From Polaromonas sp. (GTDB lineage Bacteria > Pseudomonadota > Gammaproteobacteria > Burkholderiales > Burkholderiaceae_C), in NCBI RefSeq assembly GCF_016185115.1, contig NZ_JACPOF010000015.1:62001-126000 (forward strand): a DNA stretch of 64,000 bases. The letters run 5' to 3'. Under the pieces are notes generated by a model, which made no database searches, had not been told where the DNA came from, and saw nothing but the letters and a program-made list of their open reading frames with translations. Of this stretch, positions 1 through 64,000 are shown piece by piece. Made by a program: the position numbers and the translations under genes. How positions within the stretch are numbered: position 1 is the stretch's first letter; each line of letters begins with the position of its first letter.

Positions 1-645
1 GTGGCCATAGGCCTGAACTACGCAGACCACGCAGCCGAGGCCGGTCTTCCGCTGCCCAAAGAGCCCGTGATTTTCATGAAGCCCACCAGCTGCATCCAGG
101 GCCCGGACGACAACGTCATGCTGCCCAAGGGCTCGGTCAAGGGTGACTGGGAAATCGAACTCGGCCTGGTCATAGGTACGCGCGCCCGTTATGTTTCGCA
201 GAAAGACGCCCTGAGCCACGTTGCCGGTTATTGCGTTATTAACGATGTGAGCGAGCGGGAGTTCCAGATCGAGCGCGGCGGCACCTGGGACAAGGGCAAA
301 GGGTGCGATACCTTCGGCCCCATCGGCCCGTGGCTGGTGACCAGCGATGAAGTGCCCAACCCGCAAAAGCTGGACATGTGGCTGGACCTCAACGGCGAGC
401 GCATGCAGAGCGGTTCGACCAAGACCATGATTTTCAGCGTGGCCAAACTCGTGAGCTACGTCAGCCAGTTCATGACGCTGGAACCCGGTGACATCATCAC
501 CACCGGCACGCCACCTGGCGTCGGCATGGGCAAGAAGAAGGATGGCAAATCTGCGCCCATCTTCCTGAAAAAGGGCGACGTGATGACGGCCGGCATCAGC
601 GGCCTTGGTGACCAGCGCCAGCTGGTCGTGCCTTTCAAGCTTTAA
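1..645 (+). CDS. Fumarylacetoacetate hydrolase family protein, 5' partial
   Basis: Only the 3' part is present: the first codon in the window (GTG, Val) is internal to the conserved IGLNYADHA segment, so roughly 60-70 N-terminal residues lie upstream. The family hydrolyses or decarboxylates C-C bonds in 2-oxo acids in catabolism of aromatic or other carboxylic acids. Counting from the window edge, E51 and E53 (in GDWEIELGLVIG) and D82 (in VINDVSER) are the expected divalent-metal ligands, and the KGKGCDTFGP loop follows. The C-terminal GDIITTGTPPGVG signature is intact. The substrate cannot be told from sequence; ureidoglycolate lyase-like and 2-hydroxyhepta-2,4-diene-1,7-dioate isomerase-like annotations are common for this subgroup. 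Confidence 0.9.
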   Translation: MAIGLNYADHAAEAGLPLPKEPVIFMKPTSCIQGPDDNVMLPKGSVKGDWEIELGLVIGTRARYVSQKDALSHVAGYCVINDVSEREFQIERGGTWDKGKGCDTFGPIGPWLVTSDEVPNPQKLDMWLDLNGERMQSGSTKTMIFSVAKLVSYVSQFMTLEPGDIITTGTPPGVGMGKKKDGKSAPIFLKKGDVMTAGISGLGDQRQLVVPFKL

Positions 646-665
646 GACAAGACAGTCCCCAAAAG

Positions 666-685
666 CCATGGGCAGCAGCCCATGG
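666..685 (+). terminator. Stem-loop after the FAH-family gene
   Basis: A perfect 8-bp stem (CCATGGGC / GCCCATGG) with an AGCA loop starts 20 bases after the stop codon. No T-run follows, so intrinsic termination is uncertain. It could instead protect the 3' end of the transcript. Confidence 0.4.
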
Positions 686-757
686 TTGTCCAAGGGTTAA
701 CCCGCGACTCACCTAGAGCGCAGACCCTATAAATCCTGCTTTGTTTAAGTAAATGAC

Positions 758-800
758 TTGACGGACAGCAATTTGCTGCAAAATAGAACGACCGTTCGTT
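758..800 (+). promoter_or_regulatory. Promoter with overlapping TetR-type operator
   Basis: A -35 hexamer TTGACG (758-763) and a -10 AAATAG (781-786) are separated by 17 bases. Directly after the -10 lies an inverted repeat AACGA-CCGT-TCGTT (787-800). Operators of this AACGN..CGTT type are typical of TetR regulators of fatty-acid metabolism. Its place at the start-site side of the -10 suggests autorepression of the TetR gene and of the beta-oxidation genes behind it. The promoter is inferred from consensus only. Confidence 0.6.
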
Positions 801-824
801 TTATTCCTTTCATGTCTGGATGCC

Positions 825-1553
825 ATGTCCGTCACTGACTTATCTGCCAAAGCCGCCCGCCCGTCAAAGGACACCCTGGGTGGCCGTGAAGTGCAGTCCG
901 GCGCCCCTGCCATGCACAAGGGCCAGCAAACCAAGGCCGCGATTGTTGATGCGGCCTTGGGTCTGGCGACACAGATAGGCCTGGAAGGCCTGAGCATTGG
1001 CGCGCTGGCAGAGGTCATGCACATGAGCAAGTCGGGCGTGTTTGCCCACTTCGGCTCGCGTGAAGAACTGCAGATTTCCGTCATCCGTGAGTACCACACG
1101 CGGTTTGAAGAAGAGGTTTTTTACCCCGCGCTCCGCCAGCCGCGTGGCCTGCCACGTTTGCAGGCGCTGTTCCAGAACTGGATGGTGCGTACATCCACCG
1201 AAATCGATTCAGGTTGCCTTTACATAGGCGGCGCTGTGGAATTTGACGACCGGCCTGGCCCGGTGCGTGATGCACTCGCCGGCTCCGTCCAAACCTGGCT
1301 GGCAGCCATGTACCGTGCTGTTGTACAGGCCAAGGAAACCGGTCACCTTCGCGCCGACGCCGAAGAGCACCAGATGGCTTTTGAGATTCACGGCCTCATC
1401 CTCGCGCTGCATTACGAGGCCCGCTTCCTCAAGACGCCCGGTTCCATGGACCGCGCCAACGCAGGTTTCGCCAACATCATCAAACGTTATGGCAACGAGG
1501 CCGTTGTGTCCTCTATTGCCGCCAGAAAATCAACCAAAGCCTCCAAGGAGTAA
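825..1553 (+). CDS. TetR/AcrR family transcriptional regulator
   Basis: DNA-binding repressor with an N-terminal TetR helix-turn-helix (about residues 36-80; recognition part near MHMSKSGVFAHF) and a C-terminal ligand-binding helical domain. The start at 825 gives a 30-residue leader before MHKGQQTKAAI; a second in-frame ATG at 912 would give the usual TetR length, so the true start is uncertain. It ends 7 bases before the acyl-CoA dehydrogenase, and an inverted repeat overlaps its promoter. It is therefore likely a local, acyl-CoA-responsive repressor of the following beta-oxidation genes. The ligand is inferred from context, not seen. Confidence 0.9.
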   Translation: MSVTDLSAKAARPSKDTLGGREVQSGAPAMHKGQQTKAAIVDAALGLATQIGLEGLSIGALAEVMHMSKSGVFAHFGSREELQISVIREYHTRFEEEVFYPALRQPRGLPRLQALFQNWMVRTSTEIDSGCLYIGGAVEFDDRPGPVRDALAGSVQTWLAAMYRAVVQAKETGHLRADAEEHQMAFEIHGLILALHYEARFLKTPGSMDRANAGFANIIKRYGNEAVVSSIAARKSTKASKE

Positions 1554-1560
1554 TTCAGCA

Positions 1561-3357
1561 ATGCCCATCTACAACCCACCGCTTCGCGACATGCAATTTG
1601 TCATGCACGAGGTGTTCAAGGTCACCGATGAATTCAAGGCCATGCCAAAGCATGCCGACGTTGACGTCGACACCATCAATGCGGTGCTTGAGGAAGCCGG
1701 CAAGTTCGCCTCGCAGGTCACTTTTCCGCTGAACATCAGTGGTGATGAAGAGGGCTGCAAGCTGGACAAGACCACGCATGAAGTCACACCACCCACGGGT
1801 TTCAAGGACGCCTACAAACAGTATGTTGAAGGCGGCTGGGCCGCACTGAGCTGCGACCCGGAATATGGCGGCCAGGGCCTGCCTTTTGTGATGAACCAGT
1901 GCCTCTACGAAATGCTGAACTCGGCCAACCAGGCCTGGACCATGTACCCAGGCCTCTCGCATGGTGCTTACGAAGCCCTGCATGCGCACGGCACGGACGA
2001 GCAGAAAAAACTCTACCTGCCCAAGCTCACAAGCGGTGAATGGACCGGCACCATGTGCCTGACCGAGCCGCATTGCGGCACCGACCTCGGCATGCTTAGA
2101 ACCAAAGCCGAACCACAGCCCGATGGCACTTACAAACTCACCGGCAACAAGATCTTCATCAGTGCCGGTGAACACGACATGGCCGACAACATCGTGCACC
2201 TGGTGCTGGCACGCCTGCCGGACGCGCCGCAGGGCAGCAAGGGCATCAGCCTGTTTGCCGTGCCCAAGTTCAATGTGGCCGCTGACGGCTCCATCGGCTC
2301 GCGCAACGGCATTTACTGCGGCGGCCTCGAACACAAGATGGGCATTCACGGCAATGCCACAGCGCAGATGGTGCTCGAAGACGCCGTCGGCACCATGGTG
2401 GGCGCGCCCAACAAAGGGCTGGCTGCAATGTTTGTGATGATGAACGCGGCCCGCCTCGGCGTGGGCAACCAGTCACTCGGCCTGACTGAAGTGGCTTACC
2501 AGAATGCGCTGGCCTACGCGAAGGATCGCATCCAGATGCGTTCGCTCTCCGGCGTAAAAGCCAAAGACAAACCAGCCGATCCCATCATCGTGCACCCCGA
2601 TGTGCGCAAGATGCTGCTCACCGCCAAGGCCTATGCCGAAGGCGGCCGCGCGCTCGCCATTTATTGCACCGTGCTGCTCGACAAGGAACTGCATCACCCT
2701 GATGAGCAAGTGCGCAAGGACTCCGCAGAAATCGTTGCGCTGCTCACACCCATCGTCAAGGCCTTCCTGACCGACAACGGCCACATCGCCACCAACGCCT
2801 GCATGCAGGTTTTCGGCGGCCACGGCTTCATCAAGGAATGGGGCATGGAGCAGTTTGTGCGCGACAACCGCATCAACATGATCTATGAAGGCACCAACAC
2901 CATCCAGTCGCTGGACCTGTTAGGCCGCAAGATACTGGGCAACAACGGCGCCACACTGAAGAAATTCGGCAAGGTAATCGGCGCGCTGATCGCGGAAGAA
3001 GGCGTCAATGAAAAGATGGCCGAGTTCATCAACCCGCTGGCCTATCTGGCGGACCAGATGACCAAGTTCACAACCGAACTCGGCTTCAAGGGTTTCCAGA
3101 ACCCCGATGAAGTGGGCGCCGCAGCCGTCGATTACCTGCGGGTGGCCGGCCACCTGGTGTTCGGTTATTTCTGGGCCCGCATGGCACAAACAGCGCTGCG
3201 TGAAATCGCTGCCGGCAACACCGACAAGTTCTACGTTGCAAAACTGCAGACCGCGCGCTTTTATTTCGCCAAGCTCTTCCCCGAGACCGCGACGCTGATG
3301 CGTACTGCGCGCGCTGGCAGCAAGTCGCTGATGGAAACCGACGAAGCATTGGCTTAG
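1561..3357 (+). CDS. Acyl-CoA dehydrogenase (long form with C-terminal extension)
   Basis: A 598-residue FAD-dependent acyl-CoA dehydrogenase catalysing the first step of beta-oxidation. The FAD/substrate signature CLTEPHCGTDLG is at about residues 166-177 and the catalytic-base region IYEGTNTIQ places Glu at 443. The extra C-terminal ~130 residues match the extension found in ~600-residue bacterial FadE-like enzymes. An AAGGAG ribosome site lies 10 bases before the ATG. The stop codon TAG (3355-3357) uses the first G of a 264-bp inverted-repeat element, so the natural C-terminus may have been altered. It is first in a run with the FadB-like, thioesterase and thiolase genes. Confidence 0.93.
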   Translation: MPIYNPPLRDMQFVMHEVFKVTDEFKAMPKHADVDVDTINAVLEEAGKFASQVTFPLNISGDEEGCKLDKTTHEVTPPTGFKDAYKQYVEGGWAALSCDPEYGGQGLPFVMNQCLYEMLNSANQAWTMYPGLSHGAYEALHAHGTDEQKKLYLPKLTSGEWTGTMCLTEPHCGTDLGMLRTKAEPQPDGTYKLTGNKIFISAGEHDMADNIVHLVLARLPDAPQGSKGISLFAVPKFNVAADGSIGSRNGIYCGGLEHKMGIHGNATAQMVLEDAVGTMVGAPNKGLAAMFVMMNAARLGVGNQSLGLTEVAYQNALAYAKDRIQMRSLSGVKAKDKPADPIIVHPDVRKMLLTAKAYAEGGRALAIYCTVLLDKELHHPDEQVRKDSAEIVALLTPIVKAFLTDNGHIATNACMQVFGGHGFIKEWGMEQFVRDNRINMIYEGTNTIQSLDLLGRKILGNNGATLKKFGKVIGALIAEEGVNEKMAEFINPLAYLADQMTKFTTELGFKGFQNPDEVGAAAVDYLRVAGHLVFGYFWARMAQTALREIAAGNTDKFYVAKLQTARFYFAKLFPETATLMRTARAGSKSLMETDEALA

Positions 3358-3620
3358 GGCCTGCTCGCACTATTTTCAGGAGATGCGTTGTGAGTCAAAA
3401 AGGCTGTGAGCAAGGCGCAAAACGCAGATGGGGTAGACCCCATCAAGGCTTTGCAACGCCGCGCACGGCCTTTTTGATCACAACCCGTAGGGAACGGGGT
3501 GAAAACAGCGCCACTCGGCGTTGCACTCCTAGGCAAGGCAAGAGCCTTGCCGTCGTCGCGCGCCTTGATTGGCGCTGTTTTCACCGCGTTCGCACTCCTG
3601 AAAATAGTGCGAGCAGGCCC
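3357..3620. repeat. MITE-like element with 26-bp perfect inverted ends (copy 1)
   Basis: A 264-bp non-coding element bounded by perfect 26-bp inverted repeats (3357-3382 and 3595-3620) that begin GGGCCTGCTCGCAC. A second inner inverted pair, GGTGAAAACAGCGCC (near 3498) and GGCGCTGTTTTCACC (near 3571), sits inside, so the whole unit can fold into a long hairpin. The trinucleotide TTA flanks both ends. A homologous element of 263 bp is at 52367. Short ORFs inside it are not credible genes. It lies between the acyl-CoA dehydrogenase and FadB-like genes, so it would form a large hairpin in a shared transcript. Confidence 0.8.
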
Positions 3621-3624
3621 TTAC

Positions 3625-3712
3625 ACCCCGCCTGCGTCTCACTTCGTGTAGGCGCGACCCCCCTTCCAGGGGCGGCAGCTGTGGCCCGGCGAAGCCGGTT
3701 CCACGCTGCCAC
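3625..3712 (+). repeat. Short GC-rich intergenic repeat (family D, copy 1)
   Basis: It shares an ordered set of motifs with copies at 9913, 26814 and (reverse) 57717/57801: a CCCC start, CACTTCGTGTA, a CCCCC..GGGG hairpin, then GGCCCGGCGAAGCCGGTTCC. It abuts the right end of the 264-bp inverted-repeat element. Confidence 0.6.
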
Positions 3713-3753
3713 TGGCAGGGTCCGACAGATACGTTAATGACAAGGAATAGAAC

Positions 3754-6168
3754 ATGTCACGTTTTCAGGTAAAAAAAGTCGCCGTTTTGGGCGCTGGCGT
3801 CATGGGCGCGCAGATTGCCGCGCATCTGGTCAACCTCAAGGTGCCTGTGGTGCTGTTCGACCTGCCCGCAAAGGAAGGCCCGAAGAACGGCATCGTCATC
3901 AAGGCGGTCGAGGGCCTGAAAAAGCTCAAGCCTGCACCGCTGGGTGTGCCTGAAGATGCGGCGCTGATCCAGCAGGCCAACTATGAAGAGAACATGGATG
4001 TGCTCAAGGAGTGCGACCTCATCATCGAGGCCATTGCCGAGCGCATGGACTGGAAGACCGACCTGTATCACAAGATCGCGCCCTTTATTGCCGAAGGCGC
4101 CATCGTGGCCAGCAACACCTCGGGCCTGTCGATCACCAAACTCAGCGAGGCGCTGCCCGAATCCATCAAGCCGCGTTTTTGCGGCATCCACTTCTTCAAC
4201 CCGCCGCGCTACATGACGCTGGTCGAGCTGATCAACACACCGACCACCGAGCCCAAAGTACTTGACGACCTGGAAGCCTTTGTCACCAGCGCACTCGGCA
4301 AGGGCGTCATCCGTGCGCACGACACGCCCAACTTCATCGCCAACCGCGTTGGCATCGCCGGCATGCTGGCCATCATCAAACAGACTGAAGCTTTCGGCCT
4401 GACCTACGACGTGGTCGACGACCTGACCGGCAAGAAGCTGGGCCGCGCCAGCTCCGGCACCTTCCGCACGGCGGACGTGGTGGGTCTGGACACCATGGCA
4501 CACGTCGTCAAGACGCTGCAGGACAACCTCGGCCCGGACAAAACGCCTGACCCGTTCTCGGACATGTACGGCACACCTCCCGTGCTCGCCAAACTGCTGG
4601 AGTCCAAAAACCTGGGCCAGAAGACAGGCGCAGGTTTTTACAAGAAGATTGGCCGCGACATCATGCGGCTCGACCCGGAGTCCATGGAGTACGTGGCCGG
4701 TGGCGCCAAGGCGAATGATGTCGTCGGCCGCATGCTGAAAAAGCCTGCGGGGGAACGCCTCAAGCTGCTGCGAGAAGCCGAGGGCGCCGAAGCGCGCTTC
4801 CTGTGGGCCATCCTGCGTGACCAGTTTCATTACGCTGCCGTGCATCTTGAAAGCATTGCCGAAACGGCACGCGACATCGACTTCGCCATGCGCTGGGGCT
4901 TTGGTTCGAAGCAGGGGCCGTTTGAACTCTGGCAACAGGCCGGCTGGAAGCAGGTCGCCGAATGGATCAGGGAAGACATTGATTCTGGCAAGGCGATCTC
5001 CAAAGCGCCGCTGCCCGACTGGGTGTTCAAGGGCCCGGTGGCCGATGCCGGCGGCGTGCATACCGCTGAAGGCTCATGGAGCGCATCGGCCAAAAAATTC
5101 ATTCCCCGCCGCCAGTTGCCGGTGTACGAACGCCAGTTTTTCCCCGAAGACGTGCTGGGTTCAAAAGCTGCGGACTTCGCCACAGCCGGCACCACGCTGC
5201 ATGAAGACGATGCCATCCGCCTCTGGACGCTGCCAGCGCCGAATGATGATGTGCTGATTGCCAGCATCAAGACCAAGATGCACGCCATCAGCCCCGACGT
5301 GGCCGAAGGCCTGGCGATGGCAGTCGACCTGGCCGAGAAGGATTACAAGGGTGTGGTCATCTGGTCCAACGACGAGATGTTCTCTGCGGGCGCCGACCTG
5401 CAGGGCATGCTGCCGGCCTTCATGGCGGGCGGCGTAAAGATGATCGAAGGCATTGAGGCCGAGCTGCAGCAGGTCATGCTCAAGCTGCGCTATTCGACCG
5501 TGCCGGTGGTGGCGGCAGTGCGCGGCCTGGCGCTGGGCGGTGGTTGCGAGATGGCGGTGTACTCGGCCAAACGCGTCGCCGCGATGGAAAGCTATATCGG
5601 CCTGGTTGAAGTCGGCGTGGGCCTGGTGCCCGGCGCGGGCGGCCTGGCCTACATCGCCCGCCGTGCTGCAGAAAATGCCACGACATCCACCAACAAGGAC
5701 ATGCTGCCCTTCCTGACTGAAGGCTTCACCGCTGCAGCCATGGCAAAGGTCGGCACCAGCGCCATTGAGAGCCGCAAGATCGGCTACCTGCTCGACAGCG
5801 ACATCATCGTGCCGAACAAGGACGAGCTTCTGTTCGTGGCCATGAACGAGGCGCGCGCGATGTTCAACTCCGGCTACCGCGCACCGCACAAGCGCCAGTT
5901 CCCGGTGGTGGGCCGCAGTGGCCTCGCCACCATCAAGGGGCAGTTGGTCAACATGCGCGACGGCGGTTTTATCAGCGCACACGACTTCCACATCGCCAGC
6001 CTGATCGCCAACGTGGTGTGCGGCGGTGATGTCGATGCCGGCACCATGGTGACCGAAGAATATTTGATGACGCTGGAGCGCAAGGCCTTCTGTTCACTGC
6101 TTGAAAACCCAAAAACGCAAGAGCGGATCATGGGAATGATGAGCACGGGCAAGCCTGTCCGCAACTGA
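3754..6168 (+). CDS. 3-hydroxyacyl-CoA dehydrogenase / enoyl-CoA hydratase fusion
   Basis: An 804-residue bifunctional beta-oxidation enzyme. The N-terminal NAD-binding Rossmann motif GAGVMG is at residues 13-18 and the catalytic-His segment GIHFFNPPRY puts His at 146. Two C-terminal hydroxyacyl-CoA dehydrogenase domains follow. The crotonase (enoyl-CoA hydratase) domain is at the C-terminus, with FSAGADLQG and RGLALGGGCEMAVYS near residues 545-605. This dehydrogenase-first order is the reverse of E. coli FadB and resembles FadN-type enzymes. It hydrates enoyl-CoA and oxidises the 3-hydroxy product. It is followed 2 bases later by the hotdog-like gene and then by thiolase, completing the cycle. 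Confidence 0.93.
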   Translation: MSRFQVKKVAVLGAGVMGAQIAAHLVNLKVPVVLFDLPAKEGPKNGIVIKAVEGLKKLKPAPLGVPEDAALIQQANYEENMDVLKECDLIIEAIAERMDWKTDLYHKIAPFIAEGAIVASNTSGLSITKLSEALPESIKPRFCGIHFFNPPRYMTLVELINTPTTEPKVLDDLEAFVTSALGKGVIRAHDTPNFIANRVGIAGMLAIIKQTEAFGLTYDVVDDLTGKKLGRASSGTFRTADVVGLDTMAHVVKTLQDNLGPDKTPDPFSDMYGTPPVLAKLLESKNLGQKTGAGFYKKIGRDIMRLDPESMEYVAGGAKANDVVGRMLKKPAGERLKLLREAEGAEARFLWAILRDQFHYAAVHLESIAETARDIDFAMRWGFGSKQGPFELWQQAGWKQVAEWIREDIDSGKAISKAPLPDWVFKGPVADAGGVHTAEGSWSASAKKFIPRRQLPVYERQFFPEDVLGSKAADFATAGTTLHEDDAIRLWTLPAPNDDVLIASIKTKMHAISPDVAEGLAMAVDLAEKDYKGVVIWSNDEMFSAGADLQGMLPAFMAGGVKMIEGIEAELQQVMLKLRYSTVPVVAAVRGLALGGGCEMAVYSAKRVAAMESYIGLVEVGVGLVPGAGGLAYIARRAAENATTSTNKDMLPFLTEGFTAAAMAKVGTSAIESRKIGYLLDSDIIVPNKDELLFVAMNEARAMFNSGYRAPHKRQFPVVGRSGLATIKGQLVNMRDGGFISAHDFHIASLIANVVCGGDVDAGTMVTEEYLMTLERKAFCSLLENPKTQERIMGMMSTGKPVRN

Positions 6169-6170
6169 AC

Positions 6171-6674
6171 ATGCAACACCCACCCAACCGCCTGGAGCGG
6201 CAACTCGAGCGCCTGGAAGAAGTGCCGGCTTTTGCACGCACCTGGTTCCGTAGCGTTGTGCTGCGCCGCGCCGTGCCGTTTACCGGTACCGCAGGCCTGC
6301 GCTTTGTCGAGATGTCGCAGGAGCGCACAGAGATCGCCATCGACAACGTCAAGAAGGTGCAGAACCACATCGGTGGTGTGCACGCCTCGGCCATGAACCT
6401 GCTGGCTGAAACCGCGACAGGCATGGTGGTGGGCATGAATGTGCGTGACGACTGCATTCCGCTGGCCAAGGAAATGAGGATGGCGTTCAAAAAACGCGCT
6501 ACCGGTGGTTTGCGCGCTGTCGCCACGCTCACACCCGAGCAGCGCGCGGCCATGGCGGCCAGCGACAAGGGTGAAGTGACAGTGCAGGTCACCGTGACAG
6601 ACGAGGCCGGCATCAACCCGGTCGAGTGCGAATTTGTATGGGCCTGGATTCCATCCGGCCCTCGAAACGAATAG
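6171..6674 (+). CDS. DUF4442-like hotdog-fold protein (putative thioesterase)
   Basis: A 167-residue cytoplasmic protein with no signal peptide. The segment VQNHIGGVHASAMNLLAETATGMV resembles the helix-containing core of hotdog thioesterases of the DUF4442 type. It starts 2 bases after the stop of the FadB-like gene and is followed by the thiolase gene, so co-transcription with beta-oxidation is expected. A likely role is release of acyl groups from CoA or clearing of stalled intermediates. Function is inferred from fold resemblance and position; the substrate is unknown. Confidence 0.75.
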   Translation: MQHPPNRLERQLERLEEVPAFARTWFRSVVLRRAVPFTGTAGLRFVEMSQERTEIAIDNVKKVQNHIGGVHASAMNLLAETATGMVVGMNVRDDCIPLAKEMRMAFKKRATGGLRAVATLTPEQRAAMAASDKGEVTVQVTVTDEAGINPVECEFVWAWIPSGPRNE

Positions 6675-6723
6675 ACAGCTCAGACAGAGCAAACGAAGTA
6701 ACCGAAATCCCAAGGAACACATC

Positions 6724-7923
6724 ATGGCCAAACAAGTCCAGGAAGCCTATATCGTTGCCGCCACGCGCACGCCCATCGGGCGCTCGGGTCGGGGTTATTT
6801 CCGCAATATGCGGCCCGACGACCTGCTGGTGAAAGCTTTGCAGGCGGCGCTGGCGCAGGTGCCTTCGCTCGACCCCAAGGCGATTGAAGACATCATCTGC
6901 GGCTGTGCGATTCCGGAAGGCCCGCAGGGCCTGAATGTGGCGCGCATTGGCGCCGTGCTCGCCGGCCTGCCGACCAGTGTGGGTGGCATCACCGTCAACC
7001 GCTTCTGTGCGTCCGGCCTGTCGGCCATACAGATGGCGGCGGACCGCATTCGTGTGGGTGAGGCTGACGTCATGATTGCTGCAGGTACCGAAAGCATGAG
7101 CATGGTGCCCATGTCGGGCAACTCACCTTCGCTGTCGCCCAACATGTTCATGAATGACGAGAACGTCGGCATCGCCTACGGCATGGGCCTGACGGCCGAG
7201 AAGGTCGCGCAGCAGTGGAAGGTCAGCCGCGAGGCGCAGGACCAGTTCGCACTGGAGTCGCACCAGAAAGCCATGAAGGCGCAACAGGCCGGCGAGTTCA
7301 CGGCAGAGATCACACCCGTCGAAGTGACCGACCGCACGGCGAATCTGGAAACAGGTGAAGTTGTCAGCAAGACCCGCACCGTCAACCTCGACGAAGGCCC
7401 GCGCCCCGACACTTCGCTCGAAGGACTGGCCAAACTCAAGACCGTGTTCGCGGCGCGCGGTTCAGTCACAGCCGGGAACAGCTCACAGACGTCCGACGGC
7501 GCCGGCGCACTGGTGCTGGCCAGTGAGAAGGCCGTGAAGGACTTCGGCCTGAAACCGCTTGCGCGTTTTGTCAGCTACGCCGCCAAGGGCGTGCCGCCCG
7601 AGATCATGGGCATTGGCCCGATTGAAGCGATTCCCGCTGCGCTGCGCTACGCCGGCCTGCAGCAACAGGACATCGACTGGTTTGAATTGAACGAGGCGTT
7701 TGCCGCCCAGTCGCTCGCCGTCATCAACACGCTCAAGCTCGACGCCAGCAAGGTCAACCGTATGGGCGGCGCCATCGCGCTGGGTCACCCGCTGGGCGCG
7801 ACCGGTGCGATCCGCGCGGCCACAGTGATCCACGCGCTGCACCGTCATCAGCTCAAGTACGGCATGGTGACCATGTGTGTCGGTATGGGCCAGGGTGCAG
7901 CCGGCATCTTCGAACGCGTTTAA
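6724..7923 (+). CDS. fadA: Acetyl-CoA acyltransferase (3-ketoacyl-CoA thiolase)
   Basis: A 399-residue thiolase cleaving 3-ketoacyl-CoA with CoA to acetyl-CoA plus a shortened acyl-CoA. The nucleophilic Cys is residue 95 in NRFCASGLSA. The catalytic His is 355 in GHPLGATG, and the second Cys is 385 near the C-terminal CVGMGQGAAG signature. The start at 6724 is supported by a CCAAGGAAC ribosome site; a longer reading from 6634 overlaps the preceding gene and is rejected. It closes the beta-oxidation gene set with the upstream dehydrogenase and FadB-like genes. Confidence 0.95.
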   Translation: MAKQVQEAYIVAATRTPIGRSGRGYFRNMRPDDLLVKALQAALAQVPSLDPKAIEDIICGCAIPEGPQGLNVARIGAVLAGLPTSVGGITVNRFCASGLSAIQMAADRIRVGEADVMIAAGTESMSMVPMSGNSPSLSPNMFMNDENVGIAYGMGLTAEKVAQQWKVSREAQDQFALESHQKAMKAQQAGEFTAEITPVEVTDRTANLETGEVVSKTRTVNLDEGPRPDTSLEGLAKLKTVFAARGSVTAGNSSQTSDGAGALVLASEKAVKDFGLKPLARFVSYAAKGVPPEIMGIGPIEAIPAALRYAGLQQQDIDWFELNEAFAAQSLAVINTLKLDASKVNRMGGAIALGHPLGATGAIRAATVIHALHRHQLKYGMVTMCVGMGQGAAGIFERV

Positions 7924-7946
7924 GCCTTGCAGGGCGCTGGAACGGG

Positions 7947-8120
7947 AAAAGTTAAGTTCCAGCTTAATAAAGTTAATATGGAAGTTAACTTTTTGCCTTG
8001 CAGCAGCCAGAAAACCGGTTTTAAAGTCAAAAAATGCCTTAAATACCGGCTTTTCGGGCATCAAATCGGCCTCCAGCCCTTTAGACAAGCGCGTGAAGAG
8101 CTATCAAAATGATAGTAAAT
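7947..8120 (+). repeat. Composite intergenic repeat (family C, copy 1)
   Basis: Two parts. First, near-perfect 14-bp inverted arms AAAAGTTAAGTTCC (7947-7960) and GGAAGTTAACTTTT (7980-7993), one mismatch. Then a block (8026-8120) containing GGCATCAAAT, GGCCTCCAGCCCTTTAGACA, GCGTGAAGAGCTATCAAAA and ATAGTAAAT. The same order of parts occurs at 27518, 50947 and (reverse) 36998-37167. The block ends 28 bases before the hydrolase start codon. Confidence 0.75.
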
Positions 8121-8148
8121 GGAAGTTAAAAATAGTACTGGAGACGCG

Positions 8149-9039
8149 ATGCAGACCCGGACATTGATGACATCAGGCGCAAGCTTGTCGCTGAAGGTCT
8201 ACGACAGTGCCGACAGCCACGCCAGCGTGGTCATAGGCGGTGCGATGGGTGTGCGGCAGGACTACTACGCCGCGTTTGCGCAGTGGCTGTGTCGCCAGGG
8301 CTTTCGGGTCACGACCTTTGACTACCGTGGCTCCGGCGATTCCTTGCCTGACACCGCTCATGGCGGCCTGCGGGGCTTCAGGGCGAATCTGTTTGACTGG
8401 GCTGCCGATTACGCAGCCGTCATTGACGACGCCAAGGCTGCCTTGCCCGATGCGCCGCTTTATCTTCTGGGCCACAGCCTGGGCGCACAACTTCCCGGGC
8501 TCCTCACCAACCAGCACAGGGTCAACGGCCTGCTGAGCGTGGCAGCGGGCAGCGGCTACTGGCGCGACAACGCACCGCAGCTCAGGCGGTTGATTCTCTA
8601 TTTCTGGTACGTGCTGGTTCCGGTCGCAACCCGGCTGTTCGGCTATTTCCCTGGCCGCAGGCTTAAAAAAGTCGGCGACCTGCCTGCCGGTGTGATGCTT
8701 CAGTGGCGTCGCTGGTGCCTGAACCCGCACTACAGCGTGGGCGCAGAAGGCGGGGGCGCACGCCAGAGCTACGGCCGCGTCGGCTTTCCCGTACGCGCGC
8801 TGTCCATCACCGACGATGAGCTCATGACCCTGCGCGGCACGCACAACCTGATCAACCTGTACGCCAACGCGCCGCGCAGCGTTGAGCAGATTGCGCCTGC
8901 TGACGTGCAGGCCAAACGCATCGGGCACTTCGGCTTCTTTCGCGAGCAGTTCAGCAGCACCCTGTGGCCGCGCAGCCTGAAGATACTGGGCGACATGGCG
9001 AAACTACCGCCTTCAGGCGTCACGAATACGACTGTCTGA
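8149..9039 (+). CDS. Alpha/beta hydrolase
   Basis: A 296-residue alpha/beta-hydrolase-fold protein. The nucleophile elbow GHSLG places Ser at 110, and FDYRGSGDS precedes it as the oxyanion/strand region. The C-terminal GHFGFFR probably carries the catalytic His. The start at 8149 is chosen because GGAG lies 5 bases upstream. An earlier in-frame ATG at 8119 lies inside the repeat and has no ribosome site. No signal peptide is seen. It belongs to a group of serine hydrolases of unknown substrate; given the neighbours an acyl-ester or thioester substrate is plausible. Confidence 0.85.
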   Translation: MQTRTLMTSGASLSLKVYDSADSHASVVIGGAMGVRQDYYAAFAQWLCRQGFRVTTFDYRGSGDSLPDTAHGGLRGFRANLFDWAADYAAVIDDAKAALPDAPLYLLGHSLGAQLPGLLTNQHRVNGLLSVAAGSGYWRDNAPQLRRLILYFWYVLVPVATRLFGYFPGRRLKKVGDLPAGVMLQWRRWCLNPHYSVGAEGGGARQSYGRVGFPVRALSITDDELMTLRGTHNLINLYANAPRSVEQIAPADVQAKRIGHFGFFREQFSSTLWPRSLKILGDMAKLPPSGVTNTTV

Positions 9040-9067
9040 TCGCGCAGTTCAGGGCAAACTCAAGCGC

Positions 9068-9907
9068 ATGACCAAACATCCTTTTGACCAGGCGCTTGCG
9101 CTTGAACCTGCGGGCGCAGACAGGCCCGACACTTTTATGGGCCACACCAGCCCCGCTTACTGGAACATGGTCGGCCCCTTTGGCGGCTCGACTGCTGCGA
9201 CGGCACTGCAGGCCGTGCTGCAGCACCCTGCCTTGCTGGGGGAGCCGGTGTCGCTCACCGTCAACTACGCAGCCGCCACCAGCGAGGGCGCGTTCAACAT
9301 CACCGCCACGCCGGTGCGCACCAATCGTTCGACCCAGCACTGGGTCATCAGCCTGAGCCAGCCCGATGCACAGGGCCATGAACAGGTGGCGATGACGGCC
9401 ACTGCCATGACCGCGCTGCGCCGCGACACCTGGCACCTGAACGACATGCCCATGCCTCAGGTGGCGAAGCCGCAGGATGTGCCGCGCGCCGACATGCGCG
9501 GCGCGATGGAATGGCTCAATCGCTATGAAATGCGCTTTGCACGCGGTGCCATTCCGACAGACTGGCACGGCGACGAAAAACGCTCGCCCGACAGCGTGAC
9601 CCAAATCTGGGTGCGCGACGACGTGCCGCGTGCGCTGGACTTCACCTCCATCGCCGCCATGGCCGATGTGTTTTACCCGCGCATCTGGCTGCGCCGTCCC
9701 TTGCGGGTGCCGGGCGGTACAGTGTCCATGACCACCTACTTTCATGCCAGCACCGCGCAACTGAAGGAAGTCGGCACCGGCTATGTGCTGGCGCAAGGCC
9801 AGGGCCAGGCGTTCCGCCACGGCTTTTTTGACCAGGCTGCGCAGCTGTGGAGCGAGGCAGGCACATTGCTGGTCACGAGCCATCAACTTGTCTACTTCAA
9901 AGAGTAG
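9068..9907 (+). CDS. Acyl-CoA thioesterase family protein (double hotdog, TesB-like)
   Basis: A 279-residue protein with two hotdog repeats, as in TesB/4HBT_3 proteins. The N-terminal half carries YWNMVGPFGGSTAATALQAV, typical of the acyl-CoA-binding helix region; the second half contains DFTSIAAMADVFYPR. It is expected to hydrolyse acyl-CoA in the cytoplasm. It starts 28 bases after the alpha/beta hydrolase in the same direction and lies in the lipid-degradation locus. Chain-length preference cannot be inferred. Confidence 0.85.
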   Translation: MTKHPFDQALALEPAGADRPDTFMGHTSPAYWNMVGPFGGSTAATALQAVLQHPALLGEPVSLTVNYAAATSEGAFNITATPVRTNRSTQHWVISLSQPDAQGHEQVAMTATAMTALRRDTWHLNDMPMPQVAKPQDVPRADMRGAMEWLNRYEMRFARGAIPTDWHGDEKRSPDSVTQIWVRDDVPRALDFTSIAAMADVFYPRIWLRRPLRVPGGTVSMTTYFHASTAQLKEVGTGYVLAQGQGQAFRHGFFDQAAQLWSEAGTLLVTSHQLVYFKE

Positions 9908-9912
9908 ATGAG

Positions 9913-9998
9913 CCCCCACGGTCGCTCACTGCGTGTAGCTTCCTGCCCCCCGAGGGGGCCGTTCGCCTGCAGCCCGGCGTAGCCGGTTCTGCGGCTCT
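9913..9998 (+). repeat. Short GC-rich intergenic repeat (family D, copy 2)
   Basis: It contains CCCCCACGGTCGCTCACTGC, GTGTAGCTTCC, the CCCCCCGAGGGGGC hairpin and GCCCGGCGTAGCCGGTTCTG, in the same order as the copies at 3625, 26814 and 57717. It begins 5 bases after the thioesterase stop and fills most of the gap to the next gene. Confidence 0.65.
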
Positions 9999-10062
9999 GC
10001 TTGCGAAAACCTTGCTTCGGCGAAAATCCAGAAATCGTTTCCCAATCTTTAATCGAGACAAC

Positions 10063-10848
10063 ATGACCGCTACGCTCAATACCATTCCCGAAATCCTCAC
10101 CAGCATCGAAGCCGGTGTGATGACGCTGACCATCAACCGCCTTGACAAGAAAAATTCGCTGACAGCCGACATGTATGCGGCCATGGCCGATGCCATCGAG
10201 GCGGCCCAGCACGACAGCAGCGTGCGCGCCTTTGTCATCCAGGGTCATGAAACCATTTTCTCTGCCGGCAACGACATCAGCGACTTTCTGAACAAGCCGC
10301 CTTCGAAGCAAGATGCGCCGGTGTTCCGCTTCCTGCGCGGCATCAGCAGTTTCAGCAAGCCAGTGGTCGCCGCAGTCTGCGGCCCGGCGGTCGGCATAGG
10401 CACCACCATGCTCCTGCATTGCGATCTGATTTACGCAGGCGACAACGCCGCGTTCTCATTGCCTTTTGTCAACCTTGGTCTCTGCCCTGAAGCGGCTTCC
10501 AGCTTTCTGGTGCCGCAGCTCATGGGCTACCCGCGTGCAGCCGAGGCGCTGTTGCTGGGGGAGCCCTTCCGTGTTGAAAGCGCGCTCGAGATGGGCCTCA
10601 TCAATCGCATCGTGCCGCCGGGCGAGGCAAATGCACTCGCGCAACAGCAGGCGCGCAAGCTGGCGTCCAAACCCATGAGCTCGCTGATTGAAACCAAGCG
10701 CCTGATGAAAAAGGGCAATGCTGGCGTCGTCGCCGAACGCATGATGGAAGAAGCAGCCAGCTTTGGCCGAATGCTGACGGAGCCGGCAGCGAAGGAAGCG
10801 TTCACGGCTTTCCTCGGCAAGCGCAAGCCCGATTTCTCTGCACTCTGA
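10063..10848 (+). CDS. Enoyl-CoA hydratase/isomerase (crotonase) family protein
   Basis: A 261-residue single-domain crotonase. FSAGNDISDFL (about residues 66-76) and the CGPAVGIGTTMLLHCDLIYA segment form the oxyanion hole and CoA pocket. NLGLCPEAASS replaces the usual second glutamate region with a conserved-looking LCPEA. The C-terminal SFGRMLTEPAAKEAFTAFL matches the ending of this family. It catalyses hydration or isomerisation of an enoyl-CoA; which one cannot be told from sequence. The gene lies at the end of the beta-oxidation locus and is followed by a terminator. Confidence 0.9.
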   Translation: MTATLNTIPEILTSIEAGVMTLTINRLDKKNSLTADMYAAMADAIEAAQHDSSVRAFVIQGHETIFSAGNDISDFLNKPPSKQDAPVFRFLRGISSFSKPVVAAVCGPAVGIGTTMLLHCDLIYAGDNAAFSLPFVNLGLCPEAASSFLVPQLMGYPRAAEALLLGEPFRVESALEMGLINRIVPPGEANALAQQQARKLASKPMSSLIETKRLMKKGNAGVVAERMMEEAASFGRMLTEPAAKEAFTAFLGKRKPDFSAL

Positions 10849-10864
10849 AACAAGCCTGCCTGTC

Positions 10865-10889
10865 ATCCCGGACCTGATCCGGGATTTTT
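10865..10889. terminator. Rho-independent terminator between convergent genes
   Basis: An 8-bp stem ATCCCGGA / TCCGGGAT with a CCTGA loop is followed by TTTT. It lies 17 bases after the crotonase stop and between convergent genes (crotonase and htpX). Confidence 0.75.
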
Positions 10890-11024
10890 CCCCGCTTTTG
10901 TTTGAATGGGATTGCGGGTTGACGGAGCCTGCGTACAGCGGTTTGTGTCGACCTTCACGCAGAGGCCGGGGGTTGCCCGGCTTGCCAGTGAAGGGCTACT
11001 ACCTCAACTCAGGCTGGTTGAATC

Positions 11025-11909
11025 TCAAACCTGCCCGGGCTGGGCATTCTGCAAAGCTGCAATCCGCTCCTCAATGGGAGGGTGCGTAGAAAACAGCTTG
11101 CCAATCCCGCCGGTAATCCCCATGGCCTGAATCGTCTTGGGCAACTCGCCGGGCACCATGCCGCCAAGGCGCGCCAGGGCATTGATCATGGGCTGCTTCC
11201 TGCCCATCAGGCTGGCCGCGCCTGCATCAGCGCGGAACTCGCGGTGGCGCGAAAACCAGGCGACCACAATCGCGGCGGCGAAGCCGAGCACGATGTCCAG
11301 CACGATGGTGCTGATGTAGTAGCCTATGCCGGGGCCGGAATTGTTGTCGCTGCCGCGCCGCAAAAAGCTGTCCACCGCGTAGCCGATCACGCGGCTCAGG
11401 AACACCACAAAGGTGTTCATCACGCCCTGAATCAGCGTCATGGTCACCATGTCGCCGTTGGCAACGTGGGCGATTTCGTGGCCCAGCACTGCCTCGATCT
11501 CCTCGCGCGTCATGCCTTGCAGCAGGCCGGTCGAGACGGCGACCAGTGCCGAGTTCTTGAAGGCGCCCGTGGCAAAGGCATTCGGCGCACCTTCAAAGAT
11601 GCCGACTTCGGGCATGCCGATGTTGGCGGTGGTGGCCAGCTTGCGAACGGTCTCCACAATCCAGGCTTCGTCGGCGTTTTGCGGCTCATTGATCAGGCGC
11701 ACGCCTGAACTCCACTTGGCGACAGGCTTGCTGATCAGCAGCGAAATGATTGCGCCGCCAAAACCGATCACGGCGGCAAAACCCAGCAGCATGCCGAGGT
11801 TCAGGCCTTGCGGCGTGAGGTAGCGGTTGACGCCCAGCAGGCTGGCCACAATGCCCAGCACCACAACCACAGCAAGGTTGGTCAGTACAAACAGAAAAAT
11901 GCGTTTCAT
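11025..11909 (-). CDS. htpX: Membrane zinc metalloprotease HtpX
   Basis: A 294-residue inner-membrane M48 protease involved in quality control of membrane proteins. Two N-terminal hydrophobic segments (about residues 4-25 and 35-60) precede the zinc site HEIAH at 144-148. Two further membrane segments follow near 155-215, and the third ligand region FRADAGAA comes after them. Length equals the E. coli protein. The start at 11909 is chosen because GGAGAA lies just upstream; the longer reading from 11930 would include that ribosome site. It is monocistronic, with a terminator shared with the convergent upstream genes. Confidence 0.95.
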
Positions 11910-12035
11910 GGGTTCTCCGTGTGGAAACACTTTAATTAAACGACGCCGGCGAAGGCCGTCAAAAGCCGCGTCACCGCTTAAATGGGGGAGGGCACACCCA
12001 AATCAAGCGGCTGCTACAGCTGCCGCACAACATTT

Positions 12036-12794
12036 TTACGGGTTGTTTTGCGTGCGCGGCCTGAATACGAAAGAGTCATCATAAAAGGAAAAGTTCTCGT
12101 TCTCCGGCCACCAGCCCGGCACGCCCAGCACCGGCAAAGGCAGAAAAGGTTTTCCTGCCAGCCTATCGGCGCTTAGGCTGGCCGCCACCCAGGCGTCAAG
12201 TTCAGGGATCGAGCCGCCCGCCGGAGATGCCTGGTAGACGTGGGCGGTGATGGGTTTTCTGGGGTTGAGCAGCTTTTCAAGCAGGGCATGGCCAAAGAGC
12301 ACCAGTTGCGCTTCTGCCCAGAGGGGTCGTAAATCAACGAACAGGCGCTTCCAGTCACGCGCCTCCAGCGCGTCCCAGATGGCCTGCGGCGCCAGCAGGA
12401 AGGCTGCGTTCTCGTCGAACAGCGTCAGTGCGTCCCGCACAGGGCCGCGACTATTCTGCACACCGGCTTTGGCAATCTCGGCCGCCTGCAGCTCGTTGAG
12501 TCTCTTTTTGGTCTGCGGGAAAGTGATCCAGCACAGGCCGTTGAAGAAGTCATGCGCGTTGGCGCGTGTGGGGACTGTGCCGGTGTCGAAGATGAATTGT
12601 TCGTAGGCGGTGCCGGAGGGCAGGGCAGATTGCGGAACAAATCGCCTGAACGCAGTATGTCGGCTCAAGGCCTGATGCAGGTCAGCGCCGTGTGCCACTT
12701 CACTCATGACTTTTTGCCCCGTATCGCGCAGGGGCGCAAGCCACGGACAGGTCCAGTCTACAAGGAAATTTTCAGCAGGTGCGCAGGCATTCAT
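12036..12794 (-). CDS. DUF3025 domain protein
   Basis: A 252-residue cytoplasmic protein of the DUF3025 family, which has no established function. Recognisable features are HDFFNGLCWITFPQTKKRLN and the C-terminal GVPGWWPEN segment. Its ATG overlaps the stop of the NYN-domain gene by four bases (ATGA), so the two are almost certainly translated from one transcript that begins with pyrC. No membrane segment or signal is seen. Confidence 0.8.
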   Translation of the reverse strand: MNACAPAENFLVDWTCPWLAPLRDTGQKVMSEVAHGADLHQALSRHTAFRRFVPQSALPSGTAYEQFIFDTGTVPTRANAHDFFNGLCWITFPQTKKRLNELQAAEIAKAGVQNSRGPVRDALTLFDENAAFLLAPQAIWDALEARDWKRLFVDLRPLWAEAQLVLFGHALLEKLLNPRKPITAHVYQASPAGGSIPELDAWVAASLSADRLAGKPFLPLPVLGVPGWWPENENFSFYDDSFVFRPRTQNNP

Positions 12795-13567
12795 CCGCTT
12801 TTTGCGCTCTGGCGCGGCTGTCTTTTATCGCGAACCATGACAGTGGACTTGCCTTCATCCACGATCTCAAAAAGCTGCGTGGCTACGAGTAATTTGGTCA
12901 AGGTGGCGTAACCGTAGTTCCGGTGATCAAACGAGGCCTGATTTGCGATCTGCGTACCCACCGCCCCAACGCGCGCCCACCCTTCATCGTTGGCGGCCGC
13001 CTGCACGGCATTACGCAGCAGTGAGACCAGCCGGGCGTCCTGCTTGAGTTGCGCCGGTGTCGCGCGAAGGGGTGTGGCAGCGACGGCCTCCGCTTCTTCA
13101 CGGCTGCCAGGTTGCGTGTCTGTACCAGCAATCGGCCGCAGCTTGTCAAGATAAAGAAAGCGCGAGCATGCGTTGACAAAAGGCTCGGGCGTTTTCTGTG
13201 CGCCAAAACCATACACAGCCGCACCCTTGGCGCGCAGATGCATCACCAGCGGCGTGAAATCCGCGTCCGACGAGACAATGCCGAATGCATCGGGACGGTC
13301 TGTGTAAAGCAGTTCCAGTGCATCAATCACCATGGCCATGTCACTGGCGTTTTTGCCTTTGCTGTAATCAAATTGCTGCATGGGCCGGATGGCATGCTCA
13401 TGCAACGCCTCTTCCCAGCCCTTCAGCTCGTTCTTCTTCCAGTTGCCGTAAGCGCGCCGGATATTCGTCTCGCCAAAGGTGGACAACTCGTTGAGGATCA
13501 GGTCGATCTTGGACGCCGGAGAATTGTCGGCATCAATGAGCAGGGCCACCCGTGGTTTGCGTTCCAT
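12791..13567 (-). CDS. NYN (PIN-like) domain protein with C-terminal LOTUS/OST-HTH-like domain
   Basis: A 258-residue protein. The N-terminal NYN/LabA-type domain shows acidic residues expected for a metal-dependent RNase: VALLIDADNSP near residues 8-17, NASDMAMVIDA near 73, and SSDADFTPL near 98. A C-terminal domain (about 175-245; LVSLLRNAV...WARVGAVGTQI...YGYATLTKLL) resembles the OST-HTH/LOTUS winged helix that binds RNA. The ATG at 13567 shares its A with the pyrC stop (TGATG); an upstream TTG adds one residue. It is probably an RNA-binding or RNA-processing protein; the target is unknown. Confidence 0.85.
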   Translation of the reverse strand: MERKPRVALLIDADNSPASKIDLILNELSTFGETNIRRAYGNWKKNELKGWEEALHEHAIRPMQQFDYSKGKNASDMAMVIDALELLYTDRPDAFGIVSSDADFTPLVMHLRAKGAAVYGFGAQKTPEPFVNACSRFLYLDKLRPIAGTDTQPGSREEAEAVAATPLRATPAQLKQDARLVSLLRNAVQAAANDEGWARVGAVGTQIANQASFDHRNYGYATLTKLLVATQLFEIVDEGKSTVMVRDKRQPRQSAKSG

Positions 13568-14649
13568 CAACCTTCTCCGGTAACGGTCAGCTTCCAGGCC
13601 AGGCTTTCACCCGACCTCAGCGGCTTGAGCTCCGCGTCGCCGAATGGATAGCTCTCAGGCGGGGTCCAGCTTTCCTTTTTCAGCGTGATGGTGCCTTTGT
13701 TGCGCGGCAGGCCGTAGAAGGCCGGGCCGTTAAAACTTGCAAAAGCTTCGAGCTTGTCGAGCGCACCGGCGGCCTCAAAGGCTTCGGCATACAGTTCCAT
13801 CGCGGCGTGCGAGGTGTAGCAACCTGCGCAGCCCGTCGCGTGCTCTTTCAAATGTGCGGGGTGCGGCGCGCTGTCGGTGCCCAGGAAGAACTTGTTGCTG
13901 CCGCTGGTGGCGGCTTCAACCAGTGCGACACGGTGGGTTTCTCGCTTGAGTACCGGCAGGCAGTAGTAGTGCGGACGAATGCCGCCGGTGAAGATCGCGT
14001 TGCGGTTGTAAAGCAGGTGGTGCGCCGTGATGGTGGCAGCGGTGAAGCGGTCGGCATCGCGCACATACACCGTGGCTTCTTTGGTCGTGATGTGCTCGAA
14101 GACGATTTTCAGTTCGGGGAAGTCCTTGCGCAGCGGGATGAGTTGCGTGTCTATGAACACGGCTTCACGGTCAAACAGGTCGATGTCGGCACTCGTTACC
14201 TCGCCGTGAACCAGCAAGAGCAGACCTTCCTTCTGCATGGCCTCCAGCGTCTTCCAGGCCTTGCGCATGTCGGTCACACCGGCATCGCTGTTGGTGGTGG
14301 CGCCTGCCGGGTAGAGCTTGAGTGCGACCACACCGGCCTCTCTGGCGCGCCTGATCTCATCCGGCGGCATGTTGTCGGTGAGATAGAGGGTCATCAGCGG
14401 CTCGAACTTCGCGCCCTTCGGCACAGCGGCCTGTATGCGCTCACGGTAGGCAACAGCCTGTGCCGCGGTAGTCACGGGCGGCCGCAGGTTCGGCATGATG
14501 ATCGCGCGGCCAAATTGGGCGGCAGTGTGCGGAACCACTGTATTGAGCGCGTCGCCGTCGCGCACATGCAAATGCCAGTCGTCCGGACGTGTGATGGTCA
14601 GGGCGGCACGTGACGGGGCGGGTGCAGTAACAGAGGTCGATGTGGTCAT
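13567..14649 (-). CDS. pyrC: Dihydroorotase, class II
   Basis: A 360-residue zinc enzyme closing carbamoyl-aspartate to dihydroorotate in pyrimidine synthesis. [11 protein letters not shown] carries the HxH zinc ligands. [16 protein letters not shown] contains the lysine that is carboxylated in this family. HGEV, FEHITT and GTDSAPH supply the other ligands and the catalytic Asp. The start at 14649 is preferred over 14658 because AAGGA sits 8 bases upstream of it. It heads a three-gene minus-strand unit with the NYN and DUF3025 genes. Confidence 0.95.
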
Positions 14650-14843
14650 GGAATTCATCCTTCAATTGTCTCATTTGCAGCGCATGTACATGGACCGCTG
14701 ATCGCCGCTGTGCGCGGTGGCCGCCCGCCTAAGGAAAGCCCTGATGCAGGGCTGGCTGGCCAGCAGTTACCATCGCTGGCCAGCCACAAAAAGGCTGCAC
14801 AGGCGTCACCATCGCCGGCCGCACCCCACTACAAGAAGTTTTC

Positions 14844-15371
14844 ATGCATCTGCCCCCCGAATCTGGTCACGCGCCAGAAGCCATGCCGCCCCTGGATGCG
14901 GTCGACGAACCCGTCAAGGTTTCCCTCAGGATTGAAGACTGGCTCACCGTCATCGTGATGGGCGCGCTGGCGCTTTTCACCTTTGCGAATGTGCTGGTGC
15001 GCTACTTCACCAGCCAGTCATTTGCCTGGACGGAAGAGTTCTCTGTCTTTTTGATGATCGTGCTGGCGCTGGTGGGCAGCTCGGCCGCCATTGCACGCGA
15101 CCGCCATATCCGCATCGAGTATTTCTCTGAAGGCGGCTCCATGGCCAGGCGCAAAAGGCTGGCGCAACTGGGCGCGGTGATGGTCGCCATCCTGTTTGGC
15201 CTGATCGCCGTGCTGAGTGTGCGTCTGGTGTGGGACGACTATCGCTTCAACGAAACCTCGCCGGGCATAGGCATTCCGCAGTGGTGGTATTCCATCTGGC
15301 TGCCGATACTGTCTCTTGGCATGGCGTTGCGCGCTGTCGGCCTCTTCATTCGCCGGGGGCGCCGCGAATGA
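14844..15371 (+). CDS. dctQ: TRAP transporter small membrane subunit (DctQ)
   Basis: A 175-residue inner-membrane protein with four predicted hydrophobic helices (about residues 33-52, 62-80, 106-126, 150-168), the size and topology of DctQ subunits. The motif RYFTSQSFAWTEEFSVFLMI is typical. It pairs with DctM and the periplasmic receptor to import a carboxylate driven by an ion gradient. The stop overlaps the dctM start as ATGA. The N-terminus is somewhat long; the ATG at 14844 has no clear ribosome site, so a later start such as the ATG at 14883 is possible. Confidence 0.9.
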   Translation: MHLPPESGHAPEAMPPLDAVDEPVKVSLRIEDWLTVIVMGALALFTFANVLVRYFTSQSFAWTEEFSVFLMIVLALVGSSAAIARDRHIRIEYFSEGGSMARRKRLAQLGAVMVAILFGLIAVLSVRLVWDDYRFNETSPGIGIPQWWYSIWLPILSLGMALRAVGLFIRRGRRE

Positions 15372-16666
15372 TCCCCACCCTTCTTTTTATTGCCTTCATT
15401 GTGCTGATGCTGGTTGGCGTGCCGATTGGCGCAGCGTTGGGCCTGGCCGGTGCCGCCGCGATTGCACTCGCGAATTCTGATGCGCAGTTGTTCGGCCTCA
15501 TGGCGGTGCCGCAAAACTTTTATGCCGGGCTGGGCAAGTACCCGCTGCTGGCGATTCCCATGTTTGTGCTGGTCGGCTCCATCTTTGACCGTTCGGGCGT
15601 TGCGCTGCGCTTGGTGAATTTTGCGGTCGCCATCGTAGGGCGTGGCCCGGGCATGCTGCCACTGGTCGCGATTGCTGTGGCCATGTTTCTGGGCGGCATT
15701 TCAGGCTCCGGCCCGGCCTGCGCAGCGGCCGTCGGCGCCGTCATGATCAGCGCCATGTCGCGTGCCGGCTACCCGCCGTCGTTCTCTGCCAGCGTGGTGG
15801 GCGCTGCAGCCTCCACCGACATTCTGATTCCGCCGTCGATCGCGTTCATCGTCTACTCGGTACTGGTGCCCAATGCCTCGGTGCCAGCGCTCTTTGCAGC
15901 CGGCATGATCCCCGGCATCCTGGCCGGGCTGGCGCTTATCGTCCCTTCCGTCTGGCTTGCGCGCAAATACAAGATGGGCGCGCTTGAAGCAGACATGCCC
16001 AAGCCTCCGTTCTGGGCCAGCTTTCGTGATGCCATCTGGGGGCTGGCCGCGCCGGTGCTCATTCTGGGCGGCATGCGTGCGGGCTGGTTCACACCGACCG
16101 AAGCTGCAGTGGTCGCGGTGTTTTACGGGCTGTTTGTCGGCATGGTGATTCACCGGACCATCAGGTTCCGCGACCTGTTTGAAATCCTGCGCGAGTCGGG
16201 CGAGTTGTCGGCCGTGATTTTGCTGGTGGTATCGCTTGCAGGCATCTTTGCCTATTCGCTCAGCACGCTGGGCGTGATTGATCCCCTCACACGCGCGATC
16301 ACCAATTCGGGCCTCGGCGAGTACGGCATCATGGCGCTGCTGATATTGATGTTGGTCACCGTGGGTATGTTTCTCGACGGCATCTCCATCTTCCTGATTT
16401 TTGTGCCGCTGCTGCTGCCGATTGCGCAGCACTATAACTGGGACCTGGTGTGGTTCGGTGTCATCCTCACGCTCAAGGTCGCAATAGGCCAGTTCACGCC
16501 GCCACTGGCCGTCAATCTCATGGTGTCCTGCCGAATCGCCAATGTGCGCATGGAAGAAACCGTGCGCTGGGTAATCTGGATGATGCTGGCCATGTTCCTC
16601 GTGCTGGTGGCTGTCATTGCCTTCCCGCAACTGGCTTTGTGGCTGCCCCACAAGCTCGGCTATTAA
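15368..16666 (+). CDS. dctM: TRAP transporter large membrane subunit (DctM)
   Basis: A 432-residue polytopic protein of the DctM family with about 11-12 hydrophobic segments. The conserved GGISGSGPACAAAVGAVMI, ASTDILIPPSIAFIVYS and QFTPPLAVNLMV segments are intact. The start at 15368 is set by the ATGA overlap with dctQ; a longer reading starting at 15230 runs in the dctQ coding region and is rejected. It forms the transport channel for the TRAP system. The substrate is unknown, probably a mono- or dicarboxylate. Confidence 0.95.
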   Translation: MIPTLLFIAFIVLMLVGVPIGAALGLAGAAAIALANSDAQLFGLMAVPQNFYAGLGKYPLLAIPMFVLVGSIFDRSGVALRLVNFAVAIVGRGPGMLPLVAIAVAMFLGGISGSGPACAAAVGAVMISAMSRAGYPPSFSASVVGAAASTDILIPPSIAFIVYSVLVPNASVPALFAAGMIPGILAGLALIVPSVWLARKYKMGALEADMPKPPFWASFRDAIWGLAAPVLILGGMRAGWFTPTEAAVVAVFYGLFVGMVIHRTIRFRDLFEILRESGELSAVILLVVSLAGIFAYSLSTLGVIDPLTRAITNSGLGEYGIMALLILMLVTVGMFLDGISIFLIFVPLLLPIAQHYNWDLVWFGVILTLKVAIGQFTPPLAVNLMVSCRIANVRMEETVRWVIWMMLAMFLVLVAVIAFPQLALWLPHKLGY

Positions 16667-16702
16667 AAACAACTATCGATTTTTACCAAGGAGACTCGTC
16701 CA

Positions 16703-17731
16703 ATGAAATTCAAAACCGTCCTCGGCCTTGCGCTGGCCTGCGCCTCGCTGGCCTTCACCGCTGCTGCGCCTGCGCAGACCTACAAGTCCGAATACAAGAT
16801 GTCGCTGGTCGTCGGCCCTGCATTCCCCTGGGGCAAGGGCGGCGAAATCTGGGCCAACCTCGTGCGTGAGCGCACACAGGGCCGTATCAACATCAAGCTT
16901 TACCCCGGCGTGTCGCTGATCCAGGGCGACCAGACGCGCGAGTTCAGCGCCATCCGCCAGGGCGTGATCGACATGGCTGTGGGCTCGACCATCAACTGGT
17001 CGCCGCAGGTCAAGGAACTCAATGTGTTTTCCCTGCCTTTCCTGATGCCCGACTTCGCGGCAGCTGACGCGCTGACGCAGGGTGACGTGGGCAAGGAAAT
17101 CTTCAAGGTCATCGACAAGGCCGGCGTGGTGCCACTCGCCTGGGGCGAAAACGGTTACCGCGAAATCAGCAACTCCAAGCTGGCCATCAAAAGGCCTGCC
17201 GACATGAAGGGCCTGAAAATCCGCGTGGTGGGCTCGCCCTTGTTCCTGGACACCTTCACCGCGCTGGGCGCCAACCCGACGCAGATGAGTTTTGCCGATG
17301 CGCAGCCTGCGCTGGCAACCGGCGCGGTTGACGGCCAGGAGAACCCGCTGTCGATCTACACCGCGGCCAAGCTGCACAACTCTGCGCAAAAGCACATCAC
17401 GATGTGGGGCTACGTCAATGACCCGCTGATTTTTGTCGTCAACAAGGAAGTCTGGGCATCCTGGACCGAAGCTGACCGCAACATCGTCAGGCAGGCTGCC
17501 ATCGAAGCCGGCAAACAGGAAATCGCCATCGCCCGCAAAGGCCTGATTGAAGCCGACAAGCCCCTCCTGAAAGACATTGCAGCCCTGGGCACCACCATCA
17601 CCCAGCTGACGCCTGAAGAACGCGCAGAGTTCGTCAAGGCCACCCGCCCTGTGTACGACAAGTGGAAGAACCAGATCGGCGCGGGCCTGGTCAGCACGGC
17701 TGAAAAGTCGATTGCGGCACGCAAGAAATAA
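16703..17731 (+). CDS. dctP: TRAP transporter periplasmic receptor (DctP)
   Basis: A 342-residue periplasmic solute receptor. The signal peptide is residues 1-25 (MKFKTVLGLALACASLAFTA..AAPAQ). The family fingerprint GLKIRVVGSPLFLDTF carries the conserved Arg that binds the substrate carboxylate, and GAVDGQENPLS is the second signature. An AAGGAG ribosome site is present. It follows dctQM and is closed by a strong terminator. Ligand identity cannot be read from the sequence. Confidence 0.95.
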   Translation: MKFKTVLGLALACASLAFTAAAPAQTYKSEYKMSLVVGPAFPWGKGGEIWANLVRERTQGRINIKLYPGVSLIQGDQTREFSAIRQGVIDMAVGSTINWSPQVKELNVFSLPFLMPDFAAADALTQGDVGKEIFKVIDKAGVVPLAWGENGYREISNSKLAIKRPADMKGLKIRVVGSPLFLDTFTALGANPTQMSFADAQPALATGAVDGQENPLSIYTAAKLHNSAQKHITMWGYVNDPLIFVVNKEVWASWTEADRNIVRQAAIEAGKQEIAIARKGLIEADKPLLKDIAALGTTITQLTPEERAEFVKATRPVYDKWKNQIGAGLVSTAEKSIAARKK

Positions 17732-17747
17732 GAAATCCCGCGTCAAC

Positions 17748-17777
17748 AAAAAAGCCCCGCAGTGCGGGGCTTTTTTA
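17748..17777. terminator. Bidirectional rho-independent terminator
   Basis: A 7-bp stem GCCCCGC-AGT-GCGGGGC (17754-17770) is preceded by AAAAAA and followed by TTTTTT. It can therefore terminate dctP from the left and the caspase/receptor fusion transcript from the right. Confidence 0.9.
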
Positions 17778-17875
17778 TTTTCTTTGACGAAACCATTAAC
17801 TCACCTGCAATCAGATTTGTACGTGTGATAAAACGAGCTATCAAAAAAAGATGCCAGTTAAGTCTCATGCAGAAG

Positions 17876-19768
17876 CTATCTCCTGGCGAAATAGTCCTCT
17901 ACAGGTCTGTCATTCGGCACCGCCCACGCGGCCCTCGTGCTTTCATTAAGATTTAGCCCCAAACGAAGATTCCTTGGAGGAATTGGCTGTGTAAACCATT
18001 TATCCCAAAGGCGACTCATCTCACCTGTCTTGATCAAACCCACAATAGTTTCTTCCCCAAACCTCTTAAACCCGGAGTCATCTTTACGGATCATGATCGC
18101 AATAGGTTCAGCGCTTAATATTTCACCCACAATTCGGAAATCTGAAGGATTCTTCGACGCAGCAATATTGCCAGCCAGAATTGAGCTGTCCATTACAAAC
18201 GCATCGGCACGGCCAGATTCCAGTTGCAGGAAGCTGTCGGAGTGATCCCTGCCGAAGACTTCCTTAAAGTCGACGCCGGTGGCGCGATTACGTAGCGTCT
18301 GCGCAGAGGTGGTGCCGGTGGTGGTTACGACGGTTTTCCCACCGAGTTGCCCGATATTGCTGATCCCAGAGTTAGCCCTCACAACCATGCGCACTTCTTC
18401 AACAAAAGTCGTGGGGAGAAAAGCCACGTCTTTTTGCCGAATAGCATTATTGGTAGTAGAACCGCACTCAATATCCACCGTTCCGTTCTGAATCATCGGG
18501 ATGCGGTTTTGCGATGTTACCGGTACGTACTGGACGTCGATCCGACGACCAAGGCGCTTTTCGATATCTCCAATTACCTTCTGGCAAATTTCGACATGGT
18601 AGCCAGCATACCGACCTCCACCTAGTGAATAAGAAAACACCCCTGAGGCCTCACGCACCCCCATCGTTATCCGGCCAGATGATGCTATTTTTTGGAGGGT
18701 CGCACTGCTACTGAAATCGCCGGAGGCTGATAAGGAATACTCCTGTTGCCTCGGACTATTCTGAACAGCCGTCGTTACTCCTGCAGGAAGCGAGGGAGAT
18801 GAAACAAGAGCAGCCAGCCCAATTCGCGCACGACCAGCGAAACGACTCGCGGGATAAGCGGTCAAGAATGCTTGATAAGCTCCAGCAGTATTTACGCGTT
18901 GCGTATCTTCCCAAGCTTGGACTTCAACTTCTTCTATTGATGGGAATTTTGTCTCTGCTCTCTGTACTGGCGGTGTGTAAGCGGCAACTGCCTGTCCCGC
19001 CCCGGGGAAGAAGAAAAAATTTCCGCGTAAATCATGCGAAACAGCGGGTCTTTGTTGATGATTCACTTTTCGTGCAATATCGTCCACACGCTCCTTCACG
19101 GCCTCAAAGGCACTCCTTACTTCGGGATTATTGTTCCGGATCACCTGTACCAATTCCCAGGTAAAAAGTCCATTGCGACTCCCATTTCCCGGAACAGAAT
19201 CCAAAGCCTTTTGATCGCGTCCAGCAGACAAGATAACTATTTGACCCGTGGTTGGTTCGGGACGCGCCAGTCCGCGAGTATTACCTATGCTGCGTGTCGC
19301 TTTTTTGGGAAATGGATTGTCTCGGCAGGCATCAATTACAAACACGGAAACGCGAGCATCAGAAAAAGAATCGAGTACTTCAACGAGAGGTATAGCACTT
19401 CGCTCAACTTGACGATCACTGTCAGGCAACGGAATATCGACGGGTAGCAAATATTGATTCGCACCAATTTGCACGCCATGCCCGGCGAAATAAAACACAA
19501 GCTCATCGCCTTTGTTTATCCGTGCTTTAACCTTATCGATAAGGCCCCAAAACTGATCCCGGCTCAAGTCGTCCTGCGCAATAACCTCGAATTTTGCATC
19601 GCGCATTGCCTGAGCGAACAGCCTTGCGTCATTGCGAGCATTCTTCAATGGCTCGACAGTCCGATATGCATCGTTGCCGATAACAATTGCAAACCGCTTA
19701 GGCGACTGAGCATGTACAACGCTAGCCAATACCACTATTACTAGTGATACGAAGAAACGTGTGAGCAT
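17876..19768 (-). CDS. Secreted caspase-like (C14) domain fused to GltI-type amino acid-binding domain
   Basis: A 630-residue protein. Residues 1-20 form a signal peptide (cleavage after VVHA). Residues about 24-250 are a caspase/metacaspase-like domain: strand KRFAIVIGNDAY, catalytic His97 in FYFAGHGVQ, catalytic Cys148 in VFVIDACRDNP. Residues 280-322 hold the short AWEDTQ..AYQAFLTAYPASRFAGRA motif often seen after bacterial caspases. Residues about 357-630 are a complete periplasmic glutamate/aspartate-binding domain, close to the GltI encoded 2.4 kb upstream: 48 of 54 residues match by eye over PVTSQNRIP...KANSGI. The gene starts 24 bases after gltL and is likely co-transcribed with gltIJKL. 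It is more AT-rich than its neighbours (45% GC in a hand-counted 60-base line, against 58% in gltI). The function, presumably periplasmic, is unknown. Confidence 0.9.
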   Translation of the reverse strand: MLTRFFVSLVIVVLASVVHAQSPKRFAIVIGNDAYRTVEPLKNARNDARLFAQAMRDAKFEVIAQDDLSRDQFWGLIDKVKARINKGDELVFYFAGHGVQIGANQYLLPVDIPLPDSDRQVERSAIPLVEVLDSFSDARVSVFVIDACRDNPFPKKATRSIGNTRGLARPEPTTGQIVILSAGRDQKALDSVPGNGSRNGLFTWELVQVIRNNNPEVRSAFEAVKERVDDIARKVNHQQRPAVSHDLRGNFFFFPGAGQAVAAYTPPVQRAETKFPSIEEVEVQAWEDTQRVNTAGAYQAFLTAYPASRFAGRARIGLAALVSSPSLPAGVTTAVQNSPRQQEYSLSASGDFSSSATLQKIASSGRITMGVREASGVFSYSLGGGRYAGYHVEICQKVIGDIEKRLGRRIDVQYVPVTSQNRIPMIQNGTVDIECGSTTNNAIRQKDVAFLPTTFVEEVRMVVRANSGISNIGQLGGKTVVTTTGTTSAQTLRNRATGVDFKEVFGRDHSDSFLQLESGRADAFVMDSSILAGNIAASKNPSDFRIVGEILSAEPIAIMIRKDDSGFKRFGEETIVGLIKTGEMSRLWDKWFTQPIPPRNLRLGLNLNESTRAAWAVPNDRPVEDYFARR

Positions 19769-19792
19769 GCGAACGTCCCGTGGTCAATACGA

Positions 19793-20536
19793 CTAATGCG
19801 CCAGGATCTTGTTGAGGAAATCCTTGGTCCGCGGCTGGCGGTTTTCGGGGTGGCTGAAGAACTCATCCTTCGAGCAATCTTCAAGCATCTTGCCGCCCAC
19901 GTCCATGAAGATCACGCGGCTGCCGACCTTTTTGGCAAAGCCCATTTCATGCGTCACGCACATCATGGTCATGCCATCCAGCGCCAGGCCCATCATGGTA
20001 TCGAGCACTTCGCCGACCATTTCAGGGTCAAGCGCAGAGGTGGGCTCGTCAAACAGCATGGCAATCGGGTCCATGCTGAGCGCACGGGCAATCGCCACAC
20101 GCTGCTGCTGGCCGCCCGACAGCTGTCCGGGGAACTTGTCCTTGTGCAGCATCAGGCCCACACGATCAAGGTACTTCAGGCCGTGAGCCTTGGCATCGGT
20201 GGCATTACGGCCCAGCACCTTCATCTGCGCCAGCGTCAGGTTTTCTGTCACGCTCAGGTGCGGGAAGAGTTCAAAGTTCTGGAACACCATACCGACACGG
20301 CTGCGCAGCTTGGGCAGGTCGGTCTTGGGGTCGTGCACGGCCTGGCCGTCCACAAAGATCTCGCCCTTCTGGAAAGGCTCCAGCGCGTTGATGGTCTTGA
20401 TCAGCGTGGACTTGCCGGAACCCGACGGGCCGCACACCACCACCACTTCACCTTTTTCGATGCTGGTCGTGCAGTCGTTGAGCACCTGCACCGGTCCATA
20501 CCACTTGGACACATTCTTCATTTCAATCATGGCCAT
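19793..20536 (-). CDS. gltL: Glutamate/aspartate ABC transporter ATPase
   Basis: A 247-residue polar-amino-acid ABC ATPase. Walker [10 protein letters not shown] near residues 36-44, Q-loop [10 protein letters not shown], signature LSGGQQQR and Walker [12 protein letters not shown] are intact, followed by the switch His in [12 protein letters not shown] lies 7 bases before the ATG at 20536. It energises import of acidic amino acids with GltJ, GltK and GltI. The following caspase/receptor fusion gene begins 24 bases after its stop. Confidence 0.95.
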
Positions 20537-20585
20537 CTTTAACTCCGGTAATTCTTAAGTTTTGTCTTGGGCTGCGCAGGCAGGC

Positions 20586-21272
20586 TTAACGAATGATTGC
20601 AATCCTGACCTGCAGGCGCTTGACCATGTAGGACAGTGCAAAACACATCACAAAATAAACAACGGCAGCCAGCAGGTAGGCCTCTTCAGGACGGCCGTAG
20701 ATCTTGCCGGCAGTGCTGAAACCCTTGAGCAGGTCGTAGGCGCCGATGGCGTAAACCAGCGAGGTGTCCTGGAAAAGGATGATGGTCTGCGTGAGCAGAA
20801 TCGGCACCATGTTGCGGAAAGCCTGCGGCAGGATGATCAGCTTCATGTTCTGCGCGTAGGTCATGCCCAGCGCACGGCCGGCGTTGACCTGGCCACGCGA
20901 AATGGACTGTATGCCCGCACGCATGATCTCGCTGAAGTAAGCCGCTTCGAACGCCACGAAGGTGATGATGGCCGAGATCTCTGCACGGTAGTTGCTGCCG
21001 CCGGGAATGATGGCGTAGAAACTGGCCGGCACCAGCAGGAAGAACCACAGGATCACCATGACCAGCGGCACGGAGCGCATGCCGTTGACATAAAAGGTCG
21101 CGGGGATCATCAGGAATTTCTTGCCCGACAGCCGCATCAGCGCCAGTATCGTGCCGAAGATGATGCCGCCTACGGTGGCAATCACCGTCAGCTCAATGCT
21201 GAAGATAAAGCCCTTGATGACGAACTTGGAAATAATGTCCCAGCTCAGGAAGCTCAGGTCGAGTCCAAACAT
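20586..21272 (-). CDS. gltK: Glutamate/aspartate ABC transporter permease
   Basis: A 228-residue His/Glu/Gln/Arg/opine-family permease with five or so hydrophobic helices. The EAA loop, EIMRAGIQSISRGQVNAGRA, contacts the ATPase. The start at 21272 is chosen because GGAGG precedes it by 8 bases; the longer reading from 21335 has no support. Only one base separates it from the gltJ stop. Confidence 0.93.
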   Translation of the reverse strand: MFGLDLSFLSWDIISKFVIKGFIFSIELTVIATVGGIIFGTILALMRLSGKKFLMIPATFYVNGMRSVPLVMVILWFFLLVPASFYAIIPGGSNYRAEISAIITFVAFEAAYFSEIMRAGIQSISRGQVNAGRALGMTYAQNMKLIILPQAFRNMVPILLTQTIILFQDTSLVYAIGAYDLLKGFSTAGKIYGRPEEAYLLAAVVYFVMCFALSYMVKRLQVRIAIIR

Positions 21273-21273
21273 G

Positions 21274-21996
21274 TCAGTGTCCTCCACCAGTTGCACCGGC
21301 CACCACAAAGCCCGGTATCTGCAGTTTCTTCTCAACCACCGCCATCACCCGGTTGACCGCAAAGGCCGAGGCCGCATACAGCAGGGTGACGGCCAGGTAG
21401 ATTTCAATGCCGCGCGAGGTTTCTTCCTGTGCCTGCATGGCGAACATGGTGAGCTCGGCAATCGACACGGCAAACGCCACAGATGAATTTTTCAGCAGGT
21501 TCATGGACTCGCTGGTGAGCGGCGGGATGATGATGCGAAACGCCATCGGCAGGATCACATAACGGTAGGTTTGCGCCGTCGTGAAGCCCATGGCCATGCC
21601 GGCGTAACGCTGTCCGCGCGGCAGGGCCTGGATACCGGCCCTGACCTGTTCTGCAATACGCGACGAGGTAAAAAAACCGAGCGCAAACACCACCAGGATG
21701 AAGCTCGGCAGGTTTTTCATCGCCGGGAATATCTTGGGGATGACAAAGTACCAGATGAAGATCTGCACCAGCAGCGGTACGTTGCGGAAAAGCTCAACCC
21801 AAGCGTTGGCCAGCCGGACCAGCCACGGGCTGTTGGGCAGGGTGCGCATGGTGCCTATGAGCGCGCCGAAAATCATGGCGACGACCCACGAGGCGCCGGC
21901 CACTGACAGCGTCCAGCCCCAGGCATCGAACATCCACTGCAGGTAGGTACGGCCGCTGCCGTCATCTTGCAAAAATACTTTCCAGTCCCAGGTCAT
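21274..21996 (-). CDS. gltJ: Glutamate/aspartate ABC transporter permease
   Basis: A 240-residue inner-membrane permease, partner of GltK. The EAA-type loop IAEQVRAGIQALPRGQRYAG is present, with hydrophobic helices on both sides. The N-terminal MTWDWKVFLQDDGSGRTYLQ matches GltJ-type proteins with a short periplasmic lead. It lies between gltI (149 bases upstream, with a hairpin between) and gltK. Confidence 0.93.
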   Translation of the reverse strand: MTWDWKVFLQDDGSGRTYLQWMFDAWGWTLSVAGASWVVAMIFGALIGTMRTLPNSPWLVRLANAWVELFRNVPLLVQIFIWYFVIPKIFPAMKNLPSFILVVFALGFFTSSRIAEQVRAGIQALPRGQRYAGMAMGFTTAQTYRYVILPMAFRIIIPPLTSESMNLLKNSSVAFAVSIAELTMFAMQAQEETSRGIEIYLAVTLLYAASAFAVNRVMAVVEKKLQIPGFVVAGATGGGH

Positions 21997-22070
21997 GGTT
22001 ACTCCAGCCTACTGTTATTGATGTTGTTGCTCAAACGAAAAACGAAAACACAAAGCCTTTCGGCAAATGA

Positions 22071-22108
22071 CAAACCCCGCCACGAACAGTAGTCAGGGAC
22101 GGGGTTTG
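22071..22108 (-). promoter_or_regulatory. Stem-loop between gltI and gltJ
   Basis: Inverted arms CAAACCCCG and CGGGGTTTG (with one or two further pairs) enclose about 16 bases in the gltI-gltJ gap. No T-run follows on the minus strand, so it probably stabilises the gltI mRNA end or causes partial termination. Either would give more binding protein than permease, as is usual for such operons. Confidence 0.6.
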
Positions 22109-22145
22109 TATCTCTTCAGGTACTGATAAGCGGACTCAGGCCGGA

Positions 22146-23045
22146 TTATTTCTTGGCGTAGTCTTCCATCGGTTTGTCATTGGGGTTCGCCCACGCAGCC
22201 TTGGTGCTTTCGCTCAGTGCCAGGCCGACCCTGGTGTTCTTTGGCGGGATGGGGTTGAGGAACCACTTGGTCCAGAGCTTGTCCAGGTCGCCGTTCTTGA
22301 TCATGGCCTTGATGGTGTCATCGCCCAGCTTCTTGAAAGCCGGATCATCCTTGCGGATCATGATGGCGATGGGCTCCACGCTCAGCACTTCACCGACGAT
22401 CCTGAAGTCTGCGGGGTTCTTGGCGGTGGCGATGTTGCCGGCCAGGATGGAGCCGTCCATCACGAACGCGTCAGCACGGCCGGACTCAAGCAGCAAAAAG
22501 CTGTCGGAGTGGTCCTTGCCGAAGACTTCCTTGAAGTCGACGCCGGTGGCGCGTTCATTCTTGCGCAGGGTCTGCACAGAGGTGGTACCCGTGGTCGTGG
22601 CGACGTTCTTGCCATTGAGCTGGGCAATGGCGGTGATGCCGGAATTGGCCTTGACGGCGATACGCACTTCCTCAACGAAGGTGGTTGGCAGGAAAGCCAC
22701 GTCCTTCTGGCGGGTCGCGTTGTTGGTGGTGGAACCACACTCGATATCAACCGTGCCGTTCTGAACCAGTGGAATGCGGTTTTGCGAGGTCACGGGCTGG
22801 TATTTGACTTCCAGCTTGCGGCCGGCGGCCTTTTCAAGCGCGGCGATCACGCCGTTGCAGATTTCAACGTGGTAACCGGTGTATTTGCCGTCACCAAGGG
22901 TGTAAGACAGGGCGCCAGAGGAGTCACGAACGCCCATGGTGACCACGCCGGAGGCCTTGACCTTGGCGATGGTGTCGTTGGCCTGGGCAAAGGCGCCGCC
23001 GGTAGCGAGCAAGGCGATTGAGAGGGCGGCTAGTTTGAGTTTCAT
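22146..23045 (-). CDS. gltI: Periplasmic glutamate/aspartate-binding protein
   Basis: A 299-residue family-3 solute-binding protein. The signal peptide is residues 1-20 (MKLKLAALSIALLATGGAFA). The ligand-binding core includes VTSQNRIPLVQNGTVDIECG and FLPTTFVEEVRIAVK. CAGGAGATAGC precedes the ATG. It is first in the gltIJKL unit and is the evident parent of the C-terminal half of the fusion gene at the other end of the operon. The closest functional match is the E. coli GltI/DEBP type for glutamate and aspartate. Confidence 0.95.
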   Translation of the reverse strand: MKLKLAALSIALLATGGAFAQANDTIAKVKASGVVTMGVRDSSGALSYTLGDGKYTGYHVEICNGVIAALEKAAGRKLEVKYQPVTSQNRIPLVQNGTVDIECGSTTNNATRQKDVAFLPTTFVEEVRIAVKANSGITAIAQLNGKNVATTTGTTSVQTLRKNERATGVDFKEVFGKDHSDSFLLLESGRADAFVMDGSILAGNIATAKNPADFRIVGEVLSVEPIAIMIRKDDPAFKKLGDDTIKAMIKNGDLDKLWTKWFLNPIPPKNTRVGLALSESTKAAWANPNDKPMEDYAKK

Positions 23046-23453
23046 GCTATCTCCTGTATTGAAATGAAACGGTTGGTGAATGCCATTCTAGAGAGTCGAT
23101 ACAAGGGCTAACCCCAAGGTTTACCCGTGCCCTTCCAGAACGTTTTGAGAGGTGTTTACGTTGATTCAGAGACCTGAAAATGCTGTCTTGATTACTGTCT
23201 TTACAGGGGATTCATGAGCAGCTCCGGAGCGGCCCCAATGTGGTGCGCGCGAACCGATGGCCATCATGACACCTTTTGCAAGCAGTCTTTGTGCCAGCCC
23301 CTGCCCGGCACCTGTCATCGCAAGATTTATGTCAGCCTGTAATGCCCTGTGCGTTCTCGTTCAGCGGTCCCGAACTGTAAATTTGCCGCCCTTAAAACAC
23401 CAATGCTGTTTGAGGCAACGATCATGCATTTTTTTAATAAGGGCCAAGGGTTA
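23046..23453. other. Intergenic region upstream of gltI and downstream of a LysR gene
   Basis: 408 bases without a credible gene. The gltI promoter must lie in the part nearest 23046, but I see no convincing -35/-10 pair or sigma-54 site. At 23389-23448 an imperfect long stem (GCCCTTAAAA ... TTTTTTTAATAAGGGC) with an inner AATGC/GCATT pair could end the LysR transcript. Confidence 0.5.
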
Positions 23454-24407
23454 CTACTTAGCCGAACTTCTGCCACCCTGCGGCACGGCCTTGGCGCCAG
23501 CCTGCGCCTGAAGAAAAATCCAAAGCGCCTGCGCGTGCCCTTTTGCAGAGGCGTTGGCCACCGGGCGCTCGCGGTAAACGCGAATGTCCATGGTCATCTC
23601 CAGCTTGTCACCCGCGCTCACCAGCTTTCGCGCGCGCAATTCCTTCTTGACTGCGCTGGAAGGCAAAAACGCCACGCCGTGGCCTTCAAGCGCCATGGCT
23701 TTCAGGCCCTCGGCCATGTCGGTTTCATAGACCCGGTCCAGATGGATGGCCGTGCCCGATTGCTTGAGGATCAGGTCCACCACCCGGCCCAGATAGGCAC
23801 CCGGCGCATAACCCAGGTAGGGCAGCGGCTGGCCCGCACGCCCGGGCAGGCGGAACATGGGCTGGCCCTCGGCATCGGGCTTGACGTAAGGCGACAGCAC
23901 CTCCTGCCCCAGGGTGACCATTTCATAACGGTCAGGGTCGAGCTGGAAAGGCTGGGAGTCATGGTGATAGGCAATCAACAGGTCACAACTGCCCTCGACA
24001 AGCCTGAGCACGGCATCGTGCACATTGAGCGCAATCAGCCGGCTCTTGATGGGCCCGAACTTCTCGCGCAGGCTGCTGACCCATGCCGGGAAGAACGTGA
24101 ACGCCAGCGTGTGCGGCACGGCGAACTCGATGACGTCCTGCCCCGCAGACGTATGGCCGCGCAACATGGCCCGCGTGGACTGCAGTCCCTGCAGCATTTC
24201 AAGTGACTGGCTGTAGAGCGTTTCGCCCGCCGGTGTGAGCCGGGTCGGGTAGGAGCTGCGATCGACCAGGTCGGTGCCGGCCCATGCTTCCAGCGCCTGT
24301 ATGCGCCTGGAGAACGCGGGTTGCGTCACGTGGCGCAACTGGGCCGAGCGGCTGAAACTGCGGGTTTCAGCCAGGCTTACAAAATCTTCCAGCCATTTGG
24401 TTTCCAT
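23454..24407 (-). CDS. LysR-family regulator, HypT-like
   Basis: A 317-residue LysR regulator. The N-terminal METKWLEDFVSLAETRSFSR and QPAFSRRIQALEAWAGTDLV form the winged helix-turn-helix. This N-terminus, including WxGTxLxDRxxYPxxLT, resembles the HypT (YjiE) subgroup linked to hypochlorite stress. The effector domain follows with a C-terminal tail rich in Ala and Gly. There is no obvious target gene beside it: gltI lies upstream on the chromosome but is 408 bases away in the same direction. The HypT assignment is from memory of the family and is tentative. Confidence 0.85.
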   Translation of the reverse strand: METKWLEDFVSLAETRSFSRSAQLRHVTQPAFSRRIQALEAWAGTDLVDRSSYPTRLTPAGETLYSQSLEMLQGLQSTRAMLRGHTSAGQDVIEFAVPHTLAFTFFPAWVSSLREKFGPIKSRLIALNVHDAVLRLVEGSCDLLIAYHHDSQPFQLDPDRYEMVTLGQEVLSPYVKPDAEGQPMFRLPGRAGQPLPYLGYAPGAYLGRVVDLILKQSGTAIHLDRVYETDMAEGLKAMALEGHGVAFLPSSAVKKELRARKLVSAGDKLEMTMDIRVYRERPVANASAKGHAQALWIFLQAQAGAKAVPQGGRSSAK

Positions 24408-24499
24408 CTTTTAATTATGAGGGGTTGGATTTCCCGGGCTGCTAGGGGAATTCCATGCGGCGCTGTTTGGTTTGGGCACTCTTTCGAAGCTGACCGGCC

Positions 24500-25402
24500 T
24501 CAACCAGAATGCAAATCAAACACCAGCGTCCGCAGCCACTGACTTGCCGGGTCTTTGTGCACCCGCGCATGCCAGAACAGGTTGATGGCTATCTGTGGCA
24601 GCTTCACTGGATGCGGCAGGTATGCAAGATCAAACGGCTGCACCATGCTGTGTGCCAGCCGTTCCGGCACGGTGGCGACCATGTCGGTGGATTGCAGAAT
24701 GTGCCCGACCGCCACAAAGTGCGGCACCGTCAGCCTGATCTTTCGTTTCACCGCCTTGCTGTCGATGATCTCGTCGACCTTGCCGTGGCCTGTGCCTGCA
24801 GAAACGATGGCCACATGGTCTGCGGCGAAGAAATCGGCCGGGGACATTTTGGGCTTGTCCAGCGGGTGCCCCTTGCGGAACAGGCAGACATATTTCTGCA
24901 TGAACAGCCTGCGCTGGAAGAAGCCGCTGTCGAGTTGCGGCAGCAAACCTATCGCGAGGTCTATTCGCCCGGCTTCCATGTCGTCTTTCAGCCGGGCCTG
25001 GCTGTTGCGCACGGTGCTGATGGTCACGGCGGGCGCGATGAGGGCAATTTCCTGCATCAGGCGCGGCAAAAAATAAATTTCACCGATATCCGTCATGCCC
25101 ATCGAAAAGCGCCGCTGGCTGGTGGCAGGCTCAAACGTGCTGGTGCGGTTGATGGCACTGTGGATCAGTCCCAGCCCTTCCGTGACCGACCCGGCCAGCT
25201 GCGCTGCAAAGGGCGTCGGCTCCATGCCGCGCGATGTGCGTAAAAACAGCTCATCGCCAAACAGCTTGCGCATGCGCGCCAACGCGTTGCTCACCGCAGG
25301 TTGGCCCAGCCCCAGGTTCTCCGCCACCTTTGACACCTTGCGTTCAGTCAGCAGCTGGTTGAACACCACCAGCAGGTTCAGATCCAGGTCTTCGAGTTCC
25401 AT
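24500..25402 (-). CDS. LysR-family regulator, NahR/DntR-like
   Basis: A 300-residue LysR activator. The N-terminus MELEDLDLNLLVVFNQLLTE and QPAVSNALARMRKLFGDELF match the NahR/NagR/DntR/LinR branch, which responds to salicylate and related aromatic acids. GGAGACACC precedes the ATG. It is transcribed divergently from the Rieske oxygenase genes, the classic arrangement of a regulator and its target. It is therefore likely the aromatic-acid-responsive activator of that oxygenase. The inducer is an inference. Confidence 0.9.
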   Translation of the reverse strand: MELEDLDLNLLVVFNQLLTERKVSKVAENLGLGQPAVSNALARMRKLFGDELFLRTSRGMEPTPFAAQLAGSVTEGLGLIHSAINRTSTFEPATSQRRFSMGMTDIGEIYFLPRLMQEIALIAPAVTISTVRNSQARLKDDMEAGRIDLAIGLLPQLDSGFFQRRLFMQKYVCLFRKGHPLDKPKMSPADFFAADHVAIVSAGTGHGKVDEIIDSKAVKRKIRLTVPHFVAVGHILQSTDMVATVPERLAHSMVQPFDLAYLPHPVKLPQIAINLFWHARVHKDPASQWLRTLVFDLHSG

Positions 25403-25421
25403 GGTGTCTCCATGATTATTG

Positions 25422-25483
25422 ATTCAGATGATGAATTGCATTATCACCATTGCATTGACTGATTTCGCAGGCTGCGGGATCAT
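25422..25483 (+). promoter_or_regulatory. LysR-type binding site and promoter of the Rieske oxygenase
   Basis: The inverted repeat ATTCA-GATGA-TGAAT (25422-25436) contains a T-N11-A core expected for LysR regulators. Downstream, TTGACT (25455-25460), 17 bases, then GATCAT (25478-25483) make a possible promoter 43 bases before the oxygenase ATG. The site is 20 bases from the divergent regulator start, so it may serve both genes. Confidence 0.5.
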
Positions 25484-25525
25484 GGGCGTGCCCCGTTCTG
25501 CGAGGGCAGATAAACGGAGACAACA

Positions 25526-26809
25526 ATGACTGAACAAAGTGTGGCCGCTCCAGAGGCCAACCCCACCTTCCCGTCCGGGATTCACTGGGAGTCCGACGGC
25601 ACCAGCCGCATCCCCTTCATGGCCTACACCGGTGATGAACTGCACAAAAAAGAGCTGGAGCGCTTTTTCTACAAGAACCACTGGTGCTACGTCGGGCTGG
25701 AAGCCGAAATTCCCAACCATGGCGACTTCAAGCGCACGGTGATCGGCGAGCGCTCGGTCATCATGGCGCGCGGTGGCGACGGCGAAATCAATGTGGTCGA
25801 GAACGTCTGCGCGCACCGCGGCATGCAGTTCTGCCGCGAGCGCCACGGCAACAAAAAGGGTTTTGTCTGCCCGTACCACCAGTGGGGCTACAACCTCAAG
25901 GGCGATTTGCTGGGTGTGCCCTTCAGGCGTGGGGTGCGGGTGGATGGCAAGGTCAATGGCGGCATGCCGGAGGACTTCAAGACAGCAGACCACGGCCTGA
26001 AAAAACTGAAGGTCGCCACGCGCGGCGGTGTGGTGTTCGCCAGCTTCGACCATGACATCGAGTCGTTTGAAGACTTCATGGGCCCGACCATCCTCGGCTA
26101 TTTCGACCGCCTCTTCGACGGCCGCAAGCTCACCATCCTGGGCTACAACCGCCAGCGCATTCCCGGCAACTGGAAGCTGATGCAGGAAAACATCAAGGAC
26201 CCTTACCACCCGGGGCTGCTGCACACCTGGTTTGTGACCTTCGGCCTCTGGCGCGCCGACAACAAGTCAGAGCTGAAGATGGACGCGCACCATCGCCACG
26301 CGGCCATGATCTCCACGCGCGGCAGCGCCGGCAAGTCGGAGCAGGTCACGCAGGTGTCCAGCTTCAAGGAGAGCATGGAGCTGAACGACCCGCGCTTCCT
26401 GGACATCGTGCCCGAGCCCTGGTGGGGCGGGCCGACGGCGGTGATGATGACGATCTTCCCCAGCGTCATCCTGCAGCAGCAGGTCAACAGTGTGTCGACG
26501 CGGCACATACAGCCGGTGGGCCACGGCAAGTTTGATTTTGTCTGGACGCATTTCGGGTTTGAAGAAGACACCCCCGAGATGACGCAGCGCCGCCTGCGCC
26601 AGGCCAACCTGTTCGGCCCGGCGGGTTTTGTGTCGGCTGACGATGGTGAGGTCATCGAGTTCTCTCAGCAGGGTTTTGAGCAGAAACCGTTTCACCGCAC
26701 ACTGGCCGAGCTGGGCGGGCGCGGTGTTGAAGACACGGATCACATGGTCACGGAAACCTTGATACGCGGCATGTACAAATACTGGCGCAAGGTCATGGAA
26801 GAAAAATGA
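25526..26809 (+). CDS. Rieske [2Fe-2S] aromatic ring-hydroxylating oxygenase, large subunit
   Basis: A 427-residue alpha subunit. The Rieske cluster ligands are C95-x-H97 and C115-x2-H118 (CAHRGM...CPYHQW). The mononuclear iron site is in NIKDPYHPGLLH, with bridging Asp225, His228 and His233. The segment GVPFRRG and the overall layout resemble salicylate 5-hydroxylase and anthranilate dioxygenase large subunits. It hydroxylates an aromatic carboxylate using electrons from a ferredoxin and reductase, neither of which is encoded nearby. The divergent NahR-like regulator supports a salicylate-type substrate, but this is not proven. Confidence 0.92.
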   Translation: MTEQSVAAPEANPTFPSGIHWESDGTSRIPFMAYTGDELHKKELERFFYKNHWCYVGLEAEIPNHGDFKRTVIGERSVIMARGGDGEINVVENVCAHRGMQFCRERHGNKKGFVCPYHQWGYNLKGDLLGVPFRRGVRVDGKVNGGMPEDFKTADHGLKKLKVATRGGVVFASFDHDIESFEDFMGPTILGYFDRLFDGRKLTILGYNRQRIPGNWKLMQENIKDPYHPGLLHTWFVTFGLWRADNKSELKMDAHHRHAAMISTRGSAGKSEQVTQVSSFKESMELNDPRFLDIVPEPWWGGPTAVMMTIFPSVILQQQVNSVSTRHIQPVGHGKFDFVWTHFGFEEDTPEMTQRRLRQANLFGPAGFVSADDGEVIEFSQQGFEQKPFHRTLAELGGRGVEDTDHMVTETLIRGMYKYWRKVMEEK

Positions 26810-26813
26810 AAAC

Positions 26814-26900
26814 ACCCCCGTTGGCCTTCACGTCGTGTAAGGCCCTCCCACCCTCAAGGGGGCGAGACCTGCGGTCTGGCGAAGCCAGTCCCGCGGTCTC
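26814..26900 (+). repeat. Short GC-rich intergenic repeat (family D, copy 3), inside an operon
   Basis: Motifs CCCCCGTTGGCCTTCACGTC, GTGTAAGGCC, CCCTCAAGGGGGC and GTCTGGCGAAGCCAGTCCCG follow the family order. It lies between the large- and small-subunit genes of the oxygenase, where a gap of only a few bases would be usual. Confidence 0.6.
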
Positions 26901-26960
26901 CTTGCCTCTGTCTTCGCGTTTTGCAGTCCCGGATCAAATGAGATCTGGCGGAGAACTGAA

Positions 26961-27440
26961 ATGATCGCCATCGACTTCCAGGATTACTTCCAGCTCACGC
27001 AGCTTTACGCCAACTACGCCAAAGCCGTCGACTCAGGCGACTGGGATTTGTGGCCCGAGTTTTTCACTGAAGAGTGTTCGTACAAGCTGGTGCCGCGCGA
27101 GAACCATGAACGCGGTTTTCCGCTGGCCACGCTGATGTTCGAAAGTAAAGGCATGCTGAAAGACCGCGCCTACGGCATCCGCGAGACGCTGTTTCATGAC
27201 CCCTACTACCAGCGCCACGTGGTCGGCGCGCCCATCATCCACAAGGCTGACGGCCAGCGTTTTGAAAGCGAAGCCAATTACGCTGTCTTTCGCACCAAGC
27301 TCTCGCAGGAGAGCACGGTGTTCAACACCGGCCGCTATATCGACGTGGTGGTCAGGACGCCCGACGGCCTGAAGTTCGAATCACGCCACTGCATCTACGA
27401 CAGCGAGATGATCCCGAACTCCATCATTTACCCGATTTGA
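26961..27440 (+). CDS. Aromatic ring-hydroxylating oxygenase, small subunit
   Basis: A 159-residue beta subunit of the SnoaL/NTF2-like fold, the structural partner of the Rieske large subunit. The N-terminal YANYAKAVDSGDWDLWPEFF and C-terminal SRHCIYDSEMIPNSIIYPI are typical. GGCGGAGAACTGAA precedes the ATG. It is separated from the large subunit by 151 bases that contain a repeat. No ferredoxin or reductase gene follows. Confidence 0.9.
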   Translation: MIAIDFQDYFQLTQLYANYAKAVDSGDWDLWPEFFTEECSYKLVPRENHERGFPLATLMFESKGMLKDRAYGIRETLFHDPYYQRHVVGAPIIHKADGQRFESEANYAVFRTKLSQESTVFNTGRYIDVVVRTPDGLKFESRHCIYDSEMIPNSIIYPI

Positions 27441-27517
27441 GGAACGACAGGCGGTCTGCACGGCATGCGTTAGCGGGAGAGCTTGTCCGGGAGACGATGC
27501 GGGAAGACCTGGCCAGG

Positions 27518-27670
27518 ATATGTAAAGTAAACTTTACATATTGGGGCTTTGGGCGGTCCGGCGGGCCCGTCCAGGCCGAAAAATGGCTAAAAAAGGCCAT
27601 TTTTAGCTGCCAAATCAGGCTGCAGCCCAATGAATACGCACGTGAGCAGCTATCAAAAATATAGTAAATC
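27518..27670 (+). repeat. Composite intergenic repeat (family C, copy 2)
   Basis: A perfect palindrome with 11-bp arms ATATGTAAAGT / ACTTTACATAT and an AA spacer (27518-27541) is followed after about 40 bases by the conserved block. That block contains GGCCATTTTTAGCTGCC, GGCTGCAGCCC, AATACGCACGTGAGCAGCTA and ATAGTAAAT. It occupies most of the 330-base gap between the oxygenase and the first DGPF gene; no gene is seen there. Confidence 0.8.
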
Positions 27671-27770
27671 CGGCGTATTTTGCTGCCCCGCAAAAACCGG
27701 GACAATGCCTCCACATCGACCGGCAGCACCTTGCCGGCCTGCAACACCTGATCACTGGAGCCCGGATCCC

Positions 27771-28157
27771 ATGTCTTATATGTTGTTGATCGTTGAAGAC
27801 CCCGCCCAGCGCCGTACGCGAACCGCTGCCGAGGGTGAAGCGGTGTATGAGCGCATGGTGCGTTTCGGCCAGGATCTGCAGGCGCGTGGGGTGCTGGTGG
27901 CTAGCGAGTCGCTCAGCTCTCATGCCAGCGCCGCGCGGGTCAACTTGCGTGCCGGCAAGGCGGCGGTGGTCGATGGCCCGTTTGCCGAAGCCAAGGAGAT
28001 GATTGGCGGTTTCTTCCTGCTCAGCTGCAAGACCTGGGCCGAAGCCGTCGCCATTGCCCAGCAGTGCCCGGCGGCAGAGTGGGCGACCGTTGAGGTGCGC
28101 TCCACTGGCCCCTGCTACGACGATGCCGATGCCGACTCCACTTTCAGGCTGAACTGA
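27771..28157 (+). CDS. YCII-related DGPF-domain protein
   Basis: A 128-residue YCII/DGPF-domain protein. The name-giving motif DGPF is at residues 68-71, in VVDGPFAEAKEMIGGFF, after the ferredoxin-like strand MSYMLLIVEDP. GGAG is 9 bases before the ATG. Proteins of this family are encoded next to ECF42 sigma factors across bacteria, as here; their biochemical role is not established. It lies upstream of a second DGPF gene with an ECF-like promoter between them, so it may be in a separate or partly shared transcript. Confidence 0.9.
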   Translation: MSYMLLIVEDPAQRRTRTAAEGEAVYERMVRFGQDLQARGVLVASESLSSHASAARVNLRAGKAAVVDGPFAEAKEMIGGFFLLSCKTWAEAVAIAQQCPAAEWATVEVRSTGPCYDDADADSTFRLN

Positions 28158-28174
28158 TTTTTTTGCCGGCGGGG

Positions 28175-28201
28175 TGTCGATTCCCCTGCGAGCCGTTCGT
28201 C
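28175..28201 (+). promoter_or_regulatory. Candidate ECF42-type promoter
   Basis: TGTCGA (28175-28180) and CGTC (28198-28201) are separated by 17 bases, 62 bases before the second DGPF gene. A TGTCGA -35 element is what I recall for ECF42 sigma factors, and CGTC is a common ECF -10. This would make the DGPF-SRPBCC-VOC-sigma operon autoregulated. Consensus match only. Confidence 0.5.
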
Positions 28202-28262
28202 GTATGGGTGAGGGCCTGATTTTTGGCCTGTTTTTTCCTTTCTGTTGAACCAGGAGACCGCC

Positions 28263-28688
28263 ATGCGTTTCATGATCATTGTCAAATCGACACCCGAATT
28301 CGAGGCCGAAACCACCCCCCAGGCACCGGACGAAAAACTGATGGCCGACATGGCCGACTACATGGAAGAGCTGTCGCGCGCCGGCGTGCTGCTCGACGGC
28401 GCCGGCCTGCAACCCAGCCGCAAGGGCTGGCGTATTCACTACGACGGCCAGAAGCGCAGCATCACCGACGGCCCGTTCGCAGAAGCGAAGGAGCTGGTTG
28501 CCGGCTTCACGATCATCCAGGTGCGCAACCGCGAAGAAGCCATGGAGTGGTCGCGCCGCTACCCCAACCCGGCAGGTGAAGGCAAGCCTGCGGTGGTCGA
28601 AGTGCGCCAGCTGTATGAACTGGACGACTTTGAGCCTAATGAGCAGGTAGAGCGCTTTCGGGAGATGAACACCCCCAGTCAGAAGTGA
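28263..28688 (+). CDS. YCII-related DGPF-domain protein
   Basis: A 141-residue second DGPF protein, with MRFMIIVKSTPEFEAE at the start and the DGPF motif at residues 69-72 in ITDGPFAEAKELVAGF. CAGGAG lies 6 bases before the ATG. It differs clearly from the first DGPF protein, so this is an old pair, not a recent duplication. It is followed by the SRPBCC, VOC and sigma-factor genes with short gaps. Confidence 0.92.
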   Translation: MRFMIIVKSTPEFEAETTPQAPDEKLMADMADYMEELSRAGVLLDGAGLQPSRKGWRIHYDGQKRSITDGPFAEAKELVAGFTIIQVRNREEAMEWSRRYPNPAGEGKPAVVEVRQLYELDDFEPNEQVERFREMNTPSQK

Positions 28689-28732
28689 TTCAGAAGTCAT
28701 TCAGAAGCGATCCGGAAATGAGGAAAAAAGTC

Positions 28733-29266
28733 ATGCACATCGCCCTTACCCTTCTCGGCCTGCTGGTGCTTGCAATTGCCGTCGTTGCGGCAATGGCGTC
28801 GCAGCGGCCCGATACCTTCAGCGTTGCGCGCAGCACGGTGATTGCCGCACCGGCAGAAAAAATCTTCCCGCTCATCAACGATGTGCACGCCTTCAACACG
28901 TGGAATCCCTACAACCACAAGGACCCGGCCATGAAGGGAAGCTACGCTGGCCCGGCCAGCGGCCCCGGCGCGCACTATGACTTTGAAAGCAGAAAGTCCG
29001 GCAGCGGCTTTTTTGAAATCACGCAGGCCCAGGCGCCTTCGCAGGTGCAGATGCGGCTGCTGATGACCGCGCCCTTCAAGGCCGATAACGTCATCACTTT
29101 TACGCTTTTGCCCGAGGGCGCGCAGACATCCGTCACCTGGGCCATGGCCGGGCCTGCGCCTTTCATCTCGAAGTTCATGGGCGTCATCTTCAATATGGAC
29201 AAGATGATAGGCAAGGATTTCGCCGACGGCCTGGCCGCGCTGAAGCGCAAGGCCGAGCAGGCCTGA
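28733..29266 (+). CDS. SRPBCC-family protein with N-terminal membrane anchor
   Basis: About 177 residues. One hydrophobic helix (LTLLGLLVLAIAVVAAMA) at the N-terminus is followed by a START/SRPBCC-like domain: VIAAPAEKIFPLINDVHAFN, WNPYNHKDP, then a C-terminal helix DKMIGKDFADGLAALK. Such domains bind hydrophobic ligands in a deep pocket. The start at 28733 is chosen because GAGGA lies 8 bases upstream; an ATG at 28718 would add five residues. It is part of the ECF42 gene set. Confidence 0.85.
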   Translation: MHIALTLLGLLVLAIAVVAAMASQRPDTFSVARSTVIAAPAEKIFPLINDVHAFNTWNPYNHKDPAMKGSYAGPASGPGAHYDFESRKSGSGFFEITQAQAPSQVQMRLLMTAPFKADNVITFTLLPEGAQTSVTWAMAGPAPFISKFMGVIFNMDKMIGKDFADGLAALKRKAEQA

Positions 29267-29295
29267 TTCATATCGCCACCTCAAGGGAAAACCAC

Positions 29296-29709
29296 ATGTC
29301 ACGTCAAACCTTCATCAACCTGCCCATCAAGGACATGGCGCGCAGCCAGGCCTTCTTCAAAAGCCTGGGCTTCGAGTTCAACCCGCAGTTCACCAACGAT
29401 CAGGGCGCCTGCATGATCATCAGCAAGGACCACAGCTACGCCATGCTTCTGGTTGAATCCTTCTTCCAGGGTTTCACGAAGAAGGCGATTGCCGATGCCA
29501 CCAAAACGACGGAGGTGCTGATTGCGCTGTCGTGCGAAAGCCGCCAGGAGGTTGATGAACTGGTGACCAGGGCTTTGGCCGCTGGCGGTACCGCTCCCAA
29601 CCCCCGGCAGGACCACGGCTTCATGTATGCGCATGGCTTTACCGACCTTGACGGACACGTGTGGGAGGTCTTCTGGATGGACCCTAATGCAGCTTCTCCA
29701 GCCGCCTGA
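29296..29709 (+). CDS. VOC (glyoxalase/bleomycin-resistance) family protein
   Basis: A 137-residue single VOC-domain pair: TFINLPIKDMARSQAFFKSL starts the first beta-alpha-beta unit and FTDLDGHVWEVFWMDP ends the second, with Glu in the metal-ligand position. These proteins bind metal and act on small substrates or sequester drugs. It lies between the SRPBCC and sigma-factor genes of the ECF42 cluster, where VOC proteins are frequent. Substrate unknown. Confidence 0.88.
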   Translation: MSRQTFINLPIKDMARSQAFFKSLGFEFNPQFTNDQGACMIISKDHSYAMLLVESFFQGFTKKAIADATKTTEVLIALSCESRQEVDELVTRALAAGGTAPNPRQDHGFMYAHGFTDLDGHVWEVFWMDPNAASPAA

Positions 29710-29741
29710 ACCTTTCTCGCCGAATCCGGGAAACTCGACGG

Positions 29742-31031
29742 ATGCATTCAGCCACCCACCAGGCCATAGCCACCGTATGGCGCATAGAGTCCGCCAAAAT
29801 CGTCGGTGCAGTGGCGCGCATGGTGCGGGACATTGGTCTGGCCGAAGAGCTCGCTCAGGACGCGCTGGTCTCCGCGCTGGAGCACTGGCCCGCGTCCGGT
29901 GTGCCTGACAACCCTGGCGCATGGCTGATGGCTACGGCCAAAAACAAGGCGCTTGACCGCATGCGGCGCGAGAAGTCGCTGCAGGGCAAACTCGAGCAGG
30001 TCGGCCACGACATGGAAGCGCAGGAGATCCACGTCGTGCCCGACTTTGTCGATGGCCTGGACGCCGCCAGGCAGGAGGCCGAAATCGCCGACGACCTGCT
30101 GCGGCTGATCTTCACCGCCTGCCACCCGCTGCTCTCAACCGAAGCACGGGTCGCGCTCACGCTCAAATTGCTGGGCGGCCTGACCACGCATGAAATTGCC
30201 CGTGCCTTCCTCGTGCCCGAACCGACGATTGCGCAGCGTATCGTGCGCGCCAAACGCAGCCTGAGCGAGGCGGAAGTGCCGTTTGAAGTACCGGCCGGCG
30301 ACGACCTCAATGTCCGGCTGGCTTCGGTGCTCGAAGTGGTCTACCTCATCTTCAATGAAGGTTACACCGCAACAGCGGGCGAGGACTGGATGCGTCCTGC
30401 GCTGACCGATGAGGCGCTGCGACTGGGACGCATGCTGGGCGGCCTCGCACCCGACGAAGGCGAGGTGCAGGGACTGCTGGCCCTGATGGAACTGCAGGCC
30501 TCGCGCGCCGCAGCGCGTGTGGACAAGGCAGGGCGCCCGGTGCTGCTGCTCGAACAGGACCGCAGCCGCTGGGACCGCCTCCTGATACGGCGCGGACTGG
30601 CCGCCCTGAAGAGCGCCGAGTCGCTTGCGCATTCAGGCGCGAGGCCATTGGGCTCTTATGCACTTCAGGCGTCGATTGCGGCCTGTCATGCCCGTGCGGC
30701 AAGAGGCGAAGATACCGACTGGGCGCGGATAGTCGCCATTTACGACGCACTGGCACAAGCCACGCCGTCACCCGTCATCGAACTCAACCGCGCGGTCGCC
30801 GTCGGCATGGCCTTCGGGCCGGCGGCGGGGCTGGCGATTGTCGATGTGCTGGGTGCAGACAAGTCATTGCAGAACTACCAGTGGCTGCCCAGCGTGCGCG
30901 GTGACCTGCTGGCGAAACTGGGCCGCACCAGCGAAGCGAGGGCAGAGTTCGAACGCGCGGCGCAACTGGCAGGCAATGTGCGCGAGCGTGAGTTGTTGCT
31001 GGAGAGGGCTGCGCAGCTCCATGCGCATTGA
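29742..31031 (+). CDS. ECF42-type RNA polymerase sigma factor with C-terminal TPR-like extension
   Basis: A 429-residue protein. Sigma region 2 (GLAEELAQDALVSALEHWP; GAWLMATAKNKALDRMRR) and region 4 (TLKLLGGLTTHEIARAFLVP; IAQRIVRAKRSL) fill the first ~190 residues. The remaining ~240 residues form the long helical extension of this group, with IFNEGYTATAG, RAVAVGMAFGPAAGL and a TPR-like end (GRTSEARAEFERAAQL). No anti-sigma gene is present, as expected for ECF42, where the extension itself is thought to control activity. The two DGPF genes upstream are the hallmark partners. Confidence 0.93.
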   Translation: MHSATHQAIATVWRIESAKIVGAVARMVRDIGLAEELAQDALVSALEHWPASGVPDNPGAWLMATAKNKALDRMRREKSLQGKLEQVGHDMEAQEIHVVPDFVDGLDAARQEAEIADDLLRLIFTACHPLLSTEARVALTLKLLGGLTTHEIARAFLVPEPTIAQRIVRAKRSLSEAEVPFEVPAGDDLNVRLASVLEVVYLIFNEGYTATAGEDWMRPALTDEALRLGRMLGGLAPDEGEVQGLLALMELQASRAAARVDKAGRPVLLLEQDRSRWDRLLIRRGLAALKSAESLAHSGARPLGSYALQASIAACHARAARGEDTDWARIVAIYDALAQATPSPVIELNRAVAVGMAFGPAAGLAIVDVLGADKSLQNYQWLPSVRGDLLAKLGRTSEARAEFERAAQLAGNVRERELLLERAAQLHAH

Positions 31032-31058
31032 GCTTTCAGCCTGCGTGACAATCCGGAC

Positions 31059-31547
31059 ATGACGAAATCACATCCCGCGCCTGCACCTGCCGTGTTTGAA
31101 GAAGAGTTCATTGCAGGCCTCACCGACCTGTTTGAAAACAGGATTGTCTTCAACAAGGTGCTGGGGCTCAAGGTGACCGTGCTCAAGCCTGAACTGGTGA
31201 GGGCACGCGTCGACATGAAGCCCGAGCTGGTGGGCCACTACAGCTATCACCGCGTGCATGGCGGTGTGGTGAGTGCGGCACTCGACGCGCTGGCTGGCCT
31301 GGCCGTGATGGCGGCCATAGGCGCGCGCCACATGGACGAGACGCCGCTGCAGCGGATCAACCGCTTTGCGAAGCTCGGTACCATAGATTTGCGGGTGGAC
31401 TACCTGCGCCCGGCCATTGGCGACCATTTCGAACTTCAGGCCGAAGTGCTGCGCCTGGGTTCACGCGTGGCCAGCACACGCATGGAGTTCTTTGGTGCTG
31501 ACGGCACGCTGCTGTCTACGGGCGCTGCGGCCTATATCGTTTCCTGA
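31059..31547 (+). CDS. Hotdog-fold acyl-CoA thioesterase, YigI-like
   Basis: A 162-residue 4HBT-type thioesterase. The HRVHGGVVSAALDALAGLAV segment gives the HGG..D/A helix motif of PaaI/YigI-like enzymes, and LRVDYLRPAIGD is the typical second strand pair. Probably hydrolyses medium- or long-chain acyl-CoA in the cytoplasm. It starts 28 bases after the sigma factor but is functionally separate; it converges on another thioesterase gene. Confidence 0.85.
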   Translation: MTKSHPAPAPAVFEEEFIAGLTDLFENRIVFNKVLGLKVTVLKPELVRARVDMKPELVGHYSYHRVHGGVVSAALDALAGLAVMAAIGARHMDETPLQRINRFAKLGTIDLRVDYLRPAIGDHFELQAEVLRLGSRVASTRMEFFGADGTLLSTGAAAYIVS

Positions 31548-31553
31548 GATGAC

Positions 31554-31991
31554 CTATGCTGGTTTGACTATCTTGCGCGGCCGGCCAAAATCGTCAATCG
31601 CGACATAGGCCAGGCTGGCTTCGGTCACCTTGACGTATTTGCCCTGGCTACGCAGGCGCTCCGCATACACCTCAACCTGCACTGTGATTGACGTTGTGCC
31701 GACGCGCGTGACGGATGCAAAAAAAGACAGCAGGTCACCCACGCGTACCGGCTGCTTGAAGATGAACTGGTTCACGGCGACCGTAGCCATGCGGCCGTCT
31801 ACATAACGCGCAGGAAGAACCGCGCCAGCAAGATCGACGTGAGACATCACCCAGCCACCGAAAATATCGCCATTGGCATTGCAGTCGCCCGGCATGGGGA
31901 TGACCTTGAGCACCAGCTCCTTGTCGGTTGGCAATTCGACGTGAAGGGTTTCGGGCAGAGTACCCGAGTGGGCGCTTGATTCAGAAGACAT
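31554..31991 (-). CDS. Acyl-CoA thioesterase, YciA-like
   Basis: A 145-residue hotdog thioesterase. MPGDCNANGDIFGGWVMSHVDLAG contains the N..GDxFGGW catalytic signature with Asp. VNQFIFKQPVRVGD and LAYVAIDDFGRPRKI complete the fold. Start at 31991; a long upstream extension in the same frame is the shadow of the ABC transporter gene. Broad-specificity acyl-CoA hydrolysis is expected. It is divergent from the ABC exporter, with 45 bases between starts. Confidence 0.92.
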   Translation of the reverse strand: MSSESSAHSGTLPETLHVELPTDKELVLKVIPMPGDCNANGDIFGGWVMSHVDLAGAVLPARYVDGRMATVAVNQFIFKQPVRVGDLLSFFASVTRVGTTSITVQVEVYAERLRSQGKYVKVTEASLAYVAIDDFGRPRKIVKPA

Positions 31992-32036
31992 AGGCACAAT
32001 CTGCAAAAAGTAAATACAACACAACGATTGTCCTCC

Positions 32037-33875
32037 ATGCGCTCCCGTGCCTCCAGCCCTGATTCTTTCCATGCCCTGCCGCCTGTTCTGGTGAACGGTG
32101 TCGCTGTTCCGCCGCCCCCACGGTCTGACTGGGGCACGCTCAAACGGCTTTTCCCCTACCTGTGGGACTACAAGTGGCGCGTGCTGGCGGCCCTGATGTT
32201 TGTGCTTGCGGCCAAGCTGGGCAATGTGGGTGTGCCTGTGCTGCTCAAAACCCTGGTTGATGCCATGAGCCTCAAACCCGGCAATGTGCAGGCCGTGCTG
32301 GTTGTGCCTGTCGCCTTGCTGCTGGGTTATGGCCTGCTGCGCCTGTCGACCTCGCTGTTCAGCGAGTTGCGCGAACTGGTGTTTGCGAAGGCAACTGAAG
32401 GCGCGTCGCGCAAGATTTCGCTGGAAGTGTTCCGCCACCTGCACGCGCTGAGCCTGCGCTTTCACCTGGAGCGGCAGACCGGCGGCATGACGCGCGACAT
32501 CGAGCGCGGTACACGCGGCGTGCATTCGCTGATCTCGTATTCGCTTTACAGCATCATCCCCACGCTGTTTGAAGTCGGTCTGGTGCTGGGCATTCTGGCG
32601 GTCAAGTTCGATGCCTGGTTTGCATGGATCACGCTGACAGCGCTGGTGCTCTACATCACCTTCACCGTGACGGTAACGGAGTGGCGCACCAAGTTCCGCA
32701 AGGAGATGAACGCGCTGGACTCCACCGCGCACAGCCATGCGATCGACTCGCTGCTCAATTACGAAACCGTCAAATACTTCAACAACGAAGCTTTCGAGGC
32801 GAACCGTTACGACGGCAGTCTTCAGAAGTACCGGCGCGCCGCCATCAGGAGCCAGCGCACGCTGAGCATGCTCAACACCGGCCAGCAGCTCATCATTGCG
32901 GTGGGCCTGGTGGCCATGCTGTGGCGTGCCACCCAGGGCGTCGTCGATGGCCGCATGACGCTGGGCGACCTGGTGATGGTCAACGCCTTCATGATCCAGC
33001 TCTATATTCCGCTGGGTTTTCTGGGTGTGATTTACCGCGAGATCAAACAGAGCCTGACCGACCTCGACAAGATGTTCACGCTGCTTGAGAAAGAGCGTGA
33101 GATTGCAGACGAGCCTGGCGCGCAGCCGCTACAGATTCGTGAAGAGCCGGCGGTGCGTTTTGAAAATGTGAATTTTTCATATGAGCCGGCCAGGCCCATC
33201 CTTAAAGACGTGAGTTTTGAAATACCGCCCGGCAAGACCGTGGCGGTGGTTGGGTCATCGGGCGCCGGCAAGTCCACACTGGCGCGCCTGCTGTTCCGCT
33301 TTTACGACGTGCAGGGCGGCCGCATCACCATCGCCGGGCAGGACATCAAAAAAGTCACGCAGGCCAGCGTGCGCCAGGCGATTGGCATCGTCCCGCAGGA
33401 CACGGTGCTCTTCAACGACACGGTTGAGTACAACATCGCCTACGGCAAACCCGGCGCCTCGCATGCGGAGGTCGAGGCCGCGGCCCGTGCGGCGCGCATT
33501 CACGACTTCATCGCCTCGACACCTCTGGGCTACAGCACCATGGTGGGTGAACGCGGCCTGAAACTCTCCGGTGGCGAGAAACAACGTGTGGCGATTGCCC
33601 GAACGCTGCTCAAGAACCCGCCGGTCGTGATTTTTGATGAGGCTACTTCTGCGCTGGACTCAGCGAACGAACGTGCGATTCAAGCCGAACTGCGGGCCGC
33701 AGCGCAGAACAAGACCACGCTGGTGATTGCACACCGGCTCTCTACCGTTGTGGATGCGCACGAGATCCTGGTGATGGAAGAGGGGCGGATTGTCGAGCGG
33801 GGAACGCACGCTGAACTTCTGGCTTTGGGGCAGAGGTATTTGAAGATGTGGACCTTGCAGCAAAGCTCCGAGTGA
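32037..33875 (+). CDS. ABC exporter of the Atm1/HMT1 type (fused membrane and ATPase domains)
   Basis: About 612 residues. The transmembrane domain (six helices, about residues 30-320) carries the family segment NYETVKYFNNEAFE and RDIERGTRGVHSL. The ATPase domain has Walker A GSSGAGKST, signature LSGGEKQR, Walker B VVIFDEATSALD and the switch His in VIAHRLS. Atm1-type proteins export glutathione-linked compounds or persulfides and affect iron-sulfur protein maturation and metal tolerance. The ATG at 32037 is used; a TTG three codons earlier is also open. No strong ribosome site is visible. Confidence 0.92.
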   Translation: MRSRASSPDSFHALPPVLVNGVAVPPPPRSDWGTLKRLFPYLWDYKWRVLAALMFVLAAKLGNVGVPVLLKTLVDAMSLKPGNVQAVLVVPVALLLGYGLLRLSTSLFSELRELVFAKATEGASRKISLEVFRHLHALSLRFHLERQTGGMTRDIERGTRGVHSLISYSLYSIIPTLFEVGLVLGILAVKFDAWFAWITLTALVLYITFTVTVTEWRTKFRKEMNALDSTAHSHAIDSLLNYETVKYFNNEAFEANRYDGSLQKYRRAAIRSQRTLSMLNTGQQLIIAVGLVAMLWRATQGVVDGRMTLGDLVMVNAFMIQLYIPLGFLGVIYREIKQSLTDLDKMFTLLEKEREIADEPGAQPLQIREEPAVRFENVNFSYEPARPILKDVSFEIPPGKTVAVVGSSGAGKSTLARLLFRFYDVQGGRITIAGQDIKKVTQASVRQAIGIVPQDTVLFNDTVEYNIAYGKPGASHAEVEAAARAARIHDFIASTPLGYSTMVGERGLKLSGGEKQRVAIARTLLKNPPVVIFDEATSALDSANERAIQAELRAAAQNKTTLVIAHRLSTVVDAHEILVMEEGRIVERGTHAELLALGQRYLKMWTLQQSSE

Positions 33876-33929
33876 GGTTCTGGTTGGGGTGAAGGGCGCG
33901 GCCGCAAGCCGGCAACCTGACCGGCCCTG

Positions 33930-34655
33930 TCAGGCCGCCTGATCCCGCCTGACCCGTTCCAGTACAGCCGCAACCTCACGCACATCCATCCCGTACATCT
34001 CGGCAAACTCGGCCTCGGTCTTCCCGCTGGCCTTGAAGGTGGCCATCAATGCATCACGTTTGGCTGCCTCGAGCTTGAGCTGGGAAAGTGCCTCATCGAC
34101 AAGTGAATTCGCAGACTCGTCCTGCACCCTGACACGTTCCGCGTATTCCTCACGCGGCAGGCCGGACGCTTCGATGGCGGCGACTATCCTTGCGATCACG
34201 CGGGGCCTGAGGTCTTCTTTCGAGCGCGCCTGGCGGCGGCGGAAGACTTCGAGGATGGCGTGGTGCACGTGTTCTGGCGACACGGGTTCTACTGCGTTGC
34301 CGTCAAGGTCATGGCACGCCAGCCCGGCGGCCACGCTTTCGAGGTAGCGTGTTGAGCGCGCATGCTGGCCCATGGCGAGCTTGAGTTCATCTTTTTTGAA
34401 CACGTCCGGGTGCCTTGCCAGCAGGTCCTGAAAAATGCCGAGCTTGAGCGGCAGGAACTGCGCACCGAACAGTTTGGGGTGCAGCTCAAACAGTTTTTCC
34501 AGAAGCGGATTGACCTCACGCTGCGGGCGCGCCTGTGGTGCAGCTTTGGCAGGATGTGGTCGCCTGTTGCCCTGGGGGCGGGGCTTGCGCGCCGCATCTG
34601 GCTTGCCAGCGTTTTCGGCCGGGGCGGCGGCTGCAGAGGTTGTCATGTCGGTCAT
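33930..34655 (-). CDS. proQ: ProQ/FinO-domain RNA chaperone
   Basis: A 241-residue protein. A disordered basic N-terminus (about 45 residues, Ala/Pro/Arg/Lys-rich) precedes a FinO/ProQ domain at about residues 48-160: NPLLEKLFELHPKLFG, PLKLGIFQDLL and LKLAMGQHARSTRYLESVA match the core including the conserved Arg/Tyr. The C-terminal helical part contains LEAAKRDALMATFKASGKTE, typical of beta-proteobacterial ProQ. It binds structured small RNAs and mRNA 3' ends. Monocistronic and convergent with the ABC exporter. Confidence 0.88.
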   Translation of the reverse strand: MTDMTTSAAAAPAENAGKPDAARKPRPQGNRRPHPAKAAPQARPQREVNPLLEKLFELHPKLFGAQFLPLKLGIFQDLLARHPDVFKKDELKLAMGQHARSTRYLESVAAGLACHDLDGNAVEPVSPEHVHHAILEVFRRRQARSKEDLRPRVIARIVAAIEASGLPREEYAERVRVQDESANSLVDEALSQLKLEAAKRDALMATFKASGKTEAEFAEMYGMDVREVAAVLERVRRDQAA

Positions 34656-34691
34656 TACTTGTCCAGTTGGTTTGCAGGTCGCCGTTGCGCT

Positions 34692-35312
34692 TCAGCGCGG
34701 CCTGTACATCTTGAAGTGATTGTCGCGTGTGATTTCAAAGTAATCGGCAGGGCCGCCGGCGCGCAGTATGGGTTGTGCAGTGACGGTGTCGTAAATGCCA
34801 TCCTTGAGCAGGTGGCGTGCGATGTGAATGCCCACCACTTCACCCAGCACCAGCCAGGTGTCGACGGGCACGCCATCCAGGCCCTGCAACTGCAGCAGCT
34901 GTGTCAGTTTGCATTCGAAGGAGACGGGGCTTTCAGCCACGCGCGGGGCCTTGATGCAGCGCGAGGCGCCAGGTGTCAAGCCGGCCAGCTCGAACTCGCT
35001 GACATCGGGCGGCACGGCAGCACAGGTCTGGTTCATCTGTTCGGCGAGGGGGCGTGTTGCCAGGTTCCAGACGAATTCACCGGTTTGCCGGATGTTGCGC
35101 AGGCTGTCCTTGGCGCCAATGCTGGCAAAGCCGATGATGGGCGGCGTGTAGTTGAAGGCGTTGAAAAAACTGTAGGGCGCGAGGTTGAGCCGGCCTTCTG
35201 AATCCTGCGTCGACATCCAGCCTATGGGGCGCGGTCCAACGATGGCGTTGAAAGGGTCGTGCGGCAGGCCGTGGCCTTTGGATGGTTCGTAAAAGTGGAT
35301 GTCTTCGTTCAT
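34692..35312 (-). CDS. Flavin reductase-like domain protein
   Basis: A 206-residue protein of the flavin reductase-like (FMN-binding split barrel) family: NAIVGPRPIGWMSTQDSEGR and NLAPYSFFNAFNYTPPIIGF are the flavin-binding signature. Catalytic partners and substrate are unknown. The ATG at 35312 lies two bases after the stop of the FAD-dependent oxidoreductase; a TTG at 35318 would overlap it. The pair is probably co-translated. Confidence 0.88.
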   Translation of the reverse strand: MNEDIHFYEPSKGHGLPHDPFNAIVGPRPIGWMSTQDSEGRLNLAPYSFFNAFNYTPPIIGFASIGAKDSLRNIRQTGEFVWNLATRPLAEQMNQTCAAVPPDVSEFELAGLTPGASRCIKAPRVAESPVSFECKLTQLLQLQGLDGVPVDTWLVLGEVVGIHIARHLLKDGIYDTVTAQPILRAGGPADYFEITRDNHFKMYRPR

Positions 35313-35314
35313 GT

Positions 35315-36940
35315 TCAACTTTGTTTGGTACTGCTGCGTGCCACGGCTTCGGCCACTTCAATGCCATCGACACCGGCCGACAAAATGCCGCCCGCGTAAC
35401 TGGCGCCTTCGCCTGCAGGGTACAGGCCCCTGACGTTCAGGCTCTGGAAGTCATCGCCGCGTGTCATTTTGAGCGGTGACGAGGTGCGCGTCTCGACGCC
35501 GGTCAGCACCGCATCGTGCATGTCGAAGCCGCGTATCTTTTTGCCGAAAGCCGGCAGTGCCTCGCGCATCGCCGTGATGGCGTATTCAGGCAGGGCGGTG
35601 GCGAGGTCTGTCATCAGCACGCCCGGCTTGTAAGACGGTTCGACGCTGCCGAGTTGCGTGGATGGCTTGCCTGCGATGAAGTCACCTACCAGCTGGCCAG
35701 GCGCCTCGTAGTTGCTGCCGCCCATCGTGAAGGCATGCGACTCCAGCTGGCGCTGGAAGGCAATGCCCGCCAGCGGTCCACCGGGGTAATCAGCCGGTGA
35801 GATGCCCACAACGATGCCTGCGTTGGCATTGCGTTCATTGCGCGAGTACTGGCTCATGCCGTTGGTCACCACGCGGTTTTCTTCAGACGTTGCGGCCACC
35901 ACCGTGCCGCCCGGGCACATGCAAAAGCTGTAGACCGAACGCCCGTTCGCGGCGTGATGCACCAGCTTGTAGTCGGCCGCGCCCAGAAGGGGGTGGCCGG
36001 CATGCTGGCCCAGGCGTGCGCGGTCAATCAGGCTTTGCGGGTGTTCGATGCGAAAGCCTATGGAAAAAGGCTTGGCCTCCATGTAGACGCCGCGTTCATG
36101 CAGCATGGCGAAGGTGTCGCGTGAGCTGTGGCCCAGCGCCAGCACGACGTGGTCGGCGCGCATTTCGTAGCTGCTGCCGTCGGCCAGGTTCTCGACCTTG
36201 AGGCCGCGAATCTGCCCACCCTCGATCTGCACGTCGCTCACGCGTTGCTGAAAGCGCACTTCCCCGCCCAGCGCGATGATCTGCTCGCGCATGTTCTCGA
36301 CCACCTTGACCAGCTTGAAGGTGCCGATGTGCGGTTTGCTGACCAGCAAAATTTCTTCAGGTGCGCCAGCCTTGACGAATTCCGTCATCACCTTGCGGCC
36401 CAGGAAGCGCGGGTCCTTGATCTGGCTCCAGAGCTTGCCGTCTGAAAACGTGCCGGCGCCGCCTTCACCGAACTGCACATTCGATTCGGGGTTGAGCACC
36501 TTTTTGCGCCACAGGCCCCAGGTGTCTTTCGTGCGTTCACGCACTTTTTTGCCGCGCTCCAGCACTATGGGTTTGAAACCCATCTGCGCCAGCAGCAATG
36601 CCGCGAAGATGCCGCAGGGGCCGAAGCCGACCACCACAGGCCGGACTTCGGGTGCGGCATCCACATGGGTGACGGGGTAGTAGGCCTGATCTGGCGTGGG
36701 GCGTATGTGCGGGTTGCCTTCAAATTTTTGCAGCAGGCGGGCTTCGAGTTCGGGGGAGGTGAGGGCGACGTCGGCGATGTAGACCAGCAGCAGCTTTTGC
36801 TTGCGCGCGTCGTAGCTGCGTTTGTAGATGCTGTGGCTGGCAATGTCGCCCGGCGGTATGGCGAGCGTTCTGGCGATCAATGCGGGGAGTGCATCTTCCG
36901 CATGGTCAAGCGGGAGCTTGAGTTCGGTCAGGCGAATCAT
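35315..36940 (-). CDS. FAD-dependent oxidoreductase (COG2509-type)
   Basis: A 541-residue flavoprotein. The dinucleotide-binding GFGPCGIFAALLLAQMG is at about residues 105-121, preceded by a ~100-residue N-terminal domain (RLTELKLPLDHAEDALPALI) special to this family. VQFGEGGAGTFSDGKLWS and GLYPAGEGASYAGGILSAGVDG are the family signatures. Members are conserved but uncharacterised. It is followed directly by the flavin reductase-like gene. The start ATG at 36940 is within 30 bases of the preceding repeat. Confidence 0.88.
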   Translation of the reverse strand: MIRLTELKLPLDHAEDALPALIARTLAIPPGDIASHSIYKRSYDARKQKLLLVYIADVALTSPELEARLLQKFEGNPHIRPTPDQAYYPVTHVDAAPEVRPVVVGFGPCGIFAALLLAQMGFKPIVLERGKKVRERTKDTWGLWRKKVLNPESNVQFGEGGAGTFSDGKLWSQIKDPRFLGRKVMTEFVKAGAPEEILLVSKPHIGTFKLVKVVENMREQIIALGGEVRFQQRVSDVQIEGGQIRGLKVENLADGSSYEMRADHVVLALGHSSRDTFAMLHERGVYMEAKPFSIGFRIEHPQSLIDRARLGQHAGHPLLGAADYKLVHHAANGRSVYSFCMCPGGTVVAATSEENRVVTNGMSQYSRNERNANAGIVVGISPADYPGGPLAGIAFQRQLESHAFTMGGSNYEAPGQLVGDFIAGKPSTQLGSVEPSYKPGVLMTDLATALPEYAITAMREALPAFGKKIRGFDMHDAVLTGVETRTSSPLKMTRGDDFQSLNVRGLYPAGEGASYAGGILSAGVDGIEVAEAVARSSTKQS

Positions 36941-36997
36941 TCTGGACTTTCGTGGGATCTGTTTTCCGGATCAGCACGTATTTTAGGCGGGTGGTCA

Positions 36998-37167
36998 ATT
37001 GATCAAAATGCTACGATTTTGGCAGCTGCTCACGTGCGTATTTATTGGCTTGCAGCCGTTTTTGGCATCAAAAATAGCCCCTTTTGGGGTTGAATCGGGG
37101 TGCTGGATGGAGCGCAAGGCCTTTGAAATGGCTTTAAAACAGCTGTTATAGCTATAACAGCTGTTTT
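36998..37167 (-). repeat. Composite intergenic repeat (family C, copy 4, reversed) with 32-bp palindrome
   Basis: Read on the minus strand: first a perfect 32-bp palindrome at 37136-37167 (half-site AAAACAGCTGTTATAG), then, after about 55 bases, the block GGGGCTATTTTTGATGCC, GGCTGCAAGCC, AATACGCACGTGAGCAGCTG (37080 down to 37010). Same order of parts as the copies at 7947, 27518 and 50947. It lies between the flavoprotein gene and rnpB. Confidence 0.8.
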
Positions 37168-37202
37168 TGAGTGCTGTTGCATATTGCCCCGATAATCACT
37201 CT

Positions 37203-37549
37203 GTGAAGCCTGCCAGACCGCCGCTGGTGCAATTTCCGAAAGGAAGCACTGGAGGAACGTCCGGACTGCACAGGACAGCGTAGGAGGTAACACCTCTCCA
37301 CCGTGAGGTGAGGATCAGAGCAACAGAGACGAGTCGGCTTTTTGGGGCAACCCGGATCGCCGGGTGAAACGGGCAATCTCTACGCGCAGCAATACCAAGT
37401 AGGCCAGCGTTGATGTAGCTCCGCAGAGCTGGCGGGTAGGTAGCACCGAGCCGTGGGGGCGACCCCCGGCCCAGATTAATGGCGGTCACACCGCGCGCAT
37501 CGCAAGATGACGCGGCGCACAGAATCCGGCTTATCGGCGGGCTTCACAC
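37203..37549 (+). ncRNA. rnpB: RNase P RNA (bacterial type A)
   Basis: The 5' GTGAAGCCTGCC pairs with the 3' GGCGGGCTTCAC, giving the closing P1 helix. Internal universally conserved segments are GAGGAACGTCCGGACTGCAC, GCAACAGAGA, AATACCAAGTAGG and, near the 3' end, GCCCAGATTAATGGC and ACAGAATCCGGCTTATCGG. About 347 nt, slightly shorter than the E. coli RNA. It is the catalytic subunit maturing tRNA 5' ends. It converges with tctA. The 5' and 3' ends are set from the P1 pairing and are approximate. Confidence 0.96.
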
Positions 37550-37589
37550 TTTATTCAAGGCGGACGTGCTTGCGCAACCATCAGCGGGC

Positions 37590-39101
37590 CTATTCTTCAA
37601 CAAAGGCCACCTCGCGCGTTTTCCTGACCGCCGGCAGCAGCACTATAAGCAGCAAGACGATGCAGGCGATAAGCAGGCCTGCGGAGATTGGTCGCGTGAC
37701 GAATGTGCTCCAGTCCCCGCGCGACAGCAGCAGCGAGCGGCGCAGGTTCTCTTCCATCATGGGGCCAAGGATGAGCCCTAGCAGCAGGGGCGCCGGCTCG
37801 GCTTTCAGCTTGTTGAAGATATAGCCCACTACGCCGAAAACACCCACCACCCAGATGTCCCAGGTGTTGTTGTTGGTCGAGTAGACGCCAATTGCACAAA
37901 ACAACACGATAGCGGGGAACAGAAAGCGGTAAGGCACGGTGAGCAGCTTGATCCAGATGCCGATGAGCGGCAGGTTCAGGATCACCAGCATGGCGTTGCC
38001 AATCCACATCGAGGCGATCAGCCCCCAGAACAACTCCGGGTTGCCGGTCATGACCTGAGGTCCGGGCTGGATGTTATGAATCGTCATGGCGCCCACCATC
38101 AGCGCCATCACCACATTGGAGGGGATGCCCAGTGTCAGCAAGGGAATGAACGACGCCTGGGCTCCTGCATTGTTGGCTGCCTCGGGGCCGGCCACGCCGC
38201 GTATGTTGCCCTGGCCGAAGGGCACCTCGCCGGGACGGGCCTTCAATTTTTTCTCTACGGTGTATGCCGCAAAGGCCGACAGCAGTGCGCCACCGCCGGG
38301 CAGTATGCCGAGCGCGCAGCCCAATGCGGTGCCTCGCAGAACGGCCGGTGTCATGTCGCGGAAATCCTGTTTTGTGGGGAACAGTCCCTGCACCTTGACT
38401 GCAAACACTTCCCGCTGGTCCTCCCGCTGCGCGAGGTTGCTGATGATTTCGCCGTAGCCGAAGACGCCCATGGCGATGGCCACAAAACCGATGCCGTCGG
38501 TGAGCTCAGGAACGTCAAAGCTGAAGCGCGCCACGCCGGAGTTCACATCTGTTCCAACCAGTCCGAGCAGCAATCCCAGCAGGATCATGCCAACGGCCTT
38601 GAGCAGGGAGCCCGATGCCAGCACCACGGCACCAATCAGGCCAAGCACCATCAGTGCAAAATATTCAGCCGGCCCGAACTTGAAGGCCAGCTCTGTGAGA
38701 GCAGGCGCAAAGGCAGCGATCATCACCGTGCCGACGCAGCCGGCAAAAAACGAGCCTAGCCCTGCAGCCGCCAGTGCGGGGCCGGCCCTGCCTTTCTTGG
38801 CCATCTGGTGGCCGTCAATGCAGGTCACGACCGACGATGACTCGCCGGGCAGGTTCACCAAAATGGCTGTGGTGGAACCGCCATATTGCGAGCCGTAGTA
38901 GATGCCGGCCAGCATGATGAGGGCAGACACTGGCGGTAATGCGTAGGTGGCCGGCAGCAGCATTGCGATGGTCGCTGCAGGGCCGATGCCCGGCAATACG
39001 CCGATCAGCGTGCCCAGCAGGCATCCGACAAATGCATAAACAAGGTTGATGGGCGTGAAAGCCACGCCGAATCCCAGGGAAAGGTGTGAAAGTATTTCCA
39101 T
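37590..39101 (-). CDS. tctA: Tripartite tricarboxylate transporter, large membrane subunit TctA
   Basis: A 503-residue polytopic membrane protein of the TctA family with about 12 hydrophobic segments. GVLPGIGPAATIAMLLPATY near residues 38-57 and GILPGGGALLSAFAAY in the second half are the internally repeated family motifs, with YYGSQYGGSTTAILVNLPGE. It forms the channel for a carboxylate with TctB and a periplasmic TctC receptor. It starts 7 bases after tctB. There is no tctC beside it. Confidence 0.95.
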   Translation of the reverse strand: MEILSHLSLGFGVAFTPINLVYAFVGCLLGTLIGVLPGIGPAATIAMLLPATYALPPVSALIMLAGIYYGSQYGGSTTAILVNLPGESSSVVTCIDGHQMAKKGRAGPALAAAGLGSFFAGCVGTVMIAAFAPALTELAFKFGPAEYFALMVLGLIGAVVLASGSLLKAVGMILLGLLLGLVGTDVNSGVARFSFDVPELTDGIGFVAIAMGVFGYGEIISNLAQREDQREVFAVKVQGLFPTKQDFRDMTPAVLRGTALGCALGILPGGGALLSAFAAYTVEKKLKARPGEVPFGQGNIRGVAGPEAANNAGAQASFIPLLTLGIPSNVVMALMVGAMTIHNIQPGPQVMTGNPELFWGLIASMWIGNAMLVILNLPLIGIWIKLLTVPYRFLFPAIVLFCAIGVYSTNNNTWDIWVVGVFGVVGYIFNKLKAEPAPLLLGLILGPMMEENLRRSLLLSRGDWSTFVTRPISAGLLIACIVLLLIVLLPAVRKTREVAFVEE

Positions 39102-39108
39102 GTCGTTC

Positions 39109-39597
39109 TCAGCCTGTGATGAATCCCGGCCAGACGGGGAATTGCAGTTTCAGCGCCAGGACAAATACAAGGTAACTGCCTATGGCCAGAGTGGTTGCGA
39201 GGATGAAAGTGGCGCGGAACTTCCAGTCCGCCTGGGCCATGCTGGCGATGAAGGTGAGGGCGTAGATGGCCACGATCATTCCGAATGCGGGCAGCCCGAT
39301 TGCTGGCAGTCCCGCCAGCAGCAGGCCAAACACGACATTCGCTGCGATGACGTAGACCAGGGGTCGCCACGCCCATTTGCCGATTTTTTCAGGGTCGGAT
39401 CCGCTTCGGCCTATGGCCTTCAAAGCAACGCCCACACCCACCAGTGCCATGAGAACACCGAGCATGAGCGGGAAATAGCCAGGCCCCATCCGGGCGGCGT
39501 CACCGACGTTGTAATTTGTCGCACCCCATGCGAAGGCGGTGCCCACTCCGAGGAACATGAGGCCGCAGTAAAAGTCAGGCTGGTTTTTGATATGCAA
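39109..39597 (-). CDS. tctB: Tripartite tricarboxylate transporter, small membrane subunit TctB
   Basis: A 162-residue membrane protein with four hydrophobic helices (about residues 10-27, 42-60, 78-110, 120-150) of the DUF1468/TctB family; GPGYFPLMLGVLMALVGVGV is the family signature. Expressed with tctA. Divergent from the LysR gene at 39885 across a 287-base gap that holds no other gene, and that regulator may control it. Confidence 0.92.
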   Translation of the reverse strand: MHIKNQPDFYCGLMFLGVGTAFAWGATNYNVGDAARMGPGYFPLMLGVLMALVGVGVALKAIGRSGSDPEKIGKWAWRPLVYVIAANVVFGLLLAGLPAIGLPAFGMIVAIYALTFIASMAQADWKFRATFILATTLAIGSYLVFVLALKLQFPVWPGFITG

Positions 39598-39884
39598 GTT
39601 TTGTCTCCGTTTTATAAAAAAGCAGGCTGCCCGCTGGGTACCGAGCCAAACTATTCAGTGCGACTCAGAGCAGTTGTTACATGCCTGCATTGCAAACCAG
39701 CAAGCCGGTGCTGAAGCGGGCCCCGGCTGCCAGTTCAGCTGTCATCTGCGAGCAGCAGGCCGAAGGGTAGGGCCGATCGCATTTCGCGTAAATTCGTATT
39801 TAGCGAGGCTTTACTTCGAAAAAAACGATCAATGCATGAGACAAACCTAAAATCGGGGCGTCTTACACAGCACTTGGGCACGCC
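39598..39884. other. Divergent intergenic region between tctB and a LysR gene
   Basis: 287 bases, more AT-rich than its surroundings in the part near the LysR start. It must hold both promoters. I see no clear LysR box or promoter pair strong enough to place. Confidence 0.4.
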
Positions 39885-40781
39885 ATGAATTTCAAGCATC
39901 TGCACTACTTTTGGGTCGCGGCGAGGGCTGGAGGCATTGTTCGTGCGGGCGAACAACTGCACACCACGCCGCAAACCCTGTCGGGCCAGATCAAGTTGCT
40001 TGAGTCGTCCCTGGGGGTGCGGCTGTTTCGCAAGAGGGGGCGACAACTTGAGCTCACCGATGAGGGACGGCTGGCGCTTGGTTATGCGGACCAGATATTT
40101 GCGCTGGGTTCGGATATGCAAAATGTCCTGGGGCAGGCGCAGGAAAGTCCGACCGCCCTGGAGTTTCGGGTCGGTGTCGCAGAGTCGGTTGCCAAGTCCG
40201 TGGTTTACCGCCTGCTGGAACCCACGCTGTCGATCGGGCGGCCAATCAGGCTGATCTGCAGCGAAGGCAAGTTCCCCGAACTGCTGGCGCAGATGGCATT
40301 GAACCGACTGGACCTGGTGATCGCCGAAGAACCAATTACCAGCCGGACCAATATCAAGGCTTTCAACCATCCGCTGGGAAGCTCACCCATGAGTTTTTAC
40401 GGTACGCCCGCCGTCAGGGCTAGGCTGAAGGGAGAGTTTCCCCAATGCCTTGACGGTGCCCCCATGCTGGTCATGGGCACATCCGCATCCATCCGAAAGC
40501 CGCTGGAGGCATGGCTTACCAAGTACCAGATCAAGCCCCGCATGGTCGGCGAATTTGATGACGGCACATTGATGAAAACCTTTGGGCGCGAGGGTCGCGG
40601 CGTATTCATGGCGGCCAGCGTGCTGGACAAGGAAACCGTCACCCAATATGGCGTGCAGGCGATTGGACACTCCGACGAAATAATGGAGCACTTTTATGCG
40701 GTATCAGTCGAGCGGCGTGTGAAGCACCCTTGCGTGGTCGCCATCACGCAGGCAGCACGCAAACAGCTTGCCATGACTTGA
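39885..40781 (+). CDS. LysR-family regulator, NhaR-like
   Basis: A 298-residue regulator. The N-terminal MNFKHLHYFWVAARAGGIVR and TTPQTLSGQIKLLESSLGVR is the characteristic beginning of NhaR proteins, including GYADQIFALGSDMQ after the helix-turn-helix. In E. coli NhaR responds to sodium and activates nhaA; here no antiporter gene is adjacent. The divergent neighbours are tctBA, so a role in controlling carboxylate uptake is also possible. Subgroup assignment by motif recognition. Confidence 0.88.
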   Translation: MNFKHLHYFWVAARAGGIVRAGEQLHTTPQTLSGQIKLLESSLGVRLFRKRGRQLELTDEGRLALGYADQIFALGSDMQNVLGQAQESPTALEFRVGVAESVAKSVVYRLLEPTLSIGRPIRLICSEGKFPELLAQMALNRLDLVIAEEPITSRTNIKAFNHPLGSSPMSFYGTPAVRARLKGEFPQCLDGAPMLVMGTSASIRKPLEAWLTKYQIKPRMVGEFDDGTLMKTFGREGRGVFMAASVLDKETVTQYGVQAIGHSDEIMEHFYAVSVERRVKHPCVVAITQAARKQLAMT

Positions 40782-40827
40782 TTCTTTTCCCGGCCGCAAC
40801 CTCAAGGCGGCGTTTGCTGCCGAGCTC

Positions 40828-41331
40828 TCAACTCTCGGCTTGATGCGTACCGTGCAGTCTTCGCCATAGCTGGAAGGCCATGAAGGTAACAACGCCAATA
40901 TTGGCAAGCAACACGCCTGCATTGATCAGGCCGGGCCTGTGTACCAGGTGCGCGACCTCCAGCGGAATGTAGAGCGCGCCCGAGAGCGCCGCCAGCCATT
41001 CAGCCCAGGCCTTTTCTTTCCAAAGCCCCCAGGCCTCCAGCCAGCGCACGGTTATGTAGGCGATGGCCACAGGCGCCATGGTCCGCAGGTTGATGGCGTT
41101 GAGCAGGTCTGCATAGTGCAGCAGCAACTCGGGGTAATGCATCTGCGGGTCGAGATGAAAACGCCAGAGCAGCGCGAGCGCCAGGCGGTGAACGTCATAG
41201 TGCAGCAGCCCCAGCAGTCCCAGCCCGGCGGCGAGTGCTGCAAGGCCCTTGACGGCCTCAAACAGCGCAATCGCGTGCAGCGCACGCCGCCTTGCATCGG
41301 GATGCGAATGATGTGGCTTTTCTTCGCCCAT
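40828..41331 (-). CDS. DUF2127 membrane protein
   Basis: A 167-residue protein with about four hydrophobic helices and a His-rich start (MGEEKPHHSHPDARRR). ALFEAVKGLAALAAGLGLL and the charged WLEAWGLWKEKAWAEW segment match the DUF2127 family, which is uncharacterised. The ATG shares its A with the stop of the Nudix/MBL gene (TGATG), so the two genes are translationally linked. Confidence 0.82.
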   Translation of the reverse strand: MGEEKPHHSHPDARRRALHAIALFEAVKGLAALAAGLGLLGLLHYDVHRLALALLWRFHLDPQMHYPELLLHYADLLNAINLRTMAPVAIAYITVRWLEAWGLWKEKAWAEWLAALSGALYIPLEVAHLVHRPGLINAGVLLANIGVVTFMAFQLWRRLHGTHQAES

Positions 41332-42992
41332 CAATGGCCTGCCTGCTGCAACTCCCGAATGCGCTCCACATGCGCGAGCAGCGAGCGTTTGGCAATCGGC
41401 CAGACGCGCTCATGCACATCGTCGTAGGCCAGCGGCACCCAGTCGTCGAGCGTACCGCCCGGGTTGGCCTGCATCACGGCCAGCACTTTCGCCTCGCGCT
41501 TGAGCCGGTGGCTTTTGAGCTGTGCAATCGCGCCTTTGGCATCGCCCAGTACATAACCGTGGGCCGGCAGTATGAAGGCTATGCCGTGTTCGTCGCAGGC
41601 GGCGCTCAGCGCGTCGAGTGAATCGAGGTACGCGGTCATCGCACCGTCAGGCGGGTTCACGATGGTGGTGCTGCCGTTGAGCACGTGGTCACCGCTGAAG
41701 AGCAGGCCGTCTTCGACCAGCACCAGGCAGACATGGTTGGCCGCGTGGCCGGGTGTGTGGATTGCTTTGAGGCTATGGGTGATGGGCCCATCAGCGCCTT
41801 CGCCAGACAGGACGAGGTGTGCATGGTGTGCAAGTACGATGTCCGGTGTGAACTGGCTGTCGGCACGTGCGGTGGGCAGAGAGGGCAGGCCGTAAATCGG
41901 CGGCCTGGGCCTGCCGCCGGCTTCGACCAGCGCCTGCAGGGGTTTGGCGCCGGGTGAATGATCGGGGTGCGAGTGTGTACAGACAATCTGGCGGATGTCA
42001 CCGCCCGCCGCAGCGTGAAGGCGCTGCAGGTGGTCGATATCGAGCGGGCCGGGGTCTATGGCGATATAGCCTGTAGCCGCATCACCCACCAGGTAACTGT
42101 TGGTGCCCGGGCCGGTCATCACGCCGGGGTTGGGCGCGGTCAGGCGCATGACGTTTTTCAAAAGCGCCACGGGTTGGTCTGTCTGCCAGTCGAGGTGGTG
42201 CACCATCTGCCCGTCGGGGCTGGTCAGGGCCAGTTCGCCGAAGGGCGATTCATGCTCCATGTAGCGCGCTTCCTTGCCACCGAGAAAGCCCGCACGCGGG
42301 CAGGATGTCCACAGGGGCTGCTCTGATGCGCAGGCCTCCAGCACGGCGTGCACGCTGGGGTAATGCTGCAGGCGTTCAAGCGTGCGTATGGTCGGGAAGA
42401 TGATGAAAAAATTTCCGGCCTGGTGTTTTGCCAGTGCGTCAGCAGGCCGCACCCACATCGGCTCAAACTGCTCGGCTTCGTCGGCCACCGGTTCCTGCCC
42501 ATGCGGCATGCGTGCGACAAGAAACGGCACGTCAAAGCGGCGCGGCAGGTCGCGGTCCGTGATCCAGTGCGCCAGCACAAACACCTCGTCGCCCGCCAGC
42601 GTCAGGCCACGCTGCTTGCATTGCGCTGCAAACGGGGCCTTGCGATCCAGTGCTGCGATGTCGGCTGTTGTGGCATGTGTGCCATCGGCATGCCGCGCCA
42701 GCAGCACACCCAGCTCCTCAAAACTTTCACGTATCGCGGCAATTGCCTGCGTCAGGTGCAGGTCGCTCTGTCCCGGCCGCCGGGTGGACTGGCCGTGTGC
42801 CTGTGCATCCGCAGCATCAATGCCGCCGCCGGGGAACACATAGGCACCCGGGGCAAAACTGGCGCTCATGGAGCGGCGTGTCATCAGCACCTCAATGCCG
42901 TCTGCCGAGTCGCGCAGCAGCAGGACTGTGGCGGCAGCACGAAGGTCTGCGGGTTTGCGCTGAGGGTAAAGGAGTTGCTTTGTTCGTACCAT
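41331..42992 (-). CDS. Nudix hydrolase domain fused to LACTB2-like metallo-beta-lactamase-fold domain
   Basis: A 553-residue two-enzyme fusion. Residues about 15-215 are a NUDT19/NUDT7-like Nudix domain: FPGGGID at 53-59 and RESFEELGVLL at 88-98 (the box is interrupted by an insertion, as in that subgroup, which hydrolyses CoA derivatives). Residues about 275-500 are a metallo-beta-lactamase fold: THSHPDH gives H340, H342, D344 and H345, and FSGDHVLNGSTTIV and LPAHG supply the other ligands. A C-terminal winged-helix end (HRLKREAKVLAVM) is LACTB2-like. The ATG at 42992 is used; the TTG before it also fits. Confidence 0.88.
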   Translation of the reverse strand: MVRTKQLLYPQRKPADLRAAATVLLLRDSADGIEVLMTRRSMSASFAPGAYVFPGGGIDAADAQAHGQSTRRPGQSDLHLTQAIAAIRESFEELGVLLARHADGTHATTADIAALDRKAPFAAQCKQRGLTLAGDEVFVLAHWITDRDLPRRFDVPFLVARMPHGQEPVADEAEQFEPMWVRPADALAKHQAGNFFIIFPTIRTLERLQHYPSVHAVLEACASEQPLWTSCPRAGFLGGKEARYMEHESPFGELALTSPDGQMVHHLDWQTDQPVALLKNVMRLTAPNPGVMTGPGTNSYLVGDAATGYIAIDPGPLDIDHLQRLHAAAGGDIRQIVCTHSHPDHSPGAKPLQALVEAGGRPRPPIYGLPSLPTARADSQFTPDIVLAHHAHLVLSGEGADGPITHSLKAIHTPGHAANHVCLVLVEDGLLFSGDHVLNGSTTIVNPPDGAMTAYLDSLDALSAACDEHGIAFILPAHGYVLGDAKGAIAQLKSHRLKREAKVLAVMQANPGGTLDDWVPLAYDDVHERVWPIAKRSLLAHVERIRELQQAGH

Positions 42993-43018
42993 CAAAACAT
43001 TACATCACGGAGACCGGA

Positions 43019-43993
43019 ATGCTTGCAAAACGTCAAATGCTGTTGGGTATTCTGGTTCTTTCCGCTGCGGCTGGTGCCTGGGCCCAGAGCGGGCCGGCCT
43101 GGCCCATGCGTGGTCCCATCAAGCTGGTGGCGGTGTTCCCGCCCGGCGGTTCGGTAGACCAGGTCGCACGCATTCTGGCGCAGCCCCTGCAGGTGCAACT
43201 CGGGCAGAGCGTGATTGTTGAAAACAAGGGCGGCGCGTCCGGCTCCATAGGCGCCGCAGCTGTCGCCGCATCACCCGCAGACGGTTACACCTTTGCCGTG
43301 GTGTTTGACACCCATGGTGTGAACCCGGCGCTGATTCCCAACCTGCCTTTCGACAGCAAGAAGGATTTGCCGCCCGTCATCCTGGTGGGCACCTCGCCCA
43401 TGGTGCTCGCCACCTTTGCAGGCAGCGACTACAAAACCTTTGCCGATGTGGTGGCTGCCGCGAAGGCGAAGAAAAACGTCAGCTACGGCACGATAGGCTC
43501 GGGCAGCCTGGGCCATGTGGCCATGGAACTGCTGGGCAAGAACGGCGGCATTGCGTGGACGCATGTGCCTTACAAGGGCGGCGGCCCGCTCATGAATGAC
43601 GCGGTGGCCGGGCATGTGCCTTTGTCGATTGGCTCGGTGTTTGTCACCAAGCCGCATATCGACAGCAAGCGCATGCGCCCGCTGGCTGTGACGACTTCAA
43701 AACGCAGCCCCAACCTGCCCGACGTGCCGACCATGGCCGAGAGCGGCTACCCGGGTTTTGAGGCACCCGCCTGGTGGGCGGTGCTGGCCCCGGCCAAAAC
43801 ACCGCCCGAGATCGTCAGGCGCATGAATGAAGAAATCAACAAGGCGCTGAAGAACCCCGAGATCGCCAGCAAGCTGGCGGCGCAGGGCATTGACGTGGTG
43901 GGCGGAACACCCGAATCGGCAAAAACCTTTGTCGACCGGCAGATGGATATCTGGGCCAAGGTTGTCAAGGACAACAACATAAAAGCAGACTAG
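43019..43993 (+). CDS. Bug/TctC-family periplasmic receptor
   Basis: A 324-residue extracytoplasmic receptor. The signal peptide covers about the first 22 residues (MLAKRQMLLGILVLSAAAGA). PIKLVAVFPPGGSVDQVARI, ENKGGASGSIGAAAVA and PYKGGGPLMNDAVAGHVPL are the family landmarks. It binds a carboxylate for a TctAB-type transporter. It stands alone here; the only tctBA in the window is 3.4 kb away, so it may serve that pair or another transporter. GGAG lies 6 bases before the ATG. Confidence 0.93.
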   Translation: MLAKRQMLLGILVLSAAAGAWAQSGPAWPMRGPIKLVAVFPPGGSVDQVARILAQPLQVQLGQSVIVENKGGASGSIGAAAVAASPADGYTFAVVFDTHGVNPALIPNLPFDSKKDLPPVILVGTSPMVLATFAGSDYKTFADVVAAAKAKKNVSYGTIGSGSLGHVAMELLGKNGGIAWTHVPYKGGGPLMNDAVAGHVPLSIGSVFVTKPHIDSKRMRPLAVTTSKRSPNLPDVPTMAESGYPGFEAPAWWAVLAPAKTPPEIVRRMNEEINKALKNPEIASKLAAQGIDVVGGTPESAKTFVDRQMDIWAKVVKDNNIKAD

Positions 43994-44004
43994 ACCGTTT
44001 CCGG

Positions 44005-44550
44005 CTATTCCTCCGGCGTCACGCCCAGCGCCACCAGCAGGCGCGCCACCATGTTGTAGGTTGCGATGGCGGTGGTGAGTTCCACTATTTCCGTCGTGTC
44101 GAAATGCTGCTTCAGCGCGGCAAACACTTCATCGCCCACTTTGACGTCAAGTGTCATCTGCGCGGCGTATTGAATCACCAGCTTTTCCACGGCACCCAGC
44201 ACCGCAGCGGCGGGCACGCCACGCGGGTTTTCCTTCAGCGTGGCCTGCAGCGCGTCGAGTTCGGCCTGTGAGCCGCCGGCCGTGATGAAGTCCGGCGCAT
44301 GGTGGTGGAATTCGTAGTGCGCACCGGTCAGCAGGGCGACTGTGCAGATGCCCAGCTCGCGCAGCTTGCGGCTGGTCGGCAACTCGGTACGCACCGCCTT
44401 GAGGTAGACATTCCAGCCGCGCGCGACGGGCTCGCTCCAGAGTAATGCCTTGTCGAGGTTGATGAGTTCGCCGCCGCGACGCGCCAGGATGGCCTTTACA
44501 AGTTCGTCGGGTTGCGGTTTGAGATCGTTGGACCAGTCGGGAATTCGCAT
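44005..44550 (-). CDS. Carboxymuconolactone decarboxylase/AhpD-like protein (copy 2)
   Basis: A 181-residue all-helical CMD-family protein: LRELGICTVALLTGAHYEFH carries the family helix in which AhpD has Cys-x-x-Cys and His. Here the pair is replaced (TGAHYEF), so the peroxidase-type chemistry of AhpD is not expected. It is paralogous to the gene 32 bases upstream; both share [20 protein letters not shown] and [30 protein letters not shown]. Start ATG at 44550. Function unknown, possibly decarboxylation or binding of an aromatic-catabolism intermediate. Confidence 0.82.
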   Translation of the reverse strand: MRIPDWSNDLKPQPDELVKAILARRGGELINLDKALLWSEPVARGWNVYLKAVRTELPTSRKLRELGICTVALLTGAHYEFHHHAPDFITAGGSQAELDALQATLKENPRGVPAAAVLGAVEKLVIQYAAQMTLDVKVGDEVFAALKQHFDTTEIVELTTAIATYNMVARLLVALGVTPEE

Positions 44551-44581
44551 GATGGCAATATTCAAATGGGTTCAGGTGAGA

Positions 44582-45118
44582 TCAGGTGATCTCAAGGGCT
44601 ACAAGAAAGCGCGCCACCATGTTGTAGGTGGCTATGGCGCCTGTGAGTTCAACGATATCGGTCGTATCCATGTGTTTTTTGAGTTCCGAAAACACGGTGT
44701 CGTGCACCTTCACGTCGAGTGTCATTTGCGCGGCGTACTGGATCACGACTTTCTCAATCGCGCCCAGCGTGGTGCTGGCTGCAGGCGCGCGGGGGTTGTC
44801 CGCCAGCGCGTCTTTCATGGCGTCCAGCTCGGCCTGCGTGCCGCCCTGCGCCAGGAACTCTTTTGAGTGCGCCTGGTATTCAAAATCGGCGCCGGTCAGC
44901 AGCGATACGGTCGAAATCGCCAGTTCACGCAGCTTCTTGCTGCCGCCCATGTCCATGCGCACGGCCTTGACAAAAACATTCCAGCCGCGTGTGAAGGGCT
45001 CACTCCACAGCAGGCCACGGTCCAGTGGCAACAGTTTGCCGCCCCGGCGTTGCAGCACGGCCTGTACCAGGTCTTCAGGCTGGGGTTTGAGTTCGGGGGT
45101 CCATTCAGGCAGGCGCAT
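44582..45118 (-). CDS. Carboxymuconolactone decarboxylase/AhpD-like protein (copy 1)
   Basis: A 178-residue paralogue of the following gene. [20 protein letters not shown] occupies the CMD active-site helix, again without the two cysteines. The pair runs in the same direction with a 31-base gap and arose by tandem duplication. Start ATG at 45118; a TTG at 45148 would extend it by ten residues. It is divergent from dapF with 72 bases between starts. Confidence 0.82.
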
Positions 45119-45190
45119 GGCAGGCTCGGGAAGTTGGTAGAACTGCAAGAGTACAACATGCTCCGCTCAACATGCCGCGATAATTGGCCC

Positions 45191-46063
45191 ATGCGAATCC
45201 GCTTTACAAAAATGCAGGGCGCGGGCAACGACTTTGTCATGCTCGACGAGACCAAAGGCCTGCTGGGCCTGACCACCGCGCAATACCGTTTTCTGGCTGA
45301 CCGCCATTTCGGTGTTGGTGCCGACCAGATCCTGTCGGTGCGACCGTCGCCTGCTCCCGGCATTGATTTTGAATACGTCATTCACAACGCCGATGGCGGC
45401 GAGGTTGAACAGTGCGGTAACGGTTCGCGCTGCTTCCTGCAGTTCGTGCGTGAGCAGGGTCTGACAGCCAAGGACTCCGTGGTGGTCAAGACCCTGAGCG
45501 GAATCATCGAACCCCGCATGGAGGCCGATGGCCGCGTGCGCGTCAACATGGGTGCGCCCGTGTTTGACTTGTCCAGGGTGCCTTTTGACGCGACTGGTGC
45601 ATTGCCTGTGGCCTATGGCGCCTGGGGAATGTGGCCGCTGGTGCTTGAGGGGACATCCGCCCCGGTGATGGTGGCAGTGCTGTCCATGGGCAACCCGCAT
45701 GCTGTTCAAGTCGTCAATGACGCCGAGGCTGCCCCGGTGCTTGAGACCGGTCCGCTGATTGAAAACCATGTGCGCTTTCCAAAACGTGTGAATGCAGGTT
45801 TCATGCAGGTCGTCTCGCGCAACCAGATAAAACTTCGCGTCTATGAGCGCGGCGCAGGCGAAACCCTGGCTTGCGGCACAGGCGCTTGCGCGGCAGTCGT
45901 GGCGGGCATACGGCTGGGGCTTCTGGGCAACCGTGTCGATGTAGAGACGCATGGCGGCCAGTTGACGATTGAATGGTCTGGCGGGCTCAATGCGCCCGTG
46001 ATGATGACAGGGCCTGCGACCACCGTGTTTGAATCCGAAATAACCGTCCCCGATGACATCTAG
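45191..46063 (+). CDS. dapF: Diaminopimelate epimerase
   Basis: A 290-residue enzyme converting LL- to meso-diaminopimelate for lysine and peptidoglycan synthesis. The two catalytic cysteines are C75 in EQCGNGSR and C228 in [22 protein letters not shown] at residues 8-19 is the N-terminal signature. It heads the dapF-DUF484-xerC set, an order also known in gammaproteobacteria. The meso-DAP product is the amino acid added by MurE, encoded in this same window. Confidence 0.96.
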
Positions 46064-46096
46064 CTTCAACAGCAGAAAGACTGGACAATCCTTCAC

Positions 46097-46789
46097 ATGA
46101 ACCCAACCGACCACTCCATCACCGAAGACGACATCGCCAACTTCCTGGCGAACACGCCCGACTTTTTTGAGCGCCATGCCGAGTTGCTGGCGACCGTGCA
46201 GCTGTCCAGCGGCCATGGCAGCCGCGCCGTCAGCCTGCAGGAGCGCCAGGCCGGCCTGTTGCGTGACAAGATCAAGGGGCTGGAGTCCAAGGTGGTCGAG
46301 ATGATCCGCCACGGCCAGGAGAACGTGGCGATTGCCGAAAAGCTGCAGCGCTGCACCCGCAACCTGCTGCTCACCGCCCATGCGCGCGACCTGCCCGAAA
46401 CCATTGTGGGCGAGCTCAAAAAGCAGTTCGCCGTGCCGCAGGCGGCCATCAAGGTCTGGACCGTGAACGGCATTTTTTCGGGCGAGTCTTTCAGCAGCGG
46501 CATCAGTGACGATGCGCGGGCTTTTGCATCGTCGTTGACCGCGCCTTATTGCGGCGTCAACTCCGGTTTCGAAGCGGCCACCTGGCTGCCGGAACCCGCC
46601 TCGGCCATGTCGATCGCGCTGGTGCCCCTGCGCTCGGCAGTGGGCCAGGAGGCCTTTGGCATGCTGGTGCTGGCCTCGCCTGACCCGGAGCGTTTCCAGA
46701 GCGACATGGGTACCGAGTTTCTTGCCCAGATCGGCGACCTCGCCGGCGCCGCGCTCACGCGGCTGCTGCCCCAGGCCGACGCCGAATAG
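46097..46789 (+). CDS. DUF484 (GAF-like) protein
   Basis: A 230-residue cytoplasmic protein of the DUF484 family (YigA-type), with an N-terminal helical part (DIANFLANTPDFFERHAELL) and a GAF-like domain (about 85-225; MSIALVPLRSAVGQEAFGML). Function unknown; nearly always found between dapF and xerC. It ends 8 bases before xerC. Confidence 0.88.
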   Translation: MNPTDHSITEDDIANFLANTPDFFERHAELLATVQLSSGHGSRAVSLQERQAGLLRDKIKGLESKVVEMIRHGQENVAIAEKLQRCTRNLLLTAHARDLPETIVGELKKQFAVPQAAIKVWTVNGIFSGESFSSGISDDARAFASSLTAPYCGVNSGFEAATWLPEPASAMSIALVPLRSAVGQEAFGMLVLASPDPERFQSDMGTEFLAQIGDLAGAALTRLLPQADAE

Positions 46790-46797
46790 ACCTCGCC

Positions 46798-47835
46798 ATG
46801 AGCAGCGCCGCCGGCCGGGGTTCCGCAACGCAGGTCGCGGACAGTCCGTCTGCTGCGCTGCAGGATGCGGTGCCAGAGGTGGTGCTGGAGGCCGATCCAC
46901 TGGTCGAGCGCTATCTTGAGCATGTGCGGGTTGAAAAACGCCTCGCACAGCGCACCACAGAACTTTATGCCCTTGACCTGCAAAAGCTGCAGGCCAATTG
47001 TCTGCAGGCCGGTGTGGGGCTGACGGCGGTACAGAACACCCACATGCGGCGCTGGGTGGCGCAGATGCATGCGGGTGGCCGAAGTGCGCGCGGCATTGCG
47101 CTCATCCTCTCCGGCTGGCGCGGTTTTTACACCTGGCTGGGCCGGGAAGGGCTGGTGGTCAGCAACCCGGTCCAGGATGTGCGCTCACCCAAAGCCGCCA
47201 AGCCCTTGCCCAAGGCATTGAGTGTGGACGAGGCCGTGCAACTGGCCAGTTACCAGGGCAATGTGCACGGGGGCGCTGAGAGCAACCCTCTTGCCGAGGC
47301 GCGTGACCGCTGCATCACCGAGCTGCTTTACGGCTGCGGCCTGCGTATCGGTGAACTGGTAGGCCTGGACGTGCAGGCCAGCGCACAGGCGCGCGGCTGG
47401 ATAGACCTGGATGCGGCCGAGGCGCATGTGCTTGGCAAGGGCAGCAAGCGCCGCAGCGTGCCGGTCGGCAGCAAGGCCATGGAAGCCCTGAAGGCATGGA
47501 TGTCTGCGCGGCAGGGCTGGGCCAGGGATGATGCGGCGCTGTTCATCAACCCGCGCGGCGGCCGCCTCACGCCGCAGCACATCCGGGTGCGGCTCAAAAA
47601 ACGCTCCTTCAGCGCCGGGCTGGCAACGCCCGTGCACCCGCACATGTTGCGTCATTCATTTGCCAGCCACGTGCTGCAGTCCAGCGGTGATTTGCGTGCA
47701 GTGCAGGAGCTGCTGGGCCACGCCAACATCACGACCACACAGGTCTACACGCGGCTGGATTTCCAGCATCTGGCAAAGGTGTATGACGCGGCACATCCCC
47801 GGGCGACAAAAGCCGCGGGCAAGACAAAAACCTAA
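46798..47835 (+). CDS. xerC: Tyrosine recombinase XerC
   Basis: A 345-residue site-specific recombinase resolving chromosome dimers at dif together with XerD. Catalytic residues are visible: R183 (CGLRIGEL), K214 (VLGKGSKRR), H282 and R285 (HPHMLRHS), H308 (LLGHANI) and nucleophile Y317 (TQVYTRLD). The N-terminal core-binding domain (about 30-130) is preceded by a 30-residue Ala/Ser-rich leader, longer than in E. coli. Its context with dapF and DUF484 identifies it as XerC rather than an integrase. Its 3' end overlaps the convergent sensor gene by four bases. Confidence 0.94.
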   Translation: MSSAAGRGSATQVADSPSAALQDAVPEVVLEADPLVERYLEHVRVEKRLAQRTTELYALDLQKLQANCLQAGVGLTAVQNTHMRRWVAQMHAGGRSARGIALILSGWRGFYTWLGREGLVVSNPVQDVRSPKAAKPLPKALSVDEAVQLASYQGNVHGGAESNPLAEARDRCITELLYGCGLRIGELVGLDVQASAQARGWIDLDAAEAHVLGKGSKRRSVPVGSKAMEALKAWMSARQGWARDDAALFINPRGGRLTPQHIRVRLKKRSFSAGLATPVHPHMLRHSFASHVLQSSGDLRAVQELLGHANITTTQVYTRLDFQHLAKVYDAAHPRATKAAGKTKT

Positions 47836-49622
47836 ACGGTATCGGTCTGGCGCTCGGGGCGCGGCCTCTGGCGGCGGCGTTTGGACGGCGTGGTTTCGCC
47901 GAGCATGAAGACGGCTTTTCTGTCTTCAATTGATACCGAAGCAAGTTTTTCCTCCAGTGCCGTCAGGACGCCTTGTGCGTTCGAGCCCTGGTAGGGCACC
48001 AGCGCATAGGCGATGCGGACCTGCGCGATGCAGTCGACATGCATGCCCTTGTAAGGCATCAGGCAGCGCGCGACGATGCGTGGGCCCAGTGTGGCCGCGT
48101 CTTCGGCGCTGAAGGGGCCGTCAACCAGCATGCCGAAGCGCCGCTCCGACAGGCGTGCGGCGCTGTCGATCTCGCGCGCGGTCGAGAGCAGGCGCTCTGC
48201 CACGCGCAGCGGCAAATCCTCCGCGGCCTTGCGGCCAAAGTCGCGCTGTATCTGGTCGGTGTTGACGATGTCAATGATCATCACGGCGCTCTGGTGCTTG
48301 AGTCTTTCGGAGCGTGCAATCATGCGCATCAGGCGCTCGGCAAAGACATGGCCGTTGATCAGGCCGGTGGCCGGGTCAACCCGGTCCAGGCCCTGGATCC
48401 GGCGTGTGTTTTCGCGCCGGTGCTGGCTGCGCAGCATCAGGATGACCATGACGATGGGCAACTCGATGGCCACACCCAGCTGGGAGCCGTGCATGGTCAT
48501 GAAGCTGATGGGCACCAGGCCGGCGTTGCGCGCCATCAGCCACGCACCCGCAATCAATATGGGGGACAGGCCAATCATCAGCCACGGGGCGAACCGGTCG
48601 CCACGCTTCCATGCCCAGGCCATGGCGTAGACGGCCAGCACCTGCGGCAAAAACACATAGAGCGAGAAGATGCCCATCCGGCGTTCGACAGGAACCAGCG
48701 CCAGCGCCACGGCCATCACCACGCCCAGCACAGCCACGGCCATCAGGCCGCGGTGCAGCCGCAGCGAACGCTCGGGCAGTGAAATGGCGGCCGACACAAA
48801 CATCAGCGTGCTGGCCAGTTCGAGCGTGGGGAGCACGGATGTCGACACGTCGTTCCACCAGGCTGCGTCTGGCCACAGGTGCAGGCCCGCAATGCCGGTC
48901 AGCGTGGCCTGCGTCAGGGCCATCAGTGTGACCGACAGGGCGTACCAGCCGTAGGCATGGTCACGCAACGAGATGGCGCTGATGGCCGAGACAAGGACAG
49001 CCAGGCCGGCCAGGCCAAAAAAGATGCCAAGAATCAGCGAAACCCGCTGCTCCGAGTGGTTCAGGAACCCCTCGCTGACAAACTGGAGCGGGGCGCTGAA
49101 CCGGTGACCGTTCTCAAGGCGCAGCAGGTACTGGCTGGGCGTCTCCGCTGACACGGCGATAGGCAGTAATGGATGGCGATGGGGCACCGGCCATTTGCTG
49201 ACGGCCACCAGGTCACCGGCCTTTTGCTCGTTCCATTGGCCAGACATGTCCAGTGTGTAGAGCGAAGCCCTGTTGATGGACGAATAGGGGAGCTCGACAT
49301 ACCAGCGTTCCGCGTCGGGGGCCGGTGGCACGGTAAAGCGTATCCACAGGACGCTGCCGGCCGTGGCCTTGTAGATCGCGTTCCTGTCCGTCGGTTGCCA
49401 GTTGACGCCTGCTCCGGCGGCGACTTGCAGTGCGGTCAATTTCGCGCTGGCATCTATCCAGTAGTCGCCCCAGTCTTCCAGCGCCACGGGCTGTCGCTGG
49501 ACGTCCAGGTCAAGCACGGTGCGTGACCACGCCGCCGGGCTTGCAAGGGCAGCAAACAAGCCTGTTGCAAGTATTGCAAGCAACATTGCCCGCATCTGCA
49601 TCGATATGTACTTAAAAAACAT
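47832..49622 (-). CDS. 7TMR-DISM membrane sensor with degenerate GGDEF-like domain
   Basis: About 596 residues. After a signal sequence (MRAMLLAILATGLFAALASP) a periplasmic DISM extracellular domain spans roughly residues 30-185 (WYVELPYSSINRASLYTL). Seven hydrophobic helices follow (about 200-400), then a GGDEF-fold domain: GLDRVDPATGLINGHVFAER and VMIIDIVNTDQIQRDFGRKA. The active-site loop reads RLSERRFGML, so the GG[D/E]EF signature is missing and cyclase activity is unlikely. The start is uncertain; 49622 is used, 49601 and 49595 are alternatives, and 49700 looks too early. It probably works as a receptor or in protein-protein signalling. Confidence 0.85.
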   Translation of the reverse strand: MFFKYISMQMRAMLLAILATGLFAALASPAAWSRTVLDLDVQRQPVALEDWGDYWIDASAKLTALQVAAGAGVNWQPTDRNAIYKATAGSVLWIRFTVPPAPDAERWYVELPYSSINRASLYTLDMSGQWNEQKAGDLVAVSKWPVPHRHPLLPIAVSAETPSQYLLRLENGHRFSAPLQFVSEGFLNHSEQRVSLILGIFFGLAGLAVLVSAISAISLRDHAYGWYALSVTLMALTQATLTGIAGLHLWPDAAWWNDVSTSVLPTLELASTLMFVSAAISLPERSLRLHRGLMAVAVLGVVMAVALALVPVERRMGIFSLYVFLPQVLAVYAMAWAWKRGDRFAPWLMIGLSPILIAGAWLMARNAGLVPISFMTMHGSQLGVAIELPIVMVILMLRSQHRRENTRRIQGLDRVDPATGLINGHVFAERLMRMIARSERLKHQSAVMIIDIVNTDQIQRDFGRKAAEDLPLRVAERLLSTAREIDSAARLSERRFGMLVDGPFSAEDAATLGPRIVARCLMPYKGMHVDCIAQVRIAYALVPYQGSNAQGVLTALEEKLASVSIEDRKAVFMLGETTPSKRRRQRPRPERQTDTV

Positions 49623-49714
49623 TAACCAGGCATTGTCGCAAAGTTTTGGCGCTTGCGGCGCGCCGTGGCTGACAGTTCCTGCGGCCATCTGGCTGCGCAC
49701 GCGACAATAGCGGC

Positions 49715-50896
49715 ATGAAGACCTTAAGACTCAGAGAAGGCAAGGAAAAATCCCTGCTGCGGCGCCACCCCTGGATTTTTGACGGCGCGATTGCCAAAGG
49801 CAGCGGTGATGCGGGTGAAACAGTCAGGGTCGAGGGCCATGACGGCCGCTTCCTCGGCTGGGCTGCGTTCAGCCCTGAATCGAAAATCCGAGCGCGGGTC
49901 TGGAGTTTTGATGAGGCCCAGCGCATTGACGACGCCTTTTTTGCGGCGCGCATCAAAAGCGCAATTGCGGCACGGCAATTGTTTGACATCCAGAGCGATG
50001 GCATGCGGCTGGTGCATGGCGAGTCGGACGGGCTGCCCGGCCTGGTGGTGGACCGCTATGGCGATACCCTGGTCGCGCAGTTCTCAAGCTGCGGCGCCGA
50101 GCGCTGGAAGGATGTCATCGTCAAGGCGATGCTGGCTGAAACCGGTCTGAAGCGCCTGTATGAAAGGTCAGACGCAAGCGTCCGCTCGCTTGAAGGCCTG
50201 CCGGAAGCCACAGGGTGGCTGGCGGGGTCTGGCAGTACCGCCATCACCCTGACCGAACACGACTGGAAATTGAGCCTGGACATCGCCGAAGGCCACAAGA
50301 CCGGCTTTTACCTGGACCAGCGCGACAGCCGCTACAAGTTTGCGCAATATACAAAACGCAGGCAGTTTCAGCGCGTGCTCAACTGTTATTGCTACACGGG
50401 CGGTTTCACTGTGGCGGCGCTGGCGGGTGGCGCGGCGCACGTCACGTCCATCGATTCGTCCGGCCCGGCGATTGAACGCGCCGCCGCCAATGTGGCCCTC
50501 AACGGTTTTGACGCCAGCCGCACCACCATGATGGACGCCGATGTGAACGCCTCGCTGCGGCAGTTCATCGCCGAAGGCCAGACCTTTGACGCCATCGTGC
50601 TCGACCCGCCCAAGTTTGCGCCCACCGCCGCGCACGCCGACCGCGCCGCGCGCGCTTACAAGGATATCAACCGGCTGGCGCTGACCCTGCTTGAACCGGG
50701 CGGCGTGCTGTTTACCTATTCCTGTTCGGGCGGCATCAGCGCCGACCTGTTCCACAAAATCGTCGCCTCGGCCGGCATTGATGCCCAGATGGACGCCTTT
50801 ATCAGCGAGCGCATGGGCGGCGCGCCTGACCATCCCATGACGGTGACCTTTCCCGAGGGTGAATACCTCAAGGGACTGGTGCTGGTCAGAAAGTAA
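49715..50896 (+). CDS. rlmI: 23S rRNA (cytosine) methyltransferase, RlmI-like
   Basis: A 393-residue protein. The N-terminal PUA domain (about 1-75; LRLREGKEKSLLRRHPWIFD) is followed by the linking domain (QSDGMRLVHGESDGLPGLVV) and the SAM-dependent methyltransferase fold. GFYLDQRDSR and NCYCYTGGFTVAAL hold the cofactor, VLDPPKFAP is motif IV, and YSCSGG carries the catalytic Cys. E. coli RlmI makes m5C1962 in 23S rRNA; the domain order matches. Monocistronic. Confidence 0.9.
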   Translation: MKTLRLREGKEKSLLRRHPWIFDGAIAKGSGDAGETVRVEGHDGRFLGWAAFSPESKIRARVWSFDEAQRIDDAFFAARIKSAIAARQLFDIQSDGMRLVHGESDGLPGLVVDRYGDTLVAQFSSCGAERWKDVIVKAMLAETGLKRLYERSDASVRSLEGLPEATGWLAGSGSTAITLTEHDWKLSLDIAEGHKTGFYLDQRDSRYKFAQYTKRRQFQRVLNCYCYTGGFTVAALAGGAAHVTSIDSSGPAIERAAANVALNGFDASRTTMMDADVNASLRQFIAEGQTFDAIVLDPPKFAPTAAHADRAARAYKDINRLALTLLEPGGVLFTYSCSGGISADLFHKIVASAGIDAQMDAFISERMGGAPDHPMTVTFPEGEYLKGLVLVRK

Positions 50897-50946
50897 CGCC
50901 GGGCGGTTGGCGCAATGGCCGGCGAAGGCCTGCCAGAGAATTTTGC

Positions 50947-51122
50947 TGTATACGTCAAAAATTTAACGTATACATTAAAATTTGACATCCAGAGGGCCTT
51001 GGGTGCCCCGGAACGCGAAAAAGCAGCTCCAGAATGTCAAAAAAGACCTCATTTCAGGCATCAAAACAGCCTCTAGCCCTTTAAATACGCACGTGAGGAG
51101 CTATAAATTAAATAGCAAAATC
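50947..51122 (+). repeat. Composite intergenic repeat (family C, copy 3)
   Basis: The imperfect 28-bp palindrome at 50947-50974 (outer arms TGTATACGT / ACGTATACA; 12 of 14 positions pair) is followed by the block from 51036: GGCATCAAAACAGCCTCTAG, CCCTTTAAATACGCACGTGA, GGAGCTATAAATTAAATAGC. The whole gap between rlmI and the CobW gene (423 bases) holds no gene; after the repeat, 51123-51319 shows no clear element. Confidence 0.78.
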
Positions 51123-51319
51123 TGCAAACCGGAATGTGAAACAGGTACGTCAAAGCAGGTATTCAGAGGCCCTGAGTACGCTGCGGGGCCTGACCGCTAA
51201 ACTCCTTGCTTCGCCGACAGCCGCAGGCCCGTCCTTTTGAGGCTGGCCAGCGGCCTACGGCGCTTTATTCAGCGGTTTTCGCTGCGGTTTCACCAGTTTT
51301 CAGTTTTTAGGCAGACACC

Positions 51320-52384
51320 ATGAGCTTGATTCCCGTCACCATACTCACCGGCTTCCTCGGCTCTGGCAAGACCACGCTGTTGAAGCGCATCCTCACCGAG
51401 GCCCATGGCCAGAAGATTGCCGTCATCGAAAACGAGTTCGGTGAAGAAAACATCGACAACGACATCCTCGTCAACGATGTCGAGGAAAACATCATCCAGA
51501 TGAACAACGGCTGCATCTGCTGCTCCATCCGCGAAGACCTGCGCGACACGCTGCAGCTGCTGGCCACCAAAAAGCGCAAGGGCGAACTGACATTTGACCG
51601 CGTGGTGATTGAAACCACCGGCCTGGCCGACCCCGGCCCGGTGGCGCAGACCTTTTTCATGGACGAAGAGATCGCCGAACAGTACCTGCTGGACTCCATC
51701 CTGACGCTGGTAGACGCCAAACACGCGCCCACCCAGCTCAATGACCGTCAGGAAGCGCGCCGCCAGGTCGGTTTTGCCGACCAGATATTCATCAGCAAGT
51801 CTGATCTTGTCGCCAAGGACGAGGTCGATGCGCTGATGCACCGCCTCAAGCACATGAACCCGCGCGCGCCGCAAAAGACGGTGCATTTCGGCGAAGTGGC
51901 CATCAATGACGTGTTTGACCTGCGCGGCTTCAACCTCAATTCCAAGCTGGAGATTGACCCCGAGTTCCTCAAGGAAGATGACCATGACCATGCCGGGCAT
52001 GACCACGAGCATGGCGAGCACTGCGACCACCCGTCGCACGCCCATGAAGGCCACGGCCACCATCACCACCATGATGATGACGTGAAGAGTTTTGTCTTCC
52101 GCTCCGACAAGGCCTTCAGCGCCGCCAAGCTGGAAGACTTCCTGGGCGCCATCGTCAATATTTACGGCCCGCGCATGCTGCGCTACAAGGGCGTACTCAA
52201 TATGGAAGGCACGGACCGCAAGGTGATCTTCCAGGGCGTGCACCAGCTCATGGGCAGCGACCTTGGCCCGGCCTGGGGCGCTGACGAGAAACGCAACAGC
52301 AAGATGGTCTTCATCGGCATCGACCTGCCCAAGGATATTTTGATGCAGGGTCTGGAGCAGTGCCTAGGGCCTGCCATCCCATAA
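51320..52384 (+). CDS. CobW/COG0523-type GTPase (putative zinc chaperone)
   Basis: A 354-residue GTPase. The P-loop [10 protein letters not shown] is at residues 11-20, the metal motif GCICCS puts Cys at 65, 67 and 68, and [11 protein letters not shown] is the switch region. A His-rich stretch (residues about 221-254, [17 protein letters not shown] and [10 protein letters not shown]) suggests zinc or nickel binding. The C-terminal CobW domain follows. COG0523 proteins deliver metal to apo-enzymes, often under zinc limitation. The last six codons and the stop lie inside a 263-bp inverted-repeat element, so the C-terminus has been changed by its insertion. Confidence 0.92.
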
Positions 52385-52629
52385 ATCGCCTCCGCGCTGG
52401 GACTGCAAGGGATGCAGCGCTAGGCGCAGACCGCAGGCCGGGGTCATCCCCGGTCAAGGGTTGCAACGACGCGGGGCATCCCTTGCAGCCCAGCCCTTCG
52501 GGTGGCCCCCGGAAAAGACTGCACTCGTTGTTGCGAAGCCTCACCGGGGATTACCCCGGCTTCGTTTCGCGCCTAGATTGCAATCCTTTCCGGGGGCCAC
52601 GCGGAAGTGATTTATGGGATGACAGGCCC
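52367..52629. repeat. MITE-like element with 30-bp inverted ends (copy 2)
   Basis: A 263-bp element whose ends (GGGCCTG[C/T]CATCCCATAA continuing ATC..TCCGCG) form 30-bp inverted repeats with three mismatches. Several interior segments match the element at 3357 in the same order: TCAAGG..TTGCAACG.CGCG, then CACTCG.(C/T)GTTGC, then CGCGCCT.GATTG. It begins inside the CobW coding region and supplies that gene's stop codon (52382-52384). It holds no credible gene. Confidence 0.8.
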
Positions 52630-52862
52630 TAATTTGATGTAGGCTGTCCAGACTTTCTGGAAAAACGCTGAAATGCGTGGTGGAGCCTCATGTTTGTATC
52701 GATTCCCCAACGGTTTGTTTCAAGACGCTCACGGCCTCCCGGCCAGCCGCTACAATCGCGCGCCGACTGCAATACCCGGGCCTGCGCCCTGAGCCAGGGC
52801 ACAGGGTTTGCAGCCAGGTTTTCTGTTGAAGCGATAAAAGCGGCATCCAGAGGAGACATCGA
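52630..52862 (+). promoter_or_regulatory. Leader and probable promoter of the DksA-type gene
   Basis: A TACAAT hexamer at 52751-52756 is a good -10 but has no good -35 at the right distance. The leader from there to the GTG start is about 100 bases, with AGAGGAG as the ribosome site. Nothing else is recognised. Confidence 0.35.
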
Positions 52863-53960
52863 GTGAAAGCACCTGCAAAGAAGACGAAGGCACCGGTTAA
52901 AACCGTGGCCAAACCTGTGGGAAAGACTGCGGTGAAAGCCGCTGCGAAAACAAAGCCGAAAGCTGTCGCCAGGCCGGTTGCCGTCAAGGCCGTTGTCAAA
53001 CCTGCTTCCAAACAAACTGCCAAGCCTGCCGCTGCCAAAAAACCTGTGCCCAAATCCCCCGTGAAACCTGCTGCAAAAAAACCGGCCGCCAAAGCCAAAC
53101 CTGTCGCCAAACCGGCACCAAAAAAGCCGGCCGCTCCGGCCAAGGTCGCCAAGGCTGCCAAGCCGGTGAAGGCTGCCGCCAAGGCGCCAGCAAAAGCGCC
53201 TGCGAAACCTCCTGCCAAGGCGGCTCCGAAAGCAGCAGCCAAACCTGTCAAGGCAGCCAGCCCGGTGAAAGCCGCAGCACCAGCCCCGGCACCGGTCGCA
53301 GCACCCGTCGTCCGGCCTGCTGAAAAATCCTCACAACTCCCGCCGCCCCCGCCCCTGAAGCCCGGGCGCAGGAGTTCTGCCCGTGCACATGCACAAATGC
53401 CCCCCCCCGCACCGATGGTGCCTACCCATGCGCCAGACGCAGCCAAAGCCAGCTACTCAACAATGACCGAACGCGTGATCGCGCCGCCACCCCATGTGGC
53501 CGCCAAAAAAGACCCGAAGCTTGCCAATAACTGGAAGACGAAATCTGCCGAAACCCTGACCGACGAAGAGGTCAAGGCCATGCCCGACAGCGAGTACATG
53601 AACGAAAAGCAGATGGCCTTCTTCCGCCACAAGCTGTCCATCCTCAAGCAGGACATCCACAACAGCGCCGGCGAAACCACCGAGCACCTGCGTGAAGACA
53701 CGGTCGTGGTGCCTGACCCTGCAGACCGCGCCACGATTGAAGAAGAACACGCACTTGAACTTCGCACCCGCGACAGGGAGCGGAAATTGCTCAAGAAGAT
53801 CGAGCAGTCGATTGCGCGCATTGACTCCGGTGACTATGGTTATTGCGACGAAACCGGCGAACCCATCGGCGTGGGCCGGCTGATTGCCCGACCCACCGCC
53901 AACCTGTCTCTTGAAGCCCAGCAGCGACGTGAGCTCAAGCAGAAAATGTTTGGCGATTAA
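52863..53960 (+). CDS. dksA: DksA/TraR-type transcription factor with histone-H1-like N-terminal extension
   Basis: A 365-residue protein with GTG start, supported by AGAGGAG 8 bases upstream. Residues 1 to about 160 are almost only Lys, Ala, Pro and Val in PAK/AKP repeats, like bacterial histone-H1-like tails. A Pro-rich linker follows, then the DksA fold from about residue 215: coiled coil MAFFRHKLSILKQDI and the tip region. In the zinc-finger region only C328 remains of four cysteines (the others are T331, S349 and A352), so zinc is probably not bound. DksA works with ppGpp at the RNA polymerase secondary channel. The tail likely adds DNA or RNA binding. Confidence 0.9.
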   Translation: MKAPAKKTKAPVKTVAKPVGKTAVKAAAKTKPKAVARPVAVKAVVKPASKQTAKPAAAKKPVPKSPVKPAAKKPAAKAKPVAKPAPKKPAAPAKVAKAAKPVKAAAKAPAKAPAKPPAKAAPKAAAKPVKAASPVKAAAPAPAPVAAPVVRPAEKSSQLPPPPPLKPGRRSSARAHAQMPPPAPMVPTHAPDAAKASYSTMTERVIAPPPHVAAKKDPKLANNWKTKSAETLTDEEVKAMPDSEYMNEKQMAFFRHKLSILKQDIHNSAGETTEHLREDTVVVPDPADRATIEEEHALELRTRDRERKLLKKIEQSIARIDSGDYGYCDETGEPIGVGRLIARPTANLSLEAQQRRELKQKMFGD

Positions 53961-54002
53961 CGCCAGGCCCGGCACCTTTTAAAGGCCTTTGAAGCGCGTC
54001 CC

Positions 54003-55880
54003 ATGTCCAAAGAAGACACCTCCGCGGGTTTGCTCTCCAAGGTAGTGAAGTTCGTCCGCAACCCTGCGACGAGCTGGTCTGATCTTGACAACAAGGAAAC
54101 AGACCGGGACGAAGCCCTGAGCAAGCAACTGCTCAAGGAAATGATAGAGCGCAAGCGGCGCAACGATTTTGTGCGCAAGCGCGAGTTCGACATGCTGCGC
54201 AAGATGCGCAAGCGCGAAGCCATGGTGGGTCAGGACCCCGGCGCAAGGCCCTCGTTTTTCCAGAGCAGCATGCCGTCCAAGCCGGATGACCGCGCCAACA
54301 CGCTCAAGAAGATCGACGAGATCGAGGCGCAGATGTCCATGCAGTGGTGGAAGACCAAGCAGGGTGGTGCCTCCACTGCTGACTCGGTCAACAGCTCGTT
54401 GTATCCCTCCAGCCGCGCACCTGTAAACGCTCCCCCGCCCATGGCGTCTTCGGCACCTCCAAACTCGGTGCCTGTCGGTTATGCGAGCACCGAGCCCGCC
54501 AACCTCGAAATGATGGCCAGGCTGGCGGCGCAGAAGGCCGCTGCGGCTGCGGCAAAACCGCCGGCTGACGCGCCGGCGCCGCGCATCGATCTGGCCCCGC
54601 TTGATTTCCCCTCTTTCTCGCCGCCGCCTCCTTCTGCCCCCTCTCGGCCGATGGTTGCGAATGCGCCCGTGCAGGCCGCAAAATTCGGCGGCCTTGCCGG
54701 TGTGGGTGTCAGTGACGAGGGCGCGCCCAGCGGCTTCTCGCCGTCCCGCATGATGGCGGTTGATGTGGCCGAAGTAGCCCACGATGCGGAACTCGAAGAG
54801 GCTTCCATCCGCTTTGCCAACGGCGATGATGCCGGCGCAGAGGCCGGGCTGCTGGAAATGCTGGCACCCGGTGGTGCCCGGGTAGCCCACCCTGAAACAT
54901 GGATGGCCCTTTTTGATTTTTACCGCGCGACAGCGCAGCAGGACAAGTTCGAGAGCGCAGCCATACAGTTTGTGCAGATGTTTGACCGTTCTGCACCGCA
55001 GTGGTTTTCCATGCCCGACATGGTCCATCAAATAGGCTCGTCCGGAGCCCCGGCGGCCGCCTCCGGGCAGGCCGCCGACTGGATCAGCCCCTCATCCATG
55101 GGCGTGCAAACCATTGCGGCGATGAAGGCTGCGCTCGCCAAGGCGCCCATGCCCTGGCGGCTGGACTGGAGCAACCTCAAATCCATTGACCAGGCGGCAG
55201 TCACGCCGCTGTGCCAGGTGTTCAGCAGCTGGTCCGCGCAGCCGGTGCAGCTTCGCTTCATGGGGGATGCACAGCTGCAGCAGGTGCTGCAGAAGGCCAC
55301 GCCCTCCGGGCAGCAGGAGACGCCGCAGGACTGGTGGCAGTTGCGCATGGAAGCCTTGCGTGTCACTCACCGGCCGGACGAATTTGAACTCGCTGCGCTG
55401 GACTTCTGTGTGACCTATGAGGTCTCCCCGCCCTCATGGGAGAGCGCCCGCTGCGAGTACAAACACATCGAGAAAGACGGCAGCGCCATCGCTGGCCAGA
55501 CCATCATCGGTGAAGCCTATCGCGATTCCGCACCATCCGGCCTGAGCAGTCATATGGATGGGGACACCCAGATGGAAGGGATGTCCTCACAGATGAGCAG
55601 TGTGATGTCGATTGAGTTGTCGGGACAGGTTGTGGGGGACGCCATAGGCATGCTTGACCAGCTGGAGAACAAGCTCCTGGGTGCCGACATCATGGTTATC
55701 TCATGCTCCAGGCTGATACGCGTTGATTTTTCCGCTGCCGGTACCCTGCTCAACTGGGTATCTGCAAGGCAGGCCGAGAACCGCAGTGTCCAGTTTTCAG
55801 ATGTGAACCGCCTTGTTGCGGCCTTCTTCAATGTGATCGGTATCACCGAGCACGCCCGGGTTTTCACGCGCGTGGACTGA
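54003..55880 (+). CDS. Large protein with C-terminal STAS-like domain, function unknown
   Basis: A 625-residue cytoplasmic protein. The N-terminal part is charged and helical (LSKQLLKEMIERKRRNDFVR; RKREFDMLRKMRKREAM). A Pro/Ala-rich linker runs to about residue 230. A helical TPR-like middle (EEASIRFANGDDAGAEAGLL; WMALFDFYRATAQQDKFESA) is followed by two STAS-like segments: WRLDWSNLKSIDQAAVTPL near 385 and the C-terminal IRVDFSAAGTLLNWVSARQA. I know this as a conserved betaproteobacterial type without assigned role. It starts 42 bases after the dksA stop, so co-transcription is possible. Confidence 0.8.
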   Translation: MSKEDTSAGLLSKVVKFVRNPATSWSDLDNKETDRDEALSKQLLKEMIERKRRNDFVRKREFDMLRKMRKREAMVGQDPGARPSFFQSSMPSKPDDRANTLKKIDEIEAQMSMQWWKTKQGGASTADSVNSSLYPSSRAPVNAPPPMASSAPPNSVPVGYASTEPANLEMMARLAAQKAAAAAAKPPADAPAPRIDLAPLDFPSFSPPPPSAPSRPMVANAPVQAAKFGGLAGVGVSDEGAPSGFSPSRMMAVDVAEVAHDAELEEASIRFANGDDAGAEAGLLEMLAPGGARVAHPETWMALFDFYRATAQQDKFESAAIQFVQMFDRSAPQWFSMPDMVHQIGSSGAPAAASGQAADWISPSSMGVQTIAAMKAALAKAPMPWRLDWSNLKSIDQAAVTPLCQVFSSWSAQPVQLRFMGDAQLQQVLQKATPSGQQETPQDWWQLRMEALRVTHRPDEFELAALDFCVTYEVSPPSWESARCEYKHIEKDGSAIAGQTIIGEAYRDSAPSGLSSHMDGDTQMEGMSSQMSSVMSIELSGQVVGDAIGMLDQLENKLLGADIMVISCSRLIRVDFSAAGTLLNWVSARQAENRSVQFSDVNRLVAAFFNVIGITEHARVFTRVD

Positions 55881-56305
55881 CCCCGCAGGCACCCCGCGCG
55901 GTGTGCGGCATTCCCTGCTCTTCTGCTCCACTCCGCTCGCTTCCTTTCCCTCACCTTCCTTTGCTGTCCGTGTGCGCAGGTGGCCTTCGGCGGTCTCCTG
56001 TCTCGCGAGACATCGGGTTTGGCGGGATCTTGCCTGTCGATGGAGTGGCATTCCGGCGGGCAGTTGCACGCGCTTCAGTGGCCTGGCCGTTCCTGGCGCA
56101 AATGCCGTCCTGTCAGGCACAGATCTTCCCAAACCTGAACAAAAAAACACCGAAGCCTTAAAGCACTACTTTCATTGCACGCGCTAAGTGCTTAATGTAG
56201 AACATCTTTTGAATTTCAAAAGACTTGTAGAGATGCTTCTAAGTCATTGATTTCATTGAAAAAATTTGTTTCAAAGCCCTTGCGTGGTAAATCTTTCCTG
56301 CTAAA
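55881..56305 (+). other. Region upstream of the dcw cluster
   Basis: No gene is seen. After 56130 the composition turns AT-rich and shows two stems: AAGCACT / AGTGCTT (56161-56192) and CTTTTGAA-T-TTCAAAAG (56206-56222). The mraZ promoter must lie here or in the repeats that follow; no -35/-10 pair is clear enough to name. Confidence 0.5.
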
Positions 56306-56345
56306 GTGGGAGGAAGTGCAATTTAGTGGTGAAAAGTGTTTTCTA
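56306..56345 (+). promoter_or_regulatory. MraZ-box array upstream of mraZ
   Basis: Four GTG-starting decamers follow each other with exact 10-base spacing: GTGGGAGGAA, GTGCAATTTA, GTGGTGAAAA, GTGTTTTCTA (starts 56306, 56316, 56326, 56336). In E. coli and mycoplasmas MraZ binds TGGG-type direct repeats at 10-base spacing before mraZ and represses the cluster, so this is the expected operator. The array ends 13 bases before the start codon. Confidence 0.8.
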
Positions 56346-56358
56346 AGGGTTTTTAACT

Positions 56359-56787
56359 GTGTTTCAGGGCGCTTCTTTTGTAACTCTCGATACCAAGGGT
56401 CGGCTCTCCGTGCCAACCCGGCATAGGGACGTCCTGAGCGCCACCAGTGCAAGCCAGTTGACCATGACCAAGCACCCGCACGGGTGCCTGATGATTTTCC
56501 CCCGCAGCGAGTGGGAAAAATTCCGTGACCGCATCGCATCGCTCCCCATGCAGGCCCAGTGGTGGAAGCGCATCTTTCTCGGCAACGCCATGGATGTTGA
56601 CATGGATGCCACCGGCCGCGTGCTGGTGTCGCCCGAATTGCGCGCCGCCGCCGGCATCAGCAAGGACACCGTGCTCCTTGGAATGGGCAACTACTTCGAA
56701 CTCTGGGATGCGGCTACATACTCCGCCCAGGAAGCCGAACAGATGAAGGGCGAAATGCCCGACGTCTTCAAGGACTTTTCGTTCTGA
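56359..56787 (+). CDS. mraZ: Transcriptional regulator MraZ
   Basis: A 142-residue protein made of two AbrB/SpoVT-like half-domains: [14 protein letters not shown] (about residues 11-24) and [14 protein letters not shown] (about 83-96). It forms a ring-like oligomer and represses the dcw cluster through the upstream direct repeats. The start is GTG, with a GGG-type ribosome site in CTAAGGGTTTT. Three bases separate it from rsmH. Confidence 0.95.
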
Positions 56788-56790
56788 AAG

Positions 56791-57708
56791 ATGACGGTGC
56801 AGGACACATGGACACACCGCACCGTCTTGTTGAACGAAGCCATAGAGTCGCTTCACATCAAGCCGGATGGACATTACATCGACGCGACCTTTGGGCGCGG
56901 CGGACATTCACGGCTGATCCTCTCGCACCTGTCGCCCGAGGGCCGGCTGACGGCCTTCGACAAGGACCCGGAAGCGATCGCCGAGGCCGGCAGCATCAAG
57001 GACGCGCGATTTTCGATTCGCCACGAGGGCTTCAACCAGCTCGGCGAATTGCCTGCATCAAGCGCCATGGGCATCCTGATGGACCTTGGCATCAGCTCAC
57101 CGCAAATCGACAACCCTGCCCGCGGATTTTCGTTTCGTTCGGACGGCCCACTGGACATGCGCATGGACACCACGCGCGGCCAGAGTGTGTCCGACTGGCT
57201 GGCAGATGCATCCATCGAGAGCATGACGGAGGTGATTCGTGACTATGGTGAAGAACGGTTTGCTGGGCAGATTGCAAAGGCGATTGATCGTCGCCGACAG
57301 GAACGGGGCCCTCTTCGAGGCACCGCTGAACTGGCCGAAGTCGTGGCTGGCGCGGTCAAAACCCGCGAGCCGGGCAAGGACCCTGCAACGCGCACATTTC
57401 AGGCTTTTCGGATTTTCATCAACGCCGAGCTTGAAGAGCTTCAACAGGCGCTAGCTGCATCGCTGAAAGTATTGCAAACGGGAGGCCGATTGGTGGTAAT
57501 CAGTTTTCATTCACTTGAAGACCGTATCGTCAAGCAATTCATTGCCGAGCACTCGAAAGAAGTGTTCGACCGTCGTGCGCCCTTCGCCGAGCCCAAAAAG
57601 ATGAGGCTCAGGGGGTTGGGGCGCATCAGGCCTTCCGACGCAGAAGTGGCGGGCAACCCGCGCGCACGCAGTGCCGTGATGCGTGTTGCGGAGAGGACTG
57701 AAGCATGA
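56791..57708 (+). CDS. rsmH: 16S rRNA m4C1402 methyltransferase RsmH (MraW)
   Basis: A 305-residue SAM-dependent methyltransferase acting on C1402 of 16S r[16 protein letters not shown] opens the protein, [10 protein letters not shown] at residues 31-40 is the SAM-binding loop, [10 protein letters not shown] is motif IV, and the inserted helical domain (about 105-210) contains [31 protein letters not shown] is the C-terminal signature. It follows mraZ. Its stop is followed by an unusual 181-base gap filled by two tandem repeats before ftsL. Confidence 0.96.
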
Positions 57709-57716
57709 GCGCAATG

Positions 57717-57884
57717 TTTTGCCGCCGGGCCGCCCCAAGGCAAAATGCGGCCCCCTCGGGGGGCGGCGCAGTACACGCAGTGACAAGCGTGGGGGCGATA
57801 TTTTGCCGCCGTGCCGCCGCAAGGCAAAATGCGGCCCCCTCGGGGGGCAGCGCAATACACGCGGTGACAGGCGTGGGGGTCATG
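57717..57884 (-). repeat. Tandem pair of 84-bp GC-rich repeats (family D, copies 4 and 5)
   Basis: Copies 57717-57800 and 57801-57884 are each 84 bases and differ at only about nine or ten positions. Each has a TTTTGCC..GGCAAAA stem, a GCCCCCTCGGGGGGC hairpin and, on the minus strand, the CCCCCACG..TGTCACTGCGTGTA start seen at 9913. 84 is a multiple of three, so an open frame runs through both copies into ftsL; this should not be read as an FtsL extension. Confidence 0.85.
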
Positions 57885-57889
57885 TTCAC

Positions 57890-58243
57890 ATGACCAGGCT
57901 TAATCTCGTACTGCTGATTGCCGTTCTGGCGAGTGCGCTCTATCTTGTGCGCACGCAGTATGAGTCGCGCCGCCTGTATGTCGAGCTTGAAAAAGCTGCT
58001 GCGCAAAGCCGCAAGCTTGAATCCGACAACGAACGCCTGCAGGTCGAAAAACGCGCCCAGGCCACACCCCTGCGCGTCGAGAAGCTCGCAAAAGAAAACC
58101 TGCAGATGCGAACGGTCACGCCGGCCATCACGCAGTACGCAACGGACAGCAGTGCGCCCAGGGCTGCCGCTTCTGCGACCGTGGTTGAGAAGACTGAAAA
58201 GAAGACCGGCGCGACCGCACGCCAGAGTGGGGGCACGCCATGA
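57890..58243 (+). CDS. ftsL: Cell division protein FtsL
   Basis: A 117-residue bitopic membrane protein of the divisome, partner of FtsB and FtsQ. Residues 1-22 (MTRLNLVLLIAVLASALYLV) are a membrane helix; a periplasmic coiled coil follows (SRRLYVELEKAAAQSRKLES) with the conserved LRVEKLAKENLQM region. The ATG at 57890 is chosen because it begins the helix directly. Its ribosome site appears to be GGGGG at 57875-57879, inside the repeat. The C-terminus is Ala/Thr-rich and longer than in E. coli. It overlaps ftsI by four bases (ATGA). Confidence 0.9.
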   Translation: MTRLNLVLLIAVLASALYLVRTQYESRRLYVELEKAAAQSRKLESDNERLQVEKRAQATPLRVEKLAKENLQMRTVTPAITQYATDSSAPRAAASATVVEKTEKKTGATARQSGGTP

Positions 58244-59973
58244 GCAAAAGCGTTCTCTACACCTCAAGCCCCTTGCTGGCCAGCAAGACGCCGGTATGGC
58301 GCAGCAAGCTCATCGTGGCCGGCATTGCGGTTGCGTTTGCAGGCCTCGCAGGGCGGGCGGCTTATGTACAGGTGTTCGGCAATGACTTTTTCCAGCGCCA
58401 GGGTGAGGTTCGCTTTGCCCGCACACTGGAGCTTCCTGCCAACCGCGGCCGCATTCTTGACCGCAACGGGCTGATTCTCGCATCGAGTGTGCCGGCGCCC
58501 AGCATCTGGGCCATTCCTGAAGACGTTGAAGCCACGAAGCAGCAACTGGCTGAACTGGCCAAACTTCTGGAGATGCCGCTGGCAGAACTGAATAAAAAAC
58601 TCGGCAACGAAGACAAGACTTTTGTCTGGGTCAAGCGCCAGGTTGATGACCCGGTTGCGCAGAAGATTGCTGCGCTGGGCATCAAGGGCATTTACCAGCG
58701 CAAGGAATACAAACGCCAGTATCCTGAAGGCGAAACCGCAGCGCATGTTGTCGGCTTCACGAATGTTGAAGACCGCGGGCAGGAGGGGATCGAGCTCGCC
58801 TTCAACAAGGATCTTTCGGGCCGCGCCGGCTCGCGTCGTGTCATCAAGGACAGGCTGGGCCGTGTGGTGGAGGATGTGGGCGAGCAGGTCCCGCCGCTCG
58901 AAGGCAAGGACATACAGCTCAGCATCGACAGCAAGGTGCAGTTCGTCGCTTACCAGAAGCTGCGCGATGCCGTGACGTTGCGCAGGGCCAAAGGTGGCAG
59001 CGTGGTGGTGCTGGACACCATCACCGGCGAAGTGCTTGCACTCGCCAACTACCCCAGTTATGTGCCAGACAGGCGCCAGAATCTTACTGGCGAACAGCTG
59101 CGCAACCGCGCAATGACCGATACGTTCGAACCGGGCTCCACCATGAAGCCGATCACGGTCGGCATGGCTCTGGAGGCCGGGCGTGTCACGCCCCACACGG
59201 TGATTGAAACCTCCCCAGGCCGGTACAACATAGGCGGCTTCACCATCAGTGACACACACAACTACGGCACGCTGTCTGTCGAAGGTGTGATCCAGAAATC
59301 GAGCAACGTCGGTGCGCTGAAGATTGCACAGAAGATGAGCCCACATGAAATGTGGGACACATACACCGCGCTTGGTTATGGACAGAAGCCGCAGATCCAG
59401 TTTCCCGGTGCGGTGACAGGCAGGCTCAGGCCCTGGAAGACCTGGCGGCCAGTCGAGCAGGCCACCATGTCGTATGGTTATGGCCTGTCGGCCTCGCTGT
59501 TCCAGATGGCGCATTCGTACACCTCATTTGCGCACGACGGCCAGATCATTCCCGTGACCATGCTCAAGAGCAGCGAGCCTGCGGCCGGCATCAAGGTTTT
59601 CTCGCCTGAAAACGCAAAGGCCGTGCGCCGCATGCTGCAGATGGCGGCGGCACCGGGCGGCACCGGCCAGCTGGCGCAGACCCTCGGTTATTCGGTGGGC
59701 GGCAAGTCCGGCACGGCACACAAGCAGGTGGGCAAGGGCTACGCGAGCAACAAGTACCGCGCATGGTTTACCGGCATGGCGCCGATCGAGTCGCCGCGCA
59801 TCATCGTGGCCGTGATGATCGATGAGCCCAGCGATGGCAACTACTTCGGTGGGGTGGCTGCCGCGCCTGTATTCAGTGAGGTCGTGCAGCAAACCCTGCG
59901 CATGATGGGCGTCCAGCCCGACATGTCGGTCAAGCCGCAGATCGTCACCCAGTCTGTTGTGGAGTCGTTTTGA
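58240..59973 (+). CDS. ftsI: Peptidoglycan D,D-transpeptidase FtsI (PBP3)
   Basis: A 577-residue septal class B penicillin-binding protein. A membrane anchor at about residues 22-40 (KLIVAGIAVAFAGLAGRAA) is followed by the pedestal domain (ANRGRILDRNGLILASS) and the transpeptidase domain. Active-site motifs are S300-T-M-K303, S354-S-N356 and K489-S-G491. It cross-links septal peptidoglycan with FtsW. Start by ATGA overlap with ftsL. Confidence 0.96.
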   Translation: MSKSVLYTSSPLLASKTPVWRSKLIVAGIAVAFAGLAGRAAYVQVFGNDFFQRQGEVRFARTLELPANRGRILDRNGLILASSVPAPSIWAIPEDVEATKQQLAELAKLLEMPLAELNKKLGNEDKTFVWVKRQVDDPVAQKIAALGIKGIYQRKEYKRQYPEGETAAHVVGFTNVEDRGQEGIELAFNKDLSGRAGSRRVIKDRLGRVVEDVGEQVPPLEGKDIQLSIDSKVQFVAYQKLRDAVTLRRAKGGSVVVLDTITGEVLALANYPSYVPDRRQNLTGEQLRNRAMTDTFEPGSTMKPITVGMALEAGRVTPHTVIETSPGRYNIGGFTISDTHNYGTLSVEGVIQKSSNVGALKIAQKMSPHEMWDTYTALGYGQKPQIQFPGAVTGRLRPWKTWRPVEQATMSYGYGLSASLFQMAHSYTSFAHDGQIIPVTMLKSSEPAAGIKVFSPENAKAVRRMLQMAAAPGGTGQLAQTLGYSVGGKSGTAHKQVGKGYASNKYRAWFTGMAPIESPRIIVAVMIDEPSDGNYFGGVAAAPVFSEVVQQTLRMMGVQPDMSVKPQIVTQSVVESF

Positions 59974-61460
59974 ACACCCGGCTGAACACACCCCTTGAAG
60001 CCGCCGGCTGGCTGCGTTCGCGCGTCACCGGCAGCCTGTGGGCAGACAGCCGCAAGGTGGGTGCCGGTGACGGGTTCATTGCCTGGCCAGGTGCGGCCAC
60101 CGATGCCAGGCAATATGTGGGCGATGTGATTGAAGCGGGCGCCCAGGCCTGCATGGTTGAAGACGAAGGCTCGGCCAGCTTCAATTTTGCGGACGAAAAA
60201 ATTGCGACCTATGCCGGATTGAGGTCTGCCGCCGCACCCATAGCTGCCGCATATTTTGAAGAGCCCAGCAAACACCTGCAGGTTGTTGCTGTGACCGGAA
60301 CGAACGGAAAAACTTCGACGGCGTGGTGGCTGGCGCAGGCGCTGGGAAAGACCGGTCGCCGCTGCGGCATTGTCGGCACGCTGGGCATAGGAGAGCCGGG
60401 CGCGATGGTCTTTAACGGCCTGACCACCCCAGACCCGGTTTTGCTGCAGCAGCAGCTCAGGCGTTTTGTTGATGAAGGTTTCACCGCGTGCGCGCTGGAA
60501 GCCTCATCCATAGGCATCGCCGAACAGCGTCTCGACGCGACCCGTGTGAAGGTGGCCATCTTTACCAACTTCACCCAGGACCACCTCGATTACCACGGCT
60601 CGATGGCGGAGTACTGGGGAGCGAAGCAAAAGCTTTTCAGCTGGCCCGGCCTCGAAGCTGCCGTCCTGAATCTCGACGATGACCGTGGCCATGAACTTGA
60701 CGGGGTGCTGTCGGGTACAGGCCTTGATGTGTGGACGGTCTCGGTTGGCGGGCCCGCCCGCATCAGGGCCGAGCAGATAAACCATGGCCTCGCAGGTCTT
60801 TCATTTGATGTGGTTGAGGGCGCAGACAGGCAACGTTTGTCAACAGCCATGGTCGGCCTCTACAACGTGTCCAACCTTCTTGGCGTCATGGCCGCCATGC
60901 GTGCTCTGGGTGTGAGCCTGCGAGACGCCGCGCATGCCTGTGAAGATTTGTCGCCTGTACCGGGGCGTCTTGAAACACTGGCCCTGGCAGGCATGCCGCT
61001 GGTTGTCATCGACTACGCCCATACGCCTGATGCGCTTGAAAAGGTCTTGATGGCATTGCAGCCCGTGGCGCAAAGCCGCAACGGACGCCTGTGGTGTGTA
61101 TTCGGTTGCGGTGGCGACAGGGATGCCAGCAAGCGTCCGTTGATGGCCGCGGTCGCACAAAAAAATGCAGACCGCTTGCTGATCACCAGTGACAACCCGC
61201 GAAGTGAGAATCCTGCAGCCGTCATCAGCCAGATCCTGCTCGGGCTGACGCACAGTGATGCCGTATACGTTGAAGCTGACCGGGCATCGGCCATCAGGCA
61301 GGCCATACGCGAAGCCAAAGCCGCTGATGTCATCCTGCTTGCCGGCAAGGGGCACGAAAACTACCAGGAGATCAAGGGCGTCAGACATCCTTTTTCTGAC
61401 CGAACGCACGCTGAAACCGAACTGGCTGCAAGGCCGCCTGCCATGGGGAGCGCCTCATGA
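59970..61460 (+). CDS. murE: UDP-MurNAc-tripeptide ligase (meso-DAP adding)
   Basis: A 496-residue Mur ligase adding meso-diaminopimelate to UDP-MurNAc-Ala-Glu. The ATP loop is GTNGKT at residues 110-115; DNPR at 408-411 is the meso-DAP-specific motif, distinguishing it from lysine-adding enzymes. The carbamylated-Lys segment (YWGAKQKLFSW) is present. The start is TTG at 59970, overlapping the ftsI stop (TTGA); no ATG fits better. Ends with an ATGA overlap into murF. Confidence 0.95.
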   Translation: MNTRLNTPLEAAGWLRSRVTGSLWADSRKVGAGDGFIAWPGAATDARQYVGDVIEAGAQACMVEDEGSASFNFADEKIATYAGLRSAAAPIAAAYFEEPSKHLQVVAVTGTNGKTSTAWWLAQALGKTGRRCGIVGTLGIGEPGAMVFNGLTTPDPVLLQQQLRRFVDEGFTACALEASSIGIAEQRLDATRVKVAIFTNFTQDHLDYHGSMAEYWGAKQKLFSWPGLEAAVLNLDDDRGHELDGVLSGTGLDVWTVSVGGPARIRAEQINHGLAGLSFDVVEGADRQRLSTAMVGLYNVSNLLGVMAAMRALGVSLRDAAHACEDLSPVPGRLETLALAGMPLVVIDYAHTPDALEKVLMALQPVAQSRNGRLWCVFGCGGDRDASKRPLMAAVAQKNADRLLITSDNPRSENPAAVISQILLGLTHSDAVYVEADRASAIRQAIREAKAADVILLAGKGHENYQEIKGVRHPFSDRTHAETELAARPPAMGSAS

Positions 61461-62851
61461 TGACATTGCAGCAAGCGCTCGGCTGGGTTGGCTCCGGTGT
61501 CCTGGTGGGCAATCCCCTGCTGGCGGTGAAGCGTGTGCATACCGATACGCGCACCTTGCAGGAAGGGGATTTGTTTGTCGCGCTGAAGGGCGAGCGTTTC
61601 GATGCGAATTTGTTTTTGTCCGAGGCCAGGCAGCAGGGGGCGACGGCGGCCATTTCCCATGGCGGCCTGGCGGCTGCCGGACTTGATGGCCTTGAAGTCA
61701 TGGATTCAAGGCTGGCCCTCGGGCGTCTCGCAGCTGGCTGGCGCGCCCAATTCGACTTGCCGCTGATTGCCGTAACGGGCAGCAATGGCAAAACCACCGT
61801 GACGCAGATGATTGCCTCCATCCTGCGTGCATGGAAGCAGGGCGATGCGTTTTCAACCGAAGGCAATCTCAACAACGATATCGGTGTGCCGCTCACGTTG
61901 TTGCGCCTGAGGCAGCACCACAGCGCGGGTGTGGTCGAACTGGGCATGAATCACCCCGGTGAGATTGCCTATCTTGCAGGGATTGCGCGGCCTACGGTAG
62001 CGCTGGTCAACAATGCGCAGCGTGAACATCTTGAGTTCATGGCCACAGTGGAAGCTGTCGCCCGGGAGAACGGATCGGTCATCGCATCGCTGGGCGGGGA
62101 GGGCACCGCCGTGTTCCCGGCGGACGATGTCTACACACCACTCTGGAAATCTCTGGCTGGTTCCCGCAAGGTGCTGACTTTTGCGGAAGCTGCCGGCACT
62201 GCTGATGTCACGGGCTCAGCGCGCTGGTCGGGAAATTCGTGGGACGTCCAGGCGCAAACATCCCGGGGTCCTGTTGATTTCACGCTCCGGATCGCAGGCC
62301 GTCATAACGTCAAGAATGCACTCGCCGCGACGGCTTGTGCGCTGGCTGCAGGCTGTCCCTTGACGAACATCGCTGCCGGACTCTCCACCTTCGAACCGGT
62401 CAAGGGGCGTTCACGTGCATTGGTGATCCAGGTCGGCGGCAGGCCGCTCAACCTGGTGGATGACACCTACAACGCCAACCCCGATTCCATGCGTGCAGCG
62501 ATTGACGTGCTGGCTGAACTGCCTGGGCCGCGTCTGCTGGTGATGGGCGACATGGGCGAGGTGGGCAATGAAGGCCCGGCCTTTCATCGTGAAGCCGGCG
62601 GATATGCCCGCGAACGCGGCGTCGACAAACTGTTTGCGCTCGGCGTGCAGTCGGCACTGGCGGCCAGCAGTTTTGGGGCTGGCCGGCATTTCGCCGACAT
62701 CGAGTCGCTTAACAAGGCGGTGCTCGCCGAGCTTTCCGGGCTTGGCAGCGTACTGGTCAAGGGCTCGCGTTTCATGAAGATGGAGCGCGCGGTGCAGGCG
62801 ATGACCGACTACACACAAAAGAATCCTGAGGGGGAACGTCATGCTGCTTAA
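61457..62851 (+). CDS. murF: UDP-MurNAc-pentapeptide synthetase MurF
   Basis: A 464-residue Mur ligase adding D-Ala-D-Ala. The ATP loop GSNGKTT is at residues 108-114, [15 protein letters not shown] and [11 protein letters not shown] are MurF landmarks, and [18 protein letters not shown] is in the C-terminal domain. Start overlaps murE; the end overlaps mraY by 11 bases. Confidence 0.96.
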
Positions 62852-64000
62852 CCTGGCCCAGTGGCTCCAGTCGCTTTCCCCTGAACTCGGTTTTTTCCGT
62901 GTCTTTCAATACCTGACCCTGCGTGCGGTGATGGCTGCACTGACGGCACTGCTGATCGGCCTGATTGCCGGTCCTTTTGTCATCCGCAGGCTGGTGTCGC
63001 TGAAGATCGGCCAGCCAATACGCGAATACGCGATGCAGACCCACCTCAACAAGAGCGGGACGCCAACCATGGGCGGTGTACTCATACTGCTGGCGATTGC
63101 GATCGCCACGCTGCTTTGGGCAGACCTGTCCAACCGTTTTGTCTGGATCGTGCTGCTGGTGACGCTGGGCTTTGGCGCCATCGGCTGGGCTGACGACTGG
63201 CGCAAGGTCGTACACAAAGACCCCGAAGGCATGCGCTCGCGCGAGAAATACTTGTGGCAATCGCTGATCGGCCTGGTTGCCGCGCTCTACCTCGTGTTCA
63301 GCATTTCGGAGAGTTCCAACCTGCGGGTGATCGGGCTGTTTGTGAGCTGGGTGCAGTCAGGGTTTGATGTCAACCTTCCGCCCAAGGCAGGTCTGCTGGT
63401 TCCATTCGTCAAGGAGGTGAGCTATCCGCTGGGCGTGTTCGGTTTTGTCATCCTGACCTACCTGGTCATTGTGGGATCGAGCAACGCCGTGAATCTGACT
63501 GACGGCCTGGACGGCCTGGCCATCATGCCTGTAGTGATGGTGGGTTCTGCACTGGGTGTGTTTGCCTATGTGACGGGCAGTTCGGTTTTCTCGAAGTACC
63601 TGCTCTTTCCCTACATTCCGGGCTCCGGCGAGTTGCTGATCTTTTGTTCGGCCATGGCCGGTGCGGGTCTTGCATTTTTGTGGTTCAACACACATCCAGC
63701 CCAGGTTTTCATGGGCGATGTGGGCGCGCTGGCCCTGGGTGCAGCTTTGGGAACTGTGGCCGTCATCGTGCGCCAGGAAATTGTGCTGGCCATCATGGGC
63801 GGCATATTTGTGGCTGAAGCCCTGTCGGTGATGCTGCAGGTCGTGTATTTCAAATACACCAAGAAGCGTTTTGGCACCGGCAGGCGCATCCTGAAGATGG
63901 CGCCCCTGCACCACCATTTTGAAAAGAGCGGCTGGAAAGAAACCCAGGTGGTTGTGCGTTTCTGGATCATCACCATGCTGCTGTGCCTGGTTGGTCTTTC
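62841..64000 (+). CDS. mraY: Phospho-MurNAc-pentapeptide transferase MraY, 3' end beyond the window
   Basis: 386 codons are present with no stop before the window edge; full members in this order are around 390 residues, so only a few are missing. An integral membrane enzyme making lipid I from UDP-MurNAc-pentapeptide and undecaprenyl phosphate. D118-D119 in [18 protein letters not shown] and the His motif PLHHHFE are the catalytic landmarks; STP-type loop [12 protein letters not shown] is near residue 69. The ribosome site GGGGGAA and the ATG at 62841 lie inside the end of murF. Confidence 0.95.

What the first reader, a model, noticed from the sequence alone, without database searches (positions are those of the whole stretch)
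17876..19768. Secreted caspase-like protease fused to a glutamate/aspartate receptor, in the gltIJKL operon
Seen: one 630-residue reading frame has a signal peptide, a caspase/metacaspase-like domain with both catalytic residues (His97 in AGHG, Cys148 in DACR), a linker motif, and a complete GltI-type binding domain. The binding half is near-identical over long stretches to GltI encoded at the other end of the same operon (48 of 54 residues in one segment). The gene starts 24 bases after gltL and ends at a bidirectional terminator. Known: bacterial caspase-like proteins are often fused to sensor or effector domains; family-3 receptors bind acidic amino acids in the periplasm. Inference: ligand binding may switch on the protease, or the protease may act on the transporter or on peptides that release glutamate/aspartate. 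I am not aware of a described system of this kind.
Basis: partly seen in the sequence, partly recalled or inferred. Interest (0 to 1): 0.93.

Follow-up and report, generated by a model that had tools for sequence, protein, structure and literature searches.

The report
Caspase-type protease with glutamate-receptor half
Directly behind the genes of a predicted glutamate/aspartate importer, this bacterium carries one intact gene that joins a caspase-type protease domain to a glutamate/aspartate-receptor-type domain, and relatives carry the same kind of protease domain joined to other transporter-receptor domains, so these proteins are likely exported proteases that nutrients or transporter partners switch or steer.

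Summary
One open 630-codon frame (17876-19768, minus strand) has a signal-like N-terminus, a C14 caspase domain with His97/Cys148 and a full GltI-type domain, 24 bases after gltL. I found 25 distinct C14+GltI-type fusions, the window's included. The catalytic pair and two predicted S1 aspartates are unchanged in 24 of 24 tabulated, as are three arginines and a histidine of the receptor half. The caspase halves reject a single origin, and one fusion has reversed order. C14 is also joined to TctC, DctP and branched-chain-type receptors. In Diaphorobacter sp. HDW4B seven C14 genes lie in a row with different C-terminal halves. Best reading: a modular, predicted-exported caspase family with exchangeable binding modules, here GltI. 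That glutamate switches or steers the protease is plausible but untested. Operon linkage to gltIJKL is not general: 15 of 15 inspected same-genus operons lack the gene, and no gltJKL lies within the 19.9 kb read around the Diaphorobacter fusion. Low third-position GC (0.46; gltIJKL 0.77-0.80) and 39% third-position identity argue for acquisition rather than duplication of the neighbouring gltI.

The parts
17876..19768 (-). Fusion gene, 630 aa: C14 caspase-type domain + GltI-type binding domain
19706..19768 (-). N-terminal hydrophobic signal-like segment (residues 1-21, predicted export)
   Evidence: hydrophobicity and predicted helix 2-18; no signal predictor run
19013..19699 (-). Peptidase_C14 domain, residues 24-252; His97, Cys148, predicted S1 acids Asp47 and Asp146
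18803..18937 (-). Helical linker, residues 278-322, between two low-confidence stretches (260-273, 324-345)
   Evidence: similar AW...AY..FL..YP repeats seen by eye in other C14 proteins
17879..18709 (-). GltI-type Glu/Asp-receptor domain, residues 354-630
19793..20536 (-). gltL, ATPase
20586..21296 (-). gltK, permease (start inferred; the mechanical ORF runs to 21335)
21274..21996 (-). gltJ, permease
22146..23045 (-). gltI, free receptor (P0002), 70% identical to the fusion's C-terminal half
17748..17776 (.). Hairpin between dctP (+) and the fusion gene (-); listed on the plus strand, symmetric by eye

Best explanation
The gene encodes one intact protein made of a caspase-type (C14) domain with its His/Cys pair and a GltI-type receptor domain, predicted to be exported and to act as an Arg/Lys-cutting periplasmic protease that is likely switched or steered by glutamate/aspartate binding. 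It belongs to a modular family in which a conserved C14 domain carries exchangeable C-terminal modules; receptor-type modules from four Pfam groups were seen (SBP_bac_3, TctC, DctP, Peripla_BP_6), and many relatives carry an FGE-sulfatase-type module instead. Shown: the two domains, the conserved residues, more than one fusion event, different modules behind near-identical caspase halves. Inferred: export, Arg/Lys specificity, ligand binding, co-transcription with gltIJKL, and coupling of the two halves. Most likely working order: Glu/Asp closes the receptor half, which frees, pairs or positions the caspase half near its target at the inner membrane.
Against: No activity, binding or export was measured. 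The model gives pTM 0.52 with two low-confidence linkers, so no direct contact for switching is predicted. Pocket columns are not kept better than other conserved GltI columns in the core fusions (7 of 10 against 70 of 126; p 0.27), though the window protein itself keeps all ten. Three of 24 fusions lack the Ser equivalent to GltI S27 and two the one equivalent to S72, so ligand preference may differ. Linkage to gltIJKL is seen once only. Within its genus the fusion was found in 1 of 87 genomes, so it is accessory.
Confidence: 0.5

Rival explanations
1. The receptor half is an anchor, not a sensor: it docks the protease on the GltJK permease, where it would trim peptides or proteins at that site and so feed or regulate the importer.
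For: Placed directly behind gltL; receptors of this type dock on their permease (general knowledge of ABC importers, not from a call); the other fused receptor types also belong to membrane transporters.
Against: No gltJKL lies near the Diaphorobacter fusion, although it could dock on a distant GltJK; docking surfaces were not tested.
Confidence: 0.2
2. The receptor half is an arbitrary spare domain: a freely recombining C14 family picks up exported domains by chance and the GltI half has no ligand-related role.
For: Varied C-terminal modules; pocket not specially conserved; rare and patchy occurrence.
Against: Three arginines and the histidine are unchanged in 24 of 24; the same receptor type was joined more than once; binding proteins recur among the modules.
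Confidence: 0.15
3. The gene is a recently acquired passenger that merely landed behind gltL and may share its transcription without a link in function.
For: Third-position GC 0.46 against 0.77-0.80 in gltIJKL, lowest of 44 long ORFs in the window, some of them spurious; absent from 15 of 15 same-genus operons read; what follows gltL differs between relatives.
Against: A foreign gene with a GltI half landing exactly at the end of a gltIJKL operon is an odd coincidence, though one case cannot be tested statistically.
Confidence: 0.1

Closest known systems
Orthocaspases / prokaryotic metacaspases with extra domains (PMC3501461, PMC5756287, PMC6426788)
   Same: C14 domain with His-Cys pair and an extra domain, often C-terminal; domain-swapping is suggested for a Microcystis strain; PMC3501461 lists a single Cyanothece protein with an ANF_receptor ligand-binding domain (passages).
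   Different: The terms solute-binding, SBP and periplasmic do not occur in the main text of PMC3501461. Here the modules are transporter receptors of several families, joined more than once.
DGR variable proteins: orthocaspase + C-type-lectin ligand-binding domain (PMC7517822)
   Same: N-terminal orthocaspase with a C-terminal binding module that varies (passages and section 7).
   Different: No reverse transcriptase or variable repeat was looked for here; the module is a two-lobed receptor; most proteins of that paper are predicted cytosolic.
GltI / DEBP, glutamate/aspartate receptor (2VHA, 2IA4)
   Same: Full-length fold and pocket residues.
   Different: Joined to a protease domain; the operon already has its own gltI.
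MALT1 paracaspase
   Same: Only PDB family found by sequence for the protease half at E 0.001, and its best structural match; dyad and two S1 acids align.
   Different: No Ig or death domain found by Pfam; bacterial.

Membership tests
Peptidase C14 (orthocaspase) | C14 domain above Pfam cut-off | tested here: met
   109.9 bits against cut-off 21.4
Peptidase C14 (orthocaspase) | His-Cys catalytic dyad | tested here: met
   His97/Cys148, 24 of 24 fusions; aligned with MALT1 His415/Cys464
Peptidase C14 (orthocaspase) | Cleavage after Arg/Lys | not testable with these tools
   Only predicted from Asp47 and Asp146
Paracaspase (MALT1 type) | Ig-like domain in the protein (criterion used in PMC6426788) | tested here: not met
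   No Ig domain in the Pfam scan
GltI-type solute-binding protein (family 3) | SBP_bac_3 domain and full two-lobed fold | tested here: met
   (predicted model)
GltI-type solute-binding protein (family 3) | Score above the NCBIfam cut-off for glutamate/aspartate receptor | tested here: inconclusive
   243 bits against 375; but the window's own gltI also misses it with 271.6
GltI-type solute-binding protein (family 3) | Glu/Asp binding | not testable with these tools
   Pocket residues kept
Caspase-type anti-phage defence proteins (PADLOC 'caspase') | Match along the profile | tested here: inconclusive
   36 bits over positions 1-158 of 453, residues 23-217 only
DGR variable protein | Reverse transcriptase and template/variable repeat nearby | not tested
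   no repeat or RT search made

The most novel reading that the evidence does not exclude
Receptor-fused caspases are gatekeepers of inner-membrane transporters: each uses a receptor half to sit on one importer (GltJK, or the partners of TctC, DctP and branched-chain-type receptors) and cuts foreign polypeptides that enter by that route. In Burkholderia multivorans GltJK is the required, species-specific entry port of a contact-dependent inhibition protein while GltI is not needed (PMC9291907, abstract and passages). A caspase with a GltI half in the gltIJKL operon would guard exactly that port, and rows of caspases with different receptor halves would guard several.
Probability: 0.07. Interest if true: 0.92.

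Novelty: new variant of a known kind. Interest (0 to 1): 0.68.

Why it matters
What bacterial caspases respond to is largely open. Here the module joined to the protease is a receptor whose ligand can be guessed from sequence (Glu/Asp) and whose closing motion has been engineered into fluorescent sensors (iGluSnFR, PMC10942590, passages). The idea that C-terminal modules control bacterial caspases thus becomes testable with a known small molecule, and the rows with exchanged modules give natural swap experiments.

Tried and rejected
Frameshift or assembly join: rejected, single open frame, and 22 other clusters have both domains. Recent tandem duplication of gltI: rejected, third positions 39% identical and GC3 0.52 against 0.80. 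Single ancestral fusion: rejected for caspase halves; on the receptor tree most fusions fall inside the clade of this genus's gltI, with weak inner support and long branches. The clade tested was named after I had seen the tree, and used 14 of 25 fusions and 41 of the other C14 proteins at hand.

Special conservation of the binding pocket: not found (p 0.27). Plasmid home: 740 plasmid records match, none covers 80% of the query in one place, and the 15 listed match the receptor half; phage and viral collections were not searched. More core fusions with readable surroundings: 87 same-genus genomes gave the window's own only (E up to 1e-155); 399 of the family gave the window's and G018's (only 3 candidates scored per genome and the match list was cut); 399 of the order gave the window's own only (E up to 1e-160, 3 scored per genome); 6 of G018's genus gave G018 again, and 64, 60 and 3 others gave none (E up to 1e-165 or 1e-170). 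The samples overlap. The contig scan gave 26 loci, of which none held a second fusion by my profiles. The profile search with 15 fusions listed no C14+SBP_bac_3 protein beyond the 23 among its best 120. Literature: Peptidase_C14 with SBP_bac_3, orthocaspase with periplasmic binding protein, caspase domain with solute-binding protein, caspase with TctC, and caspase with substrate-binding protein: no listing showed a paper on such fusions. The library is open-access only.

Full report
What is there. The frame at 17876-19768 (minus) is open over 630 codons. Pfam finds Peptidase_C14 at residues 24-252 and SBP_bac_3 at 367-593. The gene follows gltL by 24 bases; gltK, gltJ and gltI precede, all on the same strand. 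The scan shows no terminator between gltL and the fusion and no promoter match in the gap; its hits in the region are not above shuffled expectation, so this is weak evidence. A hairpin, symmetric by eye, lies between the fusion and the convergent dctP.

Receptor half. The closest solved relatives are 2IA4/2VHA, the Shigella glutamate/aspartate receptor. GltI residues S27 and S72, which interact with the ligand's carboxylate (PMC10942590, passages), are Ser375 and Ser419 here. The equivalents of Arg24, Arg75, Arg97 and His164 are unchanged in 24 of 24 fusions; that these four belong to the pocket is from recall. The pocket is, however, not kept better than other conserved GltI columns in the core fusions.

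Not a freak. The protein search lists 23 clusters with both domains, the window's included, among its best 120. A genome scan adds one in G018, which is Diaphorobacter sp. HDW4B by the names and contig length of P0184 and P0185, and adds P0208, whose receptor half scores 337 bits with my GltI-type profile. That makes 25, with two near-duplicate pairs (P0007/P0008, P0012/P0013). Sixteen (P0001, P0003-P0017) form one clade of caspase halves (support 100), whose sister is a C14+FGE protein, P0033.

Repeated fusion and swapping. The caspase halves of 14 fusions cannot be held as one clade (p-AU 2.9e-43). P0018's caspase half is 92% identical to that of P0070, whose other listed domain is PF04052 (TolB N-terminal domain, name recalled). 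P0208, P0213 and P0230 share caspase halves 93-98% identical but differ behind them: GltI-type, FGE, and no further Pfam domain; each lies on a contig of 27,130 bases, presumably one and the same. P0021 has the receptor first and the caspase last. Among the 120 proteins listed for a C14+TctC query, 14 carry a receptor domain: 9 TctC (two of them the Diaphorobacter proteins themselves), 3 Peripla_BP_6/ANF_receptor type, 1 DctP, 1 SBP_bac_3. One search adds 2 TctC and 1 DctP. Many of the others carry FGE-sulfatase.

The Diaphorobacter row. L080 holds seven same-strand C14 genes within 12.6 kb: C14+TctC, C14 alone, C14+TctC, C14 alone, C14+SBP_bac_3, then two C14+DUF4384; 'alone' means no second Pfam match. 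A gene that looks like a transposase by eye follows. No gltJ, gltK or gltL match lies in the 19.9 kb read.

Origin in the window. Of 87 same-genus genomes searched, only the window's own shows the fusion. Sixteen regions were fetched, one of them Diaphorobacter; in the 15 same-genus gltIJKL regions the gene is absent. The next reference gene matched after gltL is pyrC in 10 of 15; in L095 it is pyrC after 3.5 kb of other genes; in L088 it is the convergent dctP-dctM-dctQ cluster as in the window, after a short gene; in L085, L092 and L094 none of my reference genes follows. The fusion's third-position GC is 0.46 against 0.77-0.80 in gltIJKL, and low in both halves (0.435 and 0.518). Two other C14 genes of the genome have 0.66 and 0.73. 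A recent arrival behind gltL is the likely history. It is not a recent copy of the neighbouring gltI (third positions 39% identical).

Mechanism. Within 14 of the 16 core fusions the caspase half is more conserved (0.87) than the receptor half (0.70), in 90 of 91 pairs. Together with module swapping this points to a constant enzyme with a changing reader. The nearest printed idea that I read is the cyanobacterial variable proteins, where the authors propose, for the kinase versions, either ligand-released autoinhibition or target choice by the binding module, and also report orthocaspase versions. I commit to ligand- or partner-steered proteolysis in the periplasm, at 0.5; the low-confidence linkers of the model favour steering or pairing over rigid allostery.

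Coupling to the gltIJKL operon is seen once. Whether the other core fusions lie beside gltJKL is unknown, since the contigs behind the metagenome proteins could not be read here.

Boldest reading. GltJK is needed for entry of a contact-dependent inhibition protein in Burkholderia multivorans, an E. coli protein of this kind also uses GltJK, and GltI was dispensable in B. multivorans (PMC9291907, abstract and passages). A protease with a GltI half could guard that port. Nothing here tests it.

Noticed in passing
L080 6754-19319 (Diaphorobacter sp. HDW4B): Row of seven same-strand C14 genes with different C-terminal modules (2 TctC, 1 SBP_bac_3, 2 DUF4384, 2 without a second Pfam match), next to a gene that looks like a transposase by eye.
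   Followed up: partly
P0208, P0213, P0230 (each on a contig of 27,130 bases): Caspase halves 93-98% identical with GltI-type, FGE and unmatched ends: apparent cassette exchange.
   Followed up: partly
P0021: Reversed order: GltI-type receptor first, C14 last.
   Followed up: partly
P0239, P0188, P0255; P0043, P0296: C14 joined to branched-chain-type receptors (Peripla_BP_6; P0239 named from Sphaerotilus) and to DctP receptors.
   Followed up: partly
G000 C21:358885-360742 (L100, L101) and C27:36159-36875 (L099): The genome has five further C14 matches; L099 and L100 also carry SH3_3 and DUF4384, and the C14 genes of L100 and L101 lie side by side.
   Followed up: partly
L015-L020, L023, L025: In these loci (Hydrogenophaga and relatives) two or three family-3-receptor-like frames lie in tandem, three in most.
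   Followed up: no
L081-L095, after gltL: The stretch behind gltL is variable between same-genus genomes (pyrC next in 10 of 15, a short gene plus TRAP genes in L088, a TctC-like receptor among other genes in L095).
   Followed up: partly
P0150: Protein with two C14-matching stretches, one region also matching CHAT.
   Followed up: no
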